Origin: Myxococcus guangdongensis
GTDB taxonomy: Bacteria; Myxococcota; Myxococcia; Myxococcales; Myxococcaceae
Assembly: GCF_024198255.1 (NCBI RefSeq)
Contig: NZ_JAJVKW010000003.1
Location: 682,001-746,000, forward strand
Reading direction: 5' to 3'
Length of the DNA stretch: 64,000 nucleotides
Below, one piece after another: positions 1-64,000 of the stretch (position 1 is its first letter; each line of letters begins with the position of its first letter). The notes under the pieces are model-generated. The model saw only the letters and a list, made by a program, of their open reading frames with translations, made no database searches and was not told the origin of the DNA. A program made the position numbers and the translations under genes.

Positions 1-421
1 CCCCGGGCGCCAGTCGCCGCTGCAATCCGATGACGGTGCGCACCCCCGCCTGCCGGGCCAGCGCCTCCAGCTCCGTCGTCTCGGCCAGCGACGCGCCCAG
101 GGGCCACTCGCAGAACACGTGCTTCTTCGCGGCGAGCGCGGCCTTCACCAGCTTCGCGTGCTCGGTCGCGCGCACCGACACCACCACCAGGTCCACCTCT
201 GGATGCGTGACCAGCGGCTCGGCGCTGGCGAAGGCGTGGGGAACATCGAAGCGGCGCGCCGTCTCGTCCGCGCTCTCCTGCCGCGTGGTGCTCACCGCCG
301 TGACGCGGAAGCGCGGCAGCGTCTGCAACGCGGGCAGGTGGGCATACGTCGCCCAGCCCCATTGGGGGCTCGCCCCGATGATGCCCACGCGAATCCGGTC
401 CGACGTACTCGCTCTGCTCAT
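1..421 (-). CDS. Gfo/Idh/MocA-family oxidoreductase (N-terminal part)
   Basis: Translating the minus strand from the ATG at 421 gives 140 residues that run off the window edge. Near the N-terminus there is a Rossmann nucleotide-binding start (RVGIIGASPQWGWATYAHLP). It is followed by a DLVVVSVRATEHAKLVKAAL segment and a KKHVFCEWPLG stretch, which in this family is the strand carrying the catalytic EKP-type motif (here E-W-P). Members are NAD(P)-dependent sugar or polyol dehydrogenases and related reductases. The substrate cannot be read from this part. The gene is divergent from the TetR gene at 621, its likely regulator. The E-W-P variant in place of E-K-P is seen in several subgroups and may mean altered catalysis. 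Confidence 0.85.
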   Translation of the reverse strand, partial: MSRASTSDRIRVGIIGASPQWGWATYAHLPALQTLPRFRVTAVSTTRQESADETARRFDVPHAFASAEPLVTHPEVDLVVVSVRATEHAKLVKAALAAKKHVFCEWPLGASLAETTELEALARQAGVRTVIGLQRRLAPG

Positions 422-517
422 GGCTGCACTCCCTCACGGGAGGACCCAGGCGGCGCTCCTCCTCGCCCACCTGTCCCCGACGCCCACCAAGCTAGCGGCC
501 GTCCTCCAGGTCTTCAA

Positions 518-528
518 GACGACTGGTC
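518..528. promoter_or_regulatory. Candidate TetR operator
   Basis: GACGACTGGTC is an 11-bp imperfect palindrome (4 of 5 pairs match). It lies in the 199-bp divergent gap between the oxidoreductase (start 421) and the TetR gene (start 621). Short GAC..GGTC palindromes are plausible TetR-family operators, but this is a guess from position and symmetry only. Confidence 0.25.
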
Positions 529-620
529 ATATTGAATGAAAACCACCGTGGAATCATAGGGTTGAGCGCTGGAGATGGGCGCTTTTGACGACCTGGGACA
601 CGTGGCCGTAAAAGGCTCCG

Positions 621-1232
621 ATGCCGAGAGCCAGTGTTCGCGACAGGCTGCTCGCCGCCGGTCTGGAGACGCTGCGCACGCAGGGCTTCAACGGCTGCGG
701 CGTCCAGGACATCACCGACGCGGCGGGCGTGCCGAAGGGGTCCTTCTACAACCACTTCGACAGCAAGGAGGCGCTGGGCGCGGCGGTGGTGGACCAGTAC
801 ATGCGCGCCAGCGTGCAGGACCTGTCGCTGCTCCAGGACCCCGCGAAGACGCCCCTGCGACGGCTGCGCGACTACTTCGCCCAGCAGGTGGAGCGGCTCG
901 TCGAGGGCCGCTTCGAGTGCGGCTGCCTGTTGGCCAACTTCGCCGCGGAGCTCGCCGACCACAGCCCCCTCATCCGCGAGCGCGTGGCGGCCTCCTTCAC
1001 CGAGTGGTCCTCCCACCTCGAGCACGTCCTGCGCGAGGCCCAGGCCGCGGGCGAGGTGGCCCCGGACGTCGCGCCCCAGATGCTCGCCACCTTCATGCTC
1101 GGCGCCTGGGAGGGCGCGGTGCTGCGCAGCCGCGTGGAGAAGGGCCGCGCCCCGCTGGACGCCTTCCTGCGCCTGGCCTTCGACCGCTCCCTGGAGCAGG
1201 GGACTCCCGCCTGTTCCAGGCCTGCTGGGTGA
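621..1232 (+). CDS. TetR/AcrR-family transcriptional regulator
   Basis: A 203-residue protein, the usual TetR length. Residues about 8-55 form the N-terminal helix-turn-helix, with GVQDITDAAGVPKGSFYNHF as the recognition region. The C-terminal ligand and dimer domain carries FECGCLLANFAAELADHSP, typical of the subgroup of TetR regulators that control oxidoreductase genes in response to reactive electrophiles. It is divergently placed against the Gfo/Idh/MocA gene and probably represses it and itself. The ATG at 621 leaves the expected short N-terminal arm before the DNA-binding domain. The ligand is unknown. Confidence 0.9.
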   Translation: MPRASVRDRLLAAGLETLRTQGFNGCGVQDITDAAGVPKGSFYNHFDSKEALGAAVVDQYMRASVQDLSLLQDPAKTPLRRLRDYFAQQVERLVEGRFECGCLLANFAAELADHSPLIRERVAASFTEWSSHLEHVLREAQAAGEVAPDVAPQMLATFMLGAWEGAVLRSRVEKGRAPLDAFLRLAFDRSLEQGTPACSRPAG

Positions 1233-1327
1233 AGCGCCTTGACGCGCTGTTCTGTTTGATTGGGGATTGTTGCTTTCTCGCGTCTTGAGACAGAGTGCCC
1301 TCCGGAATCAAAGGGAGGGAGTCAGCT

Positions 1328-4300
1328 TTGTCCATACGTTTGGGTCTCGCCCGCGGGGTGTGTCTCGCGGTCCTGCTCTGTGGCGCCGGAGCGTTCGCTC
1401 AGGGCGTCTCGGTCATCACCGGCACCATCACCAGCGCGGAGGACAAGAAGGCGCTGGGCGACGCGGTGGTGACGGCCACCTCGCCGAAGCTGCAGGGTGA
1501 GCGGGTGGTGGTCTCGGATGCGAGCGGCCTGTATCGCATCCCGCAGCTGCCGCCGGGCACGTACACGCTGCGCGTGGAGCGCGAGGGCTTCGAGCCCTTC
1601 GTGCGCCCGGACATCGTGCTGCGGTTGGACCGCACCATCCGGGTGAACATCCAGCTGTTGCCCTCGGCGTTCGGGGAGGAGATCTCCATCAGCGCGGCGC
1701 CCACGTTGGACGTGGGCTCGAGCACGCAGGGCATGAGCGTGGACGCGGACTTCCTGCGCAACGTGGCCGTCATCCGTCCGGGCAGCAAGGGCTCCGCGTC
1801 GCGCTCGTTCGAGTCGCTGGCGGAGCTGGCCCCGGGCGCGGTGGAGGACCGCTACGGCGTGAGCGTCAGCGGCAGCAGCTCCCCGGAGAGCCAGTACGTG
1901 GTGGATGGCCTGTCGGTGAACGACCCGGGCGTGGGCACGCTGGGCACGCCGCTGTCGGTGGAGTTCGTGCAAGAGGTCAACGTCATCACCGGTGGCTACA
2001 TGCCGGAGTACGGCCGCTCCACGGGCGGCGTGCTCAACGTCGTCACCAAGTCGGGCTCCAACGAGTTCCACGGCTCGGTGTTCGCGAACATGGCGCCGGG
2101 CTCGCTGCAGCGAAACGGCACCATCGTCCGGCAGGAGGGCAGCGTCATCTCCGCGCAGGGGCAGCCGTGGAACCAGGGGGACTTCGGCTTCGACCTGGGC
2201 GGTCCCATCCTCAAGGACAAGCTCTGGTTCTACGCGGGCGTGGCGCCGTCGTTCAATCGCATCCGCGTGGACCGGCAGCTGAGCCGGCTGGAGTTCTGCG
2301 AGGAGGGCGACACGCGGCCCGGGTGCACCGCGGCGGGCCAGCGCGTCCGGGATCCGGAGACGGGCTTCGGTCTGGTGACGCCCATCGAGGGCACGCGCAC
2401 CACGCGCTTCGCGGATGAGCGCTCGCTGCAGTACATGACCAAGCTGACGTACCTCTTCAACCCGGACCACAACCTGTCCGTGTCGGTGTTCGGCACGCCG
2501 CGCTCGTCGGGGGGGTCGGGCAAGTATGCCTTCAGCGACGACGGTGACCCGGAGGTGTGTCTGGGGCTGTCGTGCACCTCGTACGTGCAGGGGACCTACG
2601 ACTCCATCGCCACCCGGCGCAGCAACGGGGTGATGGACATCGTCGCCAAGCAATCGTCGTCCTTCTTCGACAAGAAGTTCCTGGTCGACGCGACGCTCGG
2701 CTGGCACCACCAGTCGGACAGCACGCTGCCATCGGATGGCTCGGGGCTGTTGTCGCCCACGGGGCTGGCCTCGGAGCCGAACATCGCCTGGCGCCGCACG
2801 AGCAACCCCGGCCCGCGCTCCATCACCTTCTTCGAGACGTTGCAGGACCCGTCCGTCTGTGGCGCGACGCCGGAGGAGCAGCAGCTCAAGTGTCCCGTCC
2901 GGGCGTACTCGACGGGCGGCCCTGGCACCATCAGCGAGCAGGAGCTGGACCGCTTCCAGGGCAAGGTGATGGGCACCTTCCTGTTGCAGGCGCTCGGCCA
3001 CCACATCATCAAGGCGGGCTTCGACGCGGAGCGGATGAGCTTCTACAACCACCGCGCGCGCACGGGCGGTGCCCCGTGGCAGGAGTGCGCCAACGGCCGC
3101 TGCTTCTTCACGCTCAACCAGTACGGTTATCTCGAGGGCCCGGACCAGCCGGTGTTCCTGGCGAGCAAGGAGGGCACGTCCACGTCGGTGACGATGGGCG
3201 GCTTCATCCAGGACAGCTGGTCCATCCTGGACAAGGTGACGCTCAACGCGGGCCTGCGCTACGACGTGCAGACCATCCGCGGGTTGGACGACAAGGTGGG
3301 CTTGCACCTGCCCAACCAGTGGTCGCCGCGCGTGGGGTTGGTCTACGACTTCACACAGCAGGGACGCTCGAAGCTGTTCGTCAACTTCGCGCGCTTCTTC
3401 GAGAACGTGCCGTTGGACCTGGCGGACCTGTCCTTCCCGCAGCAGCAGCTGTTGTCGGCCACGTACAACTATCCGGCGTGTGACCCGAGCGACCGAGACT
3501 CGCTGCGCACCGGCTGCGTGGCGGTGGGCAACCGTCAGGCCATCGGCAGCCGGGAGGGGCCGAACCAGCGCTGGGACGCGCAGGGTGGAGACCGCGTGCC
3601 GGTGGACCCGAACATCCGCGCCCAGTCCGCGGACGAGCTCATGGTGGGTGGTGAGTACGAGGTGCTGCTCGGCCGCTTCGGCCTGACGTACACGCGGCGC
3701 GTGCTCAACGACGTCATCGAGGACATGAGCCGCGATGACGGCAACACCTTCTTCCTGGGCAACCCGGGCAAGGGGTTCTCGACGGACTTCCCCGAGGCGA
3801 AGCGCCACTACGACGCGGTGAACGTGTACTACCAGAAGGCGTTCTCCGACGGCTGGCTGGCCCAGGCGAGCTACACGTGGTCCAAGCTGCGCGGCAATTA
3901 CTCGGGGCTGTTCCGCGCGGACACCGGCCAGCTGTCGCCCAACCTCACGCGCGACTTCGACCTGGTGTCGCTGACCACCAACCGCGACGGCGCGCTGCCC
4001 GGGGACCGCACGCACGCGCTCAAGGTGTTCGGCGCGCGCGAGTTCAACCTGACGCGCTCGACGAGCCTGAACGTGGGCGGTGGGTATCGCAGCCGCTCGG
4101 GGACGCCGCTCAACTACCTGGGTGCGCATCCGCGGCGCAGCGGCTCGGAGACGTTCATCCTGCCGCGAGGCAGCGCGGGCCGGCTGCCGTGGGTGCACAA
4201 CATCGACACCCGCGTGAGCGTGAACCAGAAGCTGAGTGGGGACTACGTGCTGAGCATGTCGCTGGACGTGTTCAACGTCTTCAACTTCCAGCAATACACG

Positions 4301-4525
4301 GCGGTGGACCAGACGCTGACCACGACGCGTGTCTATGCGATTGAGCAGGGAGGAAAGCCCGCGGACCTGTCGGCGTGCCTCGTCGCCAACAACCCGGACT
4401 GCAAGGTCATCTCGACCGCGACGAACCTGCCCATCGGTCCCGCGGACATCAACCCCAACTTCAAGCGCCCCACGGCCTACCAGGCGCCGCGCTCCGTGCG
4501 GCTGGGCGCGAAGCTGACCTTCTAG
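1328..4525 (+). CDS. Oar-like TonB-dependent outer-membrane receptor
   Basis: I start this 1065-residue protein at the TTG at 1328. It lies 7 bp after a strong purine-rich ribosome-binding site (1311-1320) and gives a clean signal peptide (SIRLGLARGVCLAVLLCG..AFAQ). A GTG at 1295 would add 11 residues. Order of domains: signal peptide, carboxypeptidase-regulatory-like beta-sandwich (about 27-100; GLYRIPQLPPGTYTLRVERE), plug domain (about 140-260; YVVDGLSVNDPG, STGGVLNVVTKSG), then a long beta-barrel ending in an aromatic residue (GAKLTF). This is the architecture of the myxobacterial Oar and Bacteroidetes SusC-like receptors. It is energised by TonB/ExbB/ExbD, one set of which lies at 21-23 kb. 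The ligand is unknown. The lipoprotein gene downstream (28 bp gap) is likely co-transcribed. Confidence 0.88.
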   Translation: MSIRLGLARGVCLAVLLCGAGAFAQGVSVITGTITSAEDKKALGDAVVTATSPKLQGERVVVSDASGLYRIPQLPPGTYTLRVEREGFEPFVRPDIVLRLDRTIRVNIQLLPSAFGEEISISAAPTLDVGSSTQGMSVDADFLRNVAVIRPGSKGSASRSFESLAELAPGAVEDRYGVSVSGSSSPESQYVVDGLSVNDPGVGTLGTPLSVEFVQEVNVITGGYMPEYGRSTGGVLNVVTKSGSNEFHGSVFANMAPGSLQRNGTIVRQEGSVISAQGQPWNQGDFGFDLGGPILKDKLWFYAGVAPSFNRIRVDRQLSRLEFCEEGDTRPGCTAAGQRVRDPETGFGLVTPIEGTRTTRFADERSLQYMTKLTYLFNPDHNLSVSVFGTPRSSGGSGKYAFSDDGDPEVCLGLSCTSYVQGTYDSIATRRSNGVMDIVAKQSSSFFDKKFLVDATLGWHHQSDSTLPSDGSGLLSPTGLASEPNIAWRRTSNPGPRSITFFETLQDPSVCGATPEEQQLKCPVRAYSTGGPGTISEQELDRFQGKVMGTFLLQALGHHIIKAGFDAERMSFYNHRARTGGAPWQECANGRCFFTLNQYGYLEGPDQPVFLASKEGTSTSVTMGGFIQDSWSILDKVTLNAGLRYDVQTIRGLDDKVGLHLPNQWSPRVGLVYDFTQQGRSKLFVNFARFFENVPLDLADLSFPQQQLLSATYNYPACDPSDRDSLRTGCVAVGNRQAIGSREGPNQRWDAQGGDRVPVDPNIRAQSADELMVGGEYEVLLGRFGLTYTRRVLNDVIEDMSRDDGNTFFLGNPGKGFSTDFPEAKRHYDAVNVYYQKAFSDGWLAQASYTWSKLRGNYSGLFRADTGQLSPNLTRDFDLVSLTTNRDGALPGDRTHALKVFGAREFNLTRSTSLNVGGGYRSRSGTPLNYLGAHPRRSGSETFILPRGSAGRLPWVHNIDTRVSVNQKLSGDYVLSMSLDVFNVFNFQQYTAVDQTLTTTRVYAIEQGGKPADLSACLVANNPDCKVISTATNLPIGPADINPNFKRPTAYQAPRSVRLGAKLTF

Positions 4526-4552
4526 GCGCTCGCCATGAAAGGACATCTGCCA

Positions 4553-5296
4553 ATGATTCGTGGAATGGGAATGGGCGCGCTGGCGGCGCTGGTGCTCGCG
4601 GGCTGTGGGGTGGAGGACCCGGAGGCGCAGTGTGTGGTGGCAAGGGCCGTGACGGATGGCTCCATCGGTTCGTTCGCCACGGTGTACACGCTGCTGCCGG
4701 GACAGAATCCCGACCTGCAGTGCGCGCGGTTGGCGCCGGAGGCGGTGGGGATGCAGAAGTACTACAGCCAGGACCCCAAGGCGCCGGACACGGTGGCGCT
4801 GCGCAGCGCGCGGATGGGGAAGCTGCTGGTGGACTTCAAGGACCGGCCGGATGTGGATGCGTCGCACACGCCGTACTCGGTGGGGCCGTTGGCCAGCGAG
4901 GGGCCGGGGGCGGACAACTTCTGCGACGTGCCGCAGTTGTCGACGACGCGGCTGGAGGTGCCGGCGACGGAGGCGCTGCCCGCGCAGAGCTTCGCGTACG
5001 AGTGGTCCAACCTGCGCATCTACAACACGCCGGGCATTCCAGGGACGCAGTTCAAGGCGGACCTGCGCTACTCGGAGAACGGGTGCACGGCGACGTACCA
5101 GGCCAAGGGCATCTGGCCGGTGGTGAGCTGCGCCACCGCGGGCAAGCCGGATGACGTGAAGTGCGACCCGTATCCGGACTTCGCGGCGGGCCGCCTGCGT
5201 GGCTCGGGTATCAACCCCGTGTTCCCCGTGAAGTGTGACCCGGTCGCGCTCATCTGCGTGCTCACGGGTGAAGTTCCGTCCGACGAGACGCCCTGA
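4553..5296 (+). CDS. Lipoprotein of unknown function, paired with the Oar-like receptor
   Basis: A 247-residue protein. The ATG at 4553 follows an AAAGGA site, whereas the in-frame ATG at 4535 has no ribosome-binding site. The N-terminus is a lipoprotein signal (ALAALVLAGCG) with the lipobox Cys near residue 18. The mature part has several Cys residues (CVVARAV, LQCARL, NFCDVP, GCTATYQ, VVSCA, VKCDPY), which suggests disulfides. No family is recognised. Its place directly after a TonB-dependent receptor and before a terminator suggests an outer-membrane partner of that receptor, like SusD-type or surface lipoproteins, although no SusD similarity is visible. Confidence 0.75.
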   Translation: MIRGMGMGALAALVLAGCGVEDPEAQCVVARAVTDGSIGSFATVYTLLPGQNPDLQCARLAPEAVGMQKYYSQDPKAPDTVALRSARMGKLLVDFKDRPDVDASHTPYSVGPLASEGPGADNFCDVPQLSTTRLEVPATEALPAQSFAYEWSNLRIYNTPGIPGTQFKADLRYSENGCTATYQAKGIWPVVSCATAGKPDDVKCDPYPDFAAGRLRGSGINPVFPVKCDPVALICVLTGEVPSDETP

Positions 5297-5309
5297 GCGG
5301 GGGTCGAGA

Positions 5310-5343
5310 CCCTCTCCGCTTCTGTGTATTGAAGCGGGGAGGG
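5310..5343 (+). terminator. Rho-independent-like hairpin after the receptor operon
   Basis: A 13-bp stem (5310-5322 with 5331-5343, one G-T wobble) and an 8-nt loop begin 13 bp after the lipoprotein stop codon. There is no strong T-run, as is common in GC-rich genomes. Confidence 0.7.
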
Positions 5344-5377
5344 TGGTTGCACTGCGGTGAGACGTGTCGCGGCTCCT

Positions 5378-5655
5378 TCCTTGCCTGTGCGCGCGGAAGG
5401 GGCGCCAGTGAGTGACTGCCGGGCGAGATGAAGCCGTGCGTCCAGTTCTGTCCTGCTCCGCGCGTTGGCGCGAGCTGACAGGGCCCCACTGCGAGACGAC
5501 GCCTCCGGAGTCCTGTCCTGCTCCGTGGATTGGCGCGAGCGGAAAGAGCGCCACGAGAGGCGATGGCCCCGAGGGTCGAGTCCCCTCCTGCCCTGTGCGT
5601 TGCCGAAAGCGGCAAGGGTGCGTCGGTGAGCGACTTTCGCTCGGAATGCGCTGGG
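5378..5655. repeat. Degenerate tandem repeat, four units of about 65-73 bp
   Basis: The gap 5297-5717 has no credible gene. After the hairpin it holds four related units starting near 5378, 5451, 5516 and 5585. Each opens with TCCTG(C/T)(C/T)C-like sequence, then a GCG(C/T)TGGCG-like core and a purine-rich GAAAG.GCGCCA segment. Units two and three share the clearest core (TTGGCGCGAGC). The minus strand reads as repeated peptide fragments (ALSARANPRSRT, GPCQLAPTRGAGQ), a by-product of the repeat. Function unknown. Confidence 0.55.
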
Positions 5656-5717
5656 CTCGGACTCGTTGAGTCCCTGCTCGCCCGAGACGGTCGAGCGACC
5701 GGGGCTTCCCTCCACGT

Positions 5718-7088
5718 TTACTGGAGCGGCGTGGACTTCTGGTCCACGCCGGACACGCGGCGCCACTGCGCGAGGCTGCGGGTCTCCTCGGGGTCGGCCT
5801 TGAAGGTGCCCTCGGCGGCGTACTGGTTCCCGTCCATCTTCAGGCCGGGGCGGTGCTTGCCCAGGCGCACCAGGTGCCGGCCCTGGATGGAGTTGCCGCG
5901 CACGGTGAGGTTCTCGCTGGGCGCGCCGTTGGAGCCCAGGCCGAGCATCATCCCGTAGCCCTCGGTGTCGGAGATGGTGTTGCCCACCACCGTCACGTCG
6001 CGCGAGTTCTCCACGCGGATGCCCGCGCCGTCGCTGCCGCCGCTCTGGGTGATTCCCTTGATGGTGTTGCCGCGCACCACGACGTTGGCGGGGCTGGGTT
6101 GGTTGCCCTCGCGCGAGCCGCCCACCGCGATGCCGCGCCCCGCGTCGGAGATGCGGTTGCCCTCGATGCGCACGTTCCGCGCGGAGAAGTGGACGACGAT
6201 GGCCTCACCCGCCGACGTGGGTGACTTGCGGAAGCCGTACATCGTGTTGTCACGGATGACGACGTCGTGGCACGTCTTGATGTCCACGGCGTTCTCGTCG
6301 TTGTCGTGGAGTTGGTTGCCCTCGATGACCACGTTGCGAGCGGGCGCCTGTCCCTTGCGGTCCGGCAGCAGGCACTGCACCGAGTCACCCGAGTTGTCGT
6401 GGATGTCATTGCCGCGCACGGTGATGTTCCGCGACGTGGCCTGGATGACCACGCCGTGCGAGTCCCCCTTGGGCGCCCGGCGGAAGTCGTGGATGTGGTT
6501 GTTCTCGATGAGCACGTCGCGCGCGCCACCGTGCGTCGCGACGCCGGCGCCCAGCGTGCCGTGGTGGATGTGGCAGCCGGTGAGCACCGCGCCGGTGGTG
6601 TCGCCCTCGAAGAGGACGGCGAAGCGCGGCTGTCCGCGCACGTCGATTTCGAAGCCCTCGATGACCCAGTGAGGCTTGCGGACCTGCACCAGCGTGCCGC
6701 CGCGCGCCGTCGGGATGATGCGAGGCTTCCCCTCGCCCAAGAGCGTGACGGGCGCGTTCGGCTTGCCGGCCTTCACCGCGGGGCCGTCGATGAACACCCC
6801 TTCGGCGTACTCACCGGCCTGGACGCGGATGACCTCGCCAGGGCCCGCGGTGCGCACCGCGCGGCCGATGGTCCTGAATGGGGCGCGCTTCGTCCCCGCA
6901 GCCGTGTCATTGCCCGAGGGGCTCACGTACCACTCGCGAGTGAAGCGGCGGGGGCGCGAGGAAGCCTTCGCGGCGCTCTCCTGGCTGCCCTGCTCCCGGG
7001 CACTCGGGGGCTCCGCCGCCCATGTGGGCGTCGTGGCCCACAGCGCACACGCGAAACCCCATCCCAGTGTTCGCTGGCCAACCCTCAT
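5718..7088 (-). CDS. Secreted right-handed parallel beta-helix protein
   Basis: A 456-residue protein. I start at the ATG at 7088, 6 bp after an AAGGGG site. This gives a signal peptide (RVGQRTLGWGFACALWATTPTWA). Residues about 50-90 carry the typical entry of this fold (EWYVSPSGNDTAAG, APFRTIGRAV, GEVIRVQAGEYAEGV). A long series of PbH1-type repeats follows (NVVIEGNQLHDND, NVRIEGNRISDAG, NVVVRGNTIKGI, DVTVVGNTISDTE). Such proteins are polysaccharide lyases, mannuronan epimerases or NosD-like proteins. No catalytic signature is clear, so the substrate is open. It is probably exported to the periplasm or beyond. Confidence 0.85.
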   Translation of the reverse strand: MRVGQRTLGWGFACALWATTPTWAAEPPSAREQGSQESAAKASSRPRRFTREWYVSPSGNDTAAGTKRAPFRTIGRAVRTAGPGEVIRVQAGEYAEGVFIDGPAVKAGKPNAPVTLLGEGKPRIIPTARGGTLVQVRKPHWVIEGFEIDVRGQPRFAVLFEGDTTGAVLTGCHIHHGTLGAGVATHGGARDVLIENNHIHDFRRAPKGDSHGVVIQATSRNITVRGNDIHDNSGDSVQCLLPDRKGQAPARNVVIEGNQLHDNDENAVDIKTCHDVVIRDNTMYGFRKSPTSAGEAIVVHFSARNVRIEGNRISDAGRGIAVGGSREGNQPSPANVVVRGNTIKGITQSGGSDGAGIRVENSRDVTVVGNTISDTEGYGMMLGLGSNGAPSENLTVRGNSIQGRHLVRLGKHRPGLKMDGNQYAAEGTFKADPEETRSLAQWRRVSGVDQKSTPLQ

Positions 7089-7355
7089 CCCCATCCCCTT
7101 CCGCACGAGACCGTCCCCAAGGTGCGCACGATGGCGCCCTGGGGAAGCGGGGCGAGGTAGGAGTCGCGCCCTGGTGTGCGAAGAGTCGGAGGGGCGTCCT
7201 CCCGAGGCCAACCAGCGGTTGCGTTCACCCTGTCGAGCCAGCATCCCGAACTGTCGAGTCGCGGGAGGGGAGGCGCCTCCCGCCGGATGTCCGCGATAAC
7301 GGTCGGGACGAAGGACTCCGTGGTGGATGAACGGTCCTCGGAGTCCTCCGCTACT

Positions 7356-8549
7356 TCAGGGAGGCGCGGGCGTCTTGAACTCGGGGATGAGCTCACCGGT
7401 GAGGCGGATGCTCTTGAGCACGGCCTCGTGGGAGAGGGCGCCCACCTGGTGGAAGGACATCAGCGCGTCGATGCCCAGGGCCTCGTAGCGCTTGAGGCCC
7501 TGACGCACCTGGTCCTTCGTCCCGACGATGAGCGAGTCCTGGGCGCTCAGCACCTCCCACACCTGCTCATCCGGCACGGCCTCGCCGGACATGATGCGGC
7601 CGAGGATGCGCTGGGCCTGGGACTGGGGTGCGTTGGGGTCCTTGCGGCGCAGGTACTGGCCGGTGAGCCCGCCGCCAGCGGGGTCCTTGGCGAGGGCCTC
7701 CAGCTCCGCGGCGGATCTGACGAAGTGGTCCTTGGCCTCGAAGAAGGTGAACGAGCCGCTCGTGTACCAGGCCGCCGCCTTCGCCGCGCCGTTCTGCATC
7801 GCCTCGCGTTCGGTGTCCGCGCAGTGCACGAAGGTGAAGAAGGCCACCTGGTCGTTGACGAAGTCGCCCACCGGCTCACAGCGGGTCCGGAGGGCCTCGC
7901 GGTAGAGGTGGATCATTTCCGCCACCTCTTCGGGTGAGGCCCACAGCGTCACGCCGAGCGCGCCCACGCCGTTGCGTCCGGCCTGCTCGAAGGACGCGGG
8001 GCTGGAGCACGCCTGCCACAGGGGCGGGTGGGGTTTGCGGAAGGGCTTGGGGATGACGTTGATGTCCTTGACGCGGAAGTCCGGTGAGTCCCAGGAGAAC
8101 TTCTCCTGGGTCCACAGCTTCGGAATCATCTGGAAGGCCTGCTGCATCTGCGAGCGGGTGGCGTCGGGTTCGATGTTGAAGACGCGCCATTCGGGGATGG
8201 TGCTGCGCGCCATGCCGAGCTGGAAGCGGCCGCCGCTCAGGTGGTCGAGGAACGCGGAGCGCTCGGCGATGCGGATGGGGTGGTTGAAGCGTGCGGGCGC
8301 GAGCGCCGCCGAGTGCCCCACGTGGATGTTCTTGGTGCCCATCGCGATGGCGGTGAGCATGACCTCGGGTGCGGAGCTGTAGCTGAACTCCACCGCGGTG
8401 TGGTGCTCCACCTGCCACCAGACGCCATAGCCCATCTCATCCGCGAGCCGAGCCTGCTCCAGCGTCTCACGGATGATTTGATGCTCGTGGTCCGCGCCAG
8501 TCCACCGTTCCTTCGGGTGCTGCATCTCCGAGAAGATGTCGAGTCTCAT
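7356..8549 (-). CDS. LLM-class flavin-dependent oxidoreductase
   Basis: A 397-residue protein with the bacterial luciferase-like TIM barrel: LDIFSEMQHP at the N-terminus, WWQVEHHTAVEFSYSSAPEV, GHSAALAPARFNHPIRIAER, LSGGRFQLGMARST and a C-terminal TKDQVRQGLKRYEALGIDAL. Members use reduced flavin and oxygen to oxidise small organics. The substrate is not predictable. I start at the ATG at 8549 because the protein begins there with the first strand of the barrel and a G-rich ribosome-binding site precedes it. An upstream in-frame extension to 8663 only reads through the dispersed repeat. Confidence 0.9.
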   Translation of the reverse strand: MRLDIFSEMQHPKERWTGADHEHQIIRETLEQARLADEMGYGVWWQVEHHTAVEFSYSSAPEVMLTAIAMGTKNIHVGHSAALAPARFNHPIRIAERSAFLDHLSGGRFQLGMARSTIPEWRVFNIEPDATRSQMQQAFQMIPKLWTQEKFSWDSPDFRVKDINVIPKPFRKPHPPLWQACSSPASFEQAGRNGVGALGVTLWASPEEVAEMIHLYREALRTRCEPVGDFVNDQVAFFTFVHCADTEREAMQNGAAKAAAWYTSGSFTFFEAKDHFVRSAAELEALAKDPAGGGLTGQYLRRKDPNAPQSQAQRILGRIMSGEAVPDEQVWEVLSAQDSLIVGTKDQVRQGLKRYEALGIDALMSFHQVGALSHEAVLKSIRLTGELIPEFKTPAPP

Positions 8550-8603
8550 GTCGGGTCCCCCCCTGTAGACCTCAGGTCTGGCGAGGACTGTAACACCACG
8601 GCT

Positions 8604-8670
8604 GAGGCAATCCGGTCCCCAGGCCCAATCCTTGTCATGGAGAGGGCCAGGGTTGACATTCATTGTTTGT
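8604..8670. repeat. Dispersed 67-bp repeat, copy 1
   Basis: Aligns with 13494-13559 in the same orientation at roughly 78% identity by eye, with one 1-bp gap. The best-kept parts are CTTGTCATG and CATTGTTTGT. It lies in the 191-bp gap between the LLM gene and the immunity-like gene. The two copies bracket the 4.9-kb block with the toxin pair, RNA ligase and metallopeptidase. Confidence 0.65.
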
Positions 8671-8740
8671 CACGGCGGGTGAGGCCCGCAATCTCCTTCG
8701 GTTCTGCGTGATGTACGTGCGGGCACCCGGAGCCGAGGAG

Positions 8741-9505
8741 TCAAGGCGCTGCGCGGCCGCCGATCTCCGGGAAGCGCTCATAGGCGCGCTTGAGCGCGTC
8801 GAGGTGGGCGGGGTTGTCCAAGTCGAGCGGCGCCTCGGTGAGCTGTACGACCCAGCCCCCCGTCGCAGTGCGTCGAGCCCGTGAGAGCAGGTCCGCGTCA
8901 CGGGCGGGGTCCGGGAACCCGATGGCCTGTGCGGCAGCGGCGGACCAATAGTTCAGCCACCCGAGGTAATAGGGAATCTCGGGCGAGCGGATGTGCTCGA
9001 AGAGCTTGAGGGCGGGCAGCCCCCGGCGTGGAGACGGTGGCCCTTCCAGGGTGGGGGCGGTCTGATACGCGATGTCTACTGCAGCGTCATGTGGCGTCGC
9101 ACGCCCCCAGAACGCGTTTGTGCCCTCCGCGACGCGCTCCAGCATATCTGCGGCTGCCATGTTGACCGCAGCATCGAGCGGCAACTTCGCATGGACTTCA
9201 AACAAGGCCTGACCGCCAGGACTGAAGAGTCCTGCGTTCTTCCTCCCCATCACCGTCACGGGGTAACTCTCATCTCCGTTGCATACCAGAGGGAATCCCC
9301 CGTCCTTGAGCTTTCCTACGAGCCACGCGTCGCGCTGTGGCAATGCTGCAAGTCGTCGCCCTCCGGTCACTCGCCAATCGAGCCGTAAGCCAGGGAGCGC
9401 CTGTTCCATCCCCCGAACGGCAGCGAGTGGGCGGCTGTCATCGCCTTCAAGTGCAGGCGCGTAGACGGTCAGAAGGAGCCGATTCTGGGTGGTCATCGAG
9501 TACAT
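8741..9505 (-). CDS. Probable immunity protein (DUF5953-like) for the adjacent toxin
   Basis: A 254-residue protein, soluble and without a signal peptide. Conserved-looking blocks are RPLAAVRGMEQALPGL, LPQRDAWLVGKL, GGFPLVCNGDESYPVTV, IRSPEIPYYLGWLNYWSAAA and TGGWVVQLTEAPLDLDNP. I recall these as a myxobacterial family (DUF5953; related to immunity protein 52), but cannot check it here. The gene overlaps the upstream toxin gene: an ATGA junction at 9493-9496 gives an equally good start nine bases downstream of the ATG at 9505. Toxin first, overlapping immunity second is the usual order in polymorphic toxin loci. Its role in neutralising the toxin is inference. Confidence 0.7.
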   Translation of the reverse strand: MYSMTTQNRLLLTVYAPALEGDDSRPLAAVRGMEQALPGLRLDWRVTGGRRLAALPQRDAWLVGKLKDGGFPLVCNGDESYPVTVMGRKNAGLFSPGGQALFEVHAKLPLDAAVNMAAADMLERVAEGTNAFWGRATPHDAAVDIAYQTAPTLEGPPSPRRGLPALKLFEHIRSPEIPYYLGWLNYWSAAAAQAIGFPDPARDADLLSRARRTATGGWVVQLTEAPLDLDNPAHLDALKRAYERFPEIGGRAAP

Positions 9506-10389
9506 CCCGTGACGACAATTCTGAGAGAGGGAACGAGAGCGATCAGCGCTTCTTTGTGCGCCTGGGTGCTCACCCCGATGATGAAGTCATATCCACATAT
9601 TGCCGCGGCGTTCCGTTCCTTTGCGATTTGCTCCAGTTCCCTCTCAAGCTCCCGGTCTCGGATGAAGTCGGAGTATGTGTCAAATCGATGGGTCTTGATC
9701 TCCCACAGCACACTCGCGCCGACCTGCAGCGCATCGAAGCGCTCGCCGCCTACGATGACGTCCATGCCGGGATAACGGTTGGGCGGAAACTTATCAGCGC
9801 ACTCGTTATGGGCGGCATCGTCGCCCGCGTGCGGAACTGGGACGGGCTTGCAGTCCGGGCGGCGCTCGCGCGTCCGTAGCTCAGGTGGGCCAGGAGGAAA
9901 CCCGTCCTGCCCTGATGGCTCAGGCTTTCGGTTTGCCGCAGGCTTCTTGAGGGGCTGCGTCTGGACCTCGGGGCTCGCGCTCTCGCGAGATGCCCGCCGA
10001 TACGCAACCAGTTCTTCGTTGATGGCGGCCGCCACCACGACCGCACCTGCGACAATCACGGCCCCGACGATGATTTCGGGCGCAATCAGAACGCAGATTC
10101 CCAATCCAAGTGCGGCAGCCCCCGCAGAGGCGACAGCGCATCGTCCCGTGACATCACGAAACTCGAGCCGGTCATGGTCGAGTGCATGGAAGCACCGCTC
10201 CACCAGCACGGCCCATGCGTTGGAGGCCTCTCGTACCACGCATTGGCCTCCATCCGCCCATGGCAGCGTCGCCGCTCTCTGGAGGTTGGCGACTCTCGGG
10301 TTCCGAGTTGCTGGGCTCCTGGGGCTCGGCTCTGTTGTCGCGCAGGCCGAGAGAAGCAGCAGAAGTGCGGCGCAGGCGCGGAGTCGCAT
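9493..10389 (-). CDS. Lipoprotein polymorphic toxin with PD-(D/E)XK-type nuclease end (SitA-like)
   Basis: A 298-residue protein starting at the ATG at 10389. Residues 1-16 are a lipoprotein signal (ALLLLLSAC, lipobox Cys16). Residues about 85-124 are a long hydrophobic stretch (ALGLGICVLIAPEIIVGAVI). A Pro/charged linker (140-185) follows, then a compact C-terminal domain (195-298) with RFDALQ (D219) and LWEIKT (E230, K232), the D..ExK pattern of restriction-endonuclease-like nucleases. Lipoproteins with a membrane segment and a swapped nuclease tip, followed by an immunity gene, match what is known of SitA toxins passed between myxobacteria by TraA/B outer-membrane exchange. No sitB-like gene precedes it; the upstream neighbour is divergent. 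I recall the C-terminal family as DUF6310, not verified. Confidence 0.7.
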   Translation of the reverse strand: MRLRACAALLLLLSACATTEPSPRSPATRNPRVANLQRAATLPWADGGQCVVREASNAWAVLVERCFHALDHDRLEFRDVTGRCAVASAGAAALGLGICVLIAPEIIVGAVIVAGAVVVAAAINEELVAYRRASRESASPEVQTQPLKKPAANRKPEPSGQDGFPPGPPELRTRERRPDCKPVPVPHAGDDAAHNECADKFPPNRYPGMDVIVGGERFDALQVGASVLWEIKTHRFDTYSDFIRDRELERELEQIAKERNAAAICGYDFIIGVSTQAHKEALIALVPSLRIVVTGCTR

Positions 10390-10492
10390 GGTCACGTCCG
10401 TTCAATCAGGCAGGCATGTCGTGGGTCAAGGAGGACCAGCCGCGCTCGAGTGAGGACAGCGCGGCACGACCACTTCAGGCATTCTCCCGGGC

Positions 10493-11479
10493 ATGGCACA
10501 GCCACCTCCCTTCCGGACCTACGCGAAGATGCCCGCGGCGGGCGAGCCGAAGTCGGTCGCCAGTCCCGGCGGCCCGTGGATCGCACTGGAGAAGGTGCAT
10601 GGCGCGCAGTTGGTCATCGCCGTGCGCGCGGGGCAGACGTGGTTCGGCAAACGCAAGGCGTGGCTGACCGAGGAGGAGTCCTTCTTCGGCTGGCAGCTCG
10701 TGCGAGCGCAACTGGGGCACGCCGCCGAGCGAATGGCTCAGGCGTTGGGGGCGGCCGCCAGCACCGTGTACTTCTACGGAGAGCTCTTCGGTGGGCACTA
10801 CCCGCATTCGGAGGTGCCACCCGTGCCGGGTCTGTCCGCCGTGCAGACGGGCATCTGGTATGCGCCAGACCTGCGCTGGTCCCCATTCGACGTCCTGCTC
10901 GCACGGGATGCGGAAGACGAGGGTGTCTTGCTGGCCCACCCGGAGCTGGAGGCCGTGGCGAGGGATGTAGGGCTCATGACGCCTCCCGTGCTTCGCCGGG
11001 GAACTCGCGGCGACATGGACAGCGTCCCCACGCGGTTTCCTACGCGGGTCCCCGGCCTGTTGGGGTTGCCGACGCTCGCCGACAACGTGGCGGAGGGGCT
11101 GGTCATCAAGAGTGAGCTGCGCGCCTCACCGAGTACGCGTGCCTCCGTCAAACGGAAGATCGACGAGTTCAGCGAGGGCCGCTTCGACGAGAGCGAGGCG
11201 TGGAGTCCGAACCAGACCCTCTCGGTGGAGACGCTCGTGGACTGGTCCGCGCGATTGGTCAACCCCGCGCGAGTCGCCAGCGCCATCTCCAAGTGCGGAC
11301 GCGACCACATGGACGCCCTGCTCGACGAGGTGGTCCTCGACGTGCGCGTGGACTTGGAGCTGGCGTTCCCGCTAGCCTATCGCTCGCTCGATGCCACAGC
11401 GGAGGAACTCCTCTCGAACCGGACTCGCGAACGGGCGCGGGTGCTCATCCAGGCTGCGCTCGCGCCCCATGGTGCGTGA
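10493..11479 (+). CDS. T4 Rnl2-like RNA ligase
   Basis: A 328-residue protein with the nucleotidyltransferase motifs of the Rnl2 branch in order: motif I EKVHG with nucleophile K34, FGKRK at 51-55, motif III YGELFGG (95-101), motif IV AEGLVIK (200-206, E201) and motif V with K220 and K222 in SVKRKIDEF. These positions are close to those of T4 Rnl2 (K35, E204, K225, K227). The C-terminal 100 residues are helical, as in Rnl2. The enzyme should use ATP to seal 3'-OH/5'-phosphate nicks in RNA or RNA-containing duplexes. It is divergent from the nuclease toxin gene (103-bp gap), which makes a role in RNA repair after toxin damage possible but unproven. Confidence 0.88.
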   Translation: MAQPPPFRTYAKMPAAGEPKSVASPGGPWIALEKVHGAQLVIAVRAGQTWFGKRKAWLTEEESFFGWQLVRAQLGHAAERMAQALGAAASTVYFYGELFGGHYPHSEVPPVPGLSAVQTGIWYAPDLRWSPFDVLLARDAEDEGVLLAHPELEAVARDVGLMTPPVLRRGTRGDMDSVPTRFPTRVPGLLGLPTLADNVAEGLVIKSELRASPSTRASVKRKIDEFSEGRFDESEAWSPNQTLSVETLVDWSARLVNPARVASAISKCGRDHMDALLDEVVLDVRVDLELAFPLAYRSLDATAEELLSNRTRERARVLIQAALAPHGA

Positions 11480-11851
11480 GGATGAATAGCCTGATGGTCA
11501 GCGACTCCTTACCTGAAATCGGTCTCTCATTTCGTCTGCTGTCGTGAATGCATGTAGTCTTTGGTTTGCGTTCACAGATAGATATTGGTTTCCATGCAAT
11601 TCGTCCCGAGGCGAGCGGAGATTCGCGCCGATCCCCTGGGCACGGACGAACTGCCGCTGCTGGCCATTCTCCAGTACGACGAGGCCACGGTCGCTGTGAG
11701 TGTGGTGGTGTGTCCTATGAGTCGCCTGTTGGCAAGGGGACATCACTCTGGTGACTTGAAGGATTGAGTCGTCAGGAAATGATGGGATCGCTTGAGCGCG
11801 CCAGCGGAACTCCCCGTTGGCACGTCCTCGTGCAACCCAGGAGCTTGACCT
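11480..11851. other. Intergenic region with a possible gene remnant
   Basis: This 372-bp gap has no convincing gene. A 57-codon plus-strand frame at 11594-11767 (MQFVPRRAEIRADPLG at the start) has G/C-rich third positions for about its first 38 codons. It then turns AT-richer and has no ribosome-binding site, so it may be a decayed fragment. The stretch around 11500-11600 is AT-rich compared with its neighbours. Confidence 0.3.
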
Positions 11852-12139
11852 ATGCGAATCATCTCTCCGCTGCTCGCTGTCGTCGTGGGCCTCACCCTCT
11901 CCATGGTGGGTTGCGGCGGCAACGCATCCGAACCCGAGCAGGCTCCCCCGGCCGAGTCCTCCGGCGTCGATGAGCAGCGCCCCGAGGGTGAAGTCACGCA
12001 GATGGCCATCTGCCCGCGGGTATGGAGGTGTGACTCCGTTGACCGGAACTTCGTCACGTTGGCTGACTGCACCGCCGCATGTGGTGGTGACACCTGCTAT
12101 CGCGACTACGCGTGCAGGCCCGCCTGTGAGTGTCCCTGA
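11852..12139 (+). CDS. Small Cys-rich lipoprotein
   Basis: A 95-residue protein with an AGGAG ribosome-binding site 8 bp before the ATG. The signal peptide ends in a lipobox (LTLSMVGCGG). A Ser/Pro/Glu-rich linker follows, then a compact Cys-rich tail with eight Cys in about 45 residues (CPRVWRC, DCTAACGGDTC, YACRPACEC). This pattern is typical of small disulfide-stabilised secreted domains. No family is recognised. The signal, codon use and start site make it a credible gene. It may act at the cell surface. Confidence 0.75.
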   Translation: MRIISPLLAVVVGLTLSMVGCGGNASEPEQAPPAESSGVDEQRPEGEVTQMAICPRVWRCDSVDRNFVTLADCTAACGGDTCYRDYACRPACECP

Positions 12140-12223
12140 GGCTGCCTGAGGGCGGGTTCGACATGCCTCCATCGCCAGCGTGGTGGGTTGGGATTGCCTG
12201 CCACACCTGGCGTATGATGAGGC

Positions 12224-13438
12224 ATGCACTCTCCAAGATGGCTCCTCCTGGCAGCCCTGGCATTCGCTTGCGTCGCCTCCGCGGCCAGCCCCGCTCCCAC
12301 CTATCAGGTCCGGACCATCGAGGGCTGGACGGTTCGCATCGATGACCGCCTGTTCTCGGCGGCGCACAAGCCGCTAACGGACAAAGCCCTGGTGCTCCTG
12401 GCCGCGCAGCTCAAGGAGGTTGTACGGGTCGTCCCCGCGGGCCCTGTGGCTCGGCTCCGGAAGGTAAACCTCTGGCTGTCGCCTCCCTATCCGGACGCGC
12501 GAGAAGGGGGGCGGTACCATGCCGGCGACGCCTGGTTGGGCCAGCCGGGTCGCAACATGGCGATGCTCAAGAGCATCGAGTTCTCGAACGTCCTCATCTT
12601 CGAGAAGGAGACCCAGCGGATGCCCTTGTTCGTGTTCCATGAACTCGCCCACGCCTATTACGACCATGTGCTCCATGAGCACGCCGACATCAAGGCTGCC
12701 TATGCGCGCGCGGTTGCCAACAGGAGCTACGAATGCGTCGAGCGCAGGCGTGGGGCCGACCTGCCCATCTCGTACGAGCCTGCCTATGCCATCCTCGACG
12801 AGTGGGAGTACTTCTCGGAGACCTCGGAGGCGTTCTTCAGCCGCAACGACTTCTATCCCTTCACACGGGAAGACCTGGCCAAGCACGACCCTGGCATGCT
12901 CGCGCTGCTCGAGCGGATGTGGCAGATGCCCACGACCACGAAACCCACGCCTCCCACGACAGACACCCCGCCGGTGGCCGCCGCCTTCGATGCCCGTTGC
13001 TACTACCGGTTGACGACTCTGTGGCAGGGCGAGGGCATGTCGTTGGACATCCTCGGGGACCGCAAGGCCGACAACTTGCCCATCCTCGCCAGGACGCAAG
13101 GCCTCACGGGGCAGAAGTGGAAGCTGACTCCGGAGGCCAACGGCTACTACCGACTGACGACTCAGTGGCATGGGACCAGCCTGTCGCTGGCGAATACCGC
13201 CGGCAATCACCCCCTCCTCGTCAAATCCGCGGATGTTCCGGAGCAGCGATGGAAGCTGATTCCGGAGCCCAACGGCATCTACCGGTTGACGACCCAGGCG
13301 CAGGGCGATGCGCTGTCTCTGGGCATCGTCAATGACGGCAAGACCAACACCACCGTCACTCTCGCCAAGACCGTCTGCAGTGACTCGGGGCAGTTGTGGA
13401 AGGTGACCGCCGAGCCCCCTGTGAGGGATTCGGAGTGA
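12224..13438 (+). CDS. Secreted metallopeptidase-like protein with ricin-type lectin domain
   Basis: A 404-residue protein. Residues 1-21 are a signal peptide (WLLLAALAFACVASA). The catalytic-type domain has HELAH at 139-143, a zinc HExxH motif, and EWEYFSETSEAFFSRNDF about 55 residues later. The Glu in SETSEAF (E199 or E202) is the likely third ligand, as in gluzincins of the anthrax lethal-factor-like group. A Pro/Thr linker (236-250) leads to a beta-trefoil of three repeats, each opening with YYRLTT or YRLTT and closing with QKWKL, QRWKL or QLWKV, the QxW signature of ricin lectins. A secreted lectin-protease suits a predator. The substrate is unknown. Confidence 0.82.
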   Translation: MHSPRWLLLAALAFACVASAASPAPTYQVRTIEGWTVRIDDRLFSAAHKPLTDKALVLLAAQLKEVVRVVPAGPVARLRKVNLWLSPPYPDAREGGRYHAGDAWLGQPGRNMAMLKSIEFSNVLIFEKETQRMPLFVFHELAHAYYDHVLHEHADIKAAYARAVANRSYECVERRRGADLPISYEPAYAILDEWEYFSETSEAFFSRNDFYPFTREDLAKHDPGMLALLERMWQMPTTTKPTPPTTDTPPVAAAFDARCYYRLTTLWQGEGMSLDILGDRKADNLPILARTQGLTGQKWKLTPEANGYYRLTTQWHGTSLSLANTAGNHPLLVKSADVPEQRWKLIPEPNGIYRLTTQAQGDALSLGIVNDGKTNTTVTLAKTVCSDSGQLWKVTAEPPVRDSE

Positions 13439-13493
13439 GCGCGGCACGGATGGGCGCGCTGGCCATTCGTTCGGGTCAGGGCGACTCCAGGGC

Positions 13494-13559
13494 GAGGCAG
13501 TCCGCTCCCATGGGTCCATCCTTGTCATGCGAGGGTCTGAGCCGACATCCATTGTTTGT
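13494..13559. repeat. Dispersed 67-bp repeat, copy 2
   Basis: Direct copy of 8604-8670 (see there). It lies in the 301-bp gap 13439-13739. Apart from this copy and the AAGGA ribosome-binding site of the next gene I see no gene, hairpin or promoter of note in that gap. Confidence 0.65.
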
Positions 13560-13739
13560 TTGAAGTGAGGGTGTTTCCCGGGCGCGAGGGAATGGTCTAC
13601 TTCGCGCGCTCGCACGCTCCGGTTCCTGAGGTGCGTGTGAGCGTTTCCCCACGGCCCGCGCTACTTCGCTCACCTTGCATCCACCTTCTTCGTCGGAGGG
13701 CGAGGCCGTTTCCTGCTCGTACTGGAAAGGAATGCCCGA

Positions 13740-16061
13740 ATGAGGATGCAAGCCAGGCAGCGCTGGAGTCGTTTGTGTTGGGTCATCGCGATGGTGTTCA
13801 CCGTCTGGGGCTGTGGCTCCTCGGTTGAGCAGGAGCAGACGGGCTCCGTGGAGTTCATGAGCGCGCTGTCCGACGCGCTCGCGGGAGAGGACGTCACCCG
13901 CGTCACGGTGACGCTGACGGCCACGGGCGTGCCCGCGTCGACGGTGGTGTTGACGCAGGAGGCAGGGGCGTGGCGTGGCACGTTCCACCAGGTGCCCGTG
14001 GGCAACTCGCGGACCTTCACGGCGGAGGCGTTCGATTCACAGGGCGCGCTGCGCTATCGCGGCGTGGCGGAGGGCGTCACCATCGTCGCGGGCGAGACAG
14101 CGGTGGTGGCTATTACGCTCCAGTCGCTCTCCAGCGGCACGCCGTTCGAGAACACGGTGCCGTGTATCGACTCGCTCATCGCGTCAGCGAGCGTGGTGAT
14201 GCCGGGTGGGAGCATCGTCCTTCGCGCCACGGCGCACGACAAGGACACTCAGGACACGATTTCGTACGCGTGGAGCGCGACGGGCGGTGCGTTCACCACG
14301 ACGGGCACTGCGACCACCACGTGGACCGCGCCGCAGGTGGCGGGTGAGTTCGCGCTGACGCTCACGGTGACGGACTCGCGTGGCGCGGCGACGAGCCTGC
14401 GCATCGACGTGCGGACGCTGTCGACGGATGGCGGAGCGGGGATGGGCAGCGCGAATGTGACGGTGTCCTTCAACATGGCGCCCACGGTGCGTGGAATCAC
14501 TGTCACCCGTTCTCCGGTGCCGGTGGGGCAGGGGACCACGGTCACCGTGGATGCGGTGGACGCGGATGGGGATGCGCTGAGCTACCAGTGGTCCACGACG
14601 TGCGCGGGGGCGTGGACGCAGGCGACGTCCGCCGCCGCGACCTTCACGCCGAGCGCCGTGCCGGCCGGAGACCCGTGTGGCAACTGCGCGCTCAACGTGA
14701 CGGTGTCGGACGCGCACGGTGGCCGGACGCAGGGCACGCTGCGCGTCTGCGTGGGCCCTGGCACGGGTCCGAGCATCCCGCCGCGCATCGTGCAGACGTA
14801 TCAGTCCGCGACCACGGTGGCGGGTGGTGAGTCGGTGACGCTGCGGGTGCTGGCGGAGGATGGAGATGGCGGGGCGCTCGGCTTCGGCTGGGCGGCGAGC
14901 GTCGGCACGCTGGGCACGGCCACGAGCGGCTTCACCTCCAGCGAGGTTCGCTGGACCGCGCCGGCCTGTGTCGCGCAGGGCAGCGCGCCGACCGTCACTG
15001 CCACCGTCACGAATGCTCGCGGCTTCGCCGCGTCACATGCGTTCAACGTGAGCGTGGTGAACGGGACGAACTGTGGCAGCGGCTCTGCCGCGAAGTGGGA
15101 TGCGACGGGGAGCATGCTTGAGGCTCGCATCCGCCATCAATCCCTCGTGTTGCCGTCCGGCAAGGTTCTGGTGACCGGAGGGTATGTCAACTCGACCTTC
15201 ATGCCTTCGGCTGAACTCTACACCCCGGAGACCGGGAGTTGGACTTCCGCAGGCAGCATGCGCCGAGCTCGTATCAACCACACGATGACCGTGCTGCCCT
15301 CCGGCAAGGTTCTCGTGGCAGGAGGTCTTGCGAGCACGAGTGTGAACTCGATCATGCGCGACGTGGATCTGTATGACCCACAGACGAACACCTGGACAGC
15401 CGCGGCACCGATGACCTTCGACCGGGAGTCGCATACGGCGACGTTGCTGCCCTCCGGCAAGGTGTTGGTGATTGGTGGTACCCACCCTTCGAGCGGTGGG
15501 GTCCGCATCCCAGAAATCTATGACCCCGAGACGAATTCCTGGACGCCTGTTGCGACCGTGAATGCGACGACGAATCGTTCGGGCCACTTCGCGCTCATGT
15601 TGCCATCCGGAAAGATCTTGGTCGCGGGAGGTGGCGTGGCCGCCGAACTCTATGACGTGGCTACGGACACCTGGAGCCTGGCGACAGGGCTGACGGGAAC
15701 CTCCTGGACGCGGGCCTTCTTGTTGCCCTCCGGAAGAGTCCTCGTTCACGCCTACGCCTCCTTGATGGAGTACGACCCGGCGCTCAATCAGATGAGGACC
15801 GCTGGCTCCTGGATTCATGGTCGGACCTGGTCATGTCTGGTCATGCTCCCTTCTGGCCGCTTGCTCCAGACGGGAGGCACGGAGGGCGTCAGCGCGACCG
15901 CTGAGATGTTCGACCCCACGCTTGGGACGGCTCGCTATATCGTGAGCATGCCCACGACGCGGGCCTATGCCCCTTGCTCCCTGCTTCCGAATGGCAAGGT
16001 GCTCATCTCCGGGGGCATGGGCGACACGGTCTTCAACACCGCCGTCCTCTTCACCCCGTAA
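13740..16061 (+). CDS. Lipoprotein with PKD/Ig-like domains and a Kelch-type propeller
   Basis: A 773-residue protein with AAAGGA 9 bp before the ATG. The signal ends in a lipobox (FTVWGCGSS). Residues about 35-130 look like a carboxypeptidase-regulatory/Ig sandwich. Two or three PKD-like domains follow (ISYAWSATGGAF, ADGDALSYQWSTTC, LGFGWAASVGTLG). From about 460 to the end there are six Kelch/galactose-oxidase-central-type blades, each with LPSGKVLVxGG (HQSLVLPSGKVLVTGGY, HTATLLPSGKVLVIGGT, SLLPNGKVLISGG). Myxobacteria encode many such proteins. They are thought to be surface binding or adhesion proteins; the ligand is unknown. Confidence 0.82.
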   Translation: MRMQARQRWSRLCWVIAMVFTVWGCGSSVEQEQTGSVEFMSALSDALAGEDVTRVTVTLTATGVPASTVVLTQEAGAWRGTFHQVPVGNSRTFTAEAFDSQGALRYRGVAEGVTIVAGETAVVAITLQSLSSGTPFENTVPCIDSLIASASVVMPGGSIVLRATAHDKDTQDTISYAWSATGGAFTTTGTATTTWTAPQVAGEFALTLTVTDSRGAATSLRIDVRTLSTDGGAGMGSANVTVSFNMAPTVRGITVTRSPVPVGQGTTVTVDAVDADGDALSYQWSTTCAGAWTQATSAAATFTPSAVPAGDPCGNCALNVTVSDAHGGRTQGTLRVCVGPGTGPSIPPRIVQTYQSATTVAGGESVTLRVLAEDGDGGALGFGWAASVGTLGTATSGFTSSEVRWTAPACVAQGSAPTVTATVTNARGFAASHAFNVSVVNGTNCGSGSAAKWDATGSMLEARIRHQSLVLPSGKVLVTGGYVNSTFMPSAELYTPETGSWTSAGSMRRARINHTMTVLPSGKVLVAGGLASTSVNSIMRDVDLYDPQTNTWTAAAPMTFDRESHTATLLPSGKVLVIGGTHPSSGGVRIPEIYDPETNSWTPVATVNATTNRSGHFALMLPSGKILVAGGGVAAELYDVATDTWSLATGLTGTSWTRAFLLPSGRVLVHAYASLMEYDPALNQMRTAGSWIHGRTWSCLVMLPSGRLLQTGGTEGVSATAEMFDPTLGTARYIVSMPTTRAYAPCSLLPNGKVLISGGMGDTVFNTAVLFTP

Positions 16062-16073
16062 CCCACACAGCCC

Positions 16074-16107
16074 CGCCACCCTCGCGTGACGCCGAGCGAG
16101 GGTGGCG
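16074..16107 (+). terminator. Terminator hairpin after the Kelch lipoprotein
   Basis: A perfect 12-bp stem (16074-16085 with 16096-16107) and 10-nt loop begin 12 bp after the stop codon. A pyrimidine-rich CCTCTTCTTCC follows. Confidence 0.75.
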
Positions 16108-16207
16108 CCTCTTCTTCCGGGCACCTGTGCGCTCACCGGCTCGGGTGCCCGGAATCTCCAGCCCCAAACACGTGCCCCCAACCCCCGAACCACGTATGCA
16201 GGAGCGC

Positions 16208-16852
16208 ATGAGCCGCGCTGACTCCCGTGGAATCCTCTTCGACCTCGACGGCACGCTGGTGGACTCGCTGCCGGACATCATCGACAGCTTCCTGTACGCC
16301 TTCCCCGCGAATGGCCTCCAGGCACCCACCTACGCGCAGGTGCGCGCCCTCATCGGCCTGCCGCTCGACATCATGTACGCAGAATTTGCGCCCCAGCACG
16401 TGCCCGCGCTGTGCGCCTCCTACCGCGAGCACTATCCGCTCAACTTCCACCGGAACTCCCGCCCGTACCCCGGCGTCCTCGAGCTCCTCCACACCCTGCG
16501 CGAGCGCGGCTACCTCCTGGCCGTCGCCACCACCAAGAAGAGCCCCATGGCCCGCCGCTTCGTCGACGCCATGGGCCTGGGCGACGTCCTCCACCACGTC
16601 CAGGGCACCGACGACTTCCCCCACAAGCCCGCGCCGGACGTCCTCCACCGCGCCCTCGCCGCCCTCGGGACGCAGGGCCTGTGGATGGTCGGCGACACCT
16701 CGCTGGACCTCCGCGCCGGCAAGGCCGCCGGCCTGCGCACCTACGGTGTCACCTGGGGCACTCACCCCGTGGAGGAACTCGCCCGTGAAACACCGGATGA
16801 ACTCCAGCCAGACCTGAAAAGACTATTGGAGCACCTTCCTCCCCTGTCCTGA
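16208..16852 (+). CDS. HAD-family phosphatase (phosphoglycolate phosphatase-like)
   Basis: A 214-residue protein. Motif I is ILFDLDGTLVDS (nucleophile Asp and general acid Asp), the helical cap is of the C1 alpha type (SLPDIIDSFLYAFP to FHRNSRPYPGV), motif II is VATTKKSP, motif III includes HKPAPDVLH and motif IV is MVGDTSLDLRAGKAAG. This is the phosphoglycolate phosphatase/beta-phosphoglucomutase branch, and it likely dephosphorylates a small phosphate ester. Start: the ATG at 16208 has AGGAG only 3 bp upstream; the in-frame ATG at 16196 lacks a site. The Rieske gene starts 23 bp downstream, so the two may be co-transcribed. Confidence 0.88.
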   Translation: MSRADSRGILFDLDGTLVDSLPDIIDSFLYAFPANGLQAPTYAQVRALIGLPLDIMYAEFAPQHVPALCASYREHYPLNFHRNSRPYPGVLELLHTLRERGYLLAVATTKKSPMARRFVDAMGLGDVLHHVQGTDDFPHKPAPDVLHRALAALGTQGLWMVGDTSLDLRAGKAAGLRTYGVTWGTHPVEELARETPDELQPDLKRLLEHLPPLS

Positions 16853-16875
16853 GTGGCTCGCTATACTTGGAAAGT

Positions 16876-17931
16876 ATGGAGCCACTGCCCGACGTCCTCC
16901 GTCACTTCCATCCCGTGCTCCCTTCCCAGTCCCTTCGTCGAAAGCCCGTGCGCGTGGAAGTGGCCGGCCGCGCCTACGCGCTGTTCCGGGACGAGAAGGG
17001 GAGCCCCGCGGCACTCGCGGACACGTGTCCCCACCGCTTCGCGCCCCTGTCCAAGGGCAAGGTGCGACCGGACGGACGGCTCCAGTGCCCGTATCACGGC
17101 TGGCGCTTCGACGCGCAGGGCCGGGGCGCCAATCCCAGCCAACCCGACCTCAAGCACTGCGACGTGAAGAGCTTCCAGGTGGTGGAGCACCACGGCTACC
17201 TGTGGCTGGCGAACCGTGAAACACCGCGCTCCGCCCTCCCCGAGCTGCCCCTGAACGACGGCTACGTCTTCGGCGGCAGCTTCTCGGTGCCCTTCGAGGC
17301 GCCGCTGCATGTCTCGCTCGACAACTTCAGCGAGGACGAACACACGCCCTACGTGCACACCCGCCTGGGCTGGGACGACCCGCACGCGGGCGACGTCGAG
17401 TTCGACGCGAAGAACCACGACGACCACACCGAGGTCCACTACCGCGCCCCCCAGCGCCCCGCGCCGTTGATGAAGCTGCTCGGCGTGCGCAACGGTGACT
17501 TCTTCCACAACGACTGGCTGACGCGCTTCGACCCCGTGCACAGCGAGTACGTCGTGAGCTGGAGGTCGCCCAAGGGCGAGCAGCGGCCGTTCATCACCCG
17601 CGCCAACATCTTCTTCGTGCCGGAGACCGCGAAGCGCACGCGCCTGCACGTCTTCTCCTTCCTGCGCTGCGTGCAGCCGTGGCTCACCCCCTTCCTGCCG
17701 GTGGCGGCGAAGGTGGCGCGAGAGCTCACCCGCTGGGAGATTGTCGACGACGCGCGCTTCATCCCCACCGTCGCGGACACGCCCTACAGCCACCGGGGCA
17801 TGCGCCTGGACCGCTACGACAAGCCGCTCGTCCACCAGCGCCGGCTGATGGAGCGCATCTATTTCCGTCAGCCCCGCACCGTCACCGAGGACGAAGTGCC
17901 CGTGGTCGTGACGCGCGAGGCGGTAGGCTGA
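16876..17931 (+). CDS. Rieske non-heme iron oxygenase
   Basis: A 351-residue protein. The N-terminal Rieske [2Fe-2S] domain has CPH (about residue 51) and CPYHGW (about 72), the C-x-H..C-x2-H pattern. The catalytic domain carries DNFSEDEHTPYVH (about 148-160), where two His with a nearby acidic residue bind mononuclear iron. This is the arrangement of the VanA/pheophorbide-a oxygenase-like group, which hydroxylates or demethylates aromatic or other ring substrates using an external reductase. It is followed after 7 bp by the CorE-like sigma factor gene, so they probably share a transcript. The substrate is unknown. Confidence 0.88.
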   Translation: MEPLPDVLRHFHPVLPSQSLRRKPVRVEVAGRAYALFRDEKGSPAALADTCPHRFAPLSKGKVRPDGRLQCPYHGWRFDAQGRGANPSQPDLKHCDVKSFQVVEHHGYLWLANRETPRSALPELPLNDGYVFGGSFSVPFEAPLHVSLDNFSEDEHTPYVHTRLGWDDPHAGDVEFDAKNHDDHTEVHYRAPQRPAPLMKLLGVRNGDFFHNDWLTRFDPVHSEYVVSWRSPKGEQRPFITRANIFFVPETAKRTRLHVFSFLRCVQPWLTPFLPVAAKVARELTRWEIVDDARFIPTVADTPYSHRGMRLDRYDKPLVHQRRLMERIYFRQPRTVTEDEVPVVVTREAVG

Positions 17932-17938
17932 AGGGCGC

Positions 17939-18514
17939 ATGAGCCTGGATGCACACGTCCTCGAAACCCTCGTGGCCCAGCGAAGGCGCTTCCTCGCCTT
18001 CCTCGCCCCCCGCGTCGGCAGTCCCGAAGAGGCCGAGGAGGTCCTCCAGCTCGCCCTGGTGAAGGGCCTGGAGAAGGGCGAGGCCCTGCGCGACGAGGAA
18101 AACGCGGTGGCCTGGTTCTACCGCCTGCTGCGCAACGTGCTGGTGGACCGCCACCGCCGCGCCCAGCGCGAGTCCCAGGCCCTGGCCCTCGAGGAGGCCG
18201 AGGCGCCTCGCTCCACCGAGGATACCGCCGCGCTCGAGTCCAGCGTGTGCGCGTGCGTCGCGGGGCTCGCCGACACCCTCAAGCCCGAGTACGCGCAGGC
18301 CATCCTCCGCGTGGACCTGGAGGGCACGCCCGTCGCCGCCTTCGCGGGCGAGGAGGGGCTCACCGCCAACAACGCCGCCGTGCGACTGCACCGCGCCCGA
18401 CAGGCCCTGGGCCGCAGGCTCATCGAGCTGTGCGGGACGTGCTGCACCCACGGCTGCGTGGACTGCGTCTGCGAGCCAGGCCGCCCCCGCGTGGGCGACG
18501 CGCCCTCATCCTGA
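17939..18514 (+). CDS. CorE-like ECF sigma factor with Cys-rich C-terminal domain
   Basis: A 191-residue protein. Region 2 spans about 10-75 (EEAEEVLQLALVKGL, AVAWFYRLLRNVLVDRHRR) and region 4 about 112-163 (ANNAAVRLHRARQALGRRL). Between them is a CxC (C104, C106), and the tail holds C165, C168, C169, C173, C176 and C178 (ELCGTCCTHGCVDCVCEP). A CxC in the linker plus a Cys-rich C-terminus is the hallmark of the ECF44/CorE group. In Myxococcus xanthus such factors sense copper, or cadmium and zinc, directly without an anti-sigma factor. None is encoded next to this gene either. Targets are probably metal-handling genes. Which metal it senses cannot be read from sequence. Confidence 0.85.
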   Translation: MSLDAHVLETLVAQRRRFLAFLAPRVGSPEEAEEVLQLALVKGLEKGEALRDEENAVAWFYRLLRNVLVDRHRRAQRESQALALEEAEAPRSTEDTAALESSVCACVAGLADTLKPEYAQAILRVDLEGTPVAAFAGEEGLTANNAAVRLHRARQALGRRLIELCGTCCTHGCVDCVCEPGRPRVGDAPSS

Positions 18515-18596
18515 GGTGAAGTGGAACCGCGGTGCCGGCTCGGCGGACCAACGCGCGAGGGCTCGACGCGGAAAGAGATTCCCGAGGGCCGTCTTG

Positions 18597-18623
18597 CTTC
18601 GTGGAGTCATGTGCTCCACGAAG
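18597..18623. terminator. Hairpin between convergent genes
   Basis: A perfect 10-bp stem (18597-18606 with 18614-18623) and 7-nt loop sit between the sigma factor gene (ends 18514) and the convergent Cys-rich gene (ends 18651). It can serve both strands. Confidence 0.6.
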
Positions 18624-18650
18624 GCTCGACGGATTCCCGCTGGACGGGCG

Positions 18651-18863
18651 TCAGTGCGCCGGTTGAGCGGGTTCCTGTTGCGGCTGCGAGCCAACCCCGG
18701 CCCGGGCCTCGTACGCGTTGCAACCACTCGCGCCGGAGACCTTCAGGTCGAACTTCCGCAGACTCGCCTGCATGCAGCGCTGCGTCTCGTTGTCACTGGG
18801 GTTGGGTTTGTCGCTGGCGAAGTAGCGACAACCCTTGCAGTTGCCCCACGTTCCTTCCGCCAT
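18651..18863 (-). CDS. Small Cys-rich protein, possibly metal-binding
   Basis: A 70-residue protein with a near-perfect ribosome-binding site (GAGGAGGT, 5 bp before the ATG at 18863). It has no signal peptide. Four Cys form NCKGCRYF, ETQRCMQ and ASGCNAY, a spacing that could bind a metal ion or an iron-sulfur cluster. The last 15 residues are Gln/Pro/Ala-rich and probably disordered. No family is recognised. It faces the CorE-like sigma factor gene, which fits a metal-related role, but that is inference from position. Confidence 0.7.
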   Translation of the reverse strand: MAEGTWGNCKGCRYFASDKPNPSDNETQRCMQASLRKFDLKVSGASGCNAYEARAGVGSQPQQEPAQPAH

Positions 18864-18915
18864 GTTGACCTCCTCGGTGAAAAGGGTGCTTCGACTTCTC
18901 TCCGAGGTTGGGGCC

Positions 18916-18947
18916 GGTGGTGGGCTCTCACAAGAGCCCCGCCCACC
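18916..18947 (-). terminator. Possible terminator of the tolC-like gene
   Basis: An inner 7-bp perfect stem (18922-18928 with 18933-18939, 4-nt loop) is extended by an outer 5-bp GGTGG/CCACC stem. It lies 66 bp past the TolC stop codon on that strand. No clear T-run. Confidence 0.45.
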
Positions 18948-19013
18948 TTCCCCAGGAAGCGCTCGCCCCGGTGCCTGGCGTCGAGCGTCCAGGTCACCGA
19001 GGCGTGAGCACGC

Positions 19014-20435
19014 CTACTGCTGCTCGGGCGCCGGCTGCTGCGTCTGGACCGGAGCGTCGGGCGCGGTGTGCTGCTGCAGCTGGGTGGCGTCGCCGGGCAG
19101 CGGCTGCACCACGGGCGGCGCGGCGCTCTCGTCCTTCAGGTCCGAGTCGAGGCCACGCGCCTCGAACGCACCCACCGAGCGCAAGAGCTTCAGCGCCGCG
19201 ACGGACGCCTGCAGCCGCTCGGCCACCAGGCCAATCTCCGCCTGCGTCAGCGCCGTGTTCGCGTCGGCGACTTCCAGGTACGTGGCGACGCCCGCCTTGA
19301 AGGAGACGTCCGTCAGGCGCTGCCCCTCACGCGCCAGCTCCACCGTCTGCTCCGCCTTGAGGCGGTTGGCCAGCGCGCTCTCCAGATCCAGCTGCGCCGT
19401 CTTCACTTCCTGACGCGCCGTCAGCTCCGCCTTGCGCTGCGTGGCCAGCGACTCGGCGATCTTCGCGGACGCCTCGGAGAGGTTCGCCTCGCGAAGCCCG
19501 CCGTCCCACAGCGTCCAGTTGGCGCCGAAGGTGATGAGCCAGACGTCCGCGCGACCCTGGAAGCCCGCCGCGTTCGCCACGCGGAACTGCCCCGTCACAC
19601 CCAGCGTGGGCAGGTAGCTGAACCACACGCCGCGCTTGTTGATGCGCGCCAGCTCCGTCGTCTCACGCGCCGCGGCCACATCCGCGCGCTGCTCGAGCGA
19701 CTTCTGCACCAGCACCTCCGCCTCCGTCTTCACCGGCACCTGCGGCTCGGGAGGAGGCGCCACCTCGAAGTCCGGGCTGTCCACCGCCAAGAGCGTCGCC
19801 AGCACCAGCTTCGCGGACGCCAGCGCGTTCTTCGCGCGGATGAGGTCCTGCTCGGCGCGCGACAGGTCCTGCTCGGCGCGCAGGAGCGCCACGCGCGTCA
19901 CCGTGCCGGCGTCGAAGCGGACCTTGGTGTCCTTGGCGCGGGCGCCGTTGAGCTCCACCAGCCGCTCCTGCACCGTCACCGCCTGGGCCTGCGCCGCGGC
20001 GCCGTAGTACGCCTGCGCCACGCCGAAGAGGATTTCGCGCCGGGCCTGCTCCACGTTGAGCTCCGCGACGCGCTCGCTCTTGTACGCGGCCTGGATGCCC
20101 GCCCACAGCTGCGGGGCGATGATGGCCTGACGCAGCTCCGCCTGGAACTGGCGCTGCACCAGCGGCTGGATGACCACCGGCTCGGGGCCCAGCGGGCCGG
20201 GAGGGATGATGGCCGCGTTGGAGTTGCGCACGATGGCCGCGCCCACGGTGACGGTGGGCAGGTAGCCCGCCCACGCCTTGCGCGACGCCGTGTCCGCCTG
20301 CCGCAGCCGGGCCTGGGCCGCCTTCAGGTCCAGGTTCTCCTTGCGCGCCTGGTTGAGCGCGTCCTCCAGTGTCAGCACGGGGGGCGGTGCCGCGGCCAGG
20401 GTGGCCGCCAGGGTCAACGCCAGAAGTGAGCTCAT
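19014..20435 (-). CDS. TolC-family outer-membrane efflux protein
   Basis: A 473-residue protein, the normal length for this family. A short signal peptide (SSLLALTLAATLAAAPP) is followed by two OEP repeats. The first opens LTLEDALNQARKENLDLKAAQARLRQA and the second ADVAAARETTELARINKRGVWFSYLPTLG. Long Ala/Leu/Glu-rich helices form the periplasmic tunnel, and a Gln/Pro-rich tail follows. It should form a trimeric channel for an RND or ABC pump; no pump genes are adjacent. It is divergent from a MarR gene with a palindrome in between, so drug-responsive control is likely. Confidence 0.92.
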   Translation of the reverse strand: MSSLLALTLAATLAAAPPPVLTLEDALNQARKENLDLKAAQARLRQADTASRKAWAGYLPTVTVGAAIVRNSNAAIIPPGPLGPEPVVIQPLVQRQFQAELRQAIIAPQLWAGIQAAYKSERVAELNVEQARREILFGVAQAYYGAAAQAQAVTVQERLVELNGARAKDTKVRFDAGTVTRVALLRAEQDLSRAEQDLIRAKNALASAKLVLATLLAVDSPDFEVAPPPEPQVPVKTEAEVLVQKSLEQRADVAAARETTELARINKRGVWFSYLPTLGVTGQFRVANAAGFQGRADVWLITFGANWTLWDGGLREANLSEASAKIAESLATQRKAELTARQEVKTAQLDLESALANRLKAEQTVELAREGQRLTDVSFKAGVATYLEVADANTALTQAEIGLVAERLQASVAALKLLRSVGAFEARGLDSDLKDESAAPPVVQPLPGDATQLQQHTAPDAPVQTQQPAPEQQ

Positions 20436-20752
20436 AACCGCCTCTGCCTCCTCGTGGAGCCCCGCGCCAGCGCGGAGTGCCCCATTTGCGTCCTCGAAGG
20501 ACTTGCTACGGGTTGTGTCTTGGGTGCGCGCGCCCGGACGCCTTGCCCGGATGCGTCATGCTCTGTGGGAATTCAGCGCGAAGTGCCGAACCGGCTCTTA
20601 TGAAGTTCGTCCGCCGCCGCATCGCTTCTTCCGCCGTCCTGTTCCGCGTCCGGCCCCACATAGGCCATGTCGTTCTATTTTGGAAGCTCCGGAATGTAGT
20701 AACCCTCAATAGTTGATGAAATCAATTGTTTAGGTGGGCGGGGTGAATTACC
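20436..20752. promoter_or_regulatory. Divergent tolC/marR control region with candidate MarR operator
   Basis: This 317-bp gap carries no gene. Near its MarR end it is AT-rich, and it contains the perfect palindrome TTGAT-GAA-ATCAA at 20713-20725, with partial symmetry further out (A/T pairs outside). AT-rich palindromes of this kind just upstream of a marR gene are typical MarR operators. It is 28 bp before the MarR start. The operator role is inferred. Confidence 0.5.
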
Positions 20753-21244
20753 ATGAGAGGTATGAGCGGAAGCAGCGAGAGTCTGGAGCGACGCGGCAGG
20801 TCACCGGACGCCGGGCAGCAAGCCTCTGAGGACACGGGGCTGCCCAGGCAGGCGTGGACGCTGCTGTTCGAGCTGATGCACGCGCACATGCGCAACTTCC
20901 CCGCGCTGGCCGCGGAGTTCGAGCTGTCCCCGGTGCAGGCGCACGTGGTGCGTCAGCTCGGCGAGGGGCCGCTGGCGATGAGCACGCTGGCCAACTACCT
21001 GTCCTGTGACGCGTCCAACGTGACGGGCCTGGTGGACCGCATGGAGGCGCGAGGCCTCGTCGAGCGCCGCAGCAGCGAGCAGGACCGGCGCGTGAAGATG
21101 CTGGTGCTGACGGAGGCGGGCGTGGCCCTGCGCGAGCGGTTGCTCGAGCGGATGGCGGAGCCGCCCGAGCCCATCGCCGCGCTGTCGGACGAGGATCTGC
21201 GCGCGCTGCGCGACATCATGCGCCGGGCGCTGCGCTCGCAGTGA
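20753..21244 (+). CDS. MarR-family transcriptional regulator
   Basis: A 163-residue protein. The winged helix spans about 55-120: ELSPVQAHVVRQLGEGPLAM, LANYLSCDASNVTGLVDRME (recognition helix) and the wing ERRSSEQDRRVKMLVLTEAG. The first and last helices form the dimer domain. The ATG at 20753 follows GGGGTGA by 6 bp. MarR proteins usually repress efflux genes and let go when they bind small aromatics. The divergent TolC gene is the obvious target, together with itself. Confidence 0.92.
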   Translation: MRGMSGSSESLERRGRSPDAGQQASEDTGLPRQAWTLLFELMHAHMRNFPALAAEFELSPVQAHVVRQLGEGPLAMSTLANYLSCDASNVTGLVDRMEARGLVERRSSEQDRRVKMLVLTEAGVALRERLLERMAEPPEPIAALSDEDLRALRDIMRRALRSQ

Positions 21245-21250
21245 CGTGGG

Positions 21251-21272
21251 GGGCCCCGGAGGGACGGGGCCC
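21251..21272. terminator. Bidirectional hairpin between marR and tonB
   Basis: A perfect 8-bp GC-only stem (21251-21258 with 21265-21272), 6-nt loop, between the convergent stop codons at 21244 and 21283. Confidence 0.65.
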
Positions 21273-21282
21273 GCGCGCCGCT

Positions 21283-22080
21283 TCAGTCCAACAGGAACGT
21301 GTACGAGTACTTCATCTCCGTGGACACCGCCTCGCCGCCCTTGATGGCGGGCTTGAAGCGGAAGCGCTTGATGGCGTCGCGCGCCGCCTCGTTGAGGCCG
21401 TAGCCCGGGCCGGAGATGACCTTGGCGGAGACGACGCGGCCCTCGTTGTCGATGGTGATGGACAGCGTCACCGTGCCCTCGATGCCCGCGCGGCGCGCCT
21501 CCTCCGGGTAGGGGACCTTCACCTCGGAGGCCACGGTGGGCTCGGAGTCCACCTGGTAGATGGGCGTGTACTTGGGCGCCGAGTACCCCTTCACGTCCTT
21601 GGGGTCCTTCGCGGTGCTGTCCACCTTGCCGTAGGACGTGTTGCCCACGGGCGCGGCGAACGAGCCCGCGCTGGTGGTGGACGACATCGTCATGCCCACC
21701 ACCAGCGGCGGCGGCTTGGCCTGGGGCGTGGGCGGCGGCGGCTCGTTGGGGGGCGGCGGTGCCTGCTCGGGCGGAGGCGGCTGGGGCTTCGTCTCCGCGA
21801 CCTTGATGGGCGGCGGCTTCACCGGCTTGGGCTTGGGAGGAGGCGGCTTGGGCTCCTCCTTCTTCTCCTCGGGAGGCGGCGGCGGAGGCGGCTTCCGCAC
21901 CTCCACCATGACCAGCTCCACGGGGCGCTGCACCACGGGGCGGGGACGGTCCGCCATGTGGCTCAGGTACCAGAAGCCCACGCCGTGCAGCACCAGCGAC
22001 ACGAGCAGGAAGGCGCCCACGAACACGAGCGAGCGCTCGCGGCGGGGGAAGGAGTTGTCTTGGAGGACCGCCTGGCTCAT
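21283..22080 (-). CDS. tonB: TonB energy transducer
   Basis: A 265-residue protein with the three TonB parts. These are one N-terminal membrane helix (about 18-40, LVFVGAFLLVSLVLHGVGFWYL), a Pro/Lys/Glu-rich spacer with long Pro runs (60-125) that spans the periplasm, and a C-terminal TonB domain (about 185-265: YPEEARRAGIEGTVTLSITI, RFRFKPAIKGG). The last gene of an exbB-exbD-tonB operon on this strand, it starts 16 bp after the exbD stop. It passes proton-motive force to outer-membrane receptors such as the Oar-like protein at 1.3 kb, though the pairing is not proven. Confidence 0.93.
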   Translation of the reverse strand: MSQAVLQDNSFPRRERSLVFVGAFLLVSLVLHGVGFWYLSHMADRPRPVVQRPVELVMVEVRKPPPPPPPEEKKEEPKPPPPKPKPVKPPPIKVAETKPQPPPPEQAPPPPNEPPPPTPQAKPPPLVVGMTMSSTTSAGSFAAPVGNTSYGKVDSTAKDPKDVKGYSAPKYTPIYQVDSEPTVASEVKVPYPEEARRAGIEGTVTLSITIDNEGRVVSAKVISGPGYGLNEAARDAIKRFRFKPAIKGGEAVSTEMKYSYTFLLD

Positions 22081-22096
22081 GTGCTGTGTCGTGCCG

Positions 22097-22531
22097 TCAG
22101 GGAGTGGCGGGCGCGGCCGCGGGGGCCACGTCCTTCTCGATGTTGAGGGCGAACTTCGCGATGCCCTGGCCCTTCACCGTGTCGATGAGGCGCATCACCT
22201 GTCCGTAGGCGATGGTCTGGTCGGCGCTGATGATGGCGCGCGTGTCCTTGTCCTTGGCCACGGCCTCCGCGACCTTGGTGGTCAGCTCCGGCTCCGTGAC
22301 GGCCGCGCCGTCGAAGTAGAGCTTGCCCTCCTTGTCGAGCACGACGTTGACCAGGCCCTGCACCGTCTCGCCGCCGTTGGCCGCGCGGGGCAGGTCCACC
22401 TCCACCGTCTCGCGGACGATGAAGTTCGCCGTCACCATGAAGATGATGAGCAGCACCAGCACCACGTCCACCAACGGCGTGACGTTGATGCCCGTGATTT
22501 CCTCTTCGTTCTCCTGCGCGCCGCCCGCCAT
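22097..22531 (-). CDS. exbD: ExbD/TolR-family biopolymer transporter
   Basis: A 144-residue protein. A short cytoplasmic start (AGGAQENEEEITGINVTPLVD) leads into one membrane helix (VVLVLLIIFMVTANFI). The conserved Asp in TPLVDVV carries protons in this family. The periplasmic domain (about 45-135) ends in an Ala/Pro tail. The gene starts 3 bp after the exbB stop, so it is tightly coupled. It forms the stator with ExbB. Confidence 0.93.
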   Translation of the reverse strand: MAGGAQENEEEITGINVTPLVDVVLVLLIIFMVTANFIVRETVEVDLPRAANGGETVQGLVNVVLDKEGKLYFDGAAVTEPELTTKVAEAVAKDKDTRAIISADQTIAYGQVMRLIDTVKGQGIAKFALNIEKDVAPAAAPATP

Positions 22532-22534
22532 GGC

Positions 22535-23248
22535 CTAGCGGACCTCCGCGGCGCGGGCGGCCGTGTCCGGCGTGCGACCCGAGGCGCGCATGCTGCCGAC
22601 GAGCGCGTGGCCCAGGGCGTTGGTGCGGCTGGTCACCGTCTTGAGCTGACGGTTGAAGATGTTGAACGCGACGACGGCGGGAATCGCGACGGCCAGGCCC
22701 ACCGCCGTGGCGACGAGCGCCTCGGAGATGCCGGCCATGACGGTCTGCTGGATGGCCGCGCCCTTCACGTTGCTGGCGCCCAAATCGTTGAACGCCTTGA
22801 TGATGCCGAGCACGGTGCCGAACAGACCGATGAACGGCGCGTTGTTGCCCAGCGTGCCCAGAAAGGACAGGAAGCGCTCGTACTGGGGACGCTCGCGCGC
22901 CATGGTGGACGCAATCACCTGCTCCACGGTGTCGGCGCCCTGCGCGCTGGAGGCGAGCGCCTCGCGGATGACGGCGGCCTCCATGCCCGTCTTGCCCTCG
23001 ATGGCCTTGCGCCCCGCCTCGAAGTCGCCCTTCGCGAGCCGCACCGCGAGCGCCTCCGAGTCCGGCAGCCGGTGGCGGGTGAAGTACACCGCGCGCTCCA
23101 GCATGATGGCGATGGAGAGCACCGAGAGGACGACGAGAATCCAGAGGACCCACTCGGCGGACGTGAGCGTGACGCCGAGCAGCTTGCTGCTGAGCCAGCC
23201 GAGCTCGGAGTGCCCTGACTGGGCCAGGAGGATGGGGGGGAGCGTCAT
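22535..23248 (-). CDS. exbB: ExbB/MotA/TolQ proton channel protein
   Basis: A 237-residue protein starting at the ATG at 23248. Upstream in-frame sequence lacks coding character. Three membrane helices: WVLWILVVLSVLSIAIMLERAVYF (about 34-57), FIGLFGTVLGIIKAF (about 143-157) and ISEALVATAVGLAVAIPAVVAF (about 180-201). The conserved GLFGTVLGI and ATAVGLAVAIPA motifs line the ion path. First gene of the exbB-exbD-tonB operon. Confidence 0.93.
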   Translation of the reverse strand: MTLPPILLAQSGHSELGWLSSKLLGVTLTSAEWVLWILVVLSVLSIAIMLERAVYFTRHRLPDSEALAVRLAKGDFEAGRKAIEGKTGMEAAVIREALASSAQGADTVEQVIASTMARERPQYERFLSFLGTLGNNAPFIGLFGTVLGIIKAFNDLGASNVKGAAIQQTVMAGISEALVATAVGLAVAIPAVVAFNIFNRQLKTVTSRTNALGHALVGSMRASGRTPDTAARAAEVR

Positions 23249-23421
23249 GCGCCCATCTGTTTCTCCGTCCGCCCTGAAAGTCAAATGGATCAGCCGGTTT
23301 GTCCGCTTCCCGGGCCCGCGGGCCGCGACTGGAAACACATTTGTTGCCCGGCCGTCCGCCCCTTTTCAGGCCCGGGTTCCCACGCGGACTCGGAGTGTTG
23401 GTCCGCGTGGGTCCGGCACCT

Positions 23422-24699
23422 TCATGGGGGCGTCATCTTGAGCAGGCGGCCGTTCGGGTCGTCGGTGAGCAGGTACAGCGCGCCCTCGGGTCCCTGCACC
23501 ACCTCGCGCACCCGTGCGTTGTTAACGGGCTTGAGCCGCTCCTCGCCCACCACCCGGTCATTCTGCAGGACCAGCCGTATCAGCGCGTGCCCCGACAGCG
23601 CCCCGATGAAGATGTTGCCCCGCCACTCCGGGAACAGGTTCCCCGAGTAGATGGTCATCCCGGACGGAGATATCACTGGGTTCCAGAAGTAAACGGGTTG
23701 CTCCATGCCCGGACCCTGGCCGGACTGGTGGATGGGGGCGCCGGAGTACTCGGTGCCGTAGCCGATGGTGGGCCAGCCGTAGTCCTTGCCGCGCTCCACC
23801 AGGTTGAGCTCGTCGCCGCCCAACGGGCCCATCTCCGCCTCCCAGAGCCGGCCCCGTGCGTCGAGCGCGGCGGCCAGCACGTTGCGGTGGCCCAGCGAGA
23901 AGATTTCGGAGCGGGCGCCGACCTGGTCGTAGAAGGGGTTGTTCGAGGGCACGGTGCCGTCGGGGAAGATGCGGACAATCTTGCCGAAGTGGCTGTTGAG
24001 CTGTCGGGCCTGGACGCGGCCGGGGAGGATGGAGCGCTCGCCCAGCGTGACGAACAGGGTGCCGTCCGGGTGGAAGACGATGCGCCCGCCCGCGTGCAGC
24101 GTCGAGTCCAGCGTGGGCTTCATGCGGAAGATGACCTGCAGGCCCTCGATGCGCGGCTGGGCGCCGTCCACCAGCCGCCCGCGCGCCACGGCCAGCCCGT
24201 TGCCGTCGGTGTCGCGGCCGTTGCCCGCCTCGCGCGGCTCGTAATAGCTCCAGTAGATGTAGCGGCTCTGGGCGTAGTCGGGGCCTACCTCCACGTCCAT
24301 CAACCCGCCCTGGCCCCGGCCGTCCACGGGCGGCAGTCCGTCCACGGGCGCCGACTTCGCGCCCTGCTGGGTGACGATGAAGAGCTTCCCGGTGGGCTTC
24401 TCCGTCACCAGCATCCGTCCGTCCGGGAGGAAGGCGATGGCCCAGGGGTAGTTGAAGCCAGTTGCAACGGTGGTGACTTTGTAACGCGTCTGCGAAACGA
24501 CGACGGGGCCGTTCGTCTGTCCGGGGAAGGCGGGAGGGAAGGGGGACGCCAGGGCCGCGGCGCCCGGTGGGCTGGGAGGTGGCGGGGCGGGAGTGGCCTT
24601 CACGGGTGGCGGTGGGGCGGCGCTCTGGGCGTGGGCGGTTCCCGTGAGGGACAGGAAGAGGGCGCAGGCGAGACTCGACAAAGACAGACACAAGCGCAT
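23422..24699 (-). CDS. PQQ-type glucose/sorbosone dehydrogenase family protein
   Basis: A 425-residue exported protein. The ATG at 24699 has GAGGAG upstream and gives the signal LSLSSLACALFLSLTGTAHAQ, whereas longer in-frame extensions give none. A Pro-rich linker (30-60) is followed by a six-bladed propeller with GFNYPWAIAFLPDGRMLVTEK, GGLMDVEVGPDY, SLGHRNVLAAALDARGRLWEAEMGPLGGDELN and GYGTEYSGAPIH. This matches the soluble aldose sugar dehydrogenase group, which oxidises free sugars with PQQ in the periplasm. It stands alone between divergent genes. Confidence 0.9.
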   Translation of the reverse strand: MRLCLSLSSLACALFLSLTGTAHAQSAAPPPPVKATPAPPPPSPPGAAALASPFPPAFPGQTNGPVVVSQTRYKVTTVATGFNYPWAIAFLPDGRMLVTEKPTGKLFIVTQQGAKSAPVDGLPPVDGRGQGGLMDVEVGPDYAQSRYIYWSYYEPREAGNGRDTDGNGLAVARGRLVDGAQPRIEGLQVIFRMKPTLDSTLHAGGRIVFHPDGTLFVTLGERSILPGRVQARQLNSHFGKIVRIFPDGTVPSNNPFYDQVGARSEIFSLGHRNVLAAALDARGRLWEAEMGPLGGDELNLVERGKDYGWPTIGYGTEYSGAPIHQSGQGPGMEQPVYFWNPVISPSGMTIYSGNLFPEWRGNIFIGALSGHALIRLVLQNDRVVGEERLKPVNNARVREVVQGPEGALYLLTDDPNGRLLKMTPP

Positions 24700-24847
24700 G
24701 GGGCTCCTCGGGCGGTGGTTGGAGGTCGAAGGGCAGCTAACCATCGCGTGGACGGGCTGGGTTCCGAGGCGCCAGGGGCTGTGGCCGGTTGGACAGGTGA
24801 AGGGTTCGGCGTCAGTCCTTGCGGGGCCGCGCACGTCCCTTCGGGGC

Positions 24848-25471
24848 ATGAAGACCGTCACGACGATGACAGAGGCCGACGATGCGCCAGGGGCTGGCGA
24901 CGCGGCCCGCATGCTGCTGGTGCTCGACCTGGACGAGACGTTGATTCACACGCGTGAGAAGCCGCTCGCGCGCAAGGCGGACCTCAAGGTCCACCGGCTC
25001 CACGTCTACCTGCGCCCGCATGTGGAGCGCTTCATGGCGGACTGTGCGCAGCGCTTCCGGATGGCCTTCTGGTCTGCGGCGTCGGACGACTACGTGAAGG
25101 TGCTCGCCCGGCGCCTGCTCCCGCGAGGGTGTCGGCCCGAGTTCACGTGGGGGCGGAGCCGGTGCACCTTCGCGATGGACGCGGCGCGCGTCCGGGAGGA
25201 GGGGTTCATGGACCCCTCCAGGCACTACGGCTACGTGAAGAGGCTGCGCAAGCTGCGGCGCCGGGGCTACCGACTGGAGCGCGTGCTCATCGTCGATGAC
25301 ACGCCCGCCACGTGTGTCCACAACTACGGCAACGCCATCTACGTGAAGCCCTTCGAGGGTGACACGGCGGATGCCGAGCTGCCGGCGCTCTCGCGCTACC
25401 TGGCGACGCTCGCGGACCTGCCCGACGTGCGACGGCTGGAGAAGCGGGGCTGGAGGACGGCGGGGACTTGA
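24848..25471 (+). CDS. FCP1/NIF-type HAD phosphatase
   Basis: A 207-residue protein. LVLDLDETLIHTRE (about 24-37) has the DxDxT catalytic signature. RPHVERFMADCAQRFRMAFWSAASDDYV and YVKRLRKLRRRGYRLERVLIVDDTPATCVHNYGNAI follow, closing with VKPFEGDTADAELPALSRYLATL. This is the order of the FCP1 homology domain found in eukaryotic RNA polymerase II CTD phosphatases and their bacterial relatives. The bacterial proteins are little studied. The acyl-phosphate nucleophile (first Asp) and the second Asp are present, so it should be active. Substrate unknown. Confidence 0.85.
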   Translation: MKTVTTMTEADDAPGAGDAARMLLVLDLDETLIHTREKPLARKADLKVHRLHVYLRPHVERFMADCAQRFRMAFWSAASDDYVKVLARRLLPRGCRPEFTWGRSRCTFAMDAARVREEGFMDPSRHYGYVKRLRKLRRRGYRLERVLIVDDTPATCVHNYGNAIYVKPFEGDTADAELPALSRYLATLADLPDVRRLEKRGWRTAGT

Positions 25472-25508
25472 GGGACAGTCGGGAGCCTTCCTCCTGGAGG
25501 ACTCCCGC

Positions 25509-25928
25509 ATGTCGAACCAGCCGCCCGACGATTCCTGGCGCCCCGTCCCTCCGCCGCCCCGGCCGTCGCACATGCCGCCAGCGCTCGAGGCGTCGACGCG
25601 CGACCCACGGATTCCCGAGGGCAGCGCGGACTACTCCTCGGCGTTGGCGGACTCGGCGGCGTACAAGCGCGGGGACATCGCCTTCGAGGAGCTCCAGCGG
25701 CGCGTGCTCGCGCGGGCGCTCCCGCCGCACCACCTGGGGGACGCGTATCTCATGATGACGCCCCCGCCGCCGCCGCCCGGCATGCTCTCGAGCTTCAATC
25801 CCCTGCGGATGCCGGGCGACTGGCGCGGGACGTGGGGAGAAGTCGCGATGACGCTCTTCGCGGGCGACATCACCCATGAGGAATACACGCGCCTGCACGC
25901 GGCGGCGCATCCGGACTGCCGGCGCTGA
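25509..25928 (+). CDS. Hypothetical protein, Pro-rich
   Basis: A 139-residue protein with a strong GGAGGA site 8 bp before the ATG. It starts 37 bp after the FCP1-like gene and may share its transcript. The N-terminus and centre are Pro-rich (RPVPPPPRPSHMPP, TPPPPPPGML). Two similar helical segments, YKRGDIAFEELQRRVLARALPPHH and LFAGDITHEEYTRLHAAAHPD, look like a repeated SHOCT-like short-helix motif. No signal peptide or membrane helix. Function unknown. Confidence 0.7.
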   Translation: MSNQPPDDSWRPVPPPPRPSHMPPALEASTRDPRIPEGSADYSSALADSAAYKRGDIAFEELQRRVLARALPPHHLGDAYLMMTPPPPPPGMLSSFNPLRMPGDWRGTWGEVAMTLFAGDITHEEYTRLHAAAHPDCRR

Positions 25929-25938
25929 GGGCCCCGCG

Positions 25939-26526
25939 TCACTCCGGATAGGACGACTTCGCGCTCGGCTTCGGCGCGTCGCGCTGGCGCCGGTACTCCT
26001 CCCAATTCCGGCGGGACGTGGCCTCGCTCTCGAGCTCGTGGCGCAGCTTGTCCGGGTACTCGGCGGCGATGATGGGGGCGAAGGCCTCCAGGGCCTCCTT
26101 GAGCGCGGGGAAGGGCACCACGTCCTTGTCGACGAGGATTTCCCAGGGCTCCGATGTCGAGCCCCGCTGCATGGTGAAGCCGACGCCCTGCTCCAGCCAG
26201 GTCTGGGGCACCTTGATGCGCAGGGTGCCGTGGGTGTTGCTGTCGCAGTCCTGCATGGAGACGGCTTCGGGGTGCCTGCGTCGGCCCCGGGCGTCCCACC
26301 GCTTGTATTCGATGCTGCAGGCCTCGAGCGGGCGGAGCTGCTCCTGGACGGAGGCGAGCTCGGCCAGGTCGCCCACGTCCGAGGTCCGCAGGAAGCCCTC
26401 CTTCTGCAGGCCGATGGCCACCGCGCCCAGTCCCCCGCCGACCACGAGGATGAAGCACAGCATGGCGAGCAACCACCAGCCGGATGGCTGCTTGCGGGGG
26501 CCGGGGAGGGGCGCGGGCTCATGCAT
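25939..26526 (-). CDS. Membrane-anchored protein of unknown function
   Basis: A 195-residue protein. I start at the ATG at 26526, which has GAGG upstream; further in-frame extension to the edge of the opposite gene is possible but lacks a better site. One membrane helix at about 18-38 (WWLLAMLCFILVVGGGLGAVAI) is followed by a soluble domain (ACSIEYKRWDARGR, GTLRIKVPQTWLEQGVGFTM, ILVDKDVVPFPALKEALEAF) and a charged tail. No family recognised. It is convergent with the preceding gene (10-bp gap). Confidence 0.65.
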   Translation of the reverse strand: MHEPAPLPGPRKQPSGWWLLAMLCFILVVGGGLGAVAIGLQKEGFLRTSDVGDLAELASVQEQLRPLEACSIEYKRWDARGRRRHPEAVSMQDCDSNTHGTLRIKVPQTWLEQGVGFTMQRGSTSEPWEILVDKDVVPFPALKEALEAFAPIIAAEYPDKLRHELESEATSRRNWEEYRRQRDAPKPSAKSSYPE

Positions 26527-26706
26527 GTCGAGGTCCTCGAGGGCGGCGCGTCCGAACAAGGTGGCGGCGGAGTCGTCGCAGAAGAAGGCCGCAGATACTC
26601 CGGGCTCCCCGCCCCTTAAAAGCCCCTTCGCGTCGCCGAAAGGCAGATGGAACCAGGAGGCAGGTGCCTCTTGGTGGCGCTCCGGAGCTCCGGGTACCGT
26701 GCTCCC

Positions 26707-27645
26707 ATGACTCAAGACATCGCTCGACCCGACACCACCCCCTCCAACCCGCGCCAGGACAGCGAGGCCGTGGCGGCGCTCTCCCCAAGGGCGCGTGAGC
26801 TCGCGCGTCTGGTGGGTCGTCGCGCCGACGACGCGGCCGTGATGGCCTATGTGACGGGGGTGGGTGGGACGGTGCCCGATTCGACTTCCGACGCGGAGGA
26901 CTCCGCCTTCGTCACCTCGAAGGCCGCCGGCGTGGACCTGCTGTTCACGCACCGGGTGCTGCACGAGTCCTATCCACCCATCCGCAAGGGAGCCGCCGCC
27001 TGTCTGCCGTATCTCTTCGCGGTGTGGCTGAAGCCGGGCTTCCCGGAGCCGTTGCCGTTGGGGGTGTCCCTCGACATGAGCGCGGACGCAGCGCAGGCCG
27101 TGCTGGGAGCGCCGACGGGACGGCGGGGCCTGTCGCCGAAGGGACCTCCGTACTGGACGCGGGTGCTGGACGCGGAGGCGGGGCTGTTGCTCGAGGTGGA
27201 GACCAAGAAGGTGGGGCTGGGGGTTCGGCTGAACCTGGACATGGCCCAGGAGCTCACGACGAAGCGGACGCAGGCGGGGCTCTTCCTGGGGTGGTGTGCC
27301 CGGCGCGGGCTGCTCGACGCTGGCCGCTTCGCGGCGCATGGCGTGTTGCTTGGGCGAGTGCGGAACCAGGAAGCCCAAGGCTCGGTGCTGTATGACGCGG
27401 CGCTGTCCCGGGGACTCTGGGACCGGCACCTGGTGGATGCTCCAGGGCTGCGCCGCTTCGCGCATGGCTGGTTCCACAACATGGGGGGCAGCTTCATCCG
27501 CGATGATCTGGGCAAGGTCTTCGGGATGCGCCAGGGGCCGCATGGTCATGACGAGCCCGTGCTGGACGACGACGCGTGGGCCGCCGTCGACCGGGCGACG
27601 CCCGTGTTGGATGCGCGCTTCGCGCAGTGGGTGACAACGGCTTGA
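26707..27645 (+). CDS. Hypothetical cytoplasmic protein
   Basis: A 312-residue protein with even GC-rich codon use throughout. It has no signal or membrane segment. Readable blocks are AGVDLLFTHRVLHESYPPIRKGAAACLPYLF, LSLGVSLD-like PLPLGVSLDMSADAAQAVLGAP, LLLEVETKKVGLGVRLNLDM and FAHGWFHNMGGSFIRDDL. I do not recognise the family. The central block (predicted alternating strands, residues about 85-180) resembles the layout of some immunity or SMI1-like folds only vaguely. Divergent from the membrane-anchored protein at 26526. Confidence 0.65.
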   Translation: MTQDIARPDTTPSNPRQDSEAVAALSPRARELARLVGRRADDAAVMAYVTGVGGTVPDSTSDAEDSAFVTSKAAGVDLLFTHRVLHESYPPIRKGAAACLPYLFAVWLKPGFPEPLPLGVSLDMSADAAQAVLGAPTGRRGLSPKGPPYWTRVLDAEAGLLLEVETKKVGLGVRLNLDMAQELTTKRTQAGLFLGWCARRGLLDAGRFAAHGVLLGRVRNQEAQGSVLYDAALSRGLWDRHLVDAPGLRRFAHGWFHNMGGSFIRDDLGKVFGMRQGPHGHDEPVLDDDAWAAVDRATPVLDARFAQWVTTA

Positions 27646-27666
27646 CGTGGGCCCACGCGAGCGCGG

Positions 27667-27957
27667 CTACTTGCAGATCTCCTTGGTCAGCTTGTCGCGC
27701 TGGGACTGCTCGGAGGTGGCGCGCTTGACGGCGTCCTCCATGGCGTCGTCGGCCTTCTCCAGCGCGTCGAGCGCGCGGCTGTGGGCGCGGCCCTTCTTGG
27801 CGGCGACGAGCACCTCGCGCATGTCCTTGCGGGCCTGCTTCAGGGTGGTGAGCTGACCCTCCCGCTCGACGTACTCCTTCTTCGCCGCCTTGCACTCGGG
27901 CGTCTGCGCGGACGCGCTCGACGCGAACAGGATTGCGGAGATTACGAACCAACGCAC
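27667..27957 (-). CDS. Small exported helical protein
   Basis: A 96-residue protein starting at a GTG (27957) 5 bp after GGAGGT. It has a signal peptide (RWFVISAILFASSASAQ) and then one long charged helix region (KKEYVEREGQLTTLKQARKD, DALEKADDAMEDAVKRATSE) with a Cys at each end (ECKAAK, KEICK), which may form a disulfide. Periplasmic. Function unknown. Confidence 0.75.
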   Translation of the reverse strand: MRWFVISAILFASSASAQTPECKAAKKEYVEREGQLTTLKQARKDMREVLVAAKKGRAHSRALDALEKADDAMEDAVKRATSEQSQRDKLTKEICK

Positions 27958-28070
27958 ACGCCACCTCCAGGAGAAGGACCTGGGCGCGAGTATAGGGCGG
28001 CGCGGCGACGGGGTGCAGCGGCGCGAGCGCGCCGGGGCTCACGTGGAGACCCGGCGCGTCGCGTGGGGCT

Positions 28071-29066
28071 TCAAATCTTGCGGTCGGGCACCTCGGTGAG
28101 GGAGGGGTCGCGCTCGATGACGGGGCCGAGCACCGCGTCGATGCGGCGCAGCAGCTCCGGCTCCAGCTTCACGCCGGAGGCCTTCACGGTGTCGTGGACC
28201 TGCTCGGGGCGGGACGCGCCGATGATGGCGGAGGAGACGCCCTTGTTCTGGAGCACCCAGGCGACGGCGAGCTGGGCCATGGTGAGGCCGGCCTCCTGCG
28301 CGAGCGGCTTGAGGTTCTGCACGCGGGTGAGCACGTCCTCCTTGAGGAAGCGCGCGATGAAGCGCGAGCCGGTGGGGTCGGCGGCGCGGCTTCCCACGGG
28401 CGGCGGCTTGCCGGGGAGGTACTTGCCGGTGAGCACGCCCATGGCCATGGGGGACCAGACAATCTGACCGAGGCCCTCGTCGAGGGACGCGGGGATGACC
28501 TCGGCTTCGATGACGCGCCAGAGCATGGAGTACTGGGGCTGGCTGGAGACGAAGGGAATCTTCAGCTCGCGGGCGAGCTTCGCGCCCTGTCGAATCTGGT
28601 CGCCGGTCCACTCGGAGACGCCGATGTAGAGGGCCTTGCCCTGACGGACGATGTCGGCGAACGCGAGCATCGTCTCCTCGAGCGGCGTGGCGGTGTCGAA
28701 GCGGTGGGCCTGGTAGAGGTCCACGTAGTCCGTCTGGAGGCGGGAGAGCGAGCCGTGGATGGACTCCATGATGTGCTTGCGGGACAGGCCCCAGTCGTTC
28801 TTCCCGGGGCCGGTGGGCCAGTACACCTTGGTGAACAGCTCATAGCTGGCGCGGCGCTGGCCCTTGAGGGCGCGGCCGAGGACGGACTCGGCGCGGGTGC
28901 TCGCGTAGACGTCGGCGGTGTCGAACGTGGTGATGCCCACGTCCTGCGCGGCCTTCACGCACGCGAGCGCGGCGTCTTCTTCCACCTGGGAGCCGTGTGT
29001 GAGCCAGTTGCCGAAGGAGATTTCACTGACGGCCAGACCGCTGCGACCAAGATGACGGAAGTTCAT
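28071..29066 (-). CDS. Aldo/keto reductase (Kv-beta-like branch)
   Basis: A 331-residue TIM-barrel NADPH reductase. The catalytic tetrad is visible: D and Y in FDTADVYASTRAE, K in LFTKVYWPTG and H in DLYQAHRFD. The cofactor end is AIIGASRPEQVHD. FRHLGRSGLAVSEISFGNWL is the usual N-terminus. The sequence is of the AKR6/AKR14-like type (beta-subunit/YghZ-like), acting on aldehydes such as methylglyoxal. It is last in a likely AraC-DoxX-AKR operon, starting 12 bp after the DoxX gene's end. Confidence 0.92.
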   Translation of the reverse strand: MNFRHLGRSGLAVSEISFGNWLTHGSQVEEDAALACVKAAQDVGITTFDTADVYASTRAESVLGRALKGQRRASYELFTKVYWPTGPGKNDWGLSRKHIMESIHGSLSRLQTDYVDLYQAHRFDTATPLEETMLAFADIVRQGKALYIGVSEWTGDQIRQGAKLARELKIPFVSSQPQYSMLWRVIEAEVIPASLDEGLGQIVWSPMAMGVLTGKYLPGKPPPVGSRAADPTGSRFIARFLKEDVLTRVQNLKPLAQEAGLTMAQLAVAWVLQNKGVSSAIIGASRPEQVHDTVKASGVKLEPELLRRIDAVLGPVIERDPSLTEVPDRKI

Positions 29067-29078
29067 GGGGCGGCGAGC

Positions 29079-29561
29079 CTAACCAGCCATGGCGCGCCTC
29101 GCACGGCTTTGGGAGGGCAACAGTCCACCGGCCCACGCCACCCAGGCGATGTAGATGAGCTGGAAGGGGATTCGCAGCCAGAAGTACCAGTCCGGGAAGG
29201 GCAGTACGTGCGAGGCGGAGTTCGCCGAGGCCTCGTGGATGTTCGCGGGGAGGATGGCCACGAGCAGCGCGATGAGTCCGAGGGACGCGAGCTTGCGGGT
29301 GCGCGGGAGGAGGAGGCCCACGCCGCCCGCGACTTCGAGCACGCCGGAGAAGAGTGTCCAGAAGCGGGGCGAGGGGAGCTGCGGCGGAATCATCGCGTCG
29401 TAGCGCGCGGGCATGAGGAAGTGCATGACGCCGGCGCCGATGAAGAAGAGGCCCGCGGCCACGGCGGCGCGGCTCGCGGGGGTGGAGAGCGCGGGCAGCC
29501 TGCGCAGCGGGGGCAGGTGGAAGAGGGCGAAGAACGAGAGCAGCACGAGGGCGAAGGACAT
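29079..29561 (-). CDS. DoxX-family membrane protein
   Basis: A 160-residue protein with four membrane helices: SFALVLLSFFALFHL, AVAAGLFFIGAGVMHFL, FWTLFSGVLEVAGGVGLLL and LASLGLIALLVAILPANI, followed by a fourth near IPFQLIYIAWVAWAGGLL. LFFIGAGVMHFLMPARYDAMIPPQLP and SGVLEVAGGVGLLLP are typical DoxX-like motifs. The role of such proteins is poorly known; some act in redox balance. It sits between the AraC regulator and the aldo/keto reductase. Confidence 0.88.
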   Translation of the reverse strand: MSFALVLLSFFALFHLPPLRRLPALSTPASRAAVAAGLFFIGAGVMHFLMPARYDAMIPPQLPSPRFWTLFSGVLEVAGGVGLLLPRTRKLASLGLIALLVAILPANIHEASANSASHVLPFPDWYFWLRIPFQLIYIAWVAWAGGLLPSQSRARRAMAG

Positions 29562-29611
29562 GGCGAGGCTCCTGGCGCGGGAGGTCGGGAGGAGTCCCGG
29601 CCTGACGCTGC

Positions 29612-30439
29612 TCAAGATGCGTCGGGGGCCTTGGCCTGGGCTTGAACGAACTGGCTGCGACGTTGGAGGAAGGAGGGCGTGGTGCCGAACATGCGCCGGA
29701 AGGTGCGCGTCAGGTGGGCGGAGTCGGAGAAGCCGGCGGCGTGCGCGGCCTCCCCGGCGGTGCGCCCGGAGGCGATGGCGCCGGCGGCGCGTTGGAGTCG
29801 GAGCCAGAGGAGATAGGGGCGCAGGGGCACGCCGGTGGACTCGGTGAAGGCGTGCATCAGGCGGCCGGAGGAGAGCCCGGCGACCTCGGCGAGGGCTTCG
29901 AGGGAGGTGTCCTCGGGAGCGGGGTCGGAGCGCAGGTGGCGCAGGAGTTTGCGCACGCGCGGGTGCATGCGAGGTGCGTTGGTGGTGCTGGGGCCGGCGA
30001 GGGCTTCCAGCGTGGACTCCATCCACGGGCCGATGTCCGCGTGGGGGATGGGGCCCTCGCGCGGCAGACTGGAGAGCAGGGCGTCGCGCGCGGCCTCGTC
30101 GAAGAGGCGGACGGATTCGGTGAGCGAGGCGCGCAGGCGCAGGCCGTCGTGGCTCTCGGGTTCGACGAAGAGGAGGATGACCTCCGCGCCTCGGGCATCG
30201 AGCGCGTGCGGGACATCGGGACCGACGAGGACTCCGGCCGCGCGCGCGTCCTTCTTGGCCGAGTCCACGCGAATGGAGAGCGTGCCCGTGCGGCACAGCA
30301 TGAGGTGCATCGCGTGGTGGGCATGCTTCGACGACATGTCCCCAGGGCCCCACATGGCGAGCGCGGCCGGCCACACCACCAAGGGCATGTCCGGCCACGG
30401 AGCGCGAGGAGCGAGGTCAGGGGGTCGGGCGAGCAGCAT
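29612..30439 (-). CDS. AraC-family transcriptional regulator
   Basis: A 275-residue protein. The N-terminal part is cupin-like (HHAMHLMLCRTGTLSIRVDS, GVLVGPDVPHALDARGAEVILLFVEP). The C-terminal double helix-turn-helix runs from about 175 to 262 (LEALAEVAGLSSGRLMHAF, AGEAAHAAGFSDSAHLTRTFRRMFGTTPS). It likely controls the DoxX and AKR genes 50 bp downstream. The start lies 10 bp inside one of the 18-bp direct repeats, so the upstream cassette at 30.4-32.9 kb has replaced or moved its original promoter region. Confidence 0.88.
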   Translation of the reverse strand: MLLARPPDLAPRAPWPDMPLVVWPAALAMWGPGDMSSKHAHHAMHLMLCRTGTLSIRVDSAKKDARAAGVLVGPDVPHALDARGAEVILLFVEPESHDGLRLRASLTESVRLFDEAARDALLSSLPREGPIPHADIGPWMESTLEALAGPSTTNAPRMHPRVRKLLRHLRSDPAPEDTSLEALAEVAGLSSGRLMHAFTESTGVPLRPYLLWLRLQRAAGAIASGRTAGEAAHAAGFSDSAHLTRTFRRMFGTTPSFLQRRSQFVQAQAKAPDAS

Positions 30440-30448
30440 CCGCCCGCA

Positions 30449-30466
30449 GGTTACCAGCGGTCCCTG
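30449..30466. repeat. 18-bp direct repeat, AraC side (candidate attachment site)
   Basis: GGTTACCAGCGGTCCCTG is identical to 32903-32920, where it forms the last codons and stop of the GH13 gene. Here it lies 12 bp past the Sel1 gene stop and 10 bp before the AraC start. On the minus strand both read ..RDRW-stop. The two copies bracket the Rhs/Sel1/IS segment. Confidence 0.8.
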
Positions 30467-30478
30467 AGCGATGTGTGC

Positions 30479-31330
30479 TCAGAGGGGTTCGCCAAGCTGG
30501 CGAAGTCGCTCGGCTGCCTTAGAATGGCCCGCACTTGCGGCGCTCCTGAAATGCTGAACAGCTCTCGTCTTGGACTTGGGGACCCCCAGACCTTCTGAAT
30601 AGATCTGTCCCAGGCTGAAGAACGCACTGGTGCTGCCTTGCTTTGCTGCCCGCTGATACCACCGAATCGCCCCCAAGTAGTCCGGAGAGCCTCGCGCCCC
30701 ATTGAGCAATAGCCAGCCCAATGTACATTGAGCGTTAACATCCTCAAGGTTCGCCGCTTTCTCATACAGCCGAATCGCTCGCTCCAGGCTCTGCTTGACG
30801 CCTTTGCCTTGCTCGTAGGCAGTCGCGAGGCTGTAGATGGCCGCAGCGCTACCTCGCCGAGCACTTGCGCGGTAGAGGATTACCGCCTCGGCCCATTGGC
30901 TTGGAATGGGACTCGCAAAGAGAAGATTTGCCAGATTTGACTGAGCTTCCGAGAGTCCAATAGCAACGGCCCTCCTGTACCAGTTCTCCGCAAGCCTCCT
31001 ATTCTTCCGGATCTGCGTCCCCTGTTCATAGAACAGACCGAGATTGAATGCTGCAACTGAGTCACCTTGGGCGACGGCTTTTTTGAGCCACCGTAGCGCT
31101 TGCCCGGCATCCCGTTGGACTCCATCTCCGTACATGAGATGGAGTCCGACGTTTGTCATTGCCTCAATTCTTCCGGCGCGTGCAGCTACAAGGTACGCAT
31201 GGAAAAGAGCTCTGCGAGGCATGTCGGGTACGTCTTCGAGATCCCAAGCTCTTTCCATTGCGGCGATATCCAAGGGTTCGATTGAATCCTTCGGGGAGTG
31301 GCCCGCTGCTACTTTTTTCCGTCGCACCAT
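30479..31330 (-). CDS. Sel1-repeat protein, candidate immunity to the Rhs toxin
   Basis: A 283-residue soluble protein of about seven Sel1/TPR-like repeats of 36 residues: AMTNVGLHLMYGDGVQRDAG, AAFNLGLFYEQGTQIRKNRR, AIYSLATAYEQGKGVKQSLE, AQCTLGWLLLNGARGSPD and AFFSLGQIYSEGLGVPKSKT. The base composition is clearly more AT-rich than its neighbours, a sign of foreign origin. Its ATG (31330) overlaps the end of the Rhs-toxin reading frame (stop at 31309) by 22 bp, typical of a toxin-immunity pair. Sel1 proteins have been seen next to Rhs toxins, but neutralisation by this one is inference. Confidence 0.8.
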   Translation of the reverse strand: MVRRKKVAAGHSPKDSIEPLDIAAMERAWDLEDVPDMPRRALFHAYLVAARAGRIEAMTNVGLHLMYGDGVQRDAGQALRWLKKAVAQGDSVAAFNLGLFYEQGTQIRKNRRLAENWYRRAVAIGLSEAQSNLANLLFASPIPSQWAEAVILYRASARRGSAAAIYSLATAYEQGKGVKQSLERAIRLYEKAANLEDVNAQCTLGWLLLNGARGSPDYLGAIRWYQRAAKQGSTSAFFSLGQIYSEGLGVPKSKTRAVQHFRSAASAGHSKAAERLRQLGEPL

Positions 31331-31980
31331 TCGTTGAATCCGGGAGGCTTGGGTTTGATTGTCTTCTTGCCGGATTGGGGCGCCCGTATTCGAGTTTGCC
31401 TGGTTAGTCCGGTGTTGGGTGTGTTTGTTTTAAGGGGTTGTTTGTTTGGTGCGAGTTGCCAGAGAAGCCGCGTTCTCCTTTTCCCATGGGGCAAGCGCCC
31501 GGAGGTACAGGCGGATTTTGCGAAATATCATCGGCTGGCGGATCCCAGGGCATTGGAATCCAGGGGCAGGCTCCTGGGTGTGTAGCGCAATATCCAACGG
31601 CTGCGCCGACTGCCGCCCCAATGGGACCGCCAACCGCTGCGCCAGCAATTGCCACTGCAACCGGGTTTTCTTCCATTGGGTCATTGTAGGTGAGAGGGTT
31701 ATTGGATGCGTATGCATACAACGGCAGTCCCTGCCCCAGTAGCGCGTACACCTGAATTGCTTCAGGGTCTTGCGATAACGGCTCCGGCTGGAGGAACCTC
31801 CCTGGCTTAGGATTGTAGTATCGCGCGCGGAAATAGTAGAGCCCAGTGCCATCGTCCTCTCGCCCTGCGAATGTCTGTGCGCTGGTTCCGGCAGTCCCGG
31901 TGTAGGCTGCTTCTCCATAGGGTTCGTAGGTGTACTCTGTTGCAAGCGTACCCAGTGCATCGGTGAGGGCGATTGTTGAG
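31309..31980 (-). pseudogene. 3' fragment of an Rhs polymorphic toxin gene, frameshifted near its end
   Basis: Reading from the IS boundary: STIALTDALGTLATEYTYEP, GREDDGTGLYYFRARYYNPK, PGRFLQPEPL and YAYASNNPLTYNDP, the closing part of the Rhs core. Then comes a Gly/Ala membrane-like stretch (VAVAIAGAAVGGPIGAAVGA) and a toxin tail (GKGERGFSGNSHQTNNPLK). This frame stops at 31404. The neighbouring frame continues with GKKTIKPKPPGFNEWCDGKK and stops at 31309, and this fits better as the native end, so a frameshift near 31390-31430 is likely. The 5' part of the gene, thousands of bases in intact Rhs genes, is absent: the sequence goes straight into the IS. Not functional as it stands. Confidence 0.8.
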
Positions 31981-32848
31981 CTAACAGCCCCTAACAAATG
32001 TCAGAGCTGAGGCGGCGCAGCCGCATGATGCAGCAGCCGAGGACGAGGAATCCGAAGTGGACGTCGTCCCTGCGTTCGTCGCGGACTCGAAGTCGGCGGA
32101 GCTGGTTCTTCCAGGCCAGGGAGCGGTAGCGCCCCAGTCGCTCCTTGGATTCAACGCCCGGACGCGCAATGCGAGGAGTGATGCCGCGCAGGCGCAGACC
32201 ACGTCGGTTTCTCCTCGATGCGTAGGCCTTCTGACCATGCAGTTTCCCAGGACGGAGCCGGCGCTGGCCCGACGGCGTCCTCACCGCGGGCACGGAGTCG
32301 AGGAGCGGGAAAGTTCGTGGGTGTCGTGCACATTGGCTGCAGTCACGGATTCAGTGAGCGGCAGGCCGTGGGCGTCTACGAGAAGATGATGCTTGCTACC
32401 CGCCTTCTCTCTTTCCGTCGGGTTTGGGCCTGTGAGGGCCCCCTTTTTGACGCCCGGACGGACGAGGAGTCGATGGAGGCCCGGGAGAAGTCGACCTTGC
32501 CGCGCAACCCCAGTTCGTCGAGCAACCGCTCCTGGAGGCGCTCCCACACCCCAGCCCGGATCCATTCCTCAAGCCGGCGCCAGGCCGTCATGCCCGATAG
32601 GGCGAACTGCTTGCGGGGCAGCATCTCCCAGGGGATTCCACTGCGGAGCACGAAGACGCTGGCTTCCCGCGCCGCTCTGTCGTCCGCTCGAGGACGCCCC
32701 AGCTTCTTCTTGGGGCGAGGCGGAGGCAGCAAGGGAGCCACTCGCTGCCAGAAGGCGTCAGGGACGAGTTCGCGGACCATGCCCTTCAGCCTGGAGATGG
32801 GTCTTCCCTGCGACCAACCTATCCCCGACTTTCGTTAGGCGCTGTAAG
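31981..32848 (-). mobile_element. Degenerate IS5-family (IS427-like) insertion sequence
   Basis: 868 bp, the usual size of IS427-group elements. The ends are imperfect inverted repeats: CTAACAGCCCCTAACAAATG at 31981 pairs with the complement of the right end at 32848 (CTTACAGCGCCTAACGAAAG). Identity is high over about 23 bp. It interrupts the Rhs gene on its left side (the Rhs frame enters the IS at SSTIALTD). On its right there are only 54 bp before the GH13-side direct repeat. I cannot identify a clear target duplication. Confidence 0.75.
31991..32780 (-). pseudogene. IS427-like transposase, broken
   Basis: The first frame (32780 to 32376) gives VRELVPDAFWQRVAPLLPPP, SGIPWEMLPRKQFALSGMTA and DFSRASIDSSSVRASKRG, the IS5 N-terminal domain and first catalytic Asp. 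At the A5G5 run (32439-32448 on the plus strand) a -1 shift gives KKGALTGPNPTEREKAGSKH, HLLVDAHGLPLTESVTAANV; such shifts are programmed in this group. A further shift near 32307-32313, best explained by loss of one T, breaks the frame again. It continues as AVRTPSGQRRLRPGKLHGQK. Around 32115-32130 the block that should hold the catalytic Glu (..WVVERT..) is missing: the sequence reads RLGRYRSLAWKNQLRRL. The enzyme is dead. Confidence 0.8.
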
Positions 32849-32870
32849 TACTGGGTGACAGGCCCAGGGA

Positions 32871-32884
32871 GTGAGGCCCCTCAC
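32871..32884 (-). terminator. Short hairpin downstream of the GH13 gene
   Basis: GTGAGGCCCCTCAC is a perfect palindrome 21 bp past the GH13 stop codon. It is followed on that strand by the IS end. It may be the original terminator, but the stem is short. Confidence 0.4.
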
Positions 32885-32902
32885 TTTCTGCAAAAGCTCT
32901 CG

Positions 32903-32920
32903 GGTTACCAGCGGTCCCTG
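32903..32920. repeat. 18-bp direct repeat, GH13 side (candidate attachment site)
   Basis: Identical to 30449-30466. It covers the last five codons and stop codon of the GH13 gene (..RDRW-stop on the minus strand) plus two bases beyond. Integration at the 3' end of a gene with rebuilding of that end is the usual behaviour of site-specific elements. Confidence 0.8.
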
Positions 32921-34872
32921 GAGAGAATCACCGCGCTGTACGCGCCCAGGGACACGGCTCCGCGCGCGGGCATTCCGTCCCGCTCCCCCCACGTGCTCCA
33001 GAAGTCGTGCACGTGCGTGCCGCCGAAGTCCGGTGAGTAGCCCTGCCAGTCGCTGTTGAACCGCACCCGCCACAGTCCATCCGAGGGCAGGCCCAGCTCG
33101 TACCCGCTGAACGTCCGGTGCCCCAGGTTCACGATGACCACCACGTCGTCACCCGCTCCACCGTGCTGCCACCGGTGGAACGCGAGCACCTTGTCGTCGT
33201 GGTTCAGGTGGAAGACGTTCACGCCCTCACCGCGCAACCCCGCGCTCGTGTCGTGCCAGTTGCGCCGCAGGCGGATGAGGTCTCGATGTGCCTGGAGGAT
33301 TCCTCCGAACCAGTCCGACTTGTTCCAGTCCAACGGGTCCCCGTCATCGAAGTGTCCGTCCTCCAGGAACTCCTGCCCCATGAACAACATCGGAATCCCT
33401 GGCGCCGTCAGCGTCAGCGCCGCGCCCAGCAACGCCTTCTTCTTCGCCAGCACGTCCCCGGGGTTGTACGGCGACACCTCCGTCGGCAACCGACTGCGGC
33501 CGTTCGCCACCTCGTCGTGGCTCTCCGTGAAGATGACCCGCTGCATCGACTGACCGTTGTAGCGGAAGTACAGCGCGTCCCGGACAGCGCTCAACTCCCG
33601 CCACTCGTCGAACGGCGCTGTCAGCGCCGCACGCACCGGGTGCACGAAGGCCGCGTCCCACTGCGCGTCGAACCCCGCCCCCTGCGAATGTGTCACCGCC
33701 GGGTCCGCCGCCATGTCCTCCGCGATGAGCAGCTTCCACGGGAACTCGCGCTTCACCGCCTCGGTGATCGAGCGCAACAACTCCCAGCCCGCCGGATTGT
33801 CCACGCCGCTCGTGGTGCGAATCTCCTTCGTCGCATCCAATCGCAGCCCATCCATGTGGTACTCGCGCAGCCACATCAACGCGTTGTCGCGCAGATAGTC
33901 GCGCACCTCGTGCCGCCCGTAGTCCGGGCGCGTGTCTCCCCACGGCGTGTTCGCTCGCCAGTCCGCGTAGAAGTACACGCCCCCTCGGCCGAACGTCTCC
34001 CCATCGAAATCCCAGTGCGGCAAGTCACTGGGCCCCAGGTGGTTGTAGACCACGTCCATGATGACGCCGATGCCACGCCGGTGCGCCTCGTCCACGAAGC
34101 GCTTCAAGTCGTTCGGCGCGCCATACGTGCTCTCCGGCGCGAACGGGAACGTCGGGTTGTAGCCCCACGAGAAGTCCCCCGCGAACTCCGCCGAGGGCAT
34201 CAGCTCCACCAGGTTCACTCCCAGGTCCCGCAGGTAGTCGAGCTTCTCGATGGCGCTCAACCAGTGCCCCGGCCCCCAACCCGGCGAGTCGTGGAACGTG
34301 CCGATGTGCAGCTCGTAGATGACCGTCTCGTGACGCGCCGGCATCTGGAAGTGCCCGTCGTACCGCCACACGAAGTCTCGATGGTCCAGGATGACGCTGT
34401 TGCCCGTGGAGTGCGTGACGTCCGCGGCCCTCGGGTCGTTGCGCCAGCGCCAGTCACCGTACCGGCCCTGCACGATGTACTGATACTGCTGTCCGTTGTA
34501 CGCCCCCGGGATGTCCCGGGAGAAGTTGCCCGAGGGCTCGCGCGCCAGCTCCACCGCGTGCCAGTGGCTGAAGTCCCCCACCACCTGCACGCGCTGCGCA
34601 TGCGGCGCCCACACGCGGAACGTCGCGCCACCGTCGTACGGAATCACGCCCATGCCTGGGCGCCATGAGGGCTCCGGCTGTGGCTCCAACGGAACGAAGG
34701 CCGTGAGCGCGCCCGGAACCTGGAGCTGCTCCGCCGGCCCGAACAACTCCGGCGCCGAGCGCGAGCGCGCGGTGCGCCGAGTCACCTCGTTGCCTCGGGC
34801 TCTGCACGCCGTCTCGCTGAAGTCCTTGCGCGGCTGGCGCACCTCGTTCGATTTCGCCTCTCGCGTCGACAT
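32905..34872 (-). CDS. GH13 alpha-amylase-family enzyme, branching-enzyme-like
   Basis: A 655-residue protein starting at the ATG at 34872 (GGGGGG upstream). After a charged N-terminus comes a CBM48-like domain (about 75-170; ATFRVWAPHAQRVQVVGDFS), then the GH13 barrel. Region I is DVVYNH (about 272), region II GLRLDATKEI (nucleophile Asp about 342), region III LLIAEDM (acid Glu about 382) and region IV FTESHDE (about 451), so all three catalytic residues are present. A C-terminal beta domain follows. The layout fits glucan branching enzymes or trehalohydrolase-like relatives, and is probably linked to glycogen, as is the 4-alpha-glucanotransferase at 61 kb. Its last codons form one of the 18-bp direct repeats. 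Confidence 0.88.
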   Translation of the reverse strand: MSTREAKSNEVRQPRKDFSETACRARGNEVTRRTARSRSAPELFGPAEQLQVPGALTAFVPLEPQPEPSWRPGMGVIPYDGGATFRVWAPHAQRVQVVGDFSHWHAVELAREPSGNFSRDIPGAYNGQQYQYIVQGRYGDWRWRNDPRAADVTHSTGNSVILDHRDFVWRYDGHFQMPARHETVIYELHIGTFHDSPGWGPGHWLSAIEKLDYLRDLGVNLVELMPSAEFAGDFSWGYNPTFPFAPESTYGAPNDLKRFVDEAHRRGIGVIMDVVYNHLGPSDLPHWDFDGETFGRGGVYFYADWRANTPWGDTRPDYGRHEVRDYLRDNALMWLREYHMDGLRLDATKEIRTTSGVDNPAGWELLRSITEAVKREFPWKLLIAEDMAADPAVTHSQGAGFDAQWDAAFVHPVRAALTAPFDEWRELSAVRDALYFRYNGQSMQRVIFTESHDEVANGRSRLPTEVSPYNPGDVLAKKKALLGAALTLTAPGIPMLFMGQEFLEDGHFDDGDPLDWNKSDWFGGILQAHRDLIRLRRNWHDTSAGLRGEGVNVFHLNHDDKVLAFHRWQHGGAGDDVVVIVNLGHRTFSGYELGLPSDGLWRVRFNSDWQGYSPDFGGTHVHDFWSTWGERDGMPARGAVSLGAYSAVILSRDRW

Positions 34873-35112
34873 GGGTTCCCCCCGGAAAGCGGATGCTTCG
34901 CGATGCGCGGCATTCCGACAGCGCGCCGCTTCCGGGGCAAAGCCCACCTTGTCGCCCCCCGTTCAGTTCAGGGCAGTGCCTGGGTGTTTTCCCGCCCTTC
35001 GAGAGCAGGCGACCGTTCAGGTCGACACGAACGCCGCCCACCCGCCCGCTCCGACGTCCGACACCGAGCGGCTTGTTCGGGCACCCCGAGTGTCCGACAC
35101 TGGTCCTTCCTC

Positions 35113-36765
35113 ATGGCCGCCAGCGAAGAACGCCGCCTCCAGGCTCTGGTGCTTGCTCCGGTGCGCCGCGTGCAGCGACGCCTCAATGCCCTCGCGTGGG
35201 CGGAGGCGGGCCTCGCTCCACTCTGGGCCACCAGCACCGCCTGCGTCCTGGCCCGGCTGCTGCTCCGCGAGCAGTGCGTCTGGGCCTTGCCGCCCCTCGT
35301 GCTCGCGGGTCTCGCGTGGTGGTGGCGGCGTGCCCGCGCTCGCCACGTCTCGCTCGAACATGCGGCCGTGCTCGCGGACCGCTCGGCCAACGCGGGCGGA
35401 CTGCTCCTCACCCGGCTGGAGCGCCCCGTGGGGGAGTGGGAGCTCTCCGTCAATCAGCTCGCCCGTGAGGTGAAGTCCCCGAAGCTGAAGTGGCATCGCC
35501 CCGTGGCGGCCCTCATGGGCGCGCTGCTGTTCGCCTTCATCGGCTTCTTGATGCCGTTGCCCGCACCGCGCGCGGCTCGGGGTGTCCATGCCGCCGCCGC
35601 GGCGAAGGTGGACGCGGTGAAGGCACAGGCGGAGGCCTTGGCTCGCGAGGAGCCCCTGGGCGAGGCCGTGGAGGACGAGCTGCGTCGACTGTCCGAAGAG
35701 GTGGCTTCGGGCCGCTTCGACTCGGGTGACTGGGAGGCCGCCGACTCGATGGAGCGTCGACTCGCCGAGCGCGCCGCCGAGGCCGCCGCCGAGCTGGCCC
35801 AGGCCTCCGAGGCCGCGCGTGAGTTGGAGGAGGCTCTCGGCGCGGCGGGTGGCGCGGAGTCCGCGTCTCGTGAGCGCGAAGCCCTCGAACGCGCGCTCAT
35901 GGCGCTCCAGTCTTCGGGCGCGGAAGGTTCGGCGCAAGAGGGCTCGGAGAACGGGCAGCAGGGCTCGGAGCAAGGCGCATCGAACTCGGGGCAACAGGGC
36001 GGCGAGCAGGGCGCATCGAACTCCGGGCAACAGGGCACGTCGAACTCGGGGCAACAGAACGGCGACCAGAGCGCGTCGAACTCCGGGCAACAGGGCGGCA
36101 ATCAACGTGAAGGTCAGCAGGGCGCTTCGCGACAGGAACAGGCTCGCGCCCAGTCCTCCGGCTCGGTGGACCAGATCTCGGAACTTCGCCAGTCGCTGGA
36201 GCGTCGAAGGCAGTCGCTCGCCCAGCGCTTCGAGCCGCGTGAGGGGCAAGGTGCCCAGGCCTGCAACCAGCGCTCGAACTCGCGTCGTCAACAGGGCGCG
36301 AGTGGGCGCAGTGAAGGCACGCGCCAGCAATCGGGCCAGGGACAACAGGGCGGCCAGGGACAACAGGGCGGCGAAGGGCAGGAGGGTGGCGAGGGACAGG
36401 AGGGCGGCGAGGGTCAGGGCAGCGGGCGCGGTAACAGCCAGGGCCACGCGAGCCGGTCGGTGCGCCAGGGCGTGGGCTCGGGCGCTCCCTCCGAAGGAGG
36501 CGGCTCGAACCCGCTCGTCTTCGGGGGCGCGGCGGAGATGGACCCGGAGCGGCTCGCGTTCGAGCCGCTTCCGGAGGGACATGGCGGCGAGGCCGGTGAG
36601 CTGTGGGGGCTCGAGGCGGCGGACCCTCGGCGAGGCACGGGGCCCCGGGGCGCGGCGCGCGGTCAGGGGACGAGCGCTCAGGGTGACGCGGCGGCGGGGA
36701 CCGGCGGACAGCCGCTGTTGCCTCGCAATCGCGACCTCGTGAAGCGGTACTTTGGTGGAGAGTAG
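35113..36765 (+). CDS. Membrane protein with long coiled coil and Gln/Gly/Ser-rich repeats
   Basis: A 550-residue protein, first gene of the MoxR operon. Two or three membrane helices: LAPLWATSTACVLARLLL, WALPPLVLAGLAWWW and PVAALMGALLFAFIGFLMPLP (about 142-162). Residues about 165-280 are Ala/Glu-rich coiled coil (AEALAREEPLGEAVEDELRR, AAELAQASEAARELEEALGA). A low-complexity region rich in Gln, Gly and Ser (280-500) and a C-terminal tail with LLPRNRDLVKRYFGGE follow. Layout and position recall the DUF4175-type proteins found next to MoxR ATPases. It may be the substrate or scaffold of the MoxR system. Starts 241 bp from the divergent GH13 gene; this gap shows nothing notable. Confidence 0.75.
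   Translation: MAASEERRLQALVLAPVRRVQRRLNALAWAEAGLAPLWATSTACVLARLLLREQCVWALPPLVLAGLAWWWRRARARHVSLEHAAVLADRSANAGGLLLTRLERPVGEWELSVNQLAREVKSPKLKWHRPVAALMGALLFAFIGFLMPLPAPRAARGVHAAAAAKVDAVKAQAEALAREEPLGEAVEDELRRLSEEVASGRFDSGDWEAADSMERRLAERAAEAAAELAQASEAARELEEALGAAGGAESASREREALERALMALQSSGAEGSAQEGSENGQQGSEQGASNSGQQGGEQGASNSGQQGTSNSGQQNGDQSASNSGQQGGNQREGQQGASRQEQARAQSSGSVDQISELRQSLERRRQSLAQRFEPREGQGAQACNQRSNSRRQQGASGRSEGTRQQSGQGQQGGQGQQGGEGQEGGEGQEGGEGQGSGRGNSQGHASRSVRQGVGSGAPSEGGGSNPLVFGGAAEMDPERLAFEPLPEGHGGEAGELWGLEAADPRRGTGPRGAARGQGTSAQGDAAAGTGGQPLLPRNRDLVKRYFGGE
35937..36425 (+). repeat. In-frame tandem repeats encoding Gln/Gly/Ser-rich segments
   Basis: Two arrays inside the coiled-coil gene. 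35937-36130 has 21- to 36-bp units that encode variants of ASNSGQQGGEQG. 36345-36425 has about five 18-bp units that encode GQQGGQ or GQEGGE. Near-identical neighbouring units suggest copy number changes by slippage. Confidence 0.8.
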
Positions 36766-36785
36766 TCCGGAAGGGGAGAACACAC

Positions 36786-37784
36786 GTGGCAGGGGAACTT
36801 CTCAGTCCCGCCGAGGCACAGGGGGCGGCGGAGGTGGCGAACCAGCTCAAGGCTCGGCTCGACACCGTCATGCTGGACCAGCAGACCGTCGTCGAGCAGG
36901 TCGTCATGGCGGTGCTCGCGCGCGGGCACGTGCTGCTCGAGGGCCTGCCCGGCCTGGGCAAGACGGAGCTGTGCAAGTCGCTGGCGAAGCTGCTCGCGCT
37001 GCCCTTCCGCCGCATCCAGTTCACCCCGGACCTGCTGCCCGGCGACATCACCGGCACCTACGTGCTGGAGGGCGAGGGCCGCCGTGACTTCGTCTTCCGC
37101 GAGGGCCCGCTGTTCGCGAGCCTCGTGCTCGCGGACGAAATCAACCGCTCCAGCCCCAAGACGCAGGCCGCGCTGCTGGAGGCCATGCAGGAGCGCCGCG
37201 TGACGGTGCTCGGCCAGACGCGCGCGCTGCCGGACCCGTTCTTCGTGCTCGCCACGCAGAACCCCATCGAGCTGGAGGGCACCTATCCCCTCCCTGAGGC
37301 GCAGCTCGACCGCTTCCTCTTCCGCATCGAAGTGCCACCGGTGGGCGCGAAGACGCTGCGCGCGCTGCTCACCACGCGCGTGCGCGGCGCGCCGCCGGAG
37401 CTGTCCTCCGTGCTCGACGCGGAGGGGCTCGCGCGCCTGTTCAGCGCCGTGGACCGCGTCCACCTGCCCGGCCCGGTGGCGGACTTCATCGGACGGCTGG
37501 TGGAGGCGAGCGACCCGCGCCAGGGCTCCGCTCCCGAGGTCGTCCGCCGCTTCGTTCGGTTTGGCGCGAGCCCCCGCGCCGCGCTCGCGCTCGCCGCGGC
37601 CGGTCGCGCGCGGGCCTTGATGCACGGCCGGCCCAACGTCGGCTTCGATGATGTGGTGGCCGCCGCGCCCGCCGCGCTCAACCACCGGCTGGTGCTCGCG
37701 TACGAGGCCTCGTTGGAGAAGGTGTCCGCGTCGGAGGTGGTGCGCGCGCTGCTACAGGCCGTGCCCGAGGTGCCGCGTGACTAG
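36786..37784 (+). CDS. MoxR-family AAA+ ATPase
   Basis: A 332-residue protein with a GTG start after GGAAGGGGAG. Walker A is LLEGLPGLGKTE (about 52-63), Walker B is LVLADEINRS (about 114-123), sensor 1 is FFVLATQNPIELEGTYPLPE and the lid has RFVRFGASPRAALALAAAGR. All key ATPase residues are present. MoxR proteins act as chaperones that load or mature metal centres or multi-protein complexes, usually with vWA partners, which here are encoded at 42-47.7 kb. Its stop codon overlaps the next gene's GTG by 8 bp. Confidence 0.95.
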   Translation: MAGELLSPAEAQGAAEVANQLKARLDTVMLDQQTVVEQVVMAVLARGHVLLEGLPGLGKTELCKSLAKLLALPFRRIQFTPDLLPGDITGTYVLEGEGRRDFVFREGPLFASLVLADEINRSSPKTQAALLEAMQERRVTVLGQTRALPDPFFVLATQNPIELEGTYPLPEAQLDRFLFRIEVPPVGAKTLRALLTTRVRGAPPELSSVLDAEGLARLFSAVDRVHLPGPVADFIGRLVEASDPRQGSAPEVVRRFVRFGASPRAALALAAAGRARALMHGRPNVGFDDVVAAAPAALNHRLVLAYEASLEKVSASEVVRALLQAVPEVPRD

Positions 37785-39543
37785 CGTCGTGGTGCTGTCG
37801 ATGTGGCTGCTCCTGGGGACTTCGCCGGAGCCGGTCGATGTGGCCGCCGCGGTGGACGTCGCCAGCGCCGCCACGGCCGTGAAGTCGCCCACCGGCTACC
37901 GCGATGCGAGCGGCTCGGTGGACTCGCTCGTCCAGGACTACCTGCGCGTCACGGTGCGCCGGGGCTCGCTCAAGCCCCAGCGTGGCTACTGGGCGGCGGA
38001 GGTCACCCTGCACAACGGAGACGCCCAGCCGCATCCGGTGCACCTGTCGTTCCGTCCTTCCTATGGCGACGTCACGCACTCTGTCGTGCGCACGGTGGAA
38101 CTGGCGCCCCGCCAGCGGCTGGTCACCTGGTTGATGGCGCCCGTGGCCTGGCACTCCGGCTCGCTGACCGTCGAGATTCCCGGCCTGCCGCCCATCACCG
38201 AGCACCTGTTCCCCGACAATGATCGCTTCGAGCCCGTGCTGGTGGTGGGCAACAGCGAGTCCTTCGAGGCCGCCACGGGGCTGTCCAAGACGCCCGAGCA
38301 GGAGGACCCGCTGTTCGCCGTGCGCTTCATCGAGGCGCAGGACGCGCCGCGCGAGCTGGCGGCGTACGCGGGCTTCGAGATGGTGGTCCTCACGGAGACG
38401 GCGACCAAGGTCCCCGCGGACGTGTGGGCCGTGCTCGAATCGTATGCGCTGTCTGGCGGCCGGCTCGTCGTCGCCAACCCGCCGAGGGATTTGCGCGAGC
38501 GGCTGCAACTGCTCCAGTCCGTCCCGGTCCAGGACGGGCCCTATGCCTTCGGTGGCGTGTGGACCTGCGACGACTCCAAGGCCACGTGTCGTCACAAGAT
38601 TCAGTCGGAGCTGTCGGGCCTCACGGATGACAACCGAGGCAAGACGCGTCCGCAGGGGCTGCGCGCGCGGTGGGCGTCGAGGGTGTCCTTCGGCGATGAC
38701 GAGGCGCCGCTCCTGGGCACCGCGCGCGCGCCGGTGGGGCCGTTCCTGCTCCTGATGACGGCGTTCGCGCTGCTGGTGGGGCCGGGAGCCTGGTGGCTGA
38801 CGAAGCGCAAGGGACCGGTGGCGGTGCTCATCGCGGTGCCCGCCGTGTCGCTGGTGACGTGCCTGGTGCTCATCGCCTGGTCCGTGCTGGTGGATGGCTT
38901 CGCGGTGCACACGGCGCGCTACAGCCTGACGTACCTGGATGGTGCCCGGGCCCGCGCGGTGACGGTGGGGCTGTCGGGTTGGTACGCGAACCTGTCGCCC
39001 GACCCGCTGCGCCTGCCCGCCTCGAGCGTGCTCATCGCTCCGCACGACACGGAGGACCTGATGGCCGACATGGACTGGACGGGCGGGCTCACCGTGGGAG
39101 ATGGCTTCCTGCCGCCGCGCACCTATCGCGAGTGGGGAGAGCTCGCGGTGGTGCCTTCGCGCGCCCGACTGGTGCTGGTCGAGACGGGCGGCGAGCCCAA
39201 GGTCCAGAACGCGCTGGGGGTCGCCGTGGAGGAAGGCGCCGTGCGCTGGAACGGACAGGTGCGCCGGCTGCCCCGGCTGGCGGATGGCGAGGAGGGTGTG
39301 CTGGGGGCTCCGGAGCCGAACCTGGGGCCCGCGCAGGCCACCGCGGTGGAGACGCTGGTGGAGACGGGCATGACCCCCGCGGCCCAGTACCGACTCCATG
39401 GCGCGCTGCCGCTCTTCCAGCGGGACTTGAAGGAGAAGGAGTTCGTCGTGCGCACGAGTGGCCCGGGCCCACTGCCCACCAGCGCCTTGAGCGCGGAGGT
39501 GGAGGCGGGCGTGCATCTGATTCGGGGCGAGGTGAGGCCATGA
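37777..39543 (+). CDS. Large membrane protein of the MoxR-ABC operon
   Basis: A 588-residue protein whose GTG (37777) overlaps the MoxR stop codon. A signal peptide or anchor at the start (TSVVVLSMWLLLGTSPEP) is followed by an extracytoplasmic beta-rich domain (ESLVQ-like SVDSLVQDYLRVTVRRGSLK, VHLSFRPSYGDV). A GATase1-like segment (about 140-290; EMVVLTETATKVPADVWAVL, LSGGRLVVANPP) and two membrane helices (about 325-375; FLLLMTAFALLVGPGAWWLT, AVLIAVPAVSLVTCLVLIAW) come next, then a second beta-rich domain. No enzyme signature is clear. It may be the large exported subunit that works with the ABC transporter that follows through an ATGA overlap. Confidence 0.8.
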   Translation: MTSVVVLSMWLLLGTSPEPVDVAAAVDVASAATAVKSPTGYRDASGSVDSLVQDYLRVTVRRGSLKPQRGYWAAEVTLHNGDAQPHPVHLSFRPSYGDVTHSVVRTVELAPRQRLVTWLMAPVAWHSGSLTVEIPGLPPITEHLFPDNDRFEPVLVVGNSESFEAATGLSKTPEQEDPLFAVRFIEAQDAPRELAAYAGFEMVVLTETATKVPADVWAVLESYALSGGRLVVANPPRDLRERLQLLQSVPVQDGPYAFGGVWTCDDSKATCRHKIQSELSGLTDDNRGKTRPQGLRARWASRVSFGDDEAPLLGTARAPVGPFLLLMTAFALLVGPGAWWLTKRKGPVAVLIAVPAVSLVTCLVLIAWSVLVDGFAVHTARYSLTYLDGARARAVTVGLSGWYANLSPDPLRLPASSVLIAPHDTEDLMADMDWTGGLTVGDGFLPPRTYREWGELAVVPSRARLVLVETGGEPKVQNALGVAVEEGAVRWNGQVRRLPRLADGEEGVLGAPEPNLGPAQATAVETLVETGMTPAAQYRLHGALPLFQRDLKEKEFVVRTSGPGPLPTSALSAEVEAGVHLIRGEVRP

Positions 39544-40514
39544 GTCCGTTGCTGGAGGTGAAGGGCCTGAGGCGCGACTACGGCCCCTTGCGGGCGGTGG
39601 ATGACGTGTCCTTCAAGCTGGAGGCGGGCAGCATCCTGGGGTTCATCGGCCCGAACGGCGCGGGCAAGAGCACCACGCTGCGCATCCTCGCGACGCTGGA
39701 CGCGCCCACGTCCGGTGAGGTGCTGCTCGGAGGCCACTCGCTGGTGGACACGCCGGACAAGGTGCGTCCGCTCATCGGCTACATGCCGGACCGGTATGGC
39801 ACCTATGACGACGTCACCGTCTTCGAGTTCCTGGACTTCTTCGCGCGCGCCTATGGGCTGACGGGCGCGAAGCGGCGCCAGCGCGTGGAGTCGGTGATGG
39901 GCTTCACGGGCCTGGGGCCGCTGGCGGACAAGCTCACCACCGCGCTGTCCAAGGGCATGCGGCAGCGCGTGGCGTTGGGGCGCACGCTGTTGCACGACCC
40001 CCAGTTGCTGCTGTTGGACGAGCCGGCGGATGGCCTGGACCCCCGGGCGCGCATCGAGCTGCGCGAGCTGCTGCGGGCGCTGGCGGACCAGGGCAAGGCG
40101 GTCATCATCTCCAGCCACATCCTCACGGAGCTGGCCGAGATTTGCGACACGTGCGCCATCATCGAGCAGGGGCGCCTGTTGGCCACGGGCAAGGTGGAGG
40201 ACCTGCTCCAGCAGGACTCGAACCTCGCGTCGGTGGAGCTGACGGTGCGCCTGGCGGCGGGGTCGGAGTCGGAAGGTGCGTGGGCGCGCGCGGAGCGGCT
40301 CTTGTTGGAGCAGCCGCGGGTGTCGCGGGTGTCGAAGGAGGGTGAGGCCCTGCGCGTGAGCCTGGAGTTGGAGCCCGGCACGGGCGCGGACGTGGCGTCG
40401 GCGGCGCTCTTGGCGGCGCTGGTGACAGCGGGGCTGCCGGTGTGCGCGTTCGGCATGCGCGAGCGCAACCTCGAGGATGCCTTCATGACGGTGACGAAGG
40501 GGAGGCTCGCGTGA
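39540..40514 (+). CDS. ABC transporter ATP-binding protein
   Basis: A 324-residue protein. Walker [10 protein letters not shown] (about 38-46), Q-loop region [20 protein letters not shown], a signature-like [10 protein letters not shown] (the usual LSGGQ is replaced by ALSKGMRQR, common in the CcmA/DrrA group), Walker [14 protein letters not shown] and the switch His in [11 protein letters not shown]-terminal extension of about 100 residues ([13 protein letters not shown] to [13 protein letters not shown]) is typical of exporters of this group. Start and stop overlap both neighbours by 4 bp. Works with the permease encoded next. Confidence 0.94.
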
Positions 40515-42034
40515 GCACACCCATGGAGACGGCCTCGGGTGCGCCCGTGGCGGAGTCGGCCGGTGGCGCGGTGCCCGCCAGTGGTGGCGACTTCCAGGCG
40601 CGCTGGGGGGACAGGCTCAACCCGTTGGTGGTGAAGGAGGTCCGGCAGGGCTTTCGCACGCGCATCTTCTGGGCGTGCTTCGGGTTGATGTTGCTGTCGT
40701 GCGTGGTGCTGTCGCTGGTGGCCTTCGTGCAGACGCGGGACGCGGCGTTCTCCCAGTTCGGGCAGACGTACTTCTACGCATTCTTCGTGTGCCTGGCAGT
40801 GGTGCACTTCTTCGTGATTCCGTACAGCGCGTACCGCTCGCTGGCGCGGGAGCGCGAGGACGACACGTGGGTGCTGCTGGTGCTCACGGGGCTGGGGCCT
40901 CGGAGGATTCTGCGGGGCAAGGTGCTGTCGTTCCTGGTGCAGGCGGCGCTGTATGCCTCGGCGGTGGGGCCCTTCCTGCTCTTCAGCTACTACCTCAACG
41001 GCATCGCGCTGCCGACCATCCTCGTGGTGCTGGGGTTGAGCGCGGCGTGGCTCGTGTTCCTCACGGTGGTGGCGGTGTGCGCGTCGACGCTGGCGGACAG
41101 CCGGATGGGGCGCGGCCTGGTGCACTTCGTGGTGCTGGGCGCGTTGGGCCTCGCGTTCGTGATGGCGCTCGGCATCGCCAACGCATTGACGGACGCGGCG
41201 GACCGGCTGCTGCACACGGATGGGGTGTTGCTCGCGATGGGCATCACGCTGGGGGTGATGTTCCTGGACGGGTGGCTGTTGTTCGAGGTGGCCGCGTCGC
41301 GGCTGTCGCTGTCCACGGAGGACTACACGCGCGGCCCGCGTCGGGCCGTGGCGGCGCAGATGGTGTTGGCGTTGATGGGAGGCCTGGTGCTCTGGTGGGT
41401 GGATGACCAGAAGCACGTGGTGACGGAGGTGTTCGCCACGCTGGGGACGGTGCACCTGACGCTGGTGAGCCTGTTCATGGCCTCGGACGTGGATGGACAG
41501 GCGCGCGCGTTGCGAGCGGGCACCGGGCCGTGGTCGCTGCTGCGGCCGGGCGCGCTGCGGGGCTTCCGGCTGACGGTGTTGCTGCTGGTGGGCTGGAACG
41601 TGGCGTGGCTCCTGGCGGCGCACTTCTCCGAGCACACGTCGTCGCGCAGCGAGCCGTTCCGCATGGTGATGGCGGTGATGCCGGCGTATGCGGTCCTCTA
41701 TCTGTCGCTGGCGTTGTTGTTGGGGCGGATGCCGAAGTCGGACCGGTTCTCCTCGCCCGCGGCGGTGCGGCTGCTCTTCGTGGCCACGGTGGGGGTGGCC
41801 GCGGGCCTGCCGCCGCTCTTCGCGGAGGTGGTGGGGCTGGAGGCGGGCGACTCGTTGATCAACCTCCTGAACCCGGTGGTGGGGGTGGCCAACTTCTCGT
41901 CGCACGACTACTCGACGGGGCTGCCCGAGATGTCCTGGGCCATGGTGGGCTTCCTGGGAGGACTGGCGCTGTTGTGCGCGTTCATGGCCGACCGGGTGCT
42001 CGCCGAGCGTGAGAAGCGGGCCCATCGGCTGTGA
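40511..42034 (+). CDS. ABC transporter permease
   Basis: A 507-residue protein starting at a GTG that overlaps the ATPase stop. An N-terminal cytoplasmic part (RLNPLVVKEVRQGFRTRIFW, the motif of ABC-2 type permeases) leads to about twelve membrane helices, among them FGLMLLSCVVLSLVAFV, FYAFFVCLAVVHFFVIP, LPTILVVLGLSAAWLVFLTV, VLLAMGITLGVMFLDGWLLF and MSWAMVGFLGGLALLCAFMA. It has the cytoplasmic EREDDTWVLLVLTGL loop that contacts the ATPase. Cargo unknown; with the neighbours it may export or energise a surface complex. Confidence 0.9.
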   Translation: MSTPMETASGAPVAESAGGAVPASGGDFQARWGDRLNPLVVKEVRQGFRTRIFWACFGLMLLSCVVLSLVAFVQTRDAAFSQFGQTYFYAFFVCLAVVHFFVIPYSAYRSLAREREDDTWVLLVLTGLGPRRILRGKVLSFLVQAALYASAVGPFLLFSYYLNGIALPTILVVLGLSAAWLVFLTVVAVCASTLADSRMGRGLVHFVVLGALGLAFVMALGIANALTDAADRLLHTDGVLLAMGITLGVMFLDGWLLFEVAASRLSLSTEDYTRGPRRAVAAQMVLALMGGLVLWWVDDQKHVVTEVFATLGTVHLTLVSLFMASDVDGQARALRAGTGPWSLLRPGALRGFRLTVLLLVGWNVAWLLAAHFSEHTSSRSEPFRMVMAVMPAYAVLYLSLALLLGRMPKSDRFSSPAAVRLLFVATVGVAAGLPPLFAEVVGLEAGDSLINLLNPVVGVANFSSHDYSTGLPEMSWAMVGFLGGLALLCAFMADRVLAEREKRAHRL

Positions 42035-42897
42035 GCGGGCCTGTTCCCATGGACGAAGCGGCGGTGGGGCGGCTGGCCCCGGGGCTCGCGCTGGCGCTGC
42101 CGCGAGGGCCACACCGGGGCCGGGTGGGCGAGGTGCGCGCGTCGTCGATGGGGAGCTCGCTGGAGCTGCATGACTTCCGGACGTACCAGCCGGGAGATGA
42201 CTTGCGGCAGCTCGACTGGAACGCGGTGGCGCGGACCGATGAGCTCATCCTCCGGGTGCGGCAGGACGAGGTGTCGCCCCGGGTGGAGGTGGTGGTGGAT
42301 GGCTCGCGCTCCATGGCGTTGTCACCGCGGAAGGCCGCGTGTGCGAAGGAGGTGGCGCTCTTGGCGTGCGAGGTGGCGGCGCGGCAGGGGTTGAGCCCGA
42401 CGTTGCTCACCACGGCGGTCCGTTCGGAGCGGATGCAGGGGGCGGGGTGTCGGGCGGTGCTGCGGGCGCTCGAGTTCGATGCGCGGGATGACCTGGCGAC
42501 GGCGCTGGGGCGACTGCCTCCGCCCCGGCCCTGCGGGCTGCGCGTGGTGGTGAGTGACTTCCTGTTCGAGGCGGACCTGCCGGCGCTGGTGTCGCGGTTG
42601 TCGCGTGGCGCGGCGGGGTGCTTCCTGGTGCAGGTGTTGGATGAGGAGGACCTGTCGCCTTCTGGGGGTGAGGGCGCGAGGTTGGTGGATTCGGAGAGCG
42701 GCGCGGCGCTGGAGGAGTTGCTGACGGAGGACGTGCTGGCGGCGTATGCGCGGCGCTTCGAGGAGCATCAGCGCTTGCTGCGGGGCGCGGCGCTGCGTGC
42801 GCGTGGGTGGCTGGTGACGGCGCCCGCCACGGAGTCGCTGGCCGCGCTGGTGGCGGGGCCGCTGCATCCGCTCTTCGTGGCGGGAGGTGGCGCGTGA
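42031..42897 (+). CDS. DUF58 protein of the MoxR system
   Basis: A 288-residue protein with a GTG start overlapping the permease stop codon. It has the DUF58 core motif ELHDFRTYQPGDDLRQLDWN followed by AVARTDELILRVRQDEV and a vWA-like fold (VEVVVDGSRSMALSPRKAAC, with a DxSxS metal site). In other bacteria DUF58 proteins are co-encoded with MoxR and BatA-type proteins and likely act as their adaptor. It ends VAGGGA-stop in a 17-bp sequence that is repeated 185 bp further on. Confidence 0.9.
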   Translation: MSGPVPMDEAAVGRLAPGLALALPRGPHRGRVGEVRASSMGSSLELHDFRTYQPGDDLRQLDWNAVARTDELILRVRQDEVSPRVEVVVDGSRSMALSPRKAACAKEVALLACEVAARQGLSPTLLTTAVRSERMQGAGCRAVLRALEFDARDDLATALGRLPPPRPCGLRVVVSDFLFEADLPALVSRLSRGAAGCFLVQVLDEEDLSPSGGEGARLVDSESGAALEELLTEDVLAAYARRFEEHQRLLRGAALRARGWLVTAPATESLAALVAGPLHPLFVAGGGA

Positions 42898-43082
42898 GGG
42901 GCGTGCGTGCTTCGGGCTCCGGTGCCCCGGGTGGTCGAGGTGTGGGGCGGCGGCCTCCTCTCGCGCGTGGAGGTGAGCGCGCGTCCTCGAGCGGTGTGTG
43001 GCGAGGCTTCGCTCCGATGCACGGCTGTGAGCGCGCGCTCGGGAGCATCGACCCGGCCCTCGGAGTGGGAGGTGGCGCGTGA
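42894..43082 (+). other. 62-codon mini-ORF created by a junction duplication
   Basis: Between the DUF58 gene and the next gene a 17-bp direct repeat (GGGAGGTGGCGCGTGAG at 42882-42898 and 43067-43083) brackets 168 bp. Each copy holds a ribosome-binding site, a GTG start and the preceding TGA stop. The mini-ORF starts by overlapping the DUF58 stop and ends ..VGGGA-stop, overlapping the next GTG. Its sequence (Arg/Gly/Ala-rich, VRGVRASGSGAPGGRGVG) looks like random translation of GC-rich DNA. It may just keep ribosomes moving. Probably not a selected protein. Confidence 0.45.
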
Positions 43083-44809
43083 GCTTCGGCTTCCCCTGGG
43101 GGCTCTTGGCCCTGGGCGCGCTGGTGCCGTTGGTGGCGGCGTACTTCCTGCGGCGTCGTCAGAAGCCGGTGGTGGTGAGCGCGCTGTTCCTGTGGCGCAC
43201 GCCGAGCCCTCGCGCCGAGGCGGGGCCTCGCTGGGAGCGCTTCACGCGCGAGGTGTCGCTGTTGCTGGAGGTGCTCGCGGTCATCGCCGCGGCGCTGTAC
43301 CTGGCGGACGTTCGACTGGGCGAGTCGGCCCGGAGTCGGCACCTGGTGCTCGTGGTGGACGGCAGCCTGTCCATGTCCGCGCGGGGGCCCGACGACGTGT
43401 CGGTGATGGAGCGGGTTCGCCGCGAAGCCTCGAACCGCGTGGACACCGCGAAGGCCACGCGTGTGACGCTGCTGGCCACCGGCCTGACGCCACGGGTGCT
43501 CGCAGGGCCGGAGGCGGAGCCGTCGCGGGCATTGGCCGCGCTGAGGTCCTTCGAGGCCATGGGCGCGGACCATGACCCCATCCCCACGCTGCTGTGGGCA
43601 CAGGAACTCGCGGGTCCGGGCAAGAACGTGGACTTCTTCACCGATGCACCGCCAGTCGAAGGACTCGTGGTTCCCGCGCCGGTGCGATGGACGGCGCTGG
43701 GCACGGCGCGTGACAACGTGGCGCTCGTCTCCGCGCAGAGGAAGGACGAGGGCGGCGCGTCGACGGTGACGCTGCGGGTGGCGCGCTTCGGTGCGAGCCC
43801 GGATTCGGTGTCGGTGCGGATGACCGCACAGCCTGGGGCGGGCGCGAAGCAAGGGACGTCGCGCGCGGAGACGGTGTCGTTCAAGGACGGAGAGACGGCC
43901 ACGGTGCGCGTCACGTTCCAGGATGCCGGAGAGGTGAGCGTCTCCATCGCGCCAGACGCGTTGCCGGAAGACAACCGGGCGATGCTGCCCGTGTCGTCGG
44001 CGCGGCCGCTCGCGGTGCGCCTGGCGCAGGGACTGGGGCCGCTGGAGCGGGGCGCGCTGGAGCGCTTCGTCTCGGCCATCCCGGACCTGTCGCGCGAGGC
44101 GACGGAGGGGGACGTGTTGCTCATCGGTTCACAAGGTACGGACGCGAGGGTGACGGTGGGGGCGACGGGCAAGCCCCGGACCTTCGTGGGTCCGTTCTTC
44201 TCCGAGAAGGGCCATCCGTTGCTCGACGACGTGCAGCTCGCGGGGGTGCGTTGGTCCGCGGGAGAGAACCCGCCTGGACGTCCGCTCATCACGGCGGGGG
44301 AAGCGGTGCTGGTGTCCGAGGGGGACGACGGTCGTGTTCACCTCAACATCGACCTGGCCCGTTCCAACGTCCAGCGTGTGTCCGCGTGGCCGGTGTTGCT
44401 GGGCAACGTGGTGCGCGAGGCGCGTCGCTCGCGAGAGGGCTTCGCGCGAAGGCAGCTCTCGCTGGGCGAGCCGCTCCAGGTGGTGACGCTTCCTGGCGAG
44501 CGCTACACGCTGGTGGGACCGGAGGGGGAGCGGCCCGTGTTCGGCGCTGGCGCGGTGAGTCTGCCTCCGCCTGCCTCGCCCGGCCGCTACGAGCTGAAGC
44601 GCGACGGCGAAGTCGTCGATGCCGCGGCGGTGCTGACGATGGATGCGCGCGAGTCGGACCTTCGTGGACGCGGCAGCGTGGACCTTCCTCCTCGTGAGTC
44701 CGGCGAGGACGAGGAGGGTGCGGGTGCGTCCGAGCGGATGCGTTGGCCGTTGGTGCTGCTCCTGCTCGCGCTGATGGGCGACTTCTACGTCACGAGGCGG
44801 GTGTCATGA
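43079..44809 (+). CDS. BatA-like protein with vWA domain
   Basis: A 576-residue protein. The N-terminal BatA signature (FGFPWGLLALGALVPLVAAYF, LRRRQKPVVVSALFLWRTPS) has membrane helices at about 5-22 and 60-78. The vWA domain begins at LVLVVDGSLSMSARG (DxSxS). It continues through beta-sandwich sequence (about 210-300) and a middle domain, and ends in a final helix RWPLVLLLLALMGDFYVTRR. Such proteins are anchored in the inner membrane and face the periplasm. With the double-vWA protein encoded downstream it likely forms the client complex of MoxR. Confidence 0.88.
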   Translation: MSFGFPWGLLALGALVPLVAAYFLRRRQKPVVVSALFLWRTPSPRAEAGPRWERFTREVSLLLEVLAVIAAALYLADVRLGESARSRHLVLVVDGSLSMSARGPDDVSVMERVRREASNRVDTAKATRVTLLATGLTPRVLAGPEAEPSRALAALRSFEAMGADHDPIPTLLWAQELAGPGKNVDFFTDAPPVEGLVVPAPVRWTALGTARDNVALVSAQRKDEGGASTVTLRVARFGASPDSVSVRMTAQPGAGAKQGTSRAETVSFKDGETATVRVTFQDAGEVSVSIAPDALPEDNRAMLPVSSARPLAVRLAQGLGPLERGALERFVSAIPDLSREATEGDVLLIGSQGTDARVTVGATGKPRTFVGPFFSEKGHPLLDDVQLAGVRWSAGENPPGRPLITAGEAVLVSEGDDGRVHLNIDLARSNVQRVSAWPVLLGNVVREARRSREGFARRQLSLGEPLQVVTLPGERYTLVGPEGERPVFGAGAVSLPPPASPGRYELKRDGEVVDAAAVLTMDARESDLRGRGSVDLPPRESGEDEEGAGASERMRWPLVLLLLALMGDFYVTRRVS

Positions 44810-44970
44810 CCTTCACCGTTCCCGCCAGGCCGGCCGTGATGCCGTCTCCACGCACGCTGATGGGCGACTTCTACGTCACTGGGGGATTCGCGCTCCCACG
44901 AATGGTGGCCACGGCGCGGCTCTCGCGAGTCCTGATGAAGGACGTCCACGTCGCGAGGTGGGTGTCATGA
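44806..44970 (+). other. 54-codon mini-ORF from duplicated gene ends
   Basis: The 3' end of the BatA-like gene and the first codons of the next gene are copied here. The 23 bp at 44771-44793 recur exactly at 44857-44879 and, with changes, at 44932. The stop/start junction with MTFT codons at 44793-44816 recurs at 44954-44977 with one mismatch. The mini-ORF (MTFTVPARPAVMPS..VLMKDVHVARWVS) starts in an ATGA overlap with the gene before and ends in an ATGA overlap with the one after. It probably arose by tandem duplication and decay. Confidence 0.5.
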
Positions 44971-47741
44971 CCTTCACGCTCCCCCAGGCGTGGATGCTGC
45001 TCATCCCACTGGGTCTCTTCCTGTGGAAGTACGGCCGCAGGCCGGGTCCACCCATGTGGCTGCGCGGCGCGCTGCTCGTGCTGGTGGTCGGTGCGCTCTC
45101 CGGTCCGAGCTGCCGTCGCGAGGATGCGGGCAGTGACGTGGTCGTCGTGGTGGACCGCTCCGCCTCCATGCCTCGCGACGTGGACCGCACAGCGCAGGAG
45201 CTCGTCTCGCACCTGGAATCACAGCGGCGTCCCGGGGACCGCGTGGGTGTCATCACCTTCGGCCGCGAGGCCCGGGTGGAACAACCCCTGTCCTCGATGG
45301 GCGCCTTCGGAGGCTTCAGCCGGCCGTTGAACACGGAGGCGTCGGACCTCTCCGCCGCGCTCGACGCCGCCAATGTCCTCATCCCGCAGGAGCGCACTGG
45401 CCGCGTGCTCGTCCTCTCCGATGGCCGCGCCACCGGCACGGATGCGCGAGGCGCTGCACGCCGGCTCGCGGCACGGGGCATCGCCGTGGACTGGCGACAG
45501 CTCGCCCGGCCAGAGCCCGCGCTGGACGTCGCCGTCGTCTCCCTCGACGTGCCCACCTCCGTGGCCACGCGCGAGCCCTTCCAGTTCTCCGCCCAGGTGC
45601 ATGCCTCGGCGGCCGTCACCGGCACCGTGCGCCTGGAGCGCAATGGCCGAGTCATCGTGAAAGGCCCCTTCGACTTCCTCCCCGGCCCCAACGTGTTGCC
45701 GCTCAGGGACCTCATCGAGGAACCCGGCCTCGCGCGCTACCAGCTCACCGTGGAGGTCCCCGGTGACGGCGTCGTCGAGAACGACAAGGGCCTCGCGGTG
45801 CTCCGCGTCGAGGGCCCGGGCCGCGTGCTGCTGCTCACCCATCAACCCAAGGGCACGCTCGCGCAGGCGCTCCAGGCCACGGGCCTGCTCGTCGATGTCC
45901 GCGCGCCCTTCCGACTGTCCCTCGATGACCTCGACGGCGTGGGCAGCGTGGTCCTGGAGAACGTGGACGCGAACCTGCTCGGCGAACCGGGCCTCAACGC
46001 GCTCGCGTCCTACGTGGAGCAGGCCGGCGGCGGGCTCGTGATGACGGGCGGTCGCGAGAGCTTCGGCGAGGGCGGCTACCGTCGCTCACCCATCGAACCC
46101 CTGCTGCCCGTGTCGCTGGAGATGCGCGAGGAGGTTCGCCGCGCCTCCATCGCCATCAGCATCCTGATGGACTGCTCGTGCTCCATGGGCGCCACCGTGC
46201 CCGACGGGCGCACGAAGATGGAGGTGGCCGCGGAGGGCGTCGTCGCCGCGCTCTCACTGCTCAACCCCCAGGACGAGGCCTCCGTGCACATGGTGGACAC
46301 GGAGACGCACGAAATCTTCCCACTGCGCTCCGTGCAGGCGGGCCTGCCCTTCGACAAGGTCGCCCAGGGCTTCAGCGGAGGCGGAGGCATCTACGTGGGC
46401 GAGGCGCTGCGCTCCGGCCGGAAGCAAATCCTCCAGAGCGACAAGGCCACGCGCCACGTGCTGCTCTTCTCCGACGCGGCGGACTCCGAGGAGCCCGACG
46501 ACTTCCGCCGTACGCTCGAGGAGCTCCAGTCCAAGTCGGTGACGGTGTCGGTCATCGGCCTGGGCACGCCGAAGGACTCCGACGCCAAGCTGCTCATGGA
46601 CGTGGCCCAGCGCGGCGGCGGGCGCATCTACTTCGCCGAGGACGCGATGAGCCTGCCGCGCATCTTCAGCCAGGAGACGCTCGCGGTGGCCCGGGCCACG
46701 TTCATCGACGAGCCCGTGTCGATGGAGGCCGCGCCCGACCTGCCGCTCCTGGGTCGGCTCCCCTCCGACGGCCTGCCCCAGGTGGGTGGCTACAACCTCA
46801 CGTACCTGCGCCCTCAAGCCAACGTGGCGCTGCGCACGCTCGACACCCACGCGGCGCCGGTGCTCGCGATGTGGCCCCGGGGCGCGGGCCGCACCGTGGC
46901 CTTCACCGCCGAGGTCGACGGCCCGTTCACCGGAGAGCTGCGCCAGTGGGGCTCGCTGCGCGCGACGCTGGAGGCGATGGTGCGCTGGACGCTGGCGGGT
47001 TCGTCTCCGCTGGGTGAGGCGGTGGTGCGCTCCGAACGCCGGGGCCACCTGCTGCGCGTGACGCTGGACCTGCCCCCGGATGCCCCGCTGCCCGGCACGC
47101 TGCCCTCGATGATGTTGCTCGCGGGTGATGGGAAGTCGGAGCCAGTGGAGGTCCCCATGCGCTGGGAGGATGATGACCGGCTGGTGGCGGAGCTCCCGCT
47201 GGAGGGAAGCGGCACCTGGCACCCGGTGGTGCGCGTGGGCACGCGCGCCCTGAGGGCGCCGCCCGTCGCGCTGCCGTACGCCCCGGAGTTCGAGCCGGGA
47301 AGCCCGAAGGAGGGACTGGCGCTGCTGCGCGCCCTCGCCGCCGTGGGCGGGGGTGTGGAGCGACTGTCCATGACGGGCCTCTTCGCCGAGGCCCCCGAGT
47401 CCGAGGGACAGCTCGCGCTGGCGCCCTGGCTCATCTCGCTCGCGATGCTCGTGCTGCTCGCCGAGGTCGCCGTGCGGCGCTTCCTCTCCGCGCCACGGCA
47501 GCGCGTGGCGACAGCGGCCCCCGTGACTTCACAGGGCACCGTCACGCCGAGAGGGGCCGCTCCCGGCGTGACGATGCCCACACCCGACAGCACACGGGGC
47601 GCCTTGGAGTCGCCCGCGTCCACTTCGAGCACCCCGGAGCCGAAGACAGACACCTCCGGGGCGAAGCCAGCGGGGGAGGGCGGCGTGGACTCGGCGCTCG
47701 ATGCCGCGCGCGCCCGCTCCCGTCGTCGGCTGGACCGGTGA
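44967..47741 (+). CDS. Large membrane protein with two vWA domains and a GATase1-like middle
   Basis: A 924-residue protein starting at the ATG at 44967. N-terminal helices (WMLLIPLGLFLWKYG; MWLRGALLVLVVGALSG) are followed by a first vWA domain with VVVVDRSASMPRD (about 59-200). A beta domain and a GATase1-like region (about 295-390; VVLENVDANLLGEPGLNALA, GGGLVMTGGRESFGEGGYR) come next. The second vWA domain, about 395-590, has SILMDCSCSMGATV. Further beta domains, a last membrane helix (WLISLAMLVLLAEVAVRRFL) and a Pro/Thr-rich cytoplasmic tail follow. Both DxSxS metal sites are kept. Relatives occur in MoxR operons and are uncharacterised. Last gene of the operon. Confidence 0.88.
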   Translation: MTFTLPQAWMLLIPLGLFLWKYGRRPGPPMWLRGALLVLVVGALSGPSCRREDAGSDVVVVVDRSASMPRDVDRTAQELVSHLESQRRPGDRVGVITFGREARVEQPLSSMGAFGGFSRPLNTEASDLSAALDAANVLIPQERTGRVLVLSDGRATGTDARGAARRLAARGIAVDWRQLARPEPALDVAVVSLDVPTSVATREPFQFSAQVHASAAVTGTVRLERNGRVIVKGPFDFLPGPNVLPLRDLIEEPGLARYQLTVEVPGDGVVENDKGLAVLRVEGPGRVLLLTHQPKGTLAQALQATGLLVDVRAPFRLSLDDLDGVGSVVLENVDANLLGEPGLNALASYVEQAGGGLVMTGGRESFGEGGYRRSPIEPLLPVSLEMREEVRRASIAISILMDCSCSMGATVPDGRTKMEVAAEGVVAALSLLNPQDEASVHMVDTETHEIFPLRSVQAGLPFDKVAQGFSGGGGIYVGEALRSGRKQILQSDKATRHVLLFSDAADSEEPDDFRRTLEELQSKSVTVSVIGLGTPKDSDAKLLMDVAQRGGGRIYFAEDAMSLPRIFSQETLAVARATFIDEPVSMEAAPDLPLLGRLPSDGLPQVGGYNLTYLRPQANVALRTLDTHAAPVLAMWPRGAGRTVAFTAEVDGPFTGELRQWGSLRATLEAMVRWTLAGSSPLGEAVVRSERRGHLLRVTLDLPPDAPLPGTLPSMMLLAGDGKSEPVEVPMRWEDDDRLVAELPLEGSGTWHPVVRVGTRALRAPPVALPYAPEFEPGSPKEGLALLRALAAVGGGVERLSMTGLFAEAPESEGQLALAPWLISLAMLVLLAEVAVRRFLSAPRQRVATAAPVTSQGTVTPRGAAPGVTMPTPDSTRGALESPASTSSTPEPKTDTSGAKPAGEGGVDSALDAARARSRRRLDR

Positions 47742-47758
47742 GCGGCGATTCGCGCCGC
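47742..47758 (+). terminator. Short GC hairpin after the operon
   Basis: GCGGCG-ATTCG-CGCCGC starts directly after the stop codon of the double-vWA gene. The stem is only 6 bp. Confidence 0.4.
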
Positions 47759-47774
47759 CCATCTCGGGCCAGGT

Positions 47775-49097
47775 TCACAGATACGGCGTGGAGCTCACCG
47801 GATTGCCGAACTCGCTCTGGAGCGTGTTGCGCACGGACATGCTCACGGGCCACCGCCAGGCAATCTCGAACACGTCGGCCAGGTTGACGTTGGCCGCGCG
47901 GCTGGCGGCGAGCACGAAGTTGTCCGCCGAGGTGTAGGGGCTCGTCGCCGTGCCGGTGATGGCGCCCACCTTGCGCCAGAGCTGGAAGATGAAGGGCCAG
48001 CCATGGACGTGCTTGAGCCGGAGCACGAAGGAGGCGAACAGGTCCGTCGTGTCCATGCCGCCGACCCCCTGCTTCACGAGCAACGTGTTCGCCCAGTCAT
48101 GCTGGTAGCACGTCGTGCTGCCCGGCGAGACGCGCGTGCCGGAGACGCCCGGCGTCGTGCACGGCGCCGTGGCGATGCGGTACGTGTTCGCCAGGGCCTT
48201 CACGTTGTTGTAGAGGCTCGCGTGCCCCGTGGAGACGGGCAGCGCGTAATAGTCCATGGACAGGAAGCGCATCAGCACCGCGTAGCCCGTCACCATGGCG
48301 TGGGCGTAGTTGCCGTTGGTGGACGCGAGCTGGTTCTCATAGAACCAGAAGTTGCGGCCCAGCTCGTAGAAGCCCGTGTTGTTGAGCGTCCCCACCAGGG
48401 CTTCCGCGCAGATGTCCGTCTGGTACAGGTTGTAGCGGAACTCGATGCCCGTCTGGCCGCGCTCACCGCAGGCCGGGTCCGTGGAGCTGCCGCAGCCCGT
48501 CGCGTACCCGGAGGGCAGCACGGCCATGCTGTTCAAGCCGAAGTAGTTGCGGAAGAGGGAGGGCTGAGCGCCCGTGACGTCCTTGTAGAAGGTGTAGCCC
48601 CGGTCGAACCCATCCACCAGCAGGGCCATCTGCGCGGTGATTTCCTTCGTCGGGTTCGCGCAGGTGGTGGTGTCCGGCGTGCGCAGGGCGATGTACTGCC
48701 CCTTCCAGACGAAGAGCGAGTGCGTCAGCCCCTGCTGCGACGTGTAGTTCGCGCGCAGCTGGCAGTACCAGGAATAGGCGTCGTTGAAGTTGCGATACGC
48801 GGCCTGGAAGCCATTCGTGTGCTGCGTCTGGCACGCCTGGTTGAGGTCCATTCCCAGGTACTGGCCATTCTTGTAGCAGGACCAGCCATAGGCATTGTTC
48901 GCCGTCAGCGTGGCGAAGGCTCCCGAGCCATAACGCTGCACGCAGTGCGCGGTGAGGTCCAACCCGGGCAGTTGGAGGGCCGCCTGTGCGCTCCCCGGCG
49001 CGACGGCTCCCCAAACCAACGCCACGGCTCCCACGACCCCAAGACATGAACGGGCAATCGCGGAGCGCTTCGCGCCCCACGGATGGTGCTGAGACAT
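47775..49097 (-). CDS. Secreted protein of unknown function
   Basis: A 440-residue protein with a signal peptide (SCLGVVGAVALVWGAVAPGSAQAA). Near the N-terminus are Cys-bearing Tyr/Trp/Asn-rich segments (NNAYGWSCYKNGQYLGMDLN, NDAYSWYCQLRANYTS) that look like a short repeated carbohydrate-binding-like module. The main part (about 115-440) contains GIEFRYNLYQTDICAEALVG, NNTGFYELGRNFWFYENQLA, GYAVLMRFLSMDYYALP and HVHGWPFIFQLWRKVGAI. FYELGRNFWFY sits where metallopeptidases of similar layout carry HExxH, so this could be a peptidase relative that has lost its zinc site. That is only a suggestion. Confidence 0.72.
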   Translation of the reverse strand: MSQHHPWGAKRSAIARSCLGVVGAVALVWGAVAPGSAQAALQLPGLDLTAHCVQRYGSGAFATLTANNAYGWSCYKNGQYLGMDLNQACQTQHTNGFQAAYRNFNDAYSWYCQLRANYTSQQGLTHSLFVWKGQYIALRTPDTTTCANPTKEITAQMALLVDGFDRGYTFYKDVTGAQPSLFRNYFGLNSMAVLPSGYATGCGSSTDPACGERGQTGIEFRYNLYQTDICAEALVGTLNNTGFYELGRNFWFYENQLASTNGNYAHAMVTGYAVLMRFLSMDYYALPVSTGHASLYNNVKALANTYRIATAPCTTPGVSGTRVSPGSTTCYQHDWANTLLVKQGVGGMDTTDLFASFVLRLKHVHGWPFIFQLWRKVGAITGTATSPYTSADNFVLAASRAANVNLADVFEIAWRWPVSMSVRNTLQSEFGNPVSSTPYL

Positions 49098-49124
49098 GTG
49101 GTGATTCCCCCTCTGCGAAATGAC

Positions 49125-49175
49125 GCGGGCCGCCCCGACCTGGAGGTGTCGTCACGGGATGAGGGGGCGGCCCGC
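49125..49175. other. Long-range inverted repeat in a divergent promoter region
   Basis: GCGGGCCGCC at 49125-49134 pairs perfectly with 49166-49175 across a 31-nt gap. It lies just upstream of the secreted-protein gene (start 49097) and could fold in its leader. The rest of the 234-bp gap has an AT-rich stretch at 49228-49262 that may hold the promoters of the two divergent genes. Confidence 0.35.
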
Positions 49176-49331
49176 TCCCCTTGAAGCTCACAGGGTAAAG
49201 ACGAGATACACGGAAAGACCGGGATGCACAACTGGGTCAAAATAGTTCCCTACTATTAAAAGTTGATGCTCGGTTCATGCGGTCAGGACCACCCCAGGAG
49301 GCGGGAGGGATTCGAGGTAAGAGGGCGGCCG

Positions 49332-51014
49332 ATGACGGACGCACGGTGGGCGCGCGTGGGACTTGGGCTGGGACTCCTCGGGTTGGGGGTGCTGGCCGCG
49401 CGACTGGCATTGCACAAGGCCTTCAGCATCGACGAGTTCCAGTATGCCCATGCGGCGTGGCTGGTCTCGAAGGGGCAGGTGCCGTACCGGGACTTCTTCG
49501 AGGTGCACTTCCCGCTCGTGTACCAGGGGCTGGCGCCGGTGTTCTGGCTGTTGGGGGACTCGCCGAAGGTCGTGCTCGCGTTGCGCGCGGCCATGCTGGT
49601 GCCGCTCGCGGGGAGCTGCCTCGCGGTGGTGGTGCTGAACCGGCGCGAGAGCCGGGCCGTGCGCTGGCTGGGGCCGCTGTTGTTGCTCTCGCTGGTGCCC
49701 TTCACGCGCTTCGCCACGGAGATTCGTCCGGATGCGCTGTCCACGGCGCTGTTCCTGGGCGCGCTCGCGGCGCTGTCGGTGCGGCCGGGGACGCGGTGGC
49801 TCGGCTTCGTGGCGGGGCTGTCGTACGTGGCCGCGCTGTGGGCCTCGCAGAAGGTGCTGTTCTTCGGCGGGGTGGTGGGCGCGGTGCTCGCGGTGGACCT
49901 CGTCGCGCGGCGCGGGCGCGCACCAGCGCTGGTGACGCATCCGGGGATGTTCCTGTCGGGCGCGGGCGTGGGGCTCGGGGCGGTGGCGGCGTACCTCACG
50001 GTGACGGCGTCGTGGAGCGCGTGGTGGCAGTGGTGCTTCGTGTGGGCCGCCGAGCACCAGCGTCACTATCCCGGCTTCTCGCCGTGGGACTACCTGGGGC
50101 CGGTGCTGCGTGAGCAGCCGTGGCTCTTCGGCCTGGCGGGGTTGGGCGTCGCGGCCACGGTGAGGCGGTGGTGGAGCGAGGGCCCCGAGCGCTGGGCGGA
50201 CGCGGACCTGCCGTTGCTGCTCGCGGTGGTGGCGACGTTCGGCTCCTATGCGCTCCAGCGCGCGCCCTTCCCGTACAGCCTGCTGCCCTGGCTGGGGGTG
50301 CTCGCGCCGTTCATGGCGCGTGGGGTGGGGTTCCTCGTCGAGCACGTGCGCGCGAGGGGCGCCCTGGTCGTGGCGTTGGGCGTGCTCGTCTGTCTCCAGA
50401 TGTGGCGATTGGAGTCGCTGCTGGACGGGGACGGCAATGCCAGACAGCGGGAGGTGTTCGAGCGCATCGCCACACTCACGGGGCCGGAGGACGTGGTCTA
50501 TGACAACTCCGGTGGCGCCGTGAGCCGGCCGCACGCGCACTTCTACTTCTACACGGATGCCTACCTGCGCGGCGCCATCCCGGACCTGCTGGCGCGCGAG
50601 GTCCCCGAGGCGCTGGTGGAGAAGGGCTGCGTGCTGCGCGTGGACGACCTGCGGACGTCCGGGTTGCCGCCCGGGCTGCGCGGGTTCCTCGACACGCACT
50701 ACCAGCCGTATGACGGAGACCTGTTCCTGTGGGGACGGCGCTACGCCGTGACGTCCGGGGACCGGCTGGAGGACCGCTTCCTCGCGGTGCGACAGGGGCG
50801 CTACTTCGTCGAGCCCGCATCCGTGCTCGAGTCGGGCGCGCTGTTCATCGATGGCCAGCGGGTGACCCAGGCGCAGTTCGTGCTGACGCGCGGCGAGCAC
50901 ACGGTGCGCTACGAGGGGCCCGCGGAGCGCTTCCACCTGCTCTGGCTGCCGCGCGACGGCCAGCGGTGGACGCCGAGGCTGGACGCGAAGCCCACCTACT
51001 CACGCCTGTTCTGA
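49332..51014 (+). CDS. GT-C-fold membrane glycosyltransferase (GT39/ArnT-like)
   Basis: A 560-residue protein. The first luminal loop carries FSIDEFQYAHAAWLV and YRDFFEVHFPLVYQGLAPVF; the acidic Asp-Glu after the first helix is the usual catalytic and metal site of this fold. About ten membrane helices follow (WLGPLLLLSLVPF, LSTALFLGALAALSV, LLLAVVATFGSYALQ and others). A C-terminal soluble domain (about 380-560) starts EVFERIATLTGPEDVVYDNS. Such enzymes move a sugar from a lipid-phosphate donor to a protein, lipid or polysaccharide in the periplasm. The acceptor is unknown. Confidence 0.85.
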   Translation: MTDARWARVGLGLGLLGLGVLAARLALHKAFSIDEFQYAHAAWLVSKGQVPYRDFFEVHFPLVYQGLAPVFWLLGDSPKVVLALRAAMLVPLAGSCLAVVVLNRRESRAVRWLGPLLLLSLVPFTRFATEIRPDALSTALFLGALAALSVRPGTRWLGFVAGLSYVAALWASQKVLFFGGVVGAVLAVDLVARRGRAPALVTHPGMFLSGAGVGLGAVAAYLTVTASWSAWWQWCFVWAAEHQRHYPGFSPWDYLGPVLREQPWLFGLAGLGVAATVRRWWSEGPERWADADLPLLLAVVATFGSYALQRAPFPYSLLPWLGVLAPFMARGVGFLVEHVRARGALVVALGVLVCLQMWRLESLLDGDGNARQREVFERIATLTGPEDVVYDNSGGAVSRPHAHFYFYTDAYLRGAIPDLLAREVPEALVEKGCVLRVDDLRTSGLPPGLRGFLDTHYQPYDGDLFLWGRRYAVTSGDRLEDRFLAVRQGRYFVEPASVLESGALFIDGQRVTQAQFVLTRGEHTVRYEGPAERFHLLWLPRDGQRWTPRLDAKPTYSRLF

Positions 51015-51021
51015 GCCGCGA

Positions 51022-51047
51022 CGGGACCGCGAGTCACCGCGGTCCCG
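51022..51047. terminator. Bidirectional terminator hairpin
   Basis: A perfect 10-bp stem (51022-51031 with 51038-51047), 6-nt loop, lies between the glycosyltransferase stop (51014) and the convergent lipoprotein stop (51063). A short pyrimidine tract CTTCCTTCC follows. Confidence 0.75.
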
Positions 51048-51062
51048 CTTCCTTCCGGGCGG

Positions 51063-52397
51063 CTACTTCACGCAAGGCACCTGTCCACCGGCCTGCTTGT
51101 ACGCGCGGACGCGGCCGGCCAGGTGGCCGTTGTCGCTCTCCGGCGACGTCTGGCGTTCCTCACCCGCGCCGAAGGAGAAGCCCACGGAGTGCGCGGCCGC
51201 GAGCTCCGCGGTGTGCGAGAAGAAGTAGTCCACGCGGTTGTCCTTCCAGCGCGTGTTGTTGTTCGGCAGGCTCATGTTGCCCACCGGCAGCTGCCACCAG
51301 AAGTTCGGCTTGCCCAGCCGCTCGGAGATGGTGGCGGCCCAGGTGAAGGCCTGACGGAAGTGGGGCAGCTTGCGGTTGTCCACGTCCCACCACGTCTCCT
51401 CGCCGATGCTGTCGTAGAAGCCCGCGTCGCGGTCCGAGGCCTCCACGACGATGAAGTCCGTCTCCGCCGCGCCCAGCTTCGACAGGAAGTCGGCCACCTT
51501 GCGTGCCTCGGCCGCGATGTCGAAGGAAGCGTTGGTGTTGAGGTACACGTCGACGCGCGTCGACCAGGGGCTCGCGTGCAGGCTCACCTTCGCGTTCGGC
51601 GCGTACTTGCGCGCCATCGCAATCATGCAGCGGCTCAGGCCCGACGCGGTGTTCGCCATGCCCGCGCAGTCCGTGTTGTTGGCGCTCGCCACCTGCGCGG
51701 GCACCGAGTCCGGATTGCCGTTGGAGAAGAACTGGAGATAGCCCCACAGGTCCGGCTCCAGGTGGAGCAGGGCGCGCGCGCTGCCCACCTGCTGCAGCGT
51801 GAAGCGATAGTCCGCGAAGTAGCGCCGCATCACCGCCGCGTCGTTGAGCGCCGTGAGCTGCTGCTCGCCCTCGCCCGAGGGGCCCACGCTGCCCAACAGC
51901 TGCTGGTAGTACGTGATGAACGGGAGCTGCTGCCGCCCCGCCGCGCGCGAGACGAAGCCGCGGATGTAGTCCCCCGGCGGCTGCGACAAGTCCTGCCAGC
52001 ACCCCCACCACGCGCACGCGCCATTCGAGCAGGACGCGCCTCCCGCGTTGCAGCCCGACGTGCATGACGTGCACACGTTGTTCGAGTCCACCAGCCCGCT
52101 GGCGATGTACAGGTAGTGCACGTCGAACGGCGCGCTGGCCGCGGTGCTGTCCTCCATCTGCGCGCCCACCAGCAGCCGGTCCTCGCCCAGCGACTCCAGG
52201 AACGCCTCTCCCGGGCAGTCACCGCTGGCCGTGCCACCGCCATCCGGTGAGCCGCCCCCGCCGTCGGGATTGTTCGTCCCCGCATCCCCCGTGGGTGTTT
52301 TTCCGTCGTCATCCGAGCTGGAGCACCCACCCAGCACCGCGAGGGACAAGCTGACCACCACCAGCCGCTTCCGCCACATCGAGCAGGGCATGTGCAT
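51063..52397 (-). CDS. Secreted lipoprotein, possible TIM-barrel hydrolase
   Basis: A 444-residue protein. Three in-frame ATGs (52397, 52391, 52379) precede a lipoprotein signal (LVVVSLSLAVLGGCSSSDDD). An Asp/Gly/Pro-rich low-complexity linker (about 27-60) is typical of myxobacterial surface lipoproteins. The main domain has alternating strands and helices with Cys pairs (CTSCTSGCNAGGASCSNGAC), ARALLHLEPDLWGYLQFF, KVSLHASPWSTRVDVYLN, TDFIVVEASDRDAGFY and GKPNFWWQLPVGNMS. This resembles glycoside-hydrolase-like barrels, with acidic residues at strand ends (HLEPD, VVEASDRD). No family is certain. Confidence 0.72.
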   Translation of the reverse strand: MHMPCSMWRKRLVVVSLSLAVLGGCSSSDDDGKTPTGDAGTNNPDGGGGSPDGGGTASGDCPGEAFLESLGEDRLLVGAQMEDSTAASAPFDVHYLYIASGLVDSNNVCTSCTSGCNAGGASCSNGACAWWGCWQDLSQPPGDYIRGFVSRAAGRQQLPFITYYQQLLGSVGPSGEGEQQLTALNDAAVMRRYFADYRFTLQQVGSARALLHLEPDLWGYLQFFSNGNPDSVPAQVASANNTDCAGMANTASGLSRCMIAMARKYAPNAKVSLHASPWSTRVDVYLNTNASFDIAAEARKVADFLSKLGAAETDFIVVEASDRDAGFYDSIGEETWWDVDNRKLPHFRQAFTWAATISERLGKPNFWWQLPVGNMSLPNNNTRWKDNRVDYFFSHTAELAAAHSVGFSFGAGEERQTSPESDNGHLAGRVRAYKQAGGQVPCVK

Positions 52398-52635
52398 GCG
52401 CCACGGACGCTAGCCCGACGCGCCGCGTGAGCCTCAAGTCCCTTGGACTCCAGGACAGCACCCGCCCTCATGGCGCCCATTCAGCTCGACGCCAAAAGTC
52501 TGTCAGTCCTTCAATTCAAGAAATTCTTGAGGCGTGAGGCAGGGGCCGGGTAGACGAGAGGGTTCCCCCCTGCCGGGCCCGCTGGGAGGCGAGGGCTTCA
52601 CTCGCGGGCACGGCGCATCTCCCCTCGAGGCCGTG

Positions 52636-53691
52636 ATGAAGACGCGACTGTGGTGGCTCCTGGTGCCCGCGCTGTTGGCGGTTGGCTGTGGCGCTGTCGA
52701 AGAGGCGCAGGACGAGTTCGTCGACGAGCTGACCGGACAGGTGTTGCAGCGAGCCACGGTGAAGTACGACATGCACCGGCTGCTGGAGGACGACAACCTC
52801 CTGGGCCACCAGTGGATCACCACCGAGCAGGTGCAGGCCTTCCTGACGCAGCAGGGCTCGTACCTGGCCACGTATCGGGACCCGGCCTTCAGCAACAAGA
52901 CGGCGGCGGCGCTCATCGTCGAGCGCTCCAAGGCGTCTGGCATCAGCCCGCTGTACATGCTCGCGCGCATCCAGGTGGAGTCCAGCCTGGTGCAGAGCGG
53001 CACCTCCAACAACCTGAGCAAGGCGACCGGCTGTGGTTGTCCCGACAGCAGCGGGTGTGATGCGCAATACGTGGGCTTCGGGAAGCAGATTGATTGCTCG
53101 GCGAAGAAGCTGCGCGGCTACTTCACGGACCTGGACGCGGGGCGGGCCACCGTCTCCGGCTGGAAGGTGGGCACGGCGAAGTCGACGTTGGACCCGTGCT
53201 CGGTGAAGCCGACCAACAAGGCCACCGCGGCGCTCTACACGTACACGCCCTGGGTGGGCGCGTACGCGACGCAGTGTGGCCGCGCGACGGTGGGCGGCTC
53301 GTCGCTGGTGTCGGTCATCTACCACCGGTACGCGGACGGCGGCTTCAACTGGGGCGCCCCGACGTCCACGGGCTGCGTGTCGGAGACGGCGGGCACGACG
53401 GTGCCGGAGCTCGGCTGCGTGCAGAGCTCGTCCGACGCGATGTGGCGGCAGTGCGTCTCCGGCGTCTTCACCGCGGGCAGCACCACGCGCCCCACCACCT
53501 GCACCCAGGCGTGGCCGTGGTGCTCCTCCGCCACGCTGGGCCGCTCGGTGCCCGCGCGCACCTGCGTGCAGTCCTCGTCCAACCAGGAGTGGAGCCAGTG
53601 CGGCGTGGGCGGCGCGTGGGTGAGCTCGCCCATGGCGCCCAACAGCGGCGCGGGGCCGGTGGGCGCGTGCTTCGAGATGTACTGGCTGTAG
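52636..53691 (+). CDS. Lipoprotein with lysozyme/transglycosylase-like domain
   Basis: A 351-residue protein. The lipoprotein signal is WWLLVPALLAVGCGAVEE (lipobox Cys about 18). Residues about 40-240 hold a helical domain with SGISPLYMLARIQVESSLVQ, the pattern of goose-type or NAG-lysozyme folds in which the Glu of QVES would be catalytic. KLRGYFTDLDAGRATVSGWK and VGGSSLVSVIYHRYADGGFN follow. The C-terminal part has two Cys-rich repeats with CVQSSSDAMWRQCV and CVQSSSNQEWSQCG, probably wall- or sugar-binding. A surface enzyme that cuts peptidoglycan would fit a predator. The activity is inferred. Confidence 0.75.
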   Translation: MKTRLWWLLVPALLAVGCGAVEEAQDEFVDELTGQVLQRATVKYDMHRLLEDDNLLGHQWITTEQVQAFLTQQGSYLATYRDPAFSNKTAAALIVERSKASGISPLYMLARIQVESSLVQSGTSNNLSKATGCGCPDSSGCDAQYVGFGKQIDCSAKKLRGYFTDLDAGRATVSGWKVGTAKSTLDPCSVKPTNKATAALYTYTPWVGAYATQCGRATVGGSSLVSVIYHRYADGGFNWGAPTSTGCVSETAGTTVPELGCVQSSSDAMWRQCVSGVFTAGSTTRPTTCTQAWPWCSSATLGRSVPARTCVQSSSNQEWSQCGVGGAWVSSPMAPNSGAGPVGACFEMYWL

Positions 53692-53693
53692 CC

Positions 53694-53709
53694 CCCTCGC
53701 GCGCGAGGG
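53694..53709. terminator. Palindromic hairpin between convergent genes
   Basis: CCCTCGCGCGCGAGGG is a perfect 16-bp palindrome between the stop at 53691 and the convergent TamB stop at 53716. It can form a hairpin on either transcript. Confidence 0.6.
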
Positions 53710-53715
53710 CGGCCC

Positions 53716-56700
53716 TCAGTACTCGTTGGTCCAGATGAGGTCGAGGCCGCCCGAGCGGGCGTCGCCGTACTGTCCTTCCAGACTCCAGCGCGGTCCGAAC
53801 TGGTACTCGAAGCGGACCGCGTTGGAGTTCTCTCCCTGTTGGATGTTGGCGCCCACCCGTCCGGTGTAGCCGACGTAGATTTTGTCGGTGACGTAGGTGC
53901 CCACCTCCAGCTTGGTGCCGGCGATGCCCGCGCCGCCCGCTTCAATCGAGAGCACGTCCAACGGCAGCTTCGCGGCCAGCGCCTTGCGCGCCTCGTTGGC
54001 CACCAGCGAGCCCACCACGGAGGCCGCCTGCGCGCTGGCCGTCATGGACGCGCCGGAGCCTCGCTCCAGCGTGCGTCGGCCGGTGGCGAGCAGCGTGTAG
54101 ATTTCGGACTCGGGCAGGGGCGGCTCGCTCGTGGGCTTCAGGGTGATGTCGCGGCCCTGGCCCCGGATGGTGACGTACACCGTGATGTTGGAGCTCTCCG
54201 CGCGGTGCTCCGCGGTGACATTGATGTACGGGACGGTGGGCGGGCCGGTGAAGCTCACCAGGCTGTCGCGCTGCACGTCGAAGCGGCGGCCCAGCACGTC
54301 CACGCGGCCGCGCAGCACGCGCACCTGACCGAAGAGGCGCGCCACGTCGGTGTACTCGACGCGGAAGTCCTCCGACAGGCCCAGCTCCACGTTGAGGTCG
54401 CTGCCCTTCACCCAGATGTTGCGCGGCGCGTTCACGTTCACCCAGTACGCGCGCTGGGGCTTCGTCTCGTCGCCCGACTCCAAATCCTCCTCCGCGTCGG
54501 CGGGAGTCGGAGGCGTCGTGGACGGGCCCGCGGGGGCCTCGGGTTCGGGGTCTCCGGGCGAGGGCTGCTGGGGCTGCTTGCGCTTGCGCCGCTCGAGCGG
54601 CTGACCGTTGCGCACGAGCACCACGTCGCCGGGGCGCTCCAGGTCCTGGAGGTCCTTGCGCTTGGCCTCCGGCAGCTCGACGGTGGCCTCCGGCACGGAG
54701 ACGTTGCGCAGGTTGACGAGCCGCTCGGAGATGGTGCCCTCCACCTTCGCGCGCAGGCTCAGCACCGCCATCAACTGGTCGTCGAAGACGATGGGGAAGT
54801 CGCGGGCGCGGAGCGGGTAGGGATTGTCCTGGGGGCTGGTCAGCTCGTACTCGCCCCGCGAGTTGCGCGTGGCCGTCAGCGGCGCGTCCAGCCACACGGT
54901 GCCGCCGCCGGCCTTCATGGACAGCGTGTTGATGGCCATGCGCTCCTGGCTGGCCTCCAGCGCGAGCTGGATGTCGCGGTACTCGCCCAGCCCCATCAGC
55001 GCGAGCTTGCCGTCCTTCCACTTCATCGACCCCTGGAAGGTGGGCACCGCGAGCGTGCCCGAGAGCTTCGCGTCCGCCTGAATCAGTCCGCCGATGCTGC
55101 GCAGCATCTCCGCCGCGCCGGACAGGAACGACGGGTCGAAGTCCTTCGCCTGCAGCGTCACCTCCATGGGCGCGCGCGAGGTGTCCAGGCCGCGTCGAAT
55201 CGCGGGCAGCGACACGTCCAGCCCCAGGCCGCCGTCCACCATCAGCGTGCCGCCCGAGGGCGCGGTGAGCAGCACGTCGAACTTGGAGCGCGCGTCCTGA
55301 TAGCCGTACTGCAACCGCGCCTGGCCCAGCGCCAGCGCGCCCATGCCCAGCTTCTGCACGCCCGCGGTCAGCTCCATGCGCGGCGCGTCCAGCGTGCCTC
55401 GCGCGGCCAGCTCCACCGACAGCTCGCCCTGCAAGCCCTTCTGGGACGACGGCGCGCCCGTCTTCTGCGCGCGCTCACTCGTCGCGCGCGCCTTGGCCAC
55501 GCCGGGCAGCTGCTGGAGCGCCACCGGGCCCAGCCGGCCCTTGAGCTGGAAGGGGATGTGTCCGTAGACCTCCTGGTCCTGCAGCGCGCCCAGCGGCGCG
55601 TCCAACGTGAGGTCCAGCTGCGCCAGGGGCCCGTCCTCGCGCTGCGCGGCCAGCGTCACGCGCACGTCCTGGTCGTCGCCCACCACGCCCAGCTGGCTGT
55701 TCATCGGCGGCAGCCCGTACGCGGTGAGCCCCACGCCCAGCACGCTCAGGCGCGCCTGCGGCACCAGCGCGGAGCCGGTGAGGTTGAGCTGCACGGACAC
55801 GTTGCCGCCGGGCCGCTGCAGTCCGCCCACGCCCTCGAACTGGGCCAGGGGCAGCTCCGCCACGCGCGCCTCCAGGTCCACCGACGCGGAGAGGAGGTCC
55901 TCCGCCCGAGGCGGCCGCGCCAGCATCCCGCCCACCGTGAAGGGCGTGCGCAGCACCACGTAGGTCTGCTGGGTGCCCAGGCCGCGCACGTCCAGGCGCG
56001 CGTCCAGCGTGCCGTCCTCCTTGTCGGAGGCCGCGCGCAGGTCGAAGTCCAGCGGGGCCTTCAAGGCGAAGCCCGGGGGCGGCGCGCTGTAGTTCACCTG
56101 CTGGCCGCGCAGCACGAAGTCCAGGCGCGGGTCCCTCGCGGTGCCGTCCACCACGAGCTGGGCGGACACGGTGCCGCTCACCGGCTCCGGCCGCTCGAGC
56201 AGCTTCATCACCCCCGCCAGGTCAACGCCCTCGAGGTTCGCCTTGAGCGACAGCGTGTCCTTGCGCCGCTTCAACACGCCCTGCACGGGCACGTCGAAGC
56301 TCGCGGTGAGCTTCGCCACCGGCAGGCCCGCCGAGAGCGTGCCCTGCGCGCGGTCCTTCACGTACGTCGCGTCCACCGCGAGCTGCAGGTCCTCGTAGCC
56401 CTGCGCGCGCCCGTCGCTCCAGCTCAGCTTCACCTGCGCGTCCGGACGCGGCAGCTTGCCCTGCGCGGTGACGAAGCCCGACACCGTGCCGCCCAGCCCC
56501 AACGACTCCGGCACCGCGACGCGCGGCAACAGCGACAGGTCCACCGCGTCCAGGTCCACGCGCGCCGTCAGTCGCTCGTTGACCAGCAGGGCGCGCACGC
56601 CCAGCGCCTGTCCCCCCGCGGCGAGCCGCAGCGCGGGCTCCACCTCCACCTTGCCCCCGCCGAAGCCCACGTGCGTGGGGCCCTGCAGCTTCCACGTCGC

Positions 56701-58428
56701 CTCCGGCCACGACAGCGTCAGCGCCTGCAGCTCCAGCCCCATGCCGTCGTCGTCCACGAGCCCCGCGAGCGTCAGCCCCAGCGCGGTGTCCCCCATGACG
56801 CGCACGCTGGCCTCCAGGCGGCGCTCCTCGGTGGCGATGCCCACGGACACGTCGCGGAACAGGCGCTCGCCCACCTTCAGCACGCCAATCACCAGCGTCG
56901 CGTCGGTCGTCAGCGGGCGGGTGGCGTCCGGCACCTCCGCGTTCAGCGTGAGGTTTCGAATCGCGTAGTCGCCATACGTCAGCGAGGTGAAGTTGCCCTG
57001 CGCCACCACGCCGGGCGCGCGCACGGGGCCCTCCACCTTGAACTCGAGCGTGCCGCTGCCGGAGATGGGCGGCACCGCGCCGGGCATCAGCTTCGTCAGC
57101 GAGTCGGACAGCAGGGCCAGGTTGCCCGCCGTCAGCCCGCCGTCGATGCGCACCGCCTTCGTCGTGCCCTGGCCCTTGGCCTGGAGCGAGGCGCCCGGCA
57201 CCAGCACCAGCAGCCGCGACAGCGTGTACTGCCCATCCTTCGCCTTCGCGTGCAGCTCCACGGGCCCCAGCGGCTGGCCCTTGAAGCGCGACGGCGACAC
57301 GGTGAGGTCCACCTCGCCGTCGAGCGTCTCCAGGCTGGTGCCGCCGCCCTTCGCGCTCAGGTCCGCGGACAGGCTCGTCTTCGGCCCCTCGGCCACCAGC
57401 GCGGACAGGTCCACGCCGCGCAACTTCACGGTGACGCCGCGGGTGCGCAGCCGCTCCAGGTCCACGTCGCCCTTCAATTCGAGCGTCGCGTCCGCCGCCT
57501 TGCCGGACAGCTCCGCCTGGGCCAGCTCCCCATCGAGCCCCGCCGTGCCCTCCACGTGCACGGGCACCAGGAGGGGCCACGAGGGCACGAAGCCGCGCGG
57601 CAGCTCCGGCGGCACGGTGAGCTTGCGCACCACCAGGTCCGCCTTCATGGCGCCAGGAGGCTGGCCGGGCGGCGTCTGGGGCGGGAGCTGGGCCTTGGCG
57701 CTCGCGTCCAGCAGGAGCCCCGCGAGGTCGAGCTTCACGTCCGCGTCCAGCGCGCCCTCCTCGCCGCCGCCCTTGAGGCTCAGCTTCACGGGGCCCTTCG
57801 TCGGTTGCGTCAGGGCCGCGGTGGCTTCCAGCGTCGCGCCGAAGCCCTGCGTCGCCGCGGCGAAGTGTCCGGAGGCCTTCGCGTCCAGGTCCTCCAGCCG
57901 CGCGTGCCGCTCGCCGCCGTCCTCCAGCTCCTGGCGGAAGTCGACGTAGCCGTCCTGGAGCACCAGCTCGTCCAGGTCCACGCGCAGCTTGCCGCGCGGG
58001 CCGGGCGGCTCCTCGGGCTTGGGCACGCGGGGCGCGATCGCGCGCGACAGGTTCAACCCGCGCTCGTCCTGCGCCAGGTAGAGGCGGGGCGCCTCGATGC
58101 GGGCCTCCGTCAACCGGACCTGCTGCTGGATGAGCCCCCCCAGCCGCACGCGGGCCTCGACGCGGGCAATCTCCGCGACCAGCTCGCCCTCGGGGTCATA
58201 CAGCTTCACCCCGGTGAGCACCGCGCCCGGCGGCGCCAGGTCCAGCCCGCCGATTTCGAGCCGCCCGGAGAACTGCTCGTTGGCAATCTGCAGCCCCTTG
58301 CCCACCAGGAAGCGCTCGCCCGGCGCGGACGTCGCCCAGACGAGCGCGCCCACCACGGCGAGCACGATGAAGGCCAGGCCGCCCAGCAGCCCCCACAGCA
58401 GTCGTCGCCCCCAGCGTCGCCGACTCAA
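53716..58428 (-). CDS. tamB: TamB-like translocation and assembly module protein
   Basis: A 1570-residue protein. I start at the TTG at 58428: it follows GGAGAGG by 4 bp and overlaps the upstream gene's stop (TTGA), while an in-frame GTG at 58461 has no site. One N-terminal inner-membrane helix (LLWGLLGGLAFIVLAVVGAL) is followed by a very long run of AsmA/TamB-like beta strands. The C-terminal DUF490 domain (about 1230-1570) has YWVNVNAPRNIWVKGSDLNV, VLGRRFDVQRDSLVSFTGPP, YVTIRGQGRDITLKPTSEPP and SEIYTLLATGR. TamB bridges the envelope and moves phospholipids or assists outer-membrane proteins with TamA, encoded just upstream. Confidence 0.93.
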   Translation of the reverse strand: MSRRRWGRRLLWGLLGGLAFIVLAVVGALVWATSAPGERFLVGKGLQIANEQFSGRLEIGGLDLAPPGAVLTGVKLYDPEGELVAEIARVEARVRLGGLIQQQVRLTEARIEAPRLYLAQDERGLNLSRAIAPRVPKPEEPPGPRGKLRVDLDELVLQDGYVDFRQELEDGGERHARLEDLDAKASGHFAAATQGFGATLEATAALTQPTKGPVKLSLKGGGEEGALDADVKLDLAGLLLDASAKAQLPPQTPPGQPPGAMKADLVVRKLTVPPELPRGFVPSWPLLVPVHVEGTAGLDGELAQAELSGKAADATLELKGDVDLERLRTRGVTVKLRGVDLSALVAEGPKTSLSADLSAKGGGTSLETLDGEVDLTVSPSRFKGQPLGPVELHAKAKDGQYTLSRLLVLVPGASLQAKGQGTTKAVRIDGGLTAGNLALLSDSLTKLMPGAVPPISGSGTLEFKVEGPVRAPGVVAQGNFTSLTYGDYAIRNLTLNAEVPDATRPLTTDATLVIGVLKVGERLFRDVSVGIATEERRLEASVRVMGDTALGLTLAGLVDDDGMGLELQALTLSWPEATWKLQGPTHVGFGGGKVEVEPALRLAAGGQALGVRALLVNERLTARVDLDAVDLSLLPRVAVPESLGLGGTVSGFVTAQGKLPRPDAQVKLSWSDGRAQGYEDLQLAVDATYVKDRAQGTLSAGLPVAKLTASFDVPVQGVLKRRKDTLSLKANLEGVDLAGVMKLLERPEPVSGTVSAQLVVDGTARDPRLDFVLRGQQVNYSAPPPGFALKAPLDFDLRAASDKEDGTLDARLDVRGLGTQQTYVVLRTPFTVGGMLARPPRAEDLLSASVDLEARVAELPLAQFEGVGGLQRPGGNVSVQLNLTGSALVPQARLSVLGVGLTAYGLPPMNSQLGVVGDDQDVRVTLAAQREDGPLAQLDLTLDAPLGALQDQEVYGHIPFQLKGRLGPVALQQLPGVAKARATSERAQKTGAPSSQKGLQGELSVELAARGTLDAPRMELTAGVQKLGMGALALGQARLQYGYQDARSKFDVLLTAPSGGTLMVDGGLGLDVSLPAIRRGLDTSRAPMEVTLQAKDFDPSFLSGAAEMLRSIGGLIQADAKLSGTLAVPTFQGSMKWKDGKLALMGLGEYRDIQLALEASQERMAINTLSMKAGGGTVWLDAPLTATRNSRGEYELTSPQDNPYPLRARDFPIVFDDQLMAVLSLRAKVEGTISERLVNLRNVSVPEATVELPEAKRKDLQDLERPGDVVLVRNGQPLERRKRKQPQQPSPGDPEPEAPAGPSTTPPTPADAEEDLESGDETKPQRAYWVNVNAPRNIWVKGSDLNVELGLSEDFRVEYTDVARLFGQVRVLRGRVDVLGRRFDVQRDSLVSFTGPPTVPYINVTAEHRAESSNITVYVTIRGQGRDITLKPTSEPPLPESEIYTLLATGRRTLERGSGASMTASAQAASVVGSLVANEARKALAAKLPLDVLSIEAGGAGIAGTKLEVGTYVTDKIYVGYTGRVGANIQQGENSNAVRFEYQFGPRWSLEGQYGDARSGGLDLIWTNEY

Positions 58429-60557
58429 AACGCCTCTCCAATCGACAGGTGCAGCGCGCACTGTCCGTCAGGGGCTCCCGCGAAGGTCGCCTGCCGGGAG
58501 GTGGGTCCATCCGGCTTCCACTTGCTGCCGATGCCGAAGCATCCACCGGAGGACGGATAGATGTACCCCGGCGTGGCCACGGGCAATCCCTGGCCCAGAT
58601 TCAGCCGCCGCGCGATGTCCAGGCGGATGGGGCCCACCACCGTCAGGTAGCGCAGCCCCATGCCCACCGCGTGGTAGTGCTCGGGACCGAACAGCCGCGG
58701 CCCGCGCGGCGAGTCGAAGCCCTCCACCCCCACCAGGCCCGAGTCCCAGAAGGCCGCCACCATGATGCTCTCGGTAATCTGGTAGCGCAGCTCCAGCGAG
58801 GTCTCGAACAGGCTGTTGCCGCCCACCGGCACCGTGTCCCACTCCTCGTTCTGCACCGGCGTGTCCGGGGTGCCGTCGCCGTTGGTGTCCTCCTGCTTCT
58901 CGAGCGCCGCCAGGGGCGACAGCCGCTGGCCGTTGAAGCCGCGCATGGACGTGGCGCCGCCGGAGAAGAAGCGCGTGACGATGGAGCTCTGCGAGTCCCC
59001 CGCGGGGTTGAGCGTGCCCATCCGCAGCTTGCCCGCCAGCACCAAGCGCTTCTCCTCGCCGAAGGAGCGGTAGAAGCGCAGGTCCGGCAACAGCCGCACG
59101 TAGGTGAAGTCACCCTGCAGGAAGCCGCCGCCCTTCTGCACGGACATGCTCACGTAGTAGCCGTCACGCGGCTCCACCGGGTCGTCGCGGCGGTCCCACG
59201 CGAAGGCGACCTCCAGAAAGCTGAGCGCCACGTCACACCGCGTCTGCCCCTCGCCGCAGCCGAGGATGACGGGCGGCACGCGCGAGTCCGCGCTCACCCG
59301 ACCCGACAGCTGGTACACCTGGAGGTTGTAGGACGGGAAGACGGAGAAGTTGCGGTGCGGCTGCCAGATGACGCCCGTCTGCAACCGGCCGCCGTAGAAG
59401 TCGTAGGCCTGCTCCAGGCCCTTCTCCAGCGTGAGCGAGGTCTGCTGGCGCAGGTCCCGGAAGAGGAAGCGCGGCTGCTCGTATTCGCCCGTCACCTCGA
59501 AGACGGGGCCCTGCTTGGACGTGCTCAGGATGTTGGGGATGAAGGCGTAACCGGCGCGTCCCCGCACCGTCACCCGGCGCAGGCCGCCCAGGAAGTTGCG
59601 GTGCGTCCACTCGCCCAGCGCGCGGACCTCCTGGCGCGCTGCGTCCACGCCGATACCACCACCCAGCCGCACCGAGCGGAACGGCGCCTCGCGCACGTCC
59701 ACGACGACGGGCACCGTGGCGGACTCCCGGTCTGGCGCGCCCCGCGTCACCTTCACCGCGCCGAACACACCCATGCGGAACACGCGCGCCTGCGCCTCCG
59801 CGAGCGACGTCTCGCTGTACCAGTCACCCTTCCTCAGCGCGCCCTGCACCTGCTCGATGATGCGGCGCGGGGGCACCTCGGGGTTGGCGTCCGTGGCCAC
59901 GAAGGTGTTGCCGAAGCGGTAGCGAAGCCCCGGCTTCACCTCGAGCCGCACCTGGGCCAGCCGCGTGTCCACGTCCACCTGCACCTCGCCCGACACCTCG
60001 GCCTCCGCGTAGCCCTGCTCGCGCAGCTGCTCCTGCATCGCGCCCTTGGACTCCTCCCACGGCCCCTCGCGGAAGATGTCGCCCTTCTTGAAGGGCAGCT
60101 TCGACTCGAGCCGCTCGCGGTGCTTGCCGCGCTCCTCCTCCGGCAGCGCCTGGAGCCCCTCGATGGTGATGTCACCGATGCGCGTGGGCTCACCCTCGTT
60201 CACCTCGACGATGAGCTCCACCGCGTCCTTGCCCTTGGGCTTCACCTCGCTGTCCACCACCTCCGCCTGGTAGTAGCCCTGGGCCTGGTAGTAGCGCTCG
60301 ATGCGGCGCAGGTCCGCCTGCCACGCGTTGGGGTCGAAGTAGTTGGGCCCGCCGAACGGCCAGAACGCCCACCACGGCGTCTGCGACGTGAGGATGCGGT
60401 CCTTGATGTCGCCCTCGCTCACCTGCTTCGTGCCCTCGATGTCGAGCTTGGCGACCTTGGGGCCCGGGGGCGGGGTGGACGTGGTGGCACAACCCGCCAT
60501 GCTCAGGAGCAGGGCGACGGTGGCGAGGCGGAGGAGTCGGAGCAGGTCAACGGCCAC
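58425..60557 (-). CDS. tamA: TamA/BamA-family outer-membrane protein
   Basis: A 710-residue protein. The GTG at 60557 gives a lipoprotein-like signal (LRLATVALLLSMAGCATTS). POTRA domains lie at about 35-330 (KVAKLDIEGTKQVSEGDIKD, TRIGDITIEGLQALPEEERG, YRFGNTFVATDANPEVPPRR, EAQARVFRMGVFGAVKVTRG). The 16-stranded barrel follows, with GEWTHRNFLGGLRRVTVRGR, the lid-loop signature FFSGGATSMRGFNGQRLSPL (VRGF/Y-type motif) and GMGLRYLTVVGPIRLDIA. Together with tamB (4-bp overlap) it forms the TAM system. A lipobox on a TamA homologue is unusual for proteobacteria but is seen in related groups. Confidence 0.9.
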   Translation of the reverse strand: MAVDLLRLLRLATVALLLSMAGCATTSTPPPGPKVAKLDIEGTKQVSEGDIKDRILTSQTPWWAFWPFGGPNYFDPNAWQADLRRIERYYQAQGYYQAEVVDSEVKPKGKDAVELIVEVNEGEPTRIGDITIEGLQALPEEERGKHRERLESKLPFKKGDIFREGPWEESKGAMQEQLREQGYAEAEVSGEVQVDVDTRLAQVRLEVKPGLRYRFGNTFVATDANPEVPPRRIIEQVQGALRKGDWYSETSLAEAQARVFRMGVFGAVKVTRGAPDRESATVPVVVDVREAPFRSVRLGGGIGVDAARQEVRALGEWTHRNFLGGLRRVTVRGRAGYAFIPNILSTSKQGPVFEVTGEYEQPRFLFRDLRQQTSLTLEKGLEQAYDFYGGRLQTGVIWQPHRNFSVFPSYNLQVYQLSGRVSADSRVPPVILGCGEGQTRCDVALSFLEVAFAWDRRDDPVEPRDGYYVSMSVQKGGGFLQGDFTYVRLLPDLRFYRSFGEEKRLVLAGKLRMGTLNPAGDSQSSIVTRFFSGGATSMRGFNGQRLSPLAALEKQEDTNGDGTPDTPVQNEEWDTVPVGGNSLFETSLELRYQITESIMVAAFWDSGLVGVEGFDSPRGPRLFGPEHYHAVGMGLRYLTVVGPIRLDIARRLNLGQGLPVATPGYIYPSSGGCFGIGSKWKPDGPTSRQATFAGAPDGQCALHLSIGEAF

Positions 60558-60723
60558 GGACTGTTCATACCCGGAAGGCAAGAGGGTCAGCGCGTCTTGT
60601 GGAGGACGACCTCCTCCCTTTGTCGCATTCCAACGTCTCGTCATCCCGGCCTCTGTCGGCAAGTCCTTGCTCGAAACACCTGGAGACGTGCAAGCCGCGC
60701 CAAGGTGCGCCAGATTGGGGCCC

Positions 60724-61032
60724 ATGCTCCTGTCCCGCCGAATCAGAGTCCTGGTGTTCTGCGTGGTGTCGGCGCTCGCCTCCGCCTGCGGCGTGGACGA
60801 CGACGAGGTCGTCAAGCTCCGAGAAGGTGAGAGCCTCGCGGACGCGGAATACTGCGGCTCCTTCGGCTGCGAGCAGATCTACGAGTTCTGCGCCGAGGTA
60901 TTCCTGGAATTCGGACGCTCTCCGCCCATCTGCGTCACCGAGGACGTCTGCGACAGGCTCGAGTGCGCCAACACCAACCGCCGCTGCGCCATCTTCGATG
61001 GCTTCCCCGGTCAGGTGAAGTGCATCGACTGA
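60724..61032 (+). CDS. Small Cys-rich lipoprotein
   Basis: A 102-residue protein. Signal VLVFCVVSALASACGVDDDE (lipobox Cys about 22). The mature part has eight further Cys: EYCGSFGCEQIYEFCAEV, PPICVTEDVCDRLECANTNRRCAIF and QVKCID. The spacing suggests four disulfides. It is divergent from tamA. No family recognised. Comparable in style, not in sequence, to the Cys-rich lipoprotein at 11.9 kb. Confidence 0.75.
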   Translation: MLLSRRIRVLVFCVVSALASACGVDDDEVVKLREGESLADAEYCGSFGCEQIYEFCAEVFLEFGRSPPICVTEDVCDRLECANTNRRCAIFDGFPGQVKCID

Positions 61033-61052
61033 AGGCGCGGCCGCTGCACCGC

Positions 61053-61076
61053 GCCCGGGTGCGAATCACCCCGGGC
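61053..61076. terminator. Hairpin between convergent genes
   Basis: GCCCGGGTG and CACCCCGGGC form a 9-bp stem with one bulge between the stops at 61032 and 61098. Confidence 0.5.
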
Positions 61077-61097
61077 ACGGCGGCGTGAGGGCGTGGT

Positions 61098-62648
61098 TCA
61101 GCGGCGCGCGGAGGCGGTGAGCCAGGCCAGCTTCTCGGCGGCCTCGCGCGTGGTGGCGTCGTTGAGCAGCGAGCCCACGTCCTGGGCGATGCGGTAGGCC
61201 CAGTTCGAGTCGCTCATGGAGCCCGGCAGGTTGATGCGGTCCCGGGTGCCGAGCACGTCCTGCCAGGGCAGCACGCACAAGTCGCTGCCCGAGTTGAGCG
61301 CCGCGGCCAGCAGGGCCCGGTGCACCTCCGGGGTGAACTCGCGTGACACCGGCACGCCGTGGAGCTCCGGCCACGCGCGGGCGGCGGCCTGACGCTCGTC
61401 GTCGCGGGCGCCCTCCCACCACTCCACCATGGTGTCGGTGTCGTGGGTGCCCGTCGTCACCAGGGAGATGGCGGGGAACTGGTGGGGGTTGCGGTACGTG
61501 TTGTCGTCGCGCTCCCAGCGCATCACGCGGTAGCCGGGCAGCTTGAGCTCCGCGAGGATGTGGCGCACGAACGGCGGAATCACGCCCAGGTCCTCGGCGA
61601 CGATGCCCGCGCCCTCGGAGAGCAGCTCGAAGTGCTTGCGGCCCAGCCGCTTGTGGCTCTCCTCGTCCGGCGGGATGAAGCGCCCGGTGGGCGTCTGCTC
61701 GTCGCGAATCCACTGACGGAAGTAGCCCACCGCGTGGTCCACGCGGCGCAGGTCGTAGTAGCTGGCCGCCTTCTTCGCGCGCGCCTTGAGCCAGGCGTAG
61801 TCGTCCTTCTGCATGGCGACGAAGTCGAAGTAGGGCAGGCCCCAGTCCTGGCCCGTGGCGGAGAAGTCGTCCGGCGGCACACCCAGCCGCGCGTCGCGGC
61901 GCAGGATGGTGGGGTTGGCCCAGCAGTCCGCGCTGTCCTGGCCGATGATGAACGGCTCGTCACCGCACAGGAGCACGTCCTGGGCGCGGGCCTTGGCGCG
62001 CGCGGCGTTCCACTGCTCCTCGGCCACCCACTGCAGCCACGCGTGGTAGCGCACCCGGCGCTCCAGCTCCTTCCCCTTGGCGGCGAGCGCCTCCGGCTGG
62101 CGGGTGCGCAGGCCCTCCGGCCACTCCCACCACGCGCGGCGGTCCTCCTGCTCGCTGATGGCGGTGAACAAGGCGTAGGTCTCCAGCCAGCCGGCCTGGG
62201 CGTCGCGCCATTGGGCGAAGGCGCGGGCGCGCTCGGACTGGGAGGCCCAGTGCTTCGCCTCGAAGGTGTCGAATGCGCGCGCCAGGGCGGCGTCCTTCAG
62301 GGGGAAGACCAGGTCGTACCGGATGCGCGGGGCGCTCCGGGCCTCGGCGAGCTGGCGGCGCTGCTCGTCGGTGAGCGCGGCCTCGCCGCCCGAGGCGGTG
62401 AACTCCGGCAGCGCGTGCAGGTCGATGAAGAGCGGGTTGAGGCCGAACGCCGAGCGGGTGGCGTAGGGGCTGGAGTCACCCGGCGCGGTGGGCAAGAGCG
62501 GCAACAGCATCAGCAGGCGCTGACGCCCGAGCTTCATCCAGGAGAACAGGCCGTCGAGCGCGCCGAAGTCACCGATGCCGAAATCCGTCGGGGAGCGCAG
62601 GGAGAAGAGCGGAAGCAGGAGACCGGAGAGCCGGCCGGGGGTGGACAT
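61098..62648 (-). CDS. malQ: 4-alpha-glucanotransferase (GH77)
   Basis: A 516-residue protein of normal MalQ length. Landmarks are RLSGLLLPLFSLRSPTDFGI, LLPLLPTAPGDSSPYATRSA, DEPFIIGQDSADCWANP (with DARLGVPPDDFSATGQDWGL next), YDLRRVDHAVGYFRQW (nucleophile Asp in RVDH), AEDLGVIPPFVRHIL (acid Glu) and VTTGTHDTDTMVEWW (third Asp). All GH77 catalytic residues are kept. It disproportionates malto-oligosaccharides in glycogen or maltodextrin metabolism, in line with the GH13 enzyme at 33 kb. Confidence 0.95.
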   Translation of the reverse strand: MSTPGRLSGLLLPLFSLRSPTDFGIGDFGALDGLFSWMKLGRQRLLMLLPLLPTAPGDSSPYATRSAFGLNPLFIDLHALPEFTASGGEAALTDEQRRQLAEARSAPRIRYDLVFPLKDAALARAFDTFEAKHWASQSERARAFAQWRDAQAGWLETYALFTAISEQEDRRAWWEWPEGLRTRQPEALAAKGKELERRVRYHAWLQWVAEEQWNAARAKARAQDVLLCGDEPFIIGQDSADCWANPTILRRDARLGVPPDDFSATGQDWGLPYFDFVAMQKDDYAWLKARAKKAASYYDLRRVDHAVGYFRQWIRDEQTPTGRFIPPDEESHKRLGRKHFELLSEGAGIVAEDLGVIPPFVRHILAELKLPGYRVMRWERDDNTYRNPHQFPAISLVTTGTHDTDTMVEWWEGARDDERQAAARAWPELHGVPVSREFTPEVHRALLAAALNSGSDLCVLPWQDVLGTRDRINLPGSMSDSNWAYRIAQDVGSLLNDATTREAAEKLAWLTASARR

Positions 62649-62734
62649 GGTGCGGCGCAATCTGCACCAGCCCCGCGCTGGAGTGAATGGGTCCGGTGCC
62701 AGGAAGTACGTGGCGGGTTTCCACCGGTGGACGG

Positions 62735-63370
62735 ATGTCCATTGCAGAGCGCATGTCGGCGGGGGCCGGTACACTGCTGGACGTGAGCGTGTTGCCCTCG
62801 TCCTTCTACGCGCGCCCGGCCCTCGTCGTGGCGCGGGAGCTGCTCGGTACGTTGCTCGTCGTGCAGGCGTCCGACGGCGCCCGCCGGGTGGGGCGAATCG
62901 TCGAGACCGAGGCCTATATCGGCGAGCACGACCTGGCCTGCCACGCCGCCAAGGGCCTCACCCCGCGCACCGAGGTCATGTTCGGCCCACCCGGAAAGGC
63001 CTACATGTATCTCATCTACGGGATGCACCATTGCTTCAACGTGGTGACGGACGCGCCCGGGGTGGGGGCGGCGGTGCTGGTGCGCGCGGTGGAGCCGGTG
63101 GAGGGGCTGGACGCAGGGGGGCGCACGGACGGGCCCGGCAAGCTGTGCAAGGCGATGGGGCTGACGCTCGCGCACAACCGGGTGGACCTGGCCTCACCGG
63201 GGCTGCACCTGCTCCCGGGTGTGGGGGTGGAGGAGGCGCGGGTGGAGAAGGGGCCCCGCATCGGCGTGGAGTACGCGGGGGCGTGGGCGGACGAGCCCTT
63301 CCGGCTGTGGGTCCGGGACAGTCAACATGTCAGCAAGCGGCCTGGGACGAGGCGTCGCAACCGCGCTTGA
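62735..63370 (+). CDS. DNA-3-methyladenine glycosylase (AAG/MPG family)
   Basis: A 211-residue protein from the ATG at 62735. The ATG at 62753 or the GTG at 62783 are also possible; the domain itself starts at LPSSFYARPALVVARELLG, just after the latter. Conserved parts: RVGRIVETEAYIGEHDLACH (catalytic Glu in VETEAY), FGPPGKAYMYLIYGMHHCFN (the intercalating Tyr), VLVRAVEPVEGL and GPGKLCKAMGLTLAHN. It removes alkylated purines in base excision repair. Divergent from malQ. Confidence 0.92.
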   Translation: MSIAERMSAGAGTLLDVSVLPSSFYARPALVVARELLGTLLVVQASDGARRVGRIVETEAYIGEHDLACHAAKGLTPRTEVMFGPPGKAYMYLIYGMHHCFNVVTDAPGVGAAVLVRAVEPVEGLDAGGRTDGPGKLCKAMGLTLAHNRVDLASPGLHLLPGVGVEEARVEKGPRIGVEYAGAWADEPFRLWVRDSQHVSKRPGTRRRNRA

Positions 63371-63405
63371 CGAAGGCGCTTCTGGCTGGTTGGGTGCGCC
63401 CCGCC

Positions 63406-64000
63406 ATGTCCGACGAGGTCGCCACGGAAGATGATCGCCTGCTCCTTGCCCGCGCGCAGGACGGGGACATGTCCGCCTTCGAGGCCCTGGTGGGAGCCCA
63501 CCAGGACAAGGTGTACGGTCTGGCGCTGCGGATGACGCGCTCGGAGGCGGACGCCGCCGAAATCACCCAGGACACCTTCCTGTCGGCCTACCAACATCTC
63601 AAGGATTTCCGCGGGGATGCGGCCTTCGGGTCCTGGGTGCACCGCATCGCGGCCAACCACGCGCTCATGCGCCTGCGCCACCGGCGGGTGGCCCAGGCGG
63701 CCGAGGCGGAGCTCCAGGGGCCGGAGTTCACCCCCCGGGGTACGCTGGCGGACTACCCCCAGACGGACTGGAGCCGGGACGCCGAGGAGAAGGCCCTGGA
63801 CGCGGAGCTGGGCCAGGCCATCCGGCAAGCGGCGGACCGGCTGCCCGAGGGGTATCGTGAGGTCTTCCTCTTGAAAGACGTGGACGGCCTCAGTTACGAA
63901 CAGATTGCGGAGGTGACGGGGGATTCCATCCCCGCCATCAAGAGCCGCCTGCACCGGGCTCGTCTCGCGCTCCGGGAAGCCATCGACGCCTTCTACAACC
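63406..64000 (+). CDS. ECF RNA polymerase sigma factor (3' end outside the window)
   Basis: 198 codons are visible, open to the window end. Region 2 spans about 20-90 (FEALVGAHQDKVYGLALRMT, EADAAEITQDTFLSAYQHLK, GSWVHRIAANHALMRLRHRR). Region 4 is at about 140-195 (RLPEGYREVFLLKDVDGLSY, EQIAEVTGDSIPAIKSRLHR, ARLALREAI). This is the RpoE-like ECF layout. Any anti-sigma gene would lie beyond the window. The start ATG at 63406 precedes a short acidic N-terminus. Confidence 0.93.
   Translation, partial: MSDEVATEDDRLLLARAQDGDMSAFEALVGAHQDKVYGLALRMTRSEADAAEITQDTFLSAYQHLKDFRGDAAFGSWVHRIAANHALMRLRHRRVAQAAEAELQGPEFTPRGTLADYPQTDWSRDAEEKALDAELGQAIRQAADRLPEGYREVFLLKDVDGLSYEQIAEVTGDSIPAIKSRLHRARLALREAIDAFYN

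Follow-up and report, generated by a model that had tools for sequence, protein, structure and literature searches.

At the junction between an AraC-family regulator gene and the 3′ end of a GH13 gene, two sister genomes carry different toxin-immunity cassettes, each inserted between direct repeats of the GH13 gene end, while the same junction is empty in related genomes. The sequences suggest that these cassettes were pasted in with duplication of the target and not by an ordinary integrase. Our leading explanation, to which we give an even chance, is that the two cassettes were inserted at this site repeatedly and independently, with long target duplications of variable length (18 bp in one genome, 78 bp in the other), by way of break repair. 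The first cassette lies in the window, i.e., the whole stretch of 64,000 nucleotides analysed here, from the genome referred to as G000, where the features at the junction are as follows:

29612-30439, minus strand: AraC-family regulator, the other neighbour at the junction
30449-30466, no strand assigned: distal 18-bp copy, the displaced GH13 3′ end, adjoining AraC
30479-31330, minus strand: intact Sel1-repeat protein of 283 residues, presumed immunity protein (Pfam Sel1, E-value 2.9e-43)
31310-31984, minus strand: 3′ remnant of an RHS gene, comprising the core end and toxin tail (TIGR03696, E-value 5.9e-16; intact counterpart in locus L065)
31985-32844, minus strand: IS5-family insertion of 860 bp with complete ends and a broken transposase (NF033580 and DUF4096)
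32848-32902, no strand assigned: 55-bp cassette stub between the IS and the proximal repeat
32903-32920, no strand assigned: proximal 18-bp copy, including the GH13 stop codon
32905-34947, minus strand: GH13 gene (glucan branching/trehalohydrolase-like, 680 residues), the intact target, with its stop TTA at 32905-32907

The direct repeat, GGTTACCAGCGGTCCCTG, was located at the two positions given by the initial annotation, 30449-30466 and 32903-32920, which are its two exact copies in the 11.2-Mb G000 genome; there was no third copy in the window at up to three mismatches, nor genome-wide in G000 at up to two. The right copy, correctly annotated as the end of the GH13 gene, consists of the final 16 bases of this gene and two spacer bases, with the stop codon falling within it, and identity between the copies breaks off sharply at either edge of the 18 bp. 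The enclosed segment is, as also stated in that annotation, more AT-rich than its surroundings, with a GC content of 0.60 (0.57 without the IS) vs. 0.70 in both flanks.

Without its IS the G000 cassette is ~1.57 kb in length. The initial annotation had described it as a broken IS, the 3′ end of an Rhs gene and a Sel1-repeat gene on one strand, with the Sel1 stop 12 bp from the left 18-bp copy; this distance and the shared minus strand are correct, but the IS has complete ends and is only internally shortened compared to its relatives, and it is bordered on both sides by a target site duplication (TSD), TAA, at 31982-31984 and 32845-32847. The tail of the RHS remnant is disrupted by a premature stop and a frame change, such that it is readable in two frames, and the IS sits on its 5′ side; no similarity to RHS was seen in the 55-bp stub. 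G006, from the same genus but less closely related, has a longer RHS gene in which the corresponding tail is intact and which runs directly into a Sel1 gene, whose product is 58% identical to the Sel1 protein of G000, and the order of the G000 cassette (Rhs core end and tail, then the immunity gene) is the same as that beside this longer gene. Based on the broken tail and this intact counterpart, we regard the G000 segment as an orphan RHS toxin-immunity module in which the toxin is dead, while its putative immunity gene, the presumed role of Sel1 here, is intact. Orphan rhs-CT/immunity modules consist of a 5′-truncated Rhs core with a variable tail and an immunity-like gene downstream, an arrangement that the G000 cassette shares; it differs from these in its broken toxin frame, its inserted IS and the gene-end duplications that surround it.

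The IS has two further copies in the G000 genome (94–95% identity), and is ~16 bp shorter than both, meaning that its transposase is probably dead. As it is internal to the cassette and has its own TSD, it is probably a guest that arrived after the cassette. For the same reasons we rejected IS-driven capture of the cassette, as well as an IS5 composite transposon, there being a single internal IS and no IS pair at the ends of the segment.

The sister genome G003, which is 95% identical to G000 at the GH13 gene, has at the same AraC-GH13 junction a cassette of ~1.5 kb that is unrelated to that of G000 and in the opposite orientation. Curated models identified its two products as the lipoprotein toxin SitA6 (TIGR02269, 5.4e-77, 258 bits against a cut-off of 86) and the immunity protein SitI6 (TIGR02264, 2.7e-84, 282 bits against a cut-off of 100), making it a SitAI cassette like those already described. 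It is flanked by 78-bp copies of the gene end with two mismatches, each corresponding to the final 69 bp of GH13 (counting the stop and the two spacer bases) and 9 bp of spacer. The same 18 bp are contained in the repeats of both genomes, although these are two cases only and their ends differ, at 0/+18 in G000 vs. -9/+69 in G003. In the parts of two papers covered here (PMC5562445, PMC10047993), sitAI cassettes of myxobacteria are located either on prophages or adjacent to mobile elements of other kinds, whereas that of G003 is isolated, with a copy of a host gene end on each side; we found no mention in these parts of gene-end duplications at sitAI.

In eight related genomes (G004, G007, G008, G013, G014, G016, G025 and G026) the gene end is single-copy and the AraC-GH13 junction is empty, the AraC gene starting ~8–14 bp past the end of GH13, from which it follows that the G000 segment was inserted and its target duplicated. 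The gene end is also single-copy in G010 and G012, but AraC has been lost from these. Relatives with one 18-bp copy at an empty junction, and other cargo between two copies, were what the initial annotation had proposed to look for; the former are the eight genomes above and the latter occurs in the closest genome, G003. It had further held that both copies in cassette-free strains, or copies scattered genome-wide, would speak against its interpretation; neither was seen for the 18-bp sequence, a partial exception to the first being G002 (locus L063, at about 7900–8070 in window orientation), where ~98 bp at the GH13 3′ end are duplicated in tandem, the copies having diverged and enclosing no cargo.

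As a measure of how unusual such repeats are, an alignment was made of ~790 kb from G000 with ~800 kb from G003, in which about 780 kb were compared, and all 83 insertion sides of 300 bp or more between the two genomes were scored for direct repeats at their ends. The G003 cassette had the highest score (72) and the G000 cassette the third highest (18), the second being that of a 405-bp event (20) and all others 16 or less. Random positions reached a junction score of 12 at the 95th percentile and 15 at the 99th; the random set includes a few high values that stem from repeated genes, and a junction score should therefore not be read by itself as a p-value. Among insertions of more than 1 kb, only the G000 and G003 cassettes had an above-chance junction repeat in the ~780 kb. 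Differing inserts at one site are common between G000 and G003 in the compared region, and because of this the occupancy of one site by both cassettes is on its own weak evidence. The 405-bp insertion, the only other high scorer, is in contig C4 of G003 at about 505425–505200 and has a near-perfect 23-bp junction repeat.

Whether the two insertions represent one event or two was considered from the divergence between G000 and G003, which is 16% at fourfold sites in GH13. Had the 78-bp duplication preceded the split of these genomes, its distal non-coding copy would be expected to have gained ~6 neutral changes on the G003 branch, yet compared to the G000 gene end it shows a single one (P about 0.014). 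The duplication is thus more likely to postdate the split, which would make the insertions two independent ones, though homogenisation of the copies by gene conversion could also give an impression of youth. The alternative is a single ancestral duplication, either flanking a cassette or simply in tandem, after which one lineage exchanged its cargo and the repeat was trimmed to 18 bp in G000. This would require just one rare duplication, and it draws on the tandem duplication without cargo that G002 has in this region and on the frequency of cargo differences at sites shared by G000 and G003; nevertheless we consider it unlikely, as the G003 copies are too similar for such an age unless homogenised by gene conversion, and the G000 insert has no trace of SitA6.

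The initial annotation had instead favoured a small site-specific element, with the GH13 3′ end as attachment site. Extended to both cassettes, this means that they would be elements or remnants that lack an integrase and are mobilised in trans, with an element-borne copy rebuilding the gene end, and the shared 18 bp, the intact GH13 gene and the two different cargos at one site are all in keeping with this. However, neither the G000 cassette, as had been noted from the outset, nor that of G003 contains an integrase, one that may once have been present and later lost; serine recombinases were found in neither genome; and the two tyrosine recombinases of G003 are both shared with G000 and located on contigs other than that of the cassette. 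An integrase also leaves the cargo-free duplication of G002 unexplained. As no recombinase fits and the two repeats differ in length as well as in their ends, this is not the best reading of the junction, and we think it rather improbable. The gene end had no match in plasmids or phages that would place an attachment site there; a single IMG/VR contig with the 18 bp was dismissed as chance, its flanks being unrelated outside of these. That the 18-bp match itself arose by chance is scarcely credible: random positions in DNA this rich in GC often have repeats of 12–15 bp nearby, but only 0.06 matches are expected in the window even at three mismatches, both copies lie exactly at the insertion breakpoints, a 78-bp version is present at the sister locus, and the comparison with empty sites already contradicts it.

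Capture during break repair, our leading explanation, would begin with the GH13 3′ end being broken in a staggered manner, after which the ends would be filled in and joined around a fragment of foreign DNA. Such joining would generate a duplication of variable length while keeping GH13 intact. The step that forms the duplications is one we infer from the sequences; we count in its favour the ~98-bp cargo-free duplication in G002, and the end-joining protein Ku is present in G000, G003 and G002, i.e., in all three genomes with duplications. Once in place, the cassettes may persist through kin-discrimination killing or protection, of which only protection is plausible for the G000 cassette given its broken toxin.

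A precedent can be found in restriction-modification genes, which were reported from Helicobacter genome comparison to be inserted with long and variable target duplication (Nobusato et al. 2000, as described in PMC1643837 and PMC3031569). The features of that class recognized at the AraC-GH13 junction are a direct repeat of host sequence, an empty single-copy allele and a long and variable repeat length. The restriction-modification insertions resemble the present ones in being small gene pairs without their own transposase, between long host-sequence duplications of variable length, that were found by comparing close genomes; they differ in that the cargo here is of kin-discrimination toxin-immunity type (Rhs-tail/Sel1 and SitA6/SitI6), that two different cargos occur at one gene end, and that the G000 duplication is short for the class. 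We tentatively raise the wider possibility that the GH13 end is a recurrent landing site, at which cassettes of unrelated toxin-immunity families, lacking a recombinase of their own, become inserted with target duplications of variable length, allowing kin-discrimination genes to spread in the manner of the Helicobacter restriction-modification genes. Offering a pair of cassettes unrelated to each other, cleanly empty alleles and duplications that can be measured, this junction is a place where the mechanism of entry may be read from sequence, and it ties standalone kin-discrimination cassettes to a pattern of mobility so far reported for restriction-modification genes.

Gene-end repeats are not a general property of SitA6 cassettes, a rule that we rejected as only the G003 locus among the 41 of the genus conforms to it, a pair of kinase paralogues aside. 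The 40 other SitA6 loci had no flanking repeat attributable to insertion, which indicates that this is not the usual route by which these cassettes move. The exceptional pair is at locus L112 of G012, where SitA6 is bracketed by imperfect 223-bp direct repeats (3858–4080 and 7159–7381) of kinase-like coding sequence, which probably belong to paralogous genes.

The GH13 gene looks like part of a GH13-araC-doxX-akr operon that is interrupted by the G000 cassette. In G012 (L049) and G010 (L055) DoxX has been lost together with AraC, and GH13 adjoins the aldo/keto reductase gene. Three other loci, L057, L058 and L059 (G011, G020 and G019, respectively), which belong to one clade, have no toxin cassette but a single gene encoding a CxxCH motif (cytochrome c-like) between AraC and GH13, and in the clade of L060, L062 and L063 (G022, G009 and G002, respectively) this position is occupied by two genes, one sigma-factor-like and one small and membrane-protein-like.
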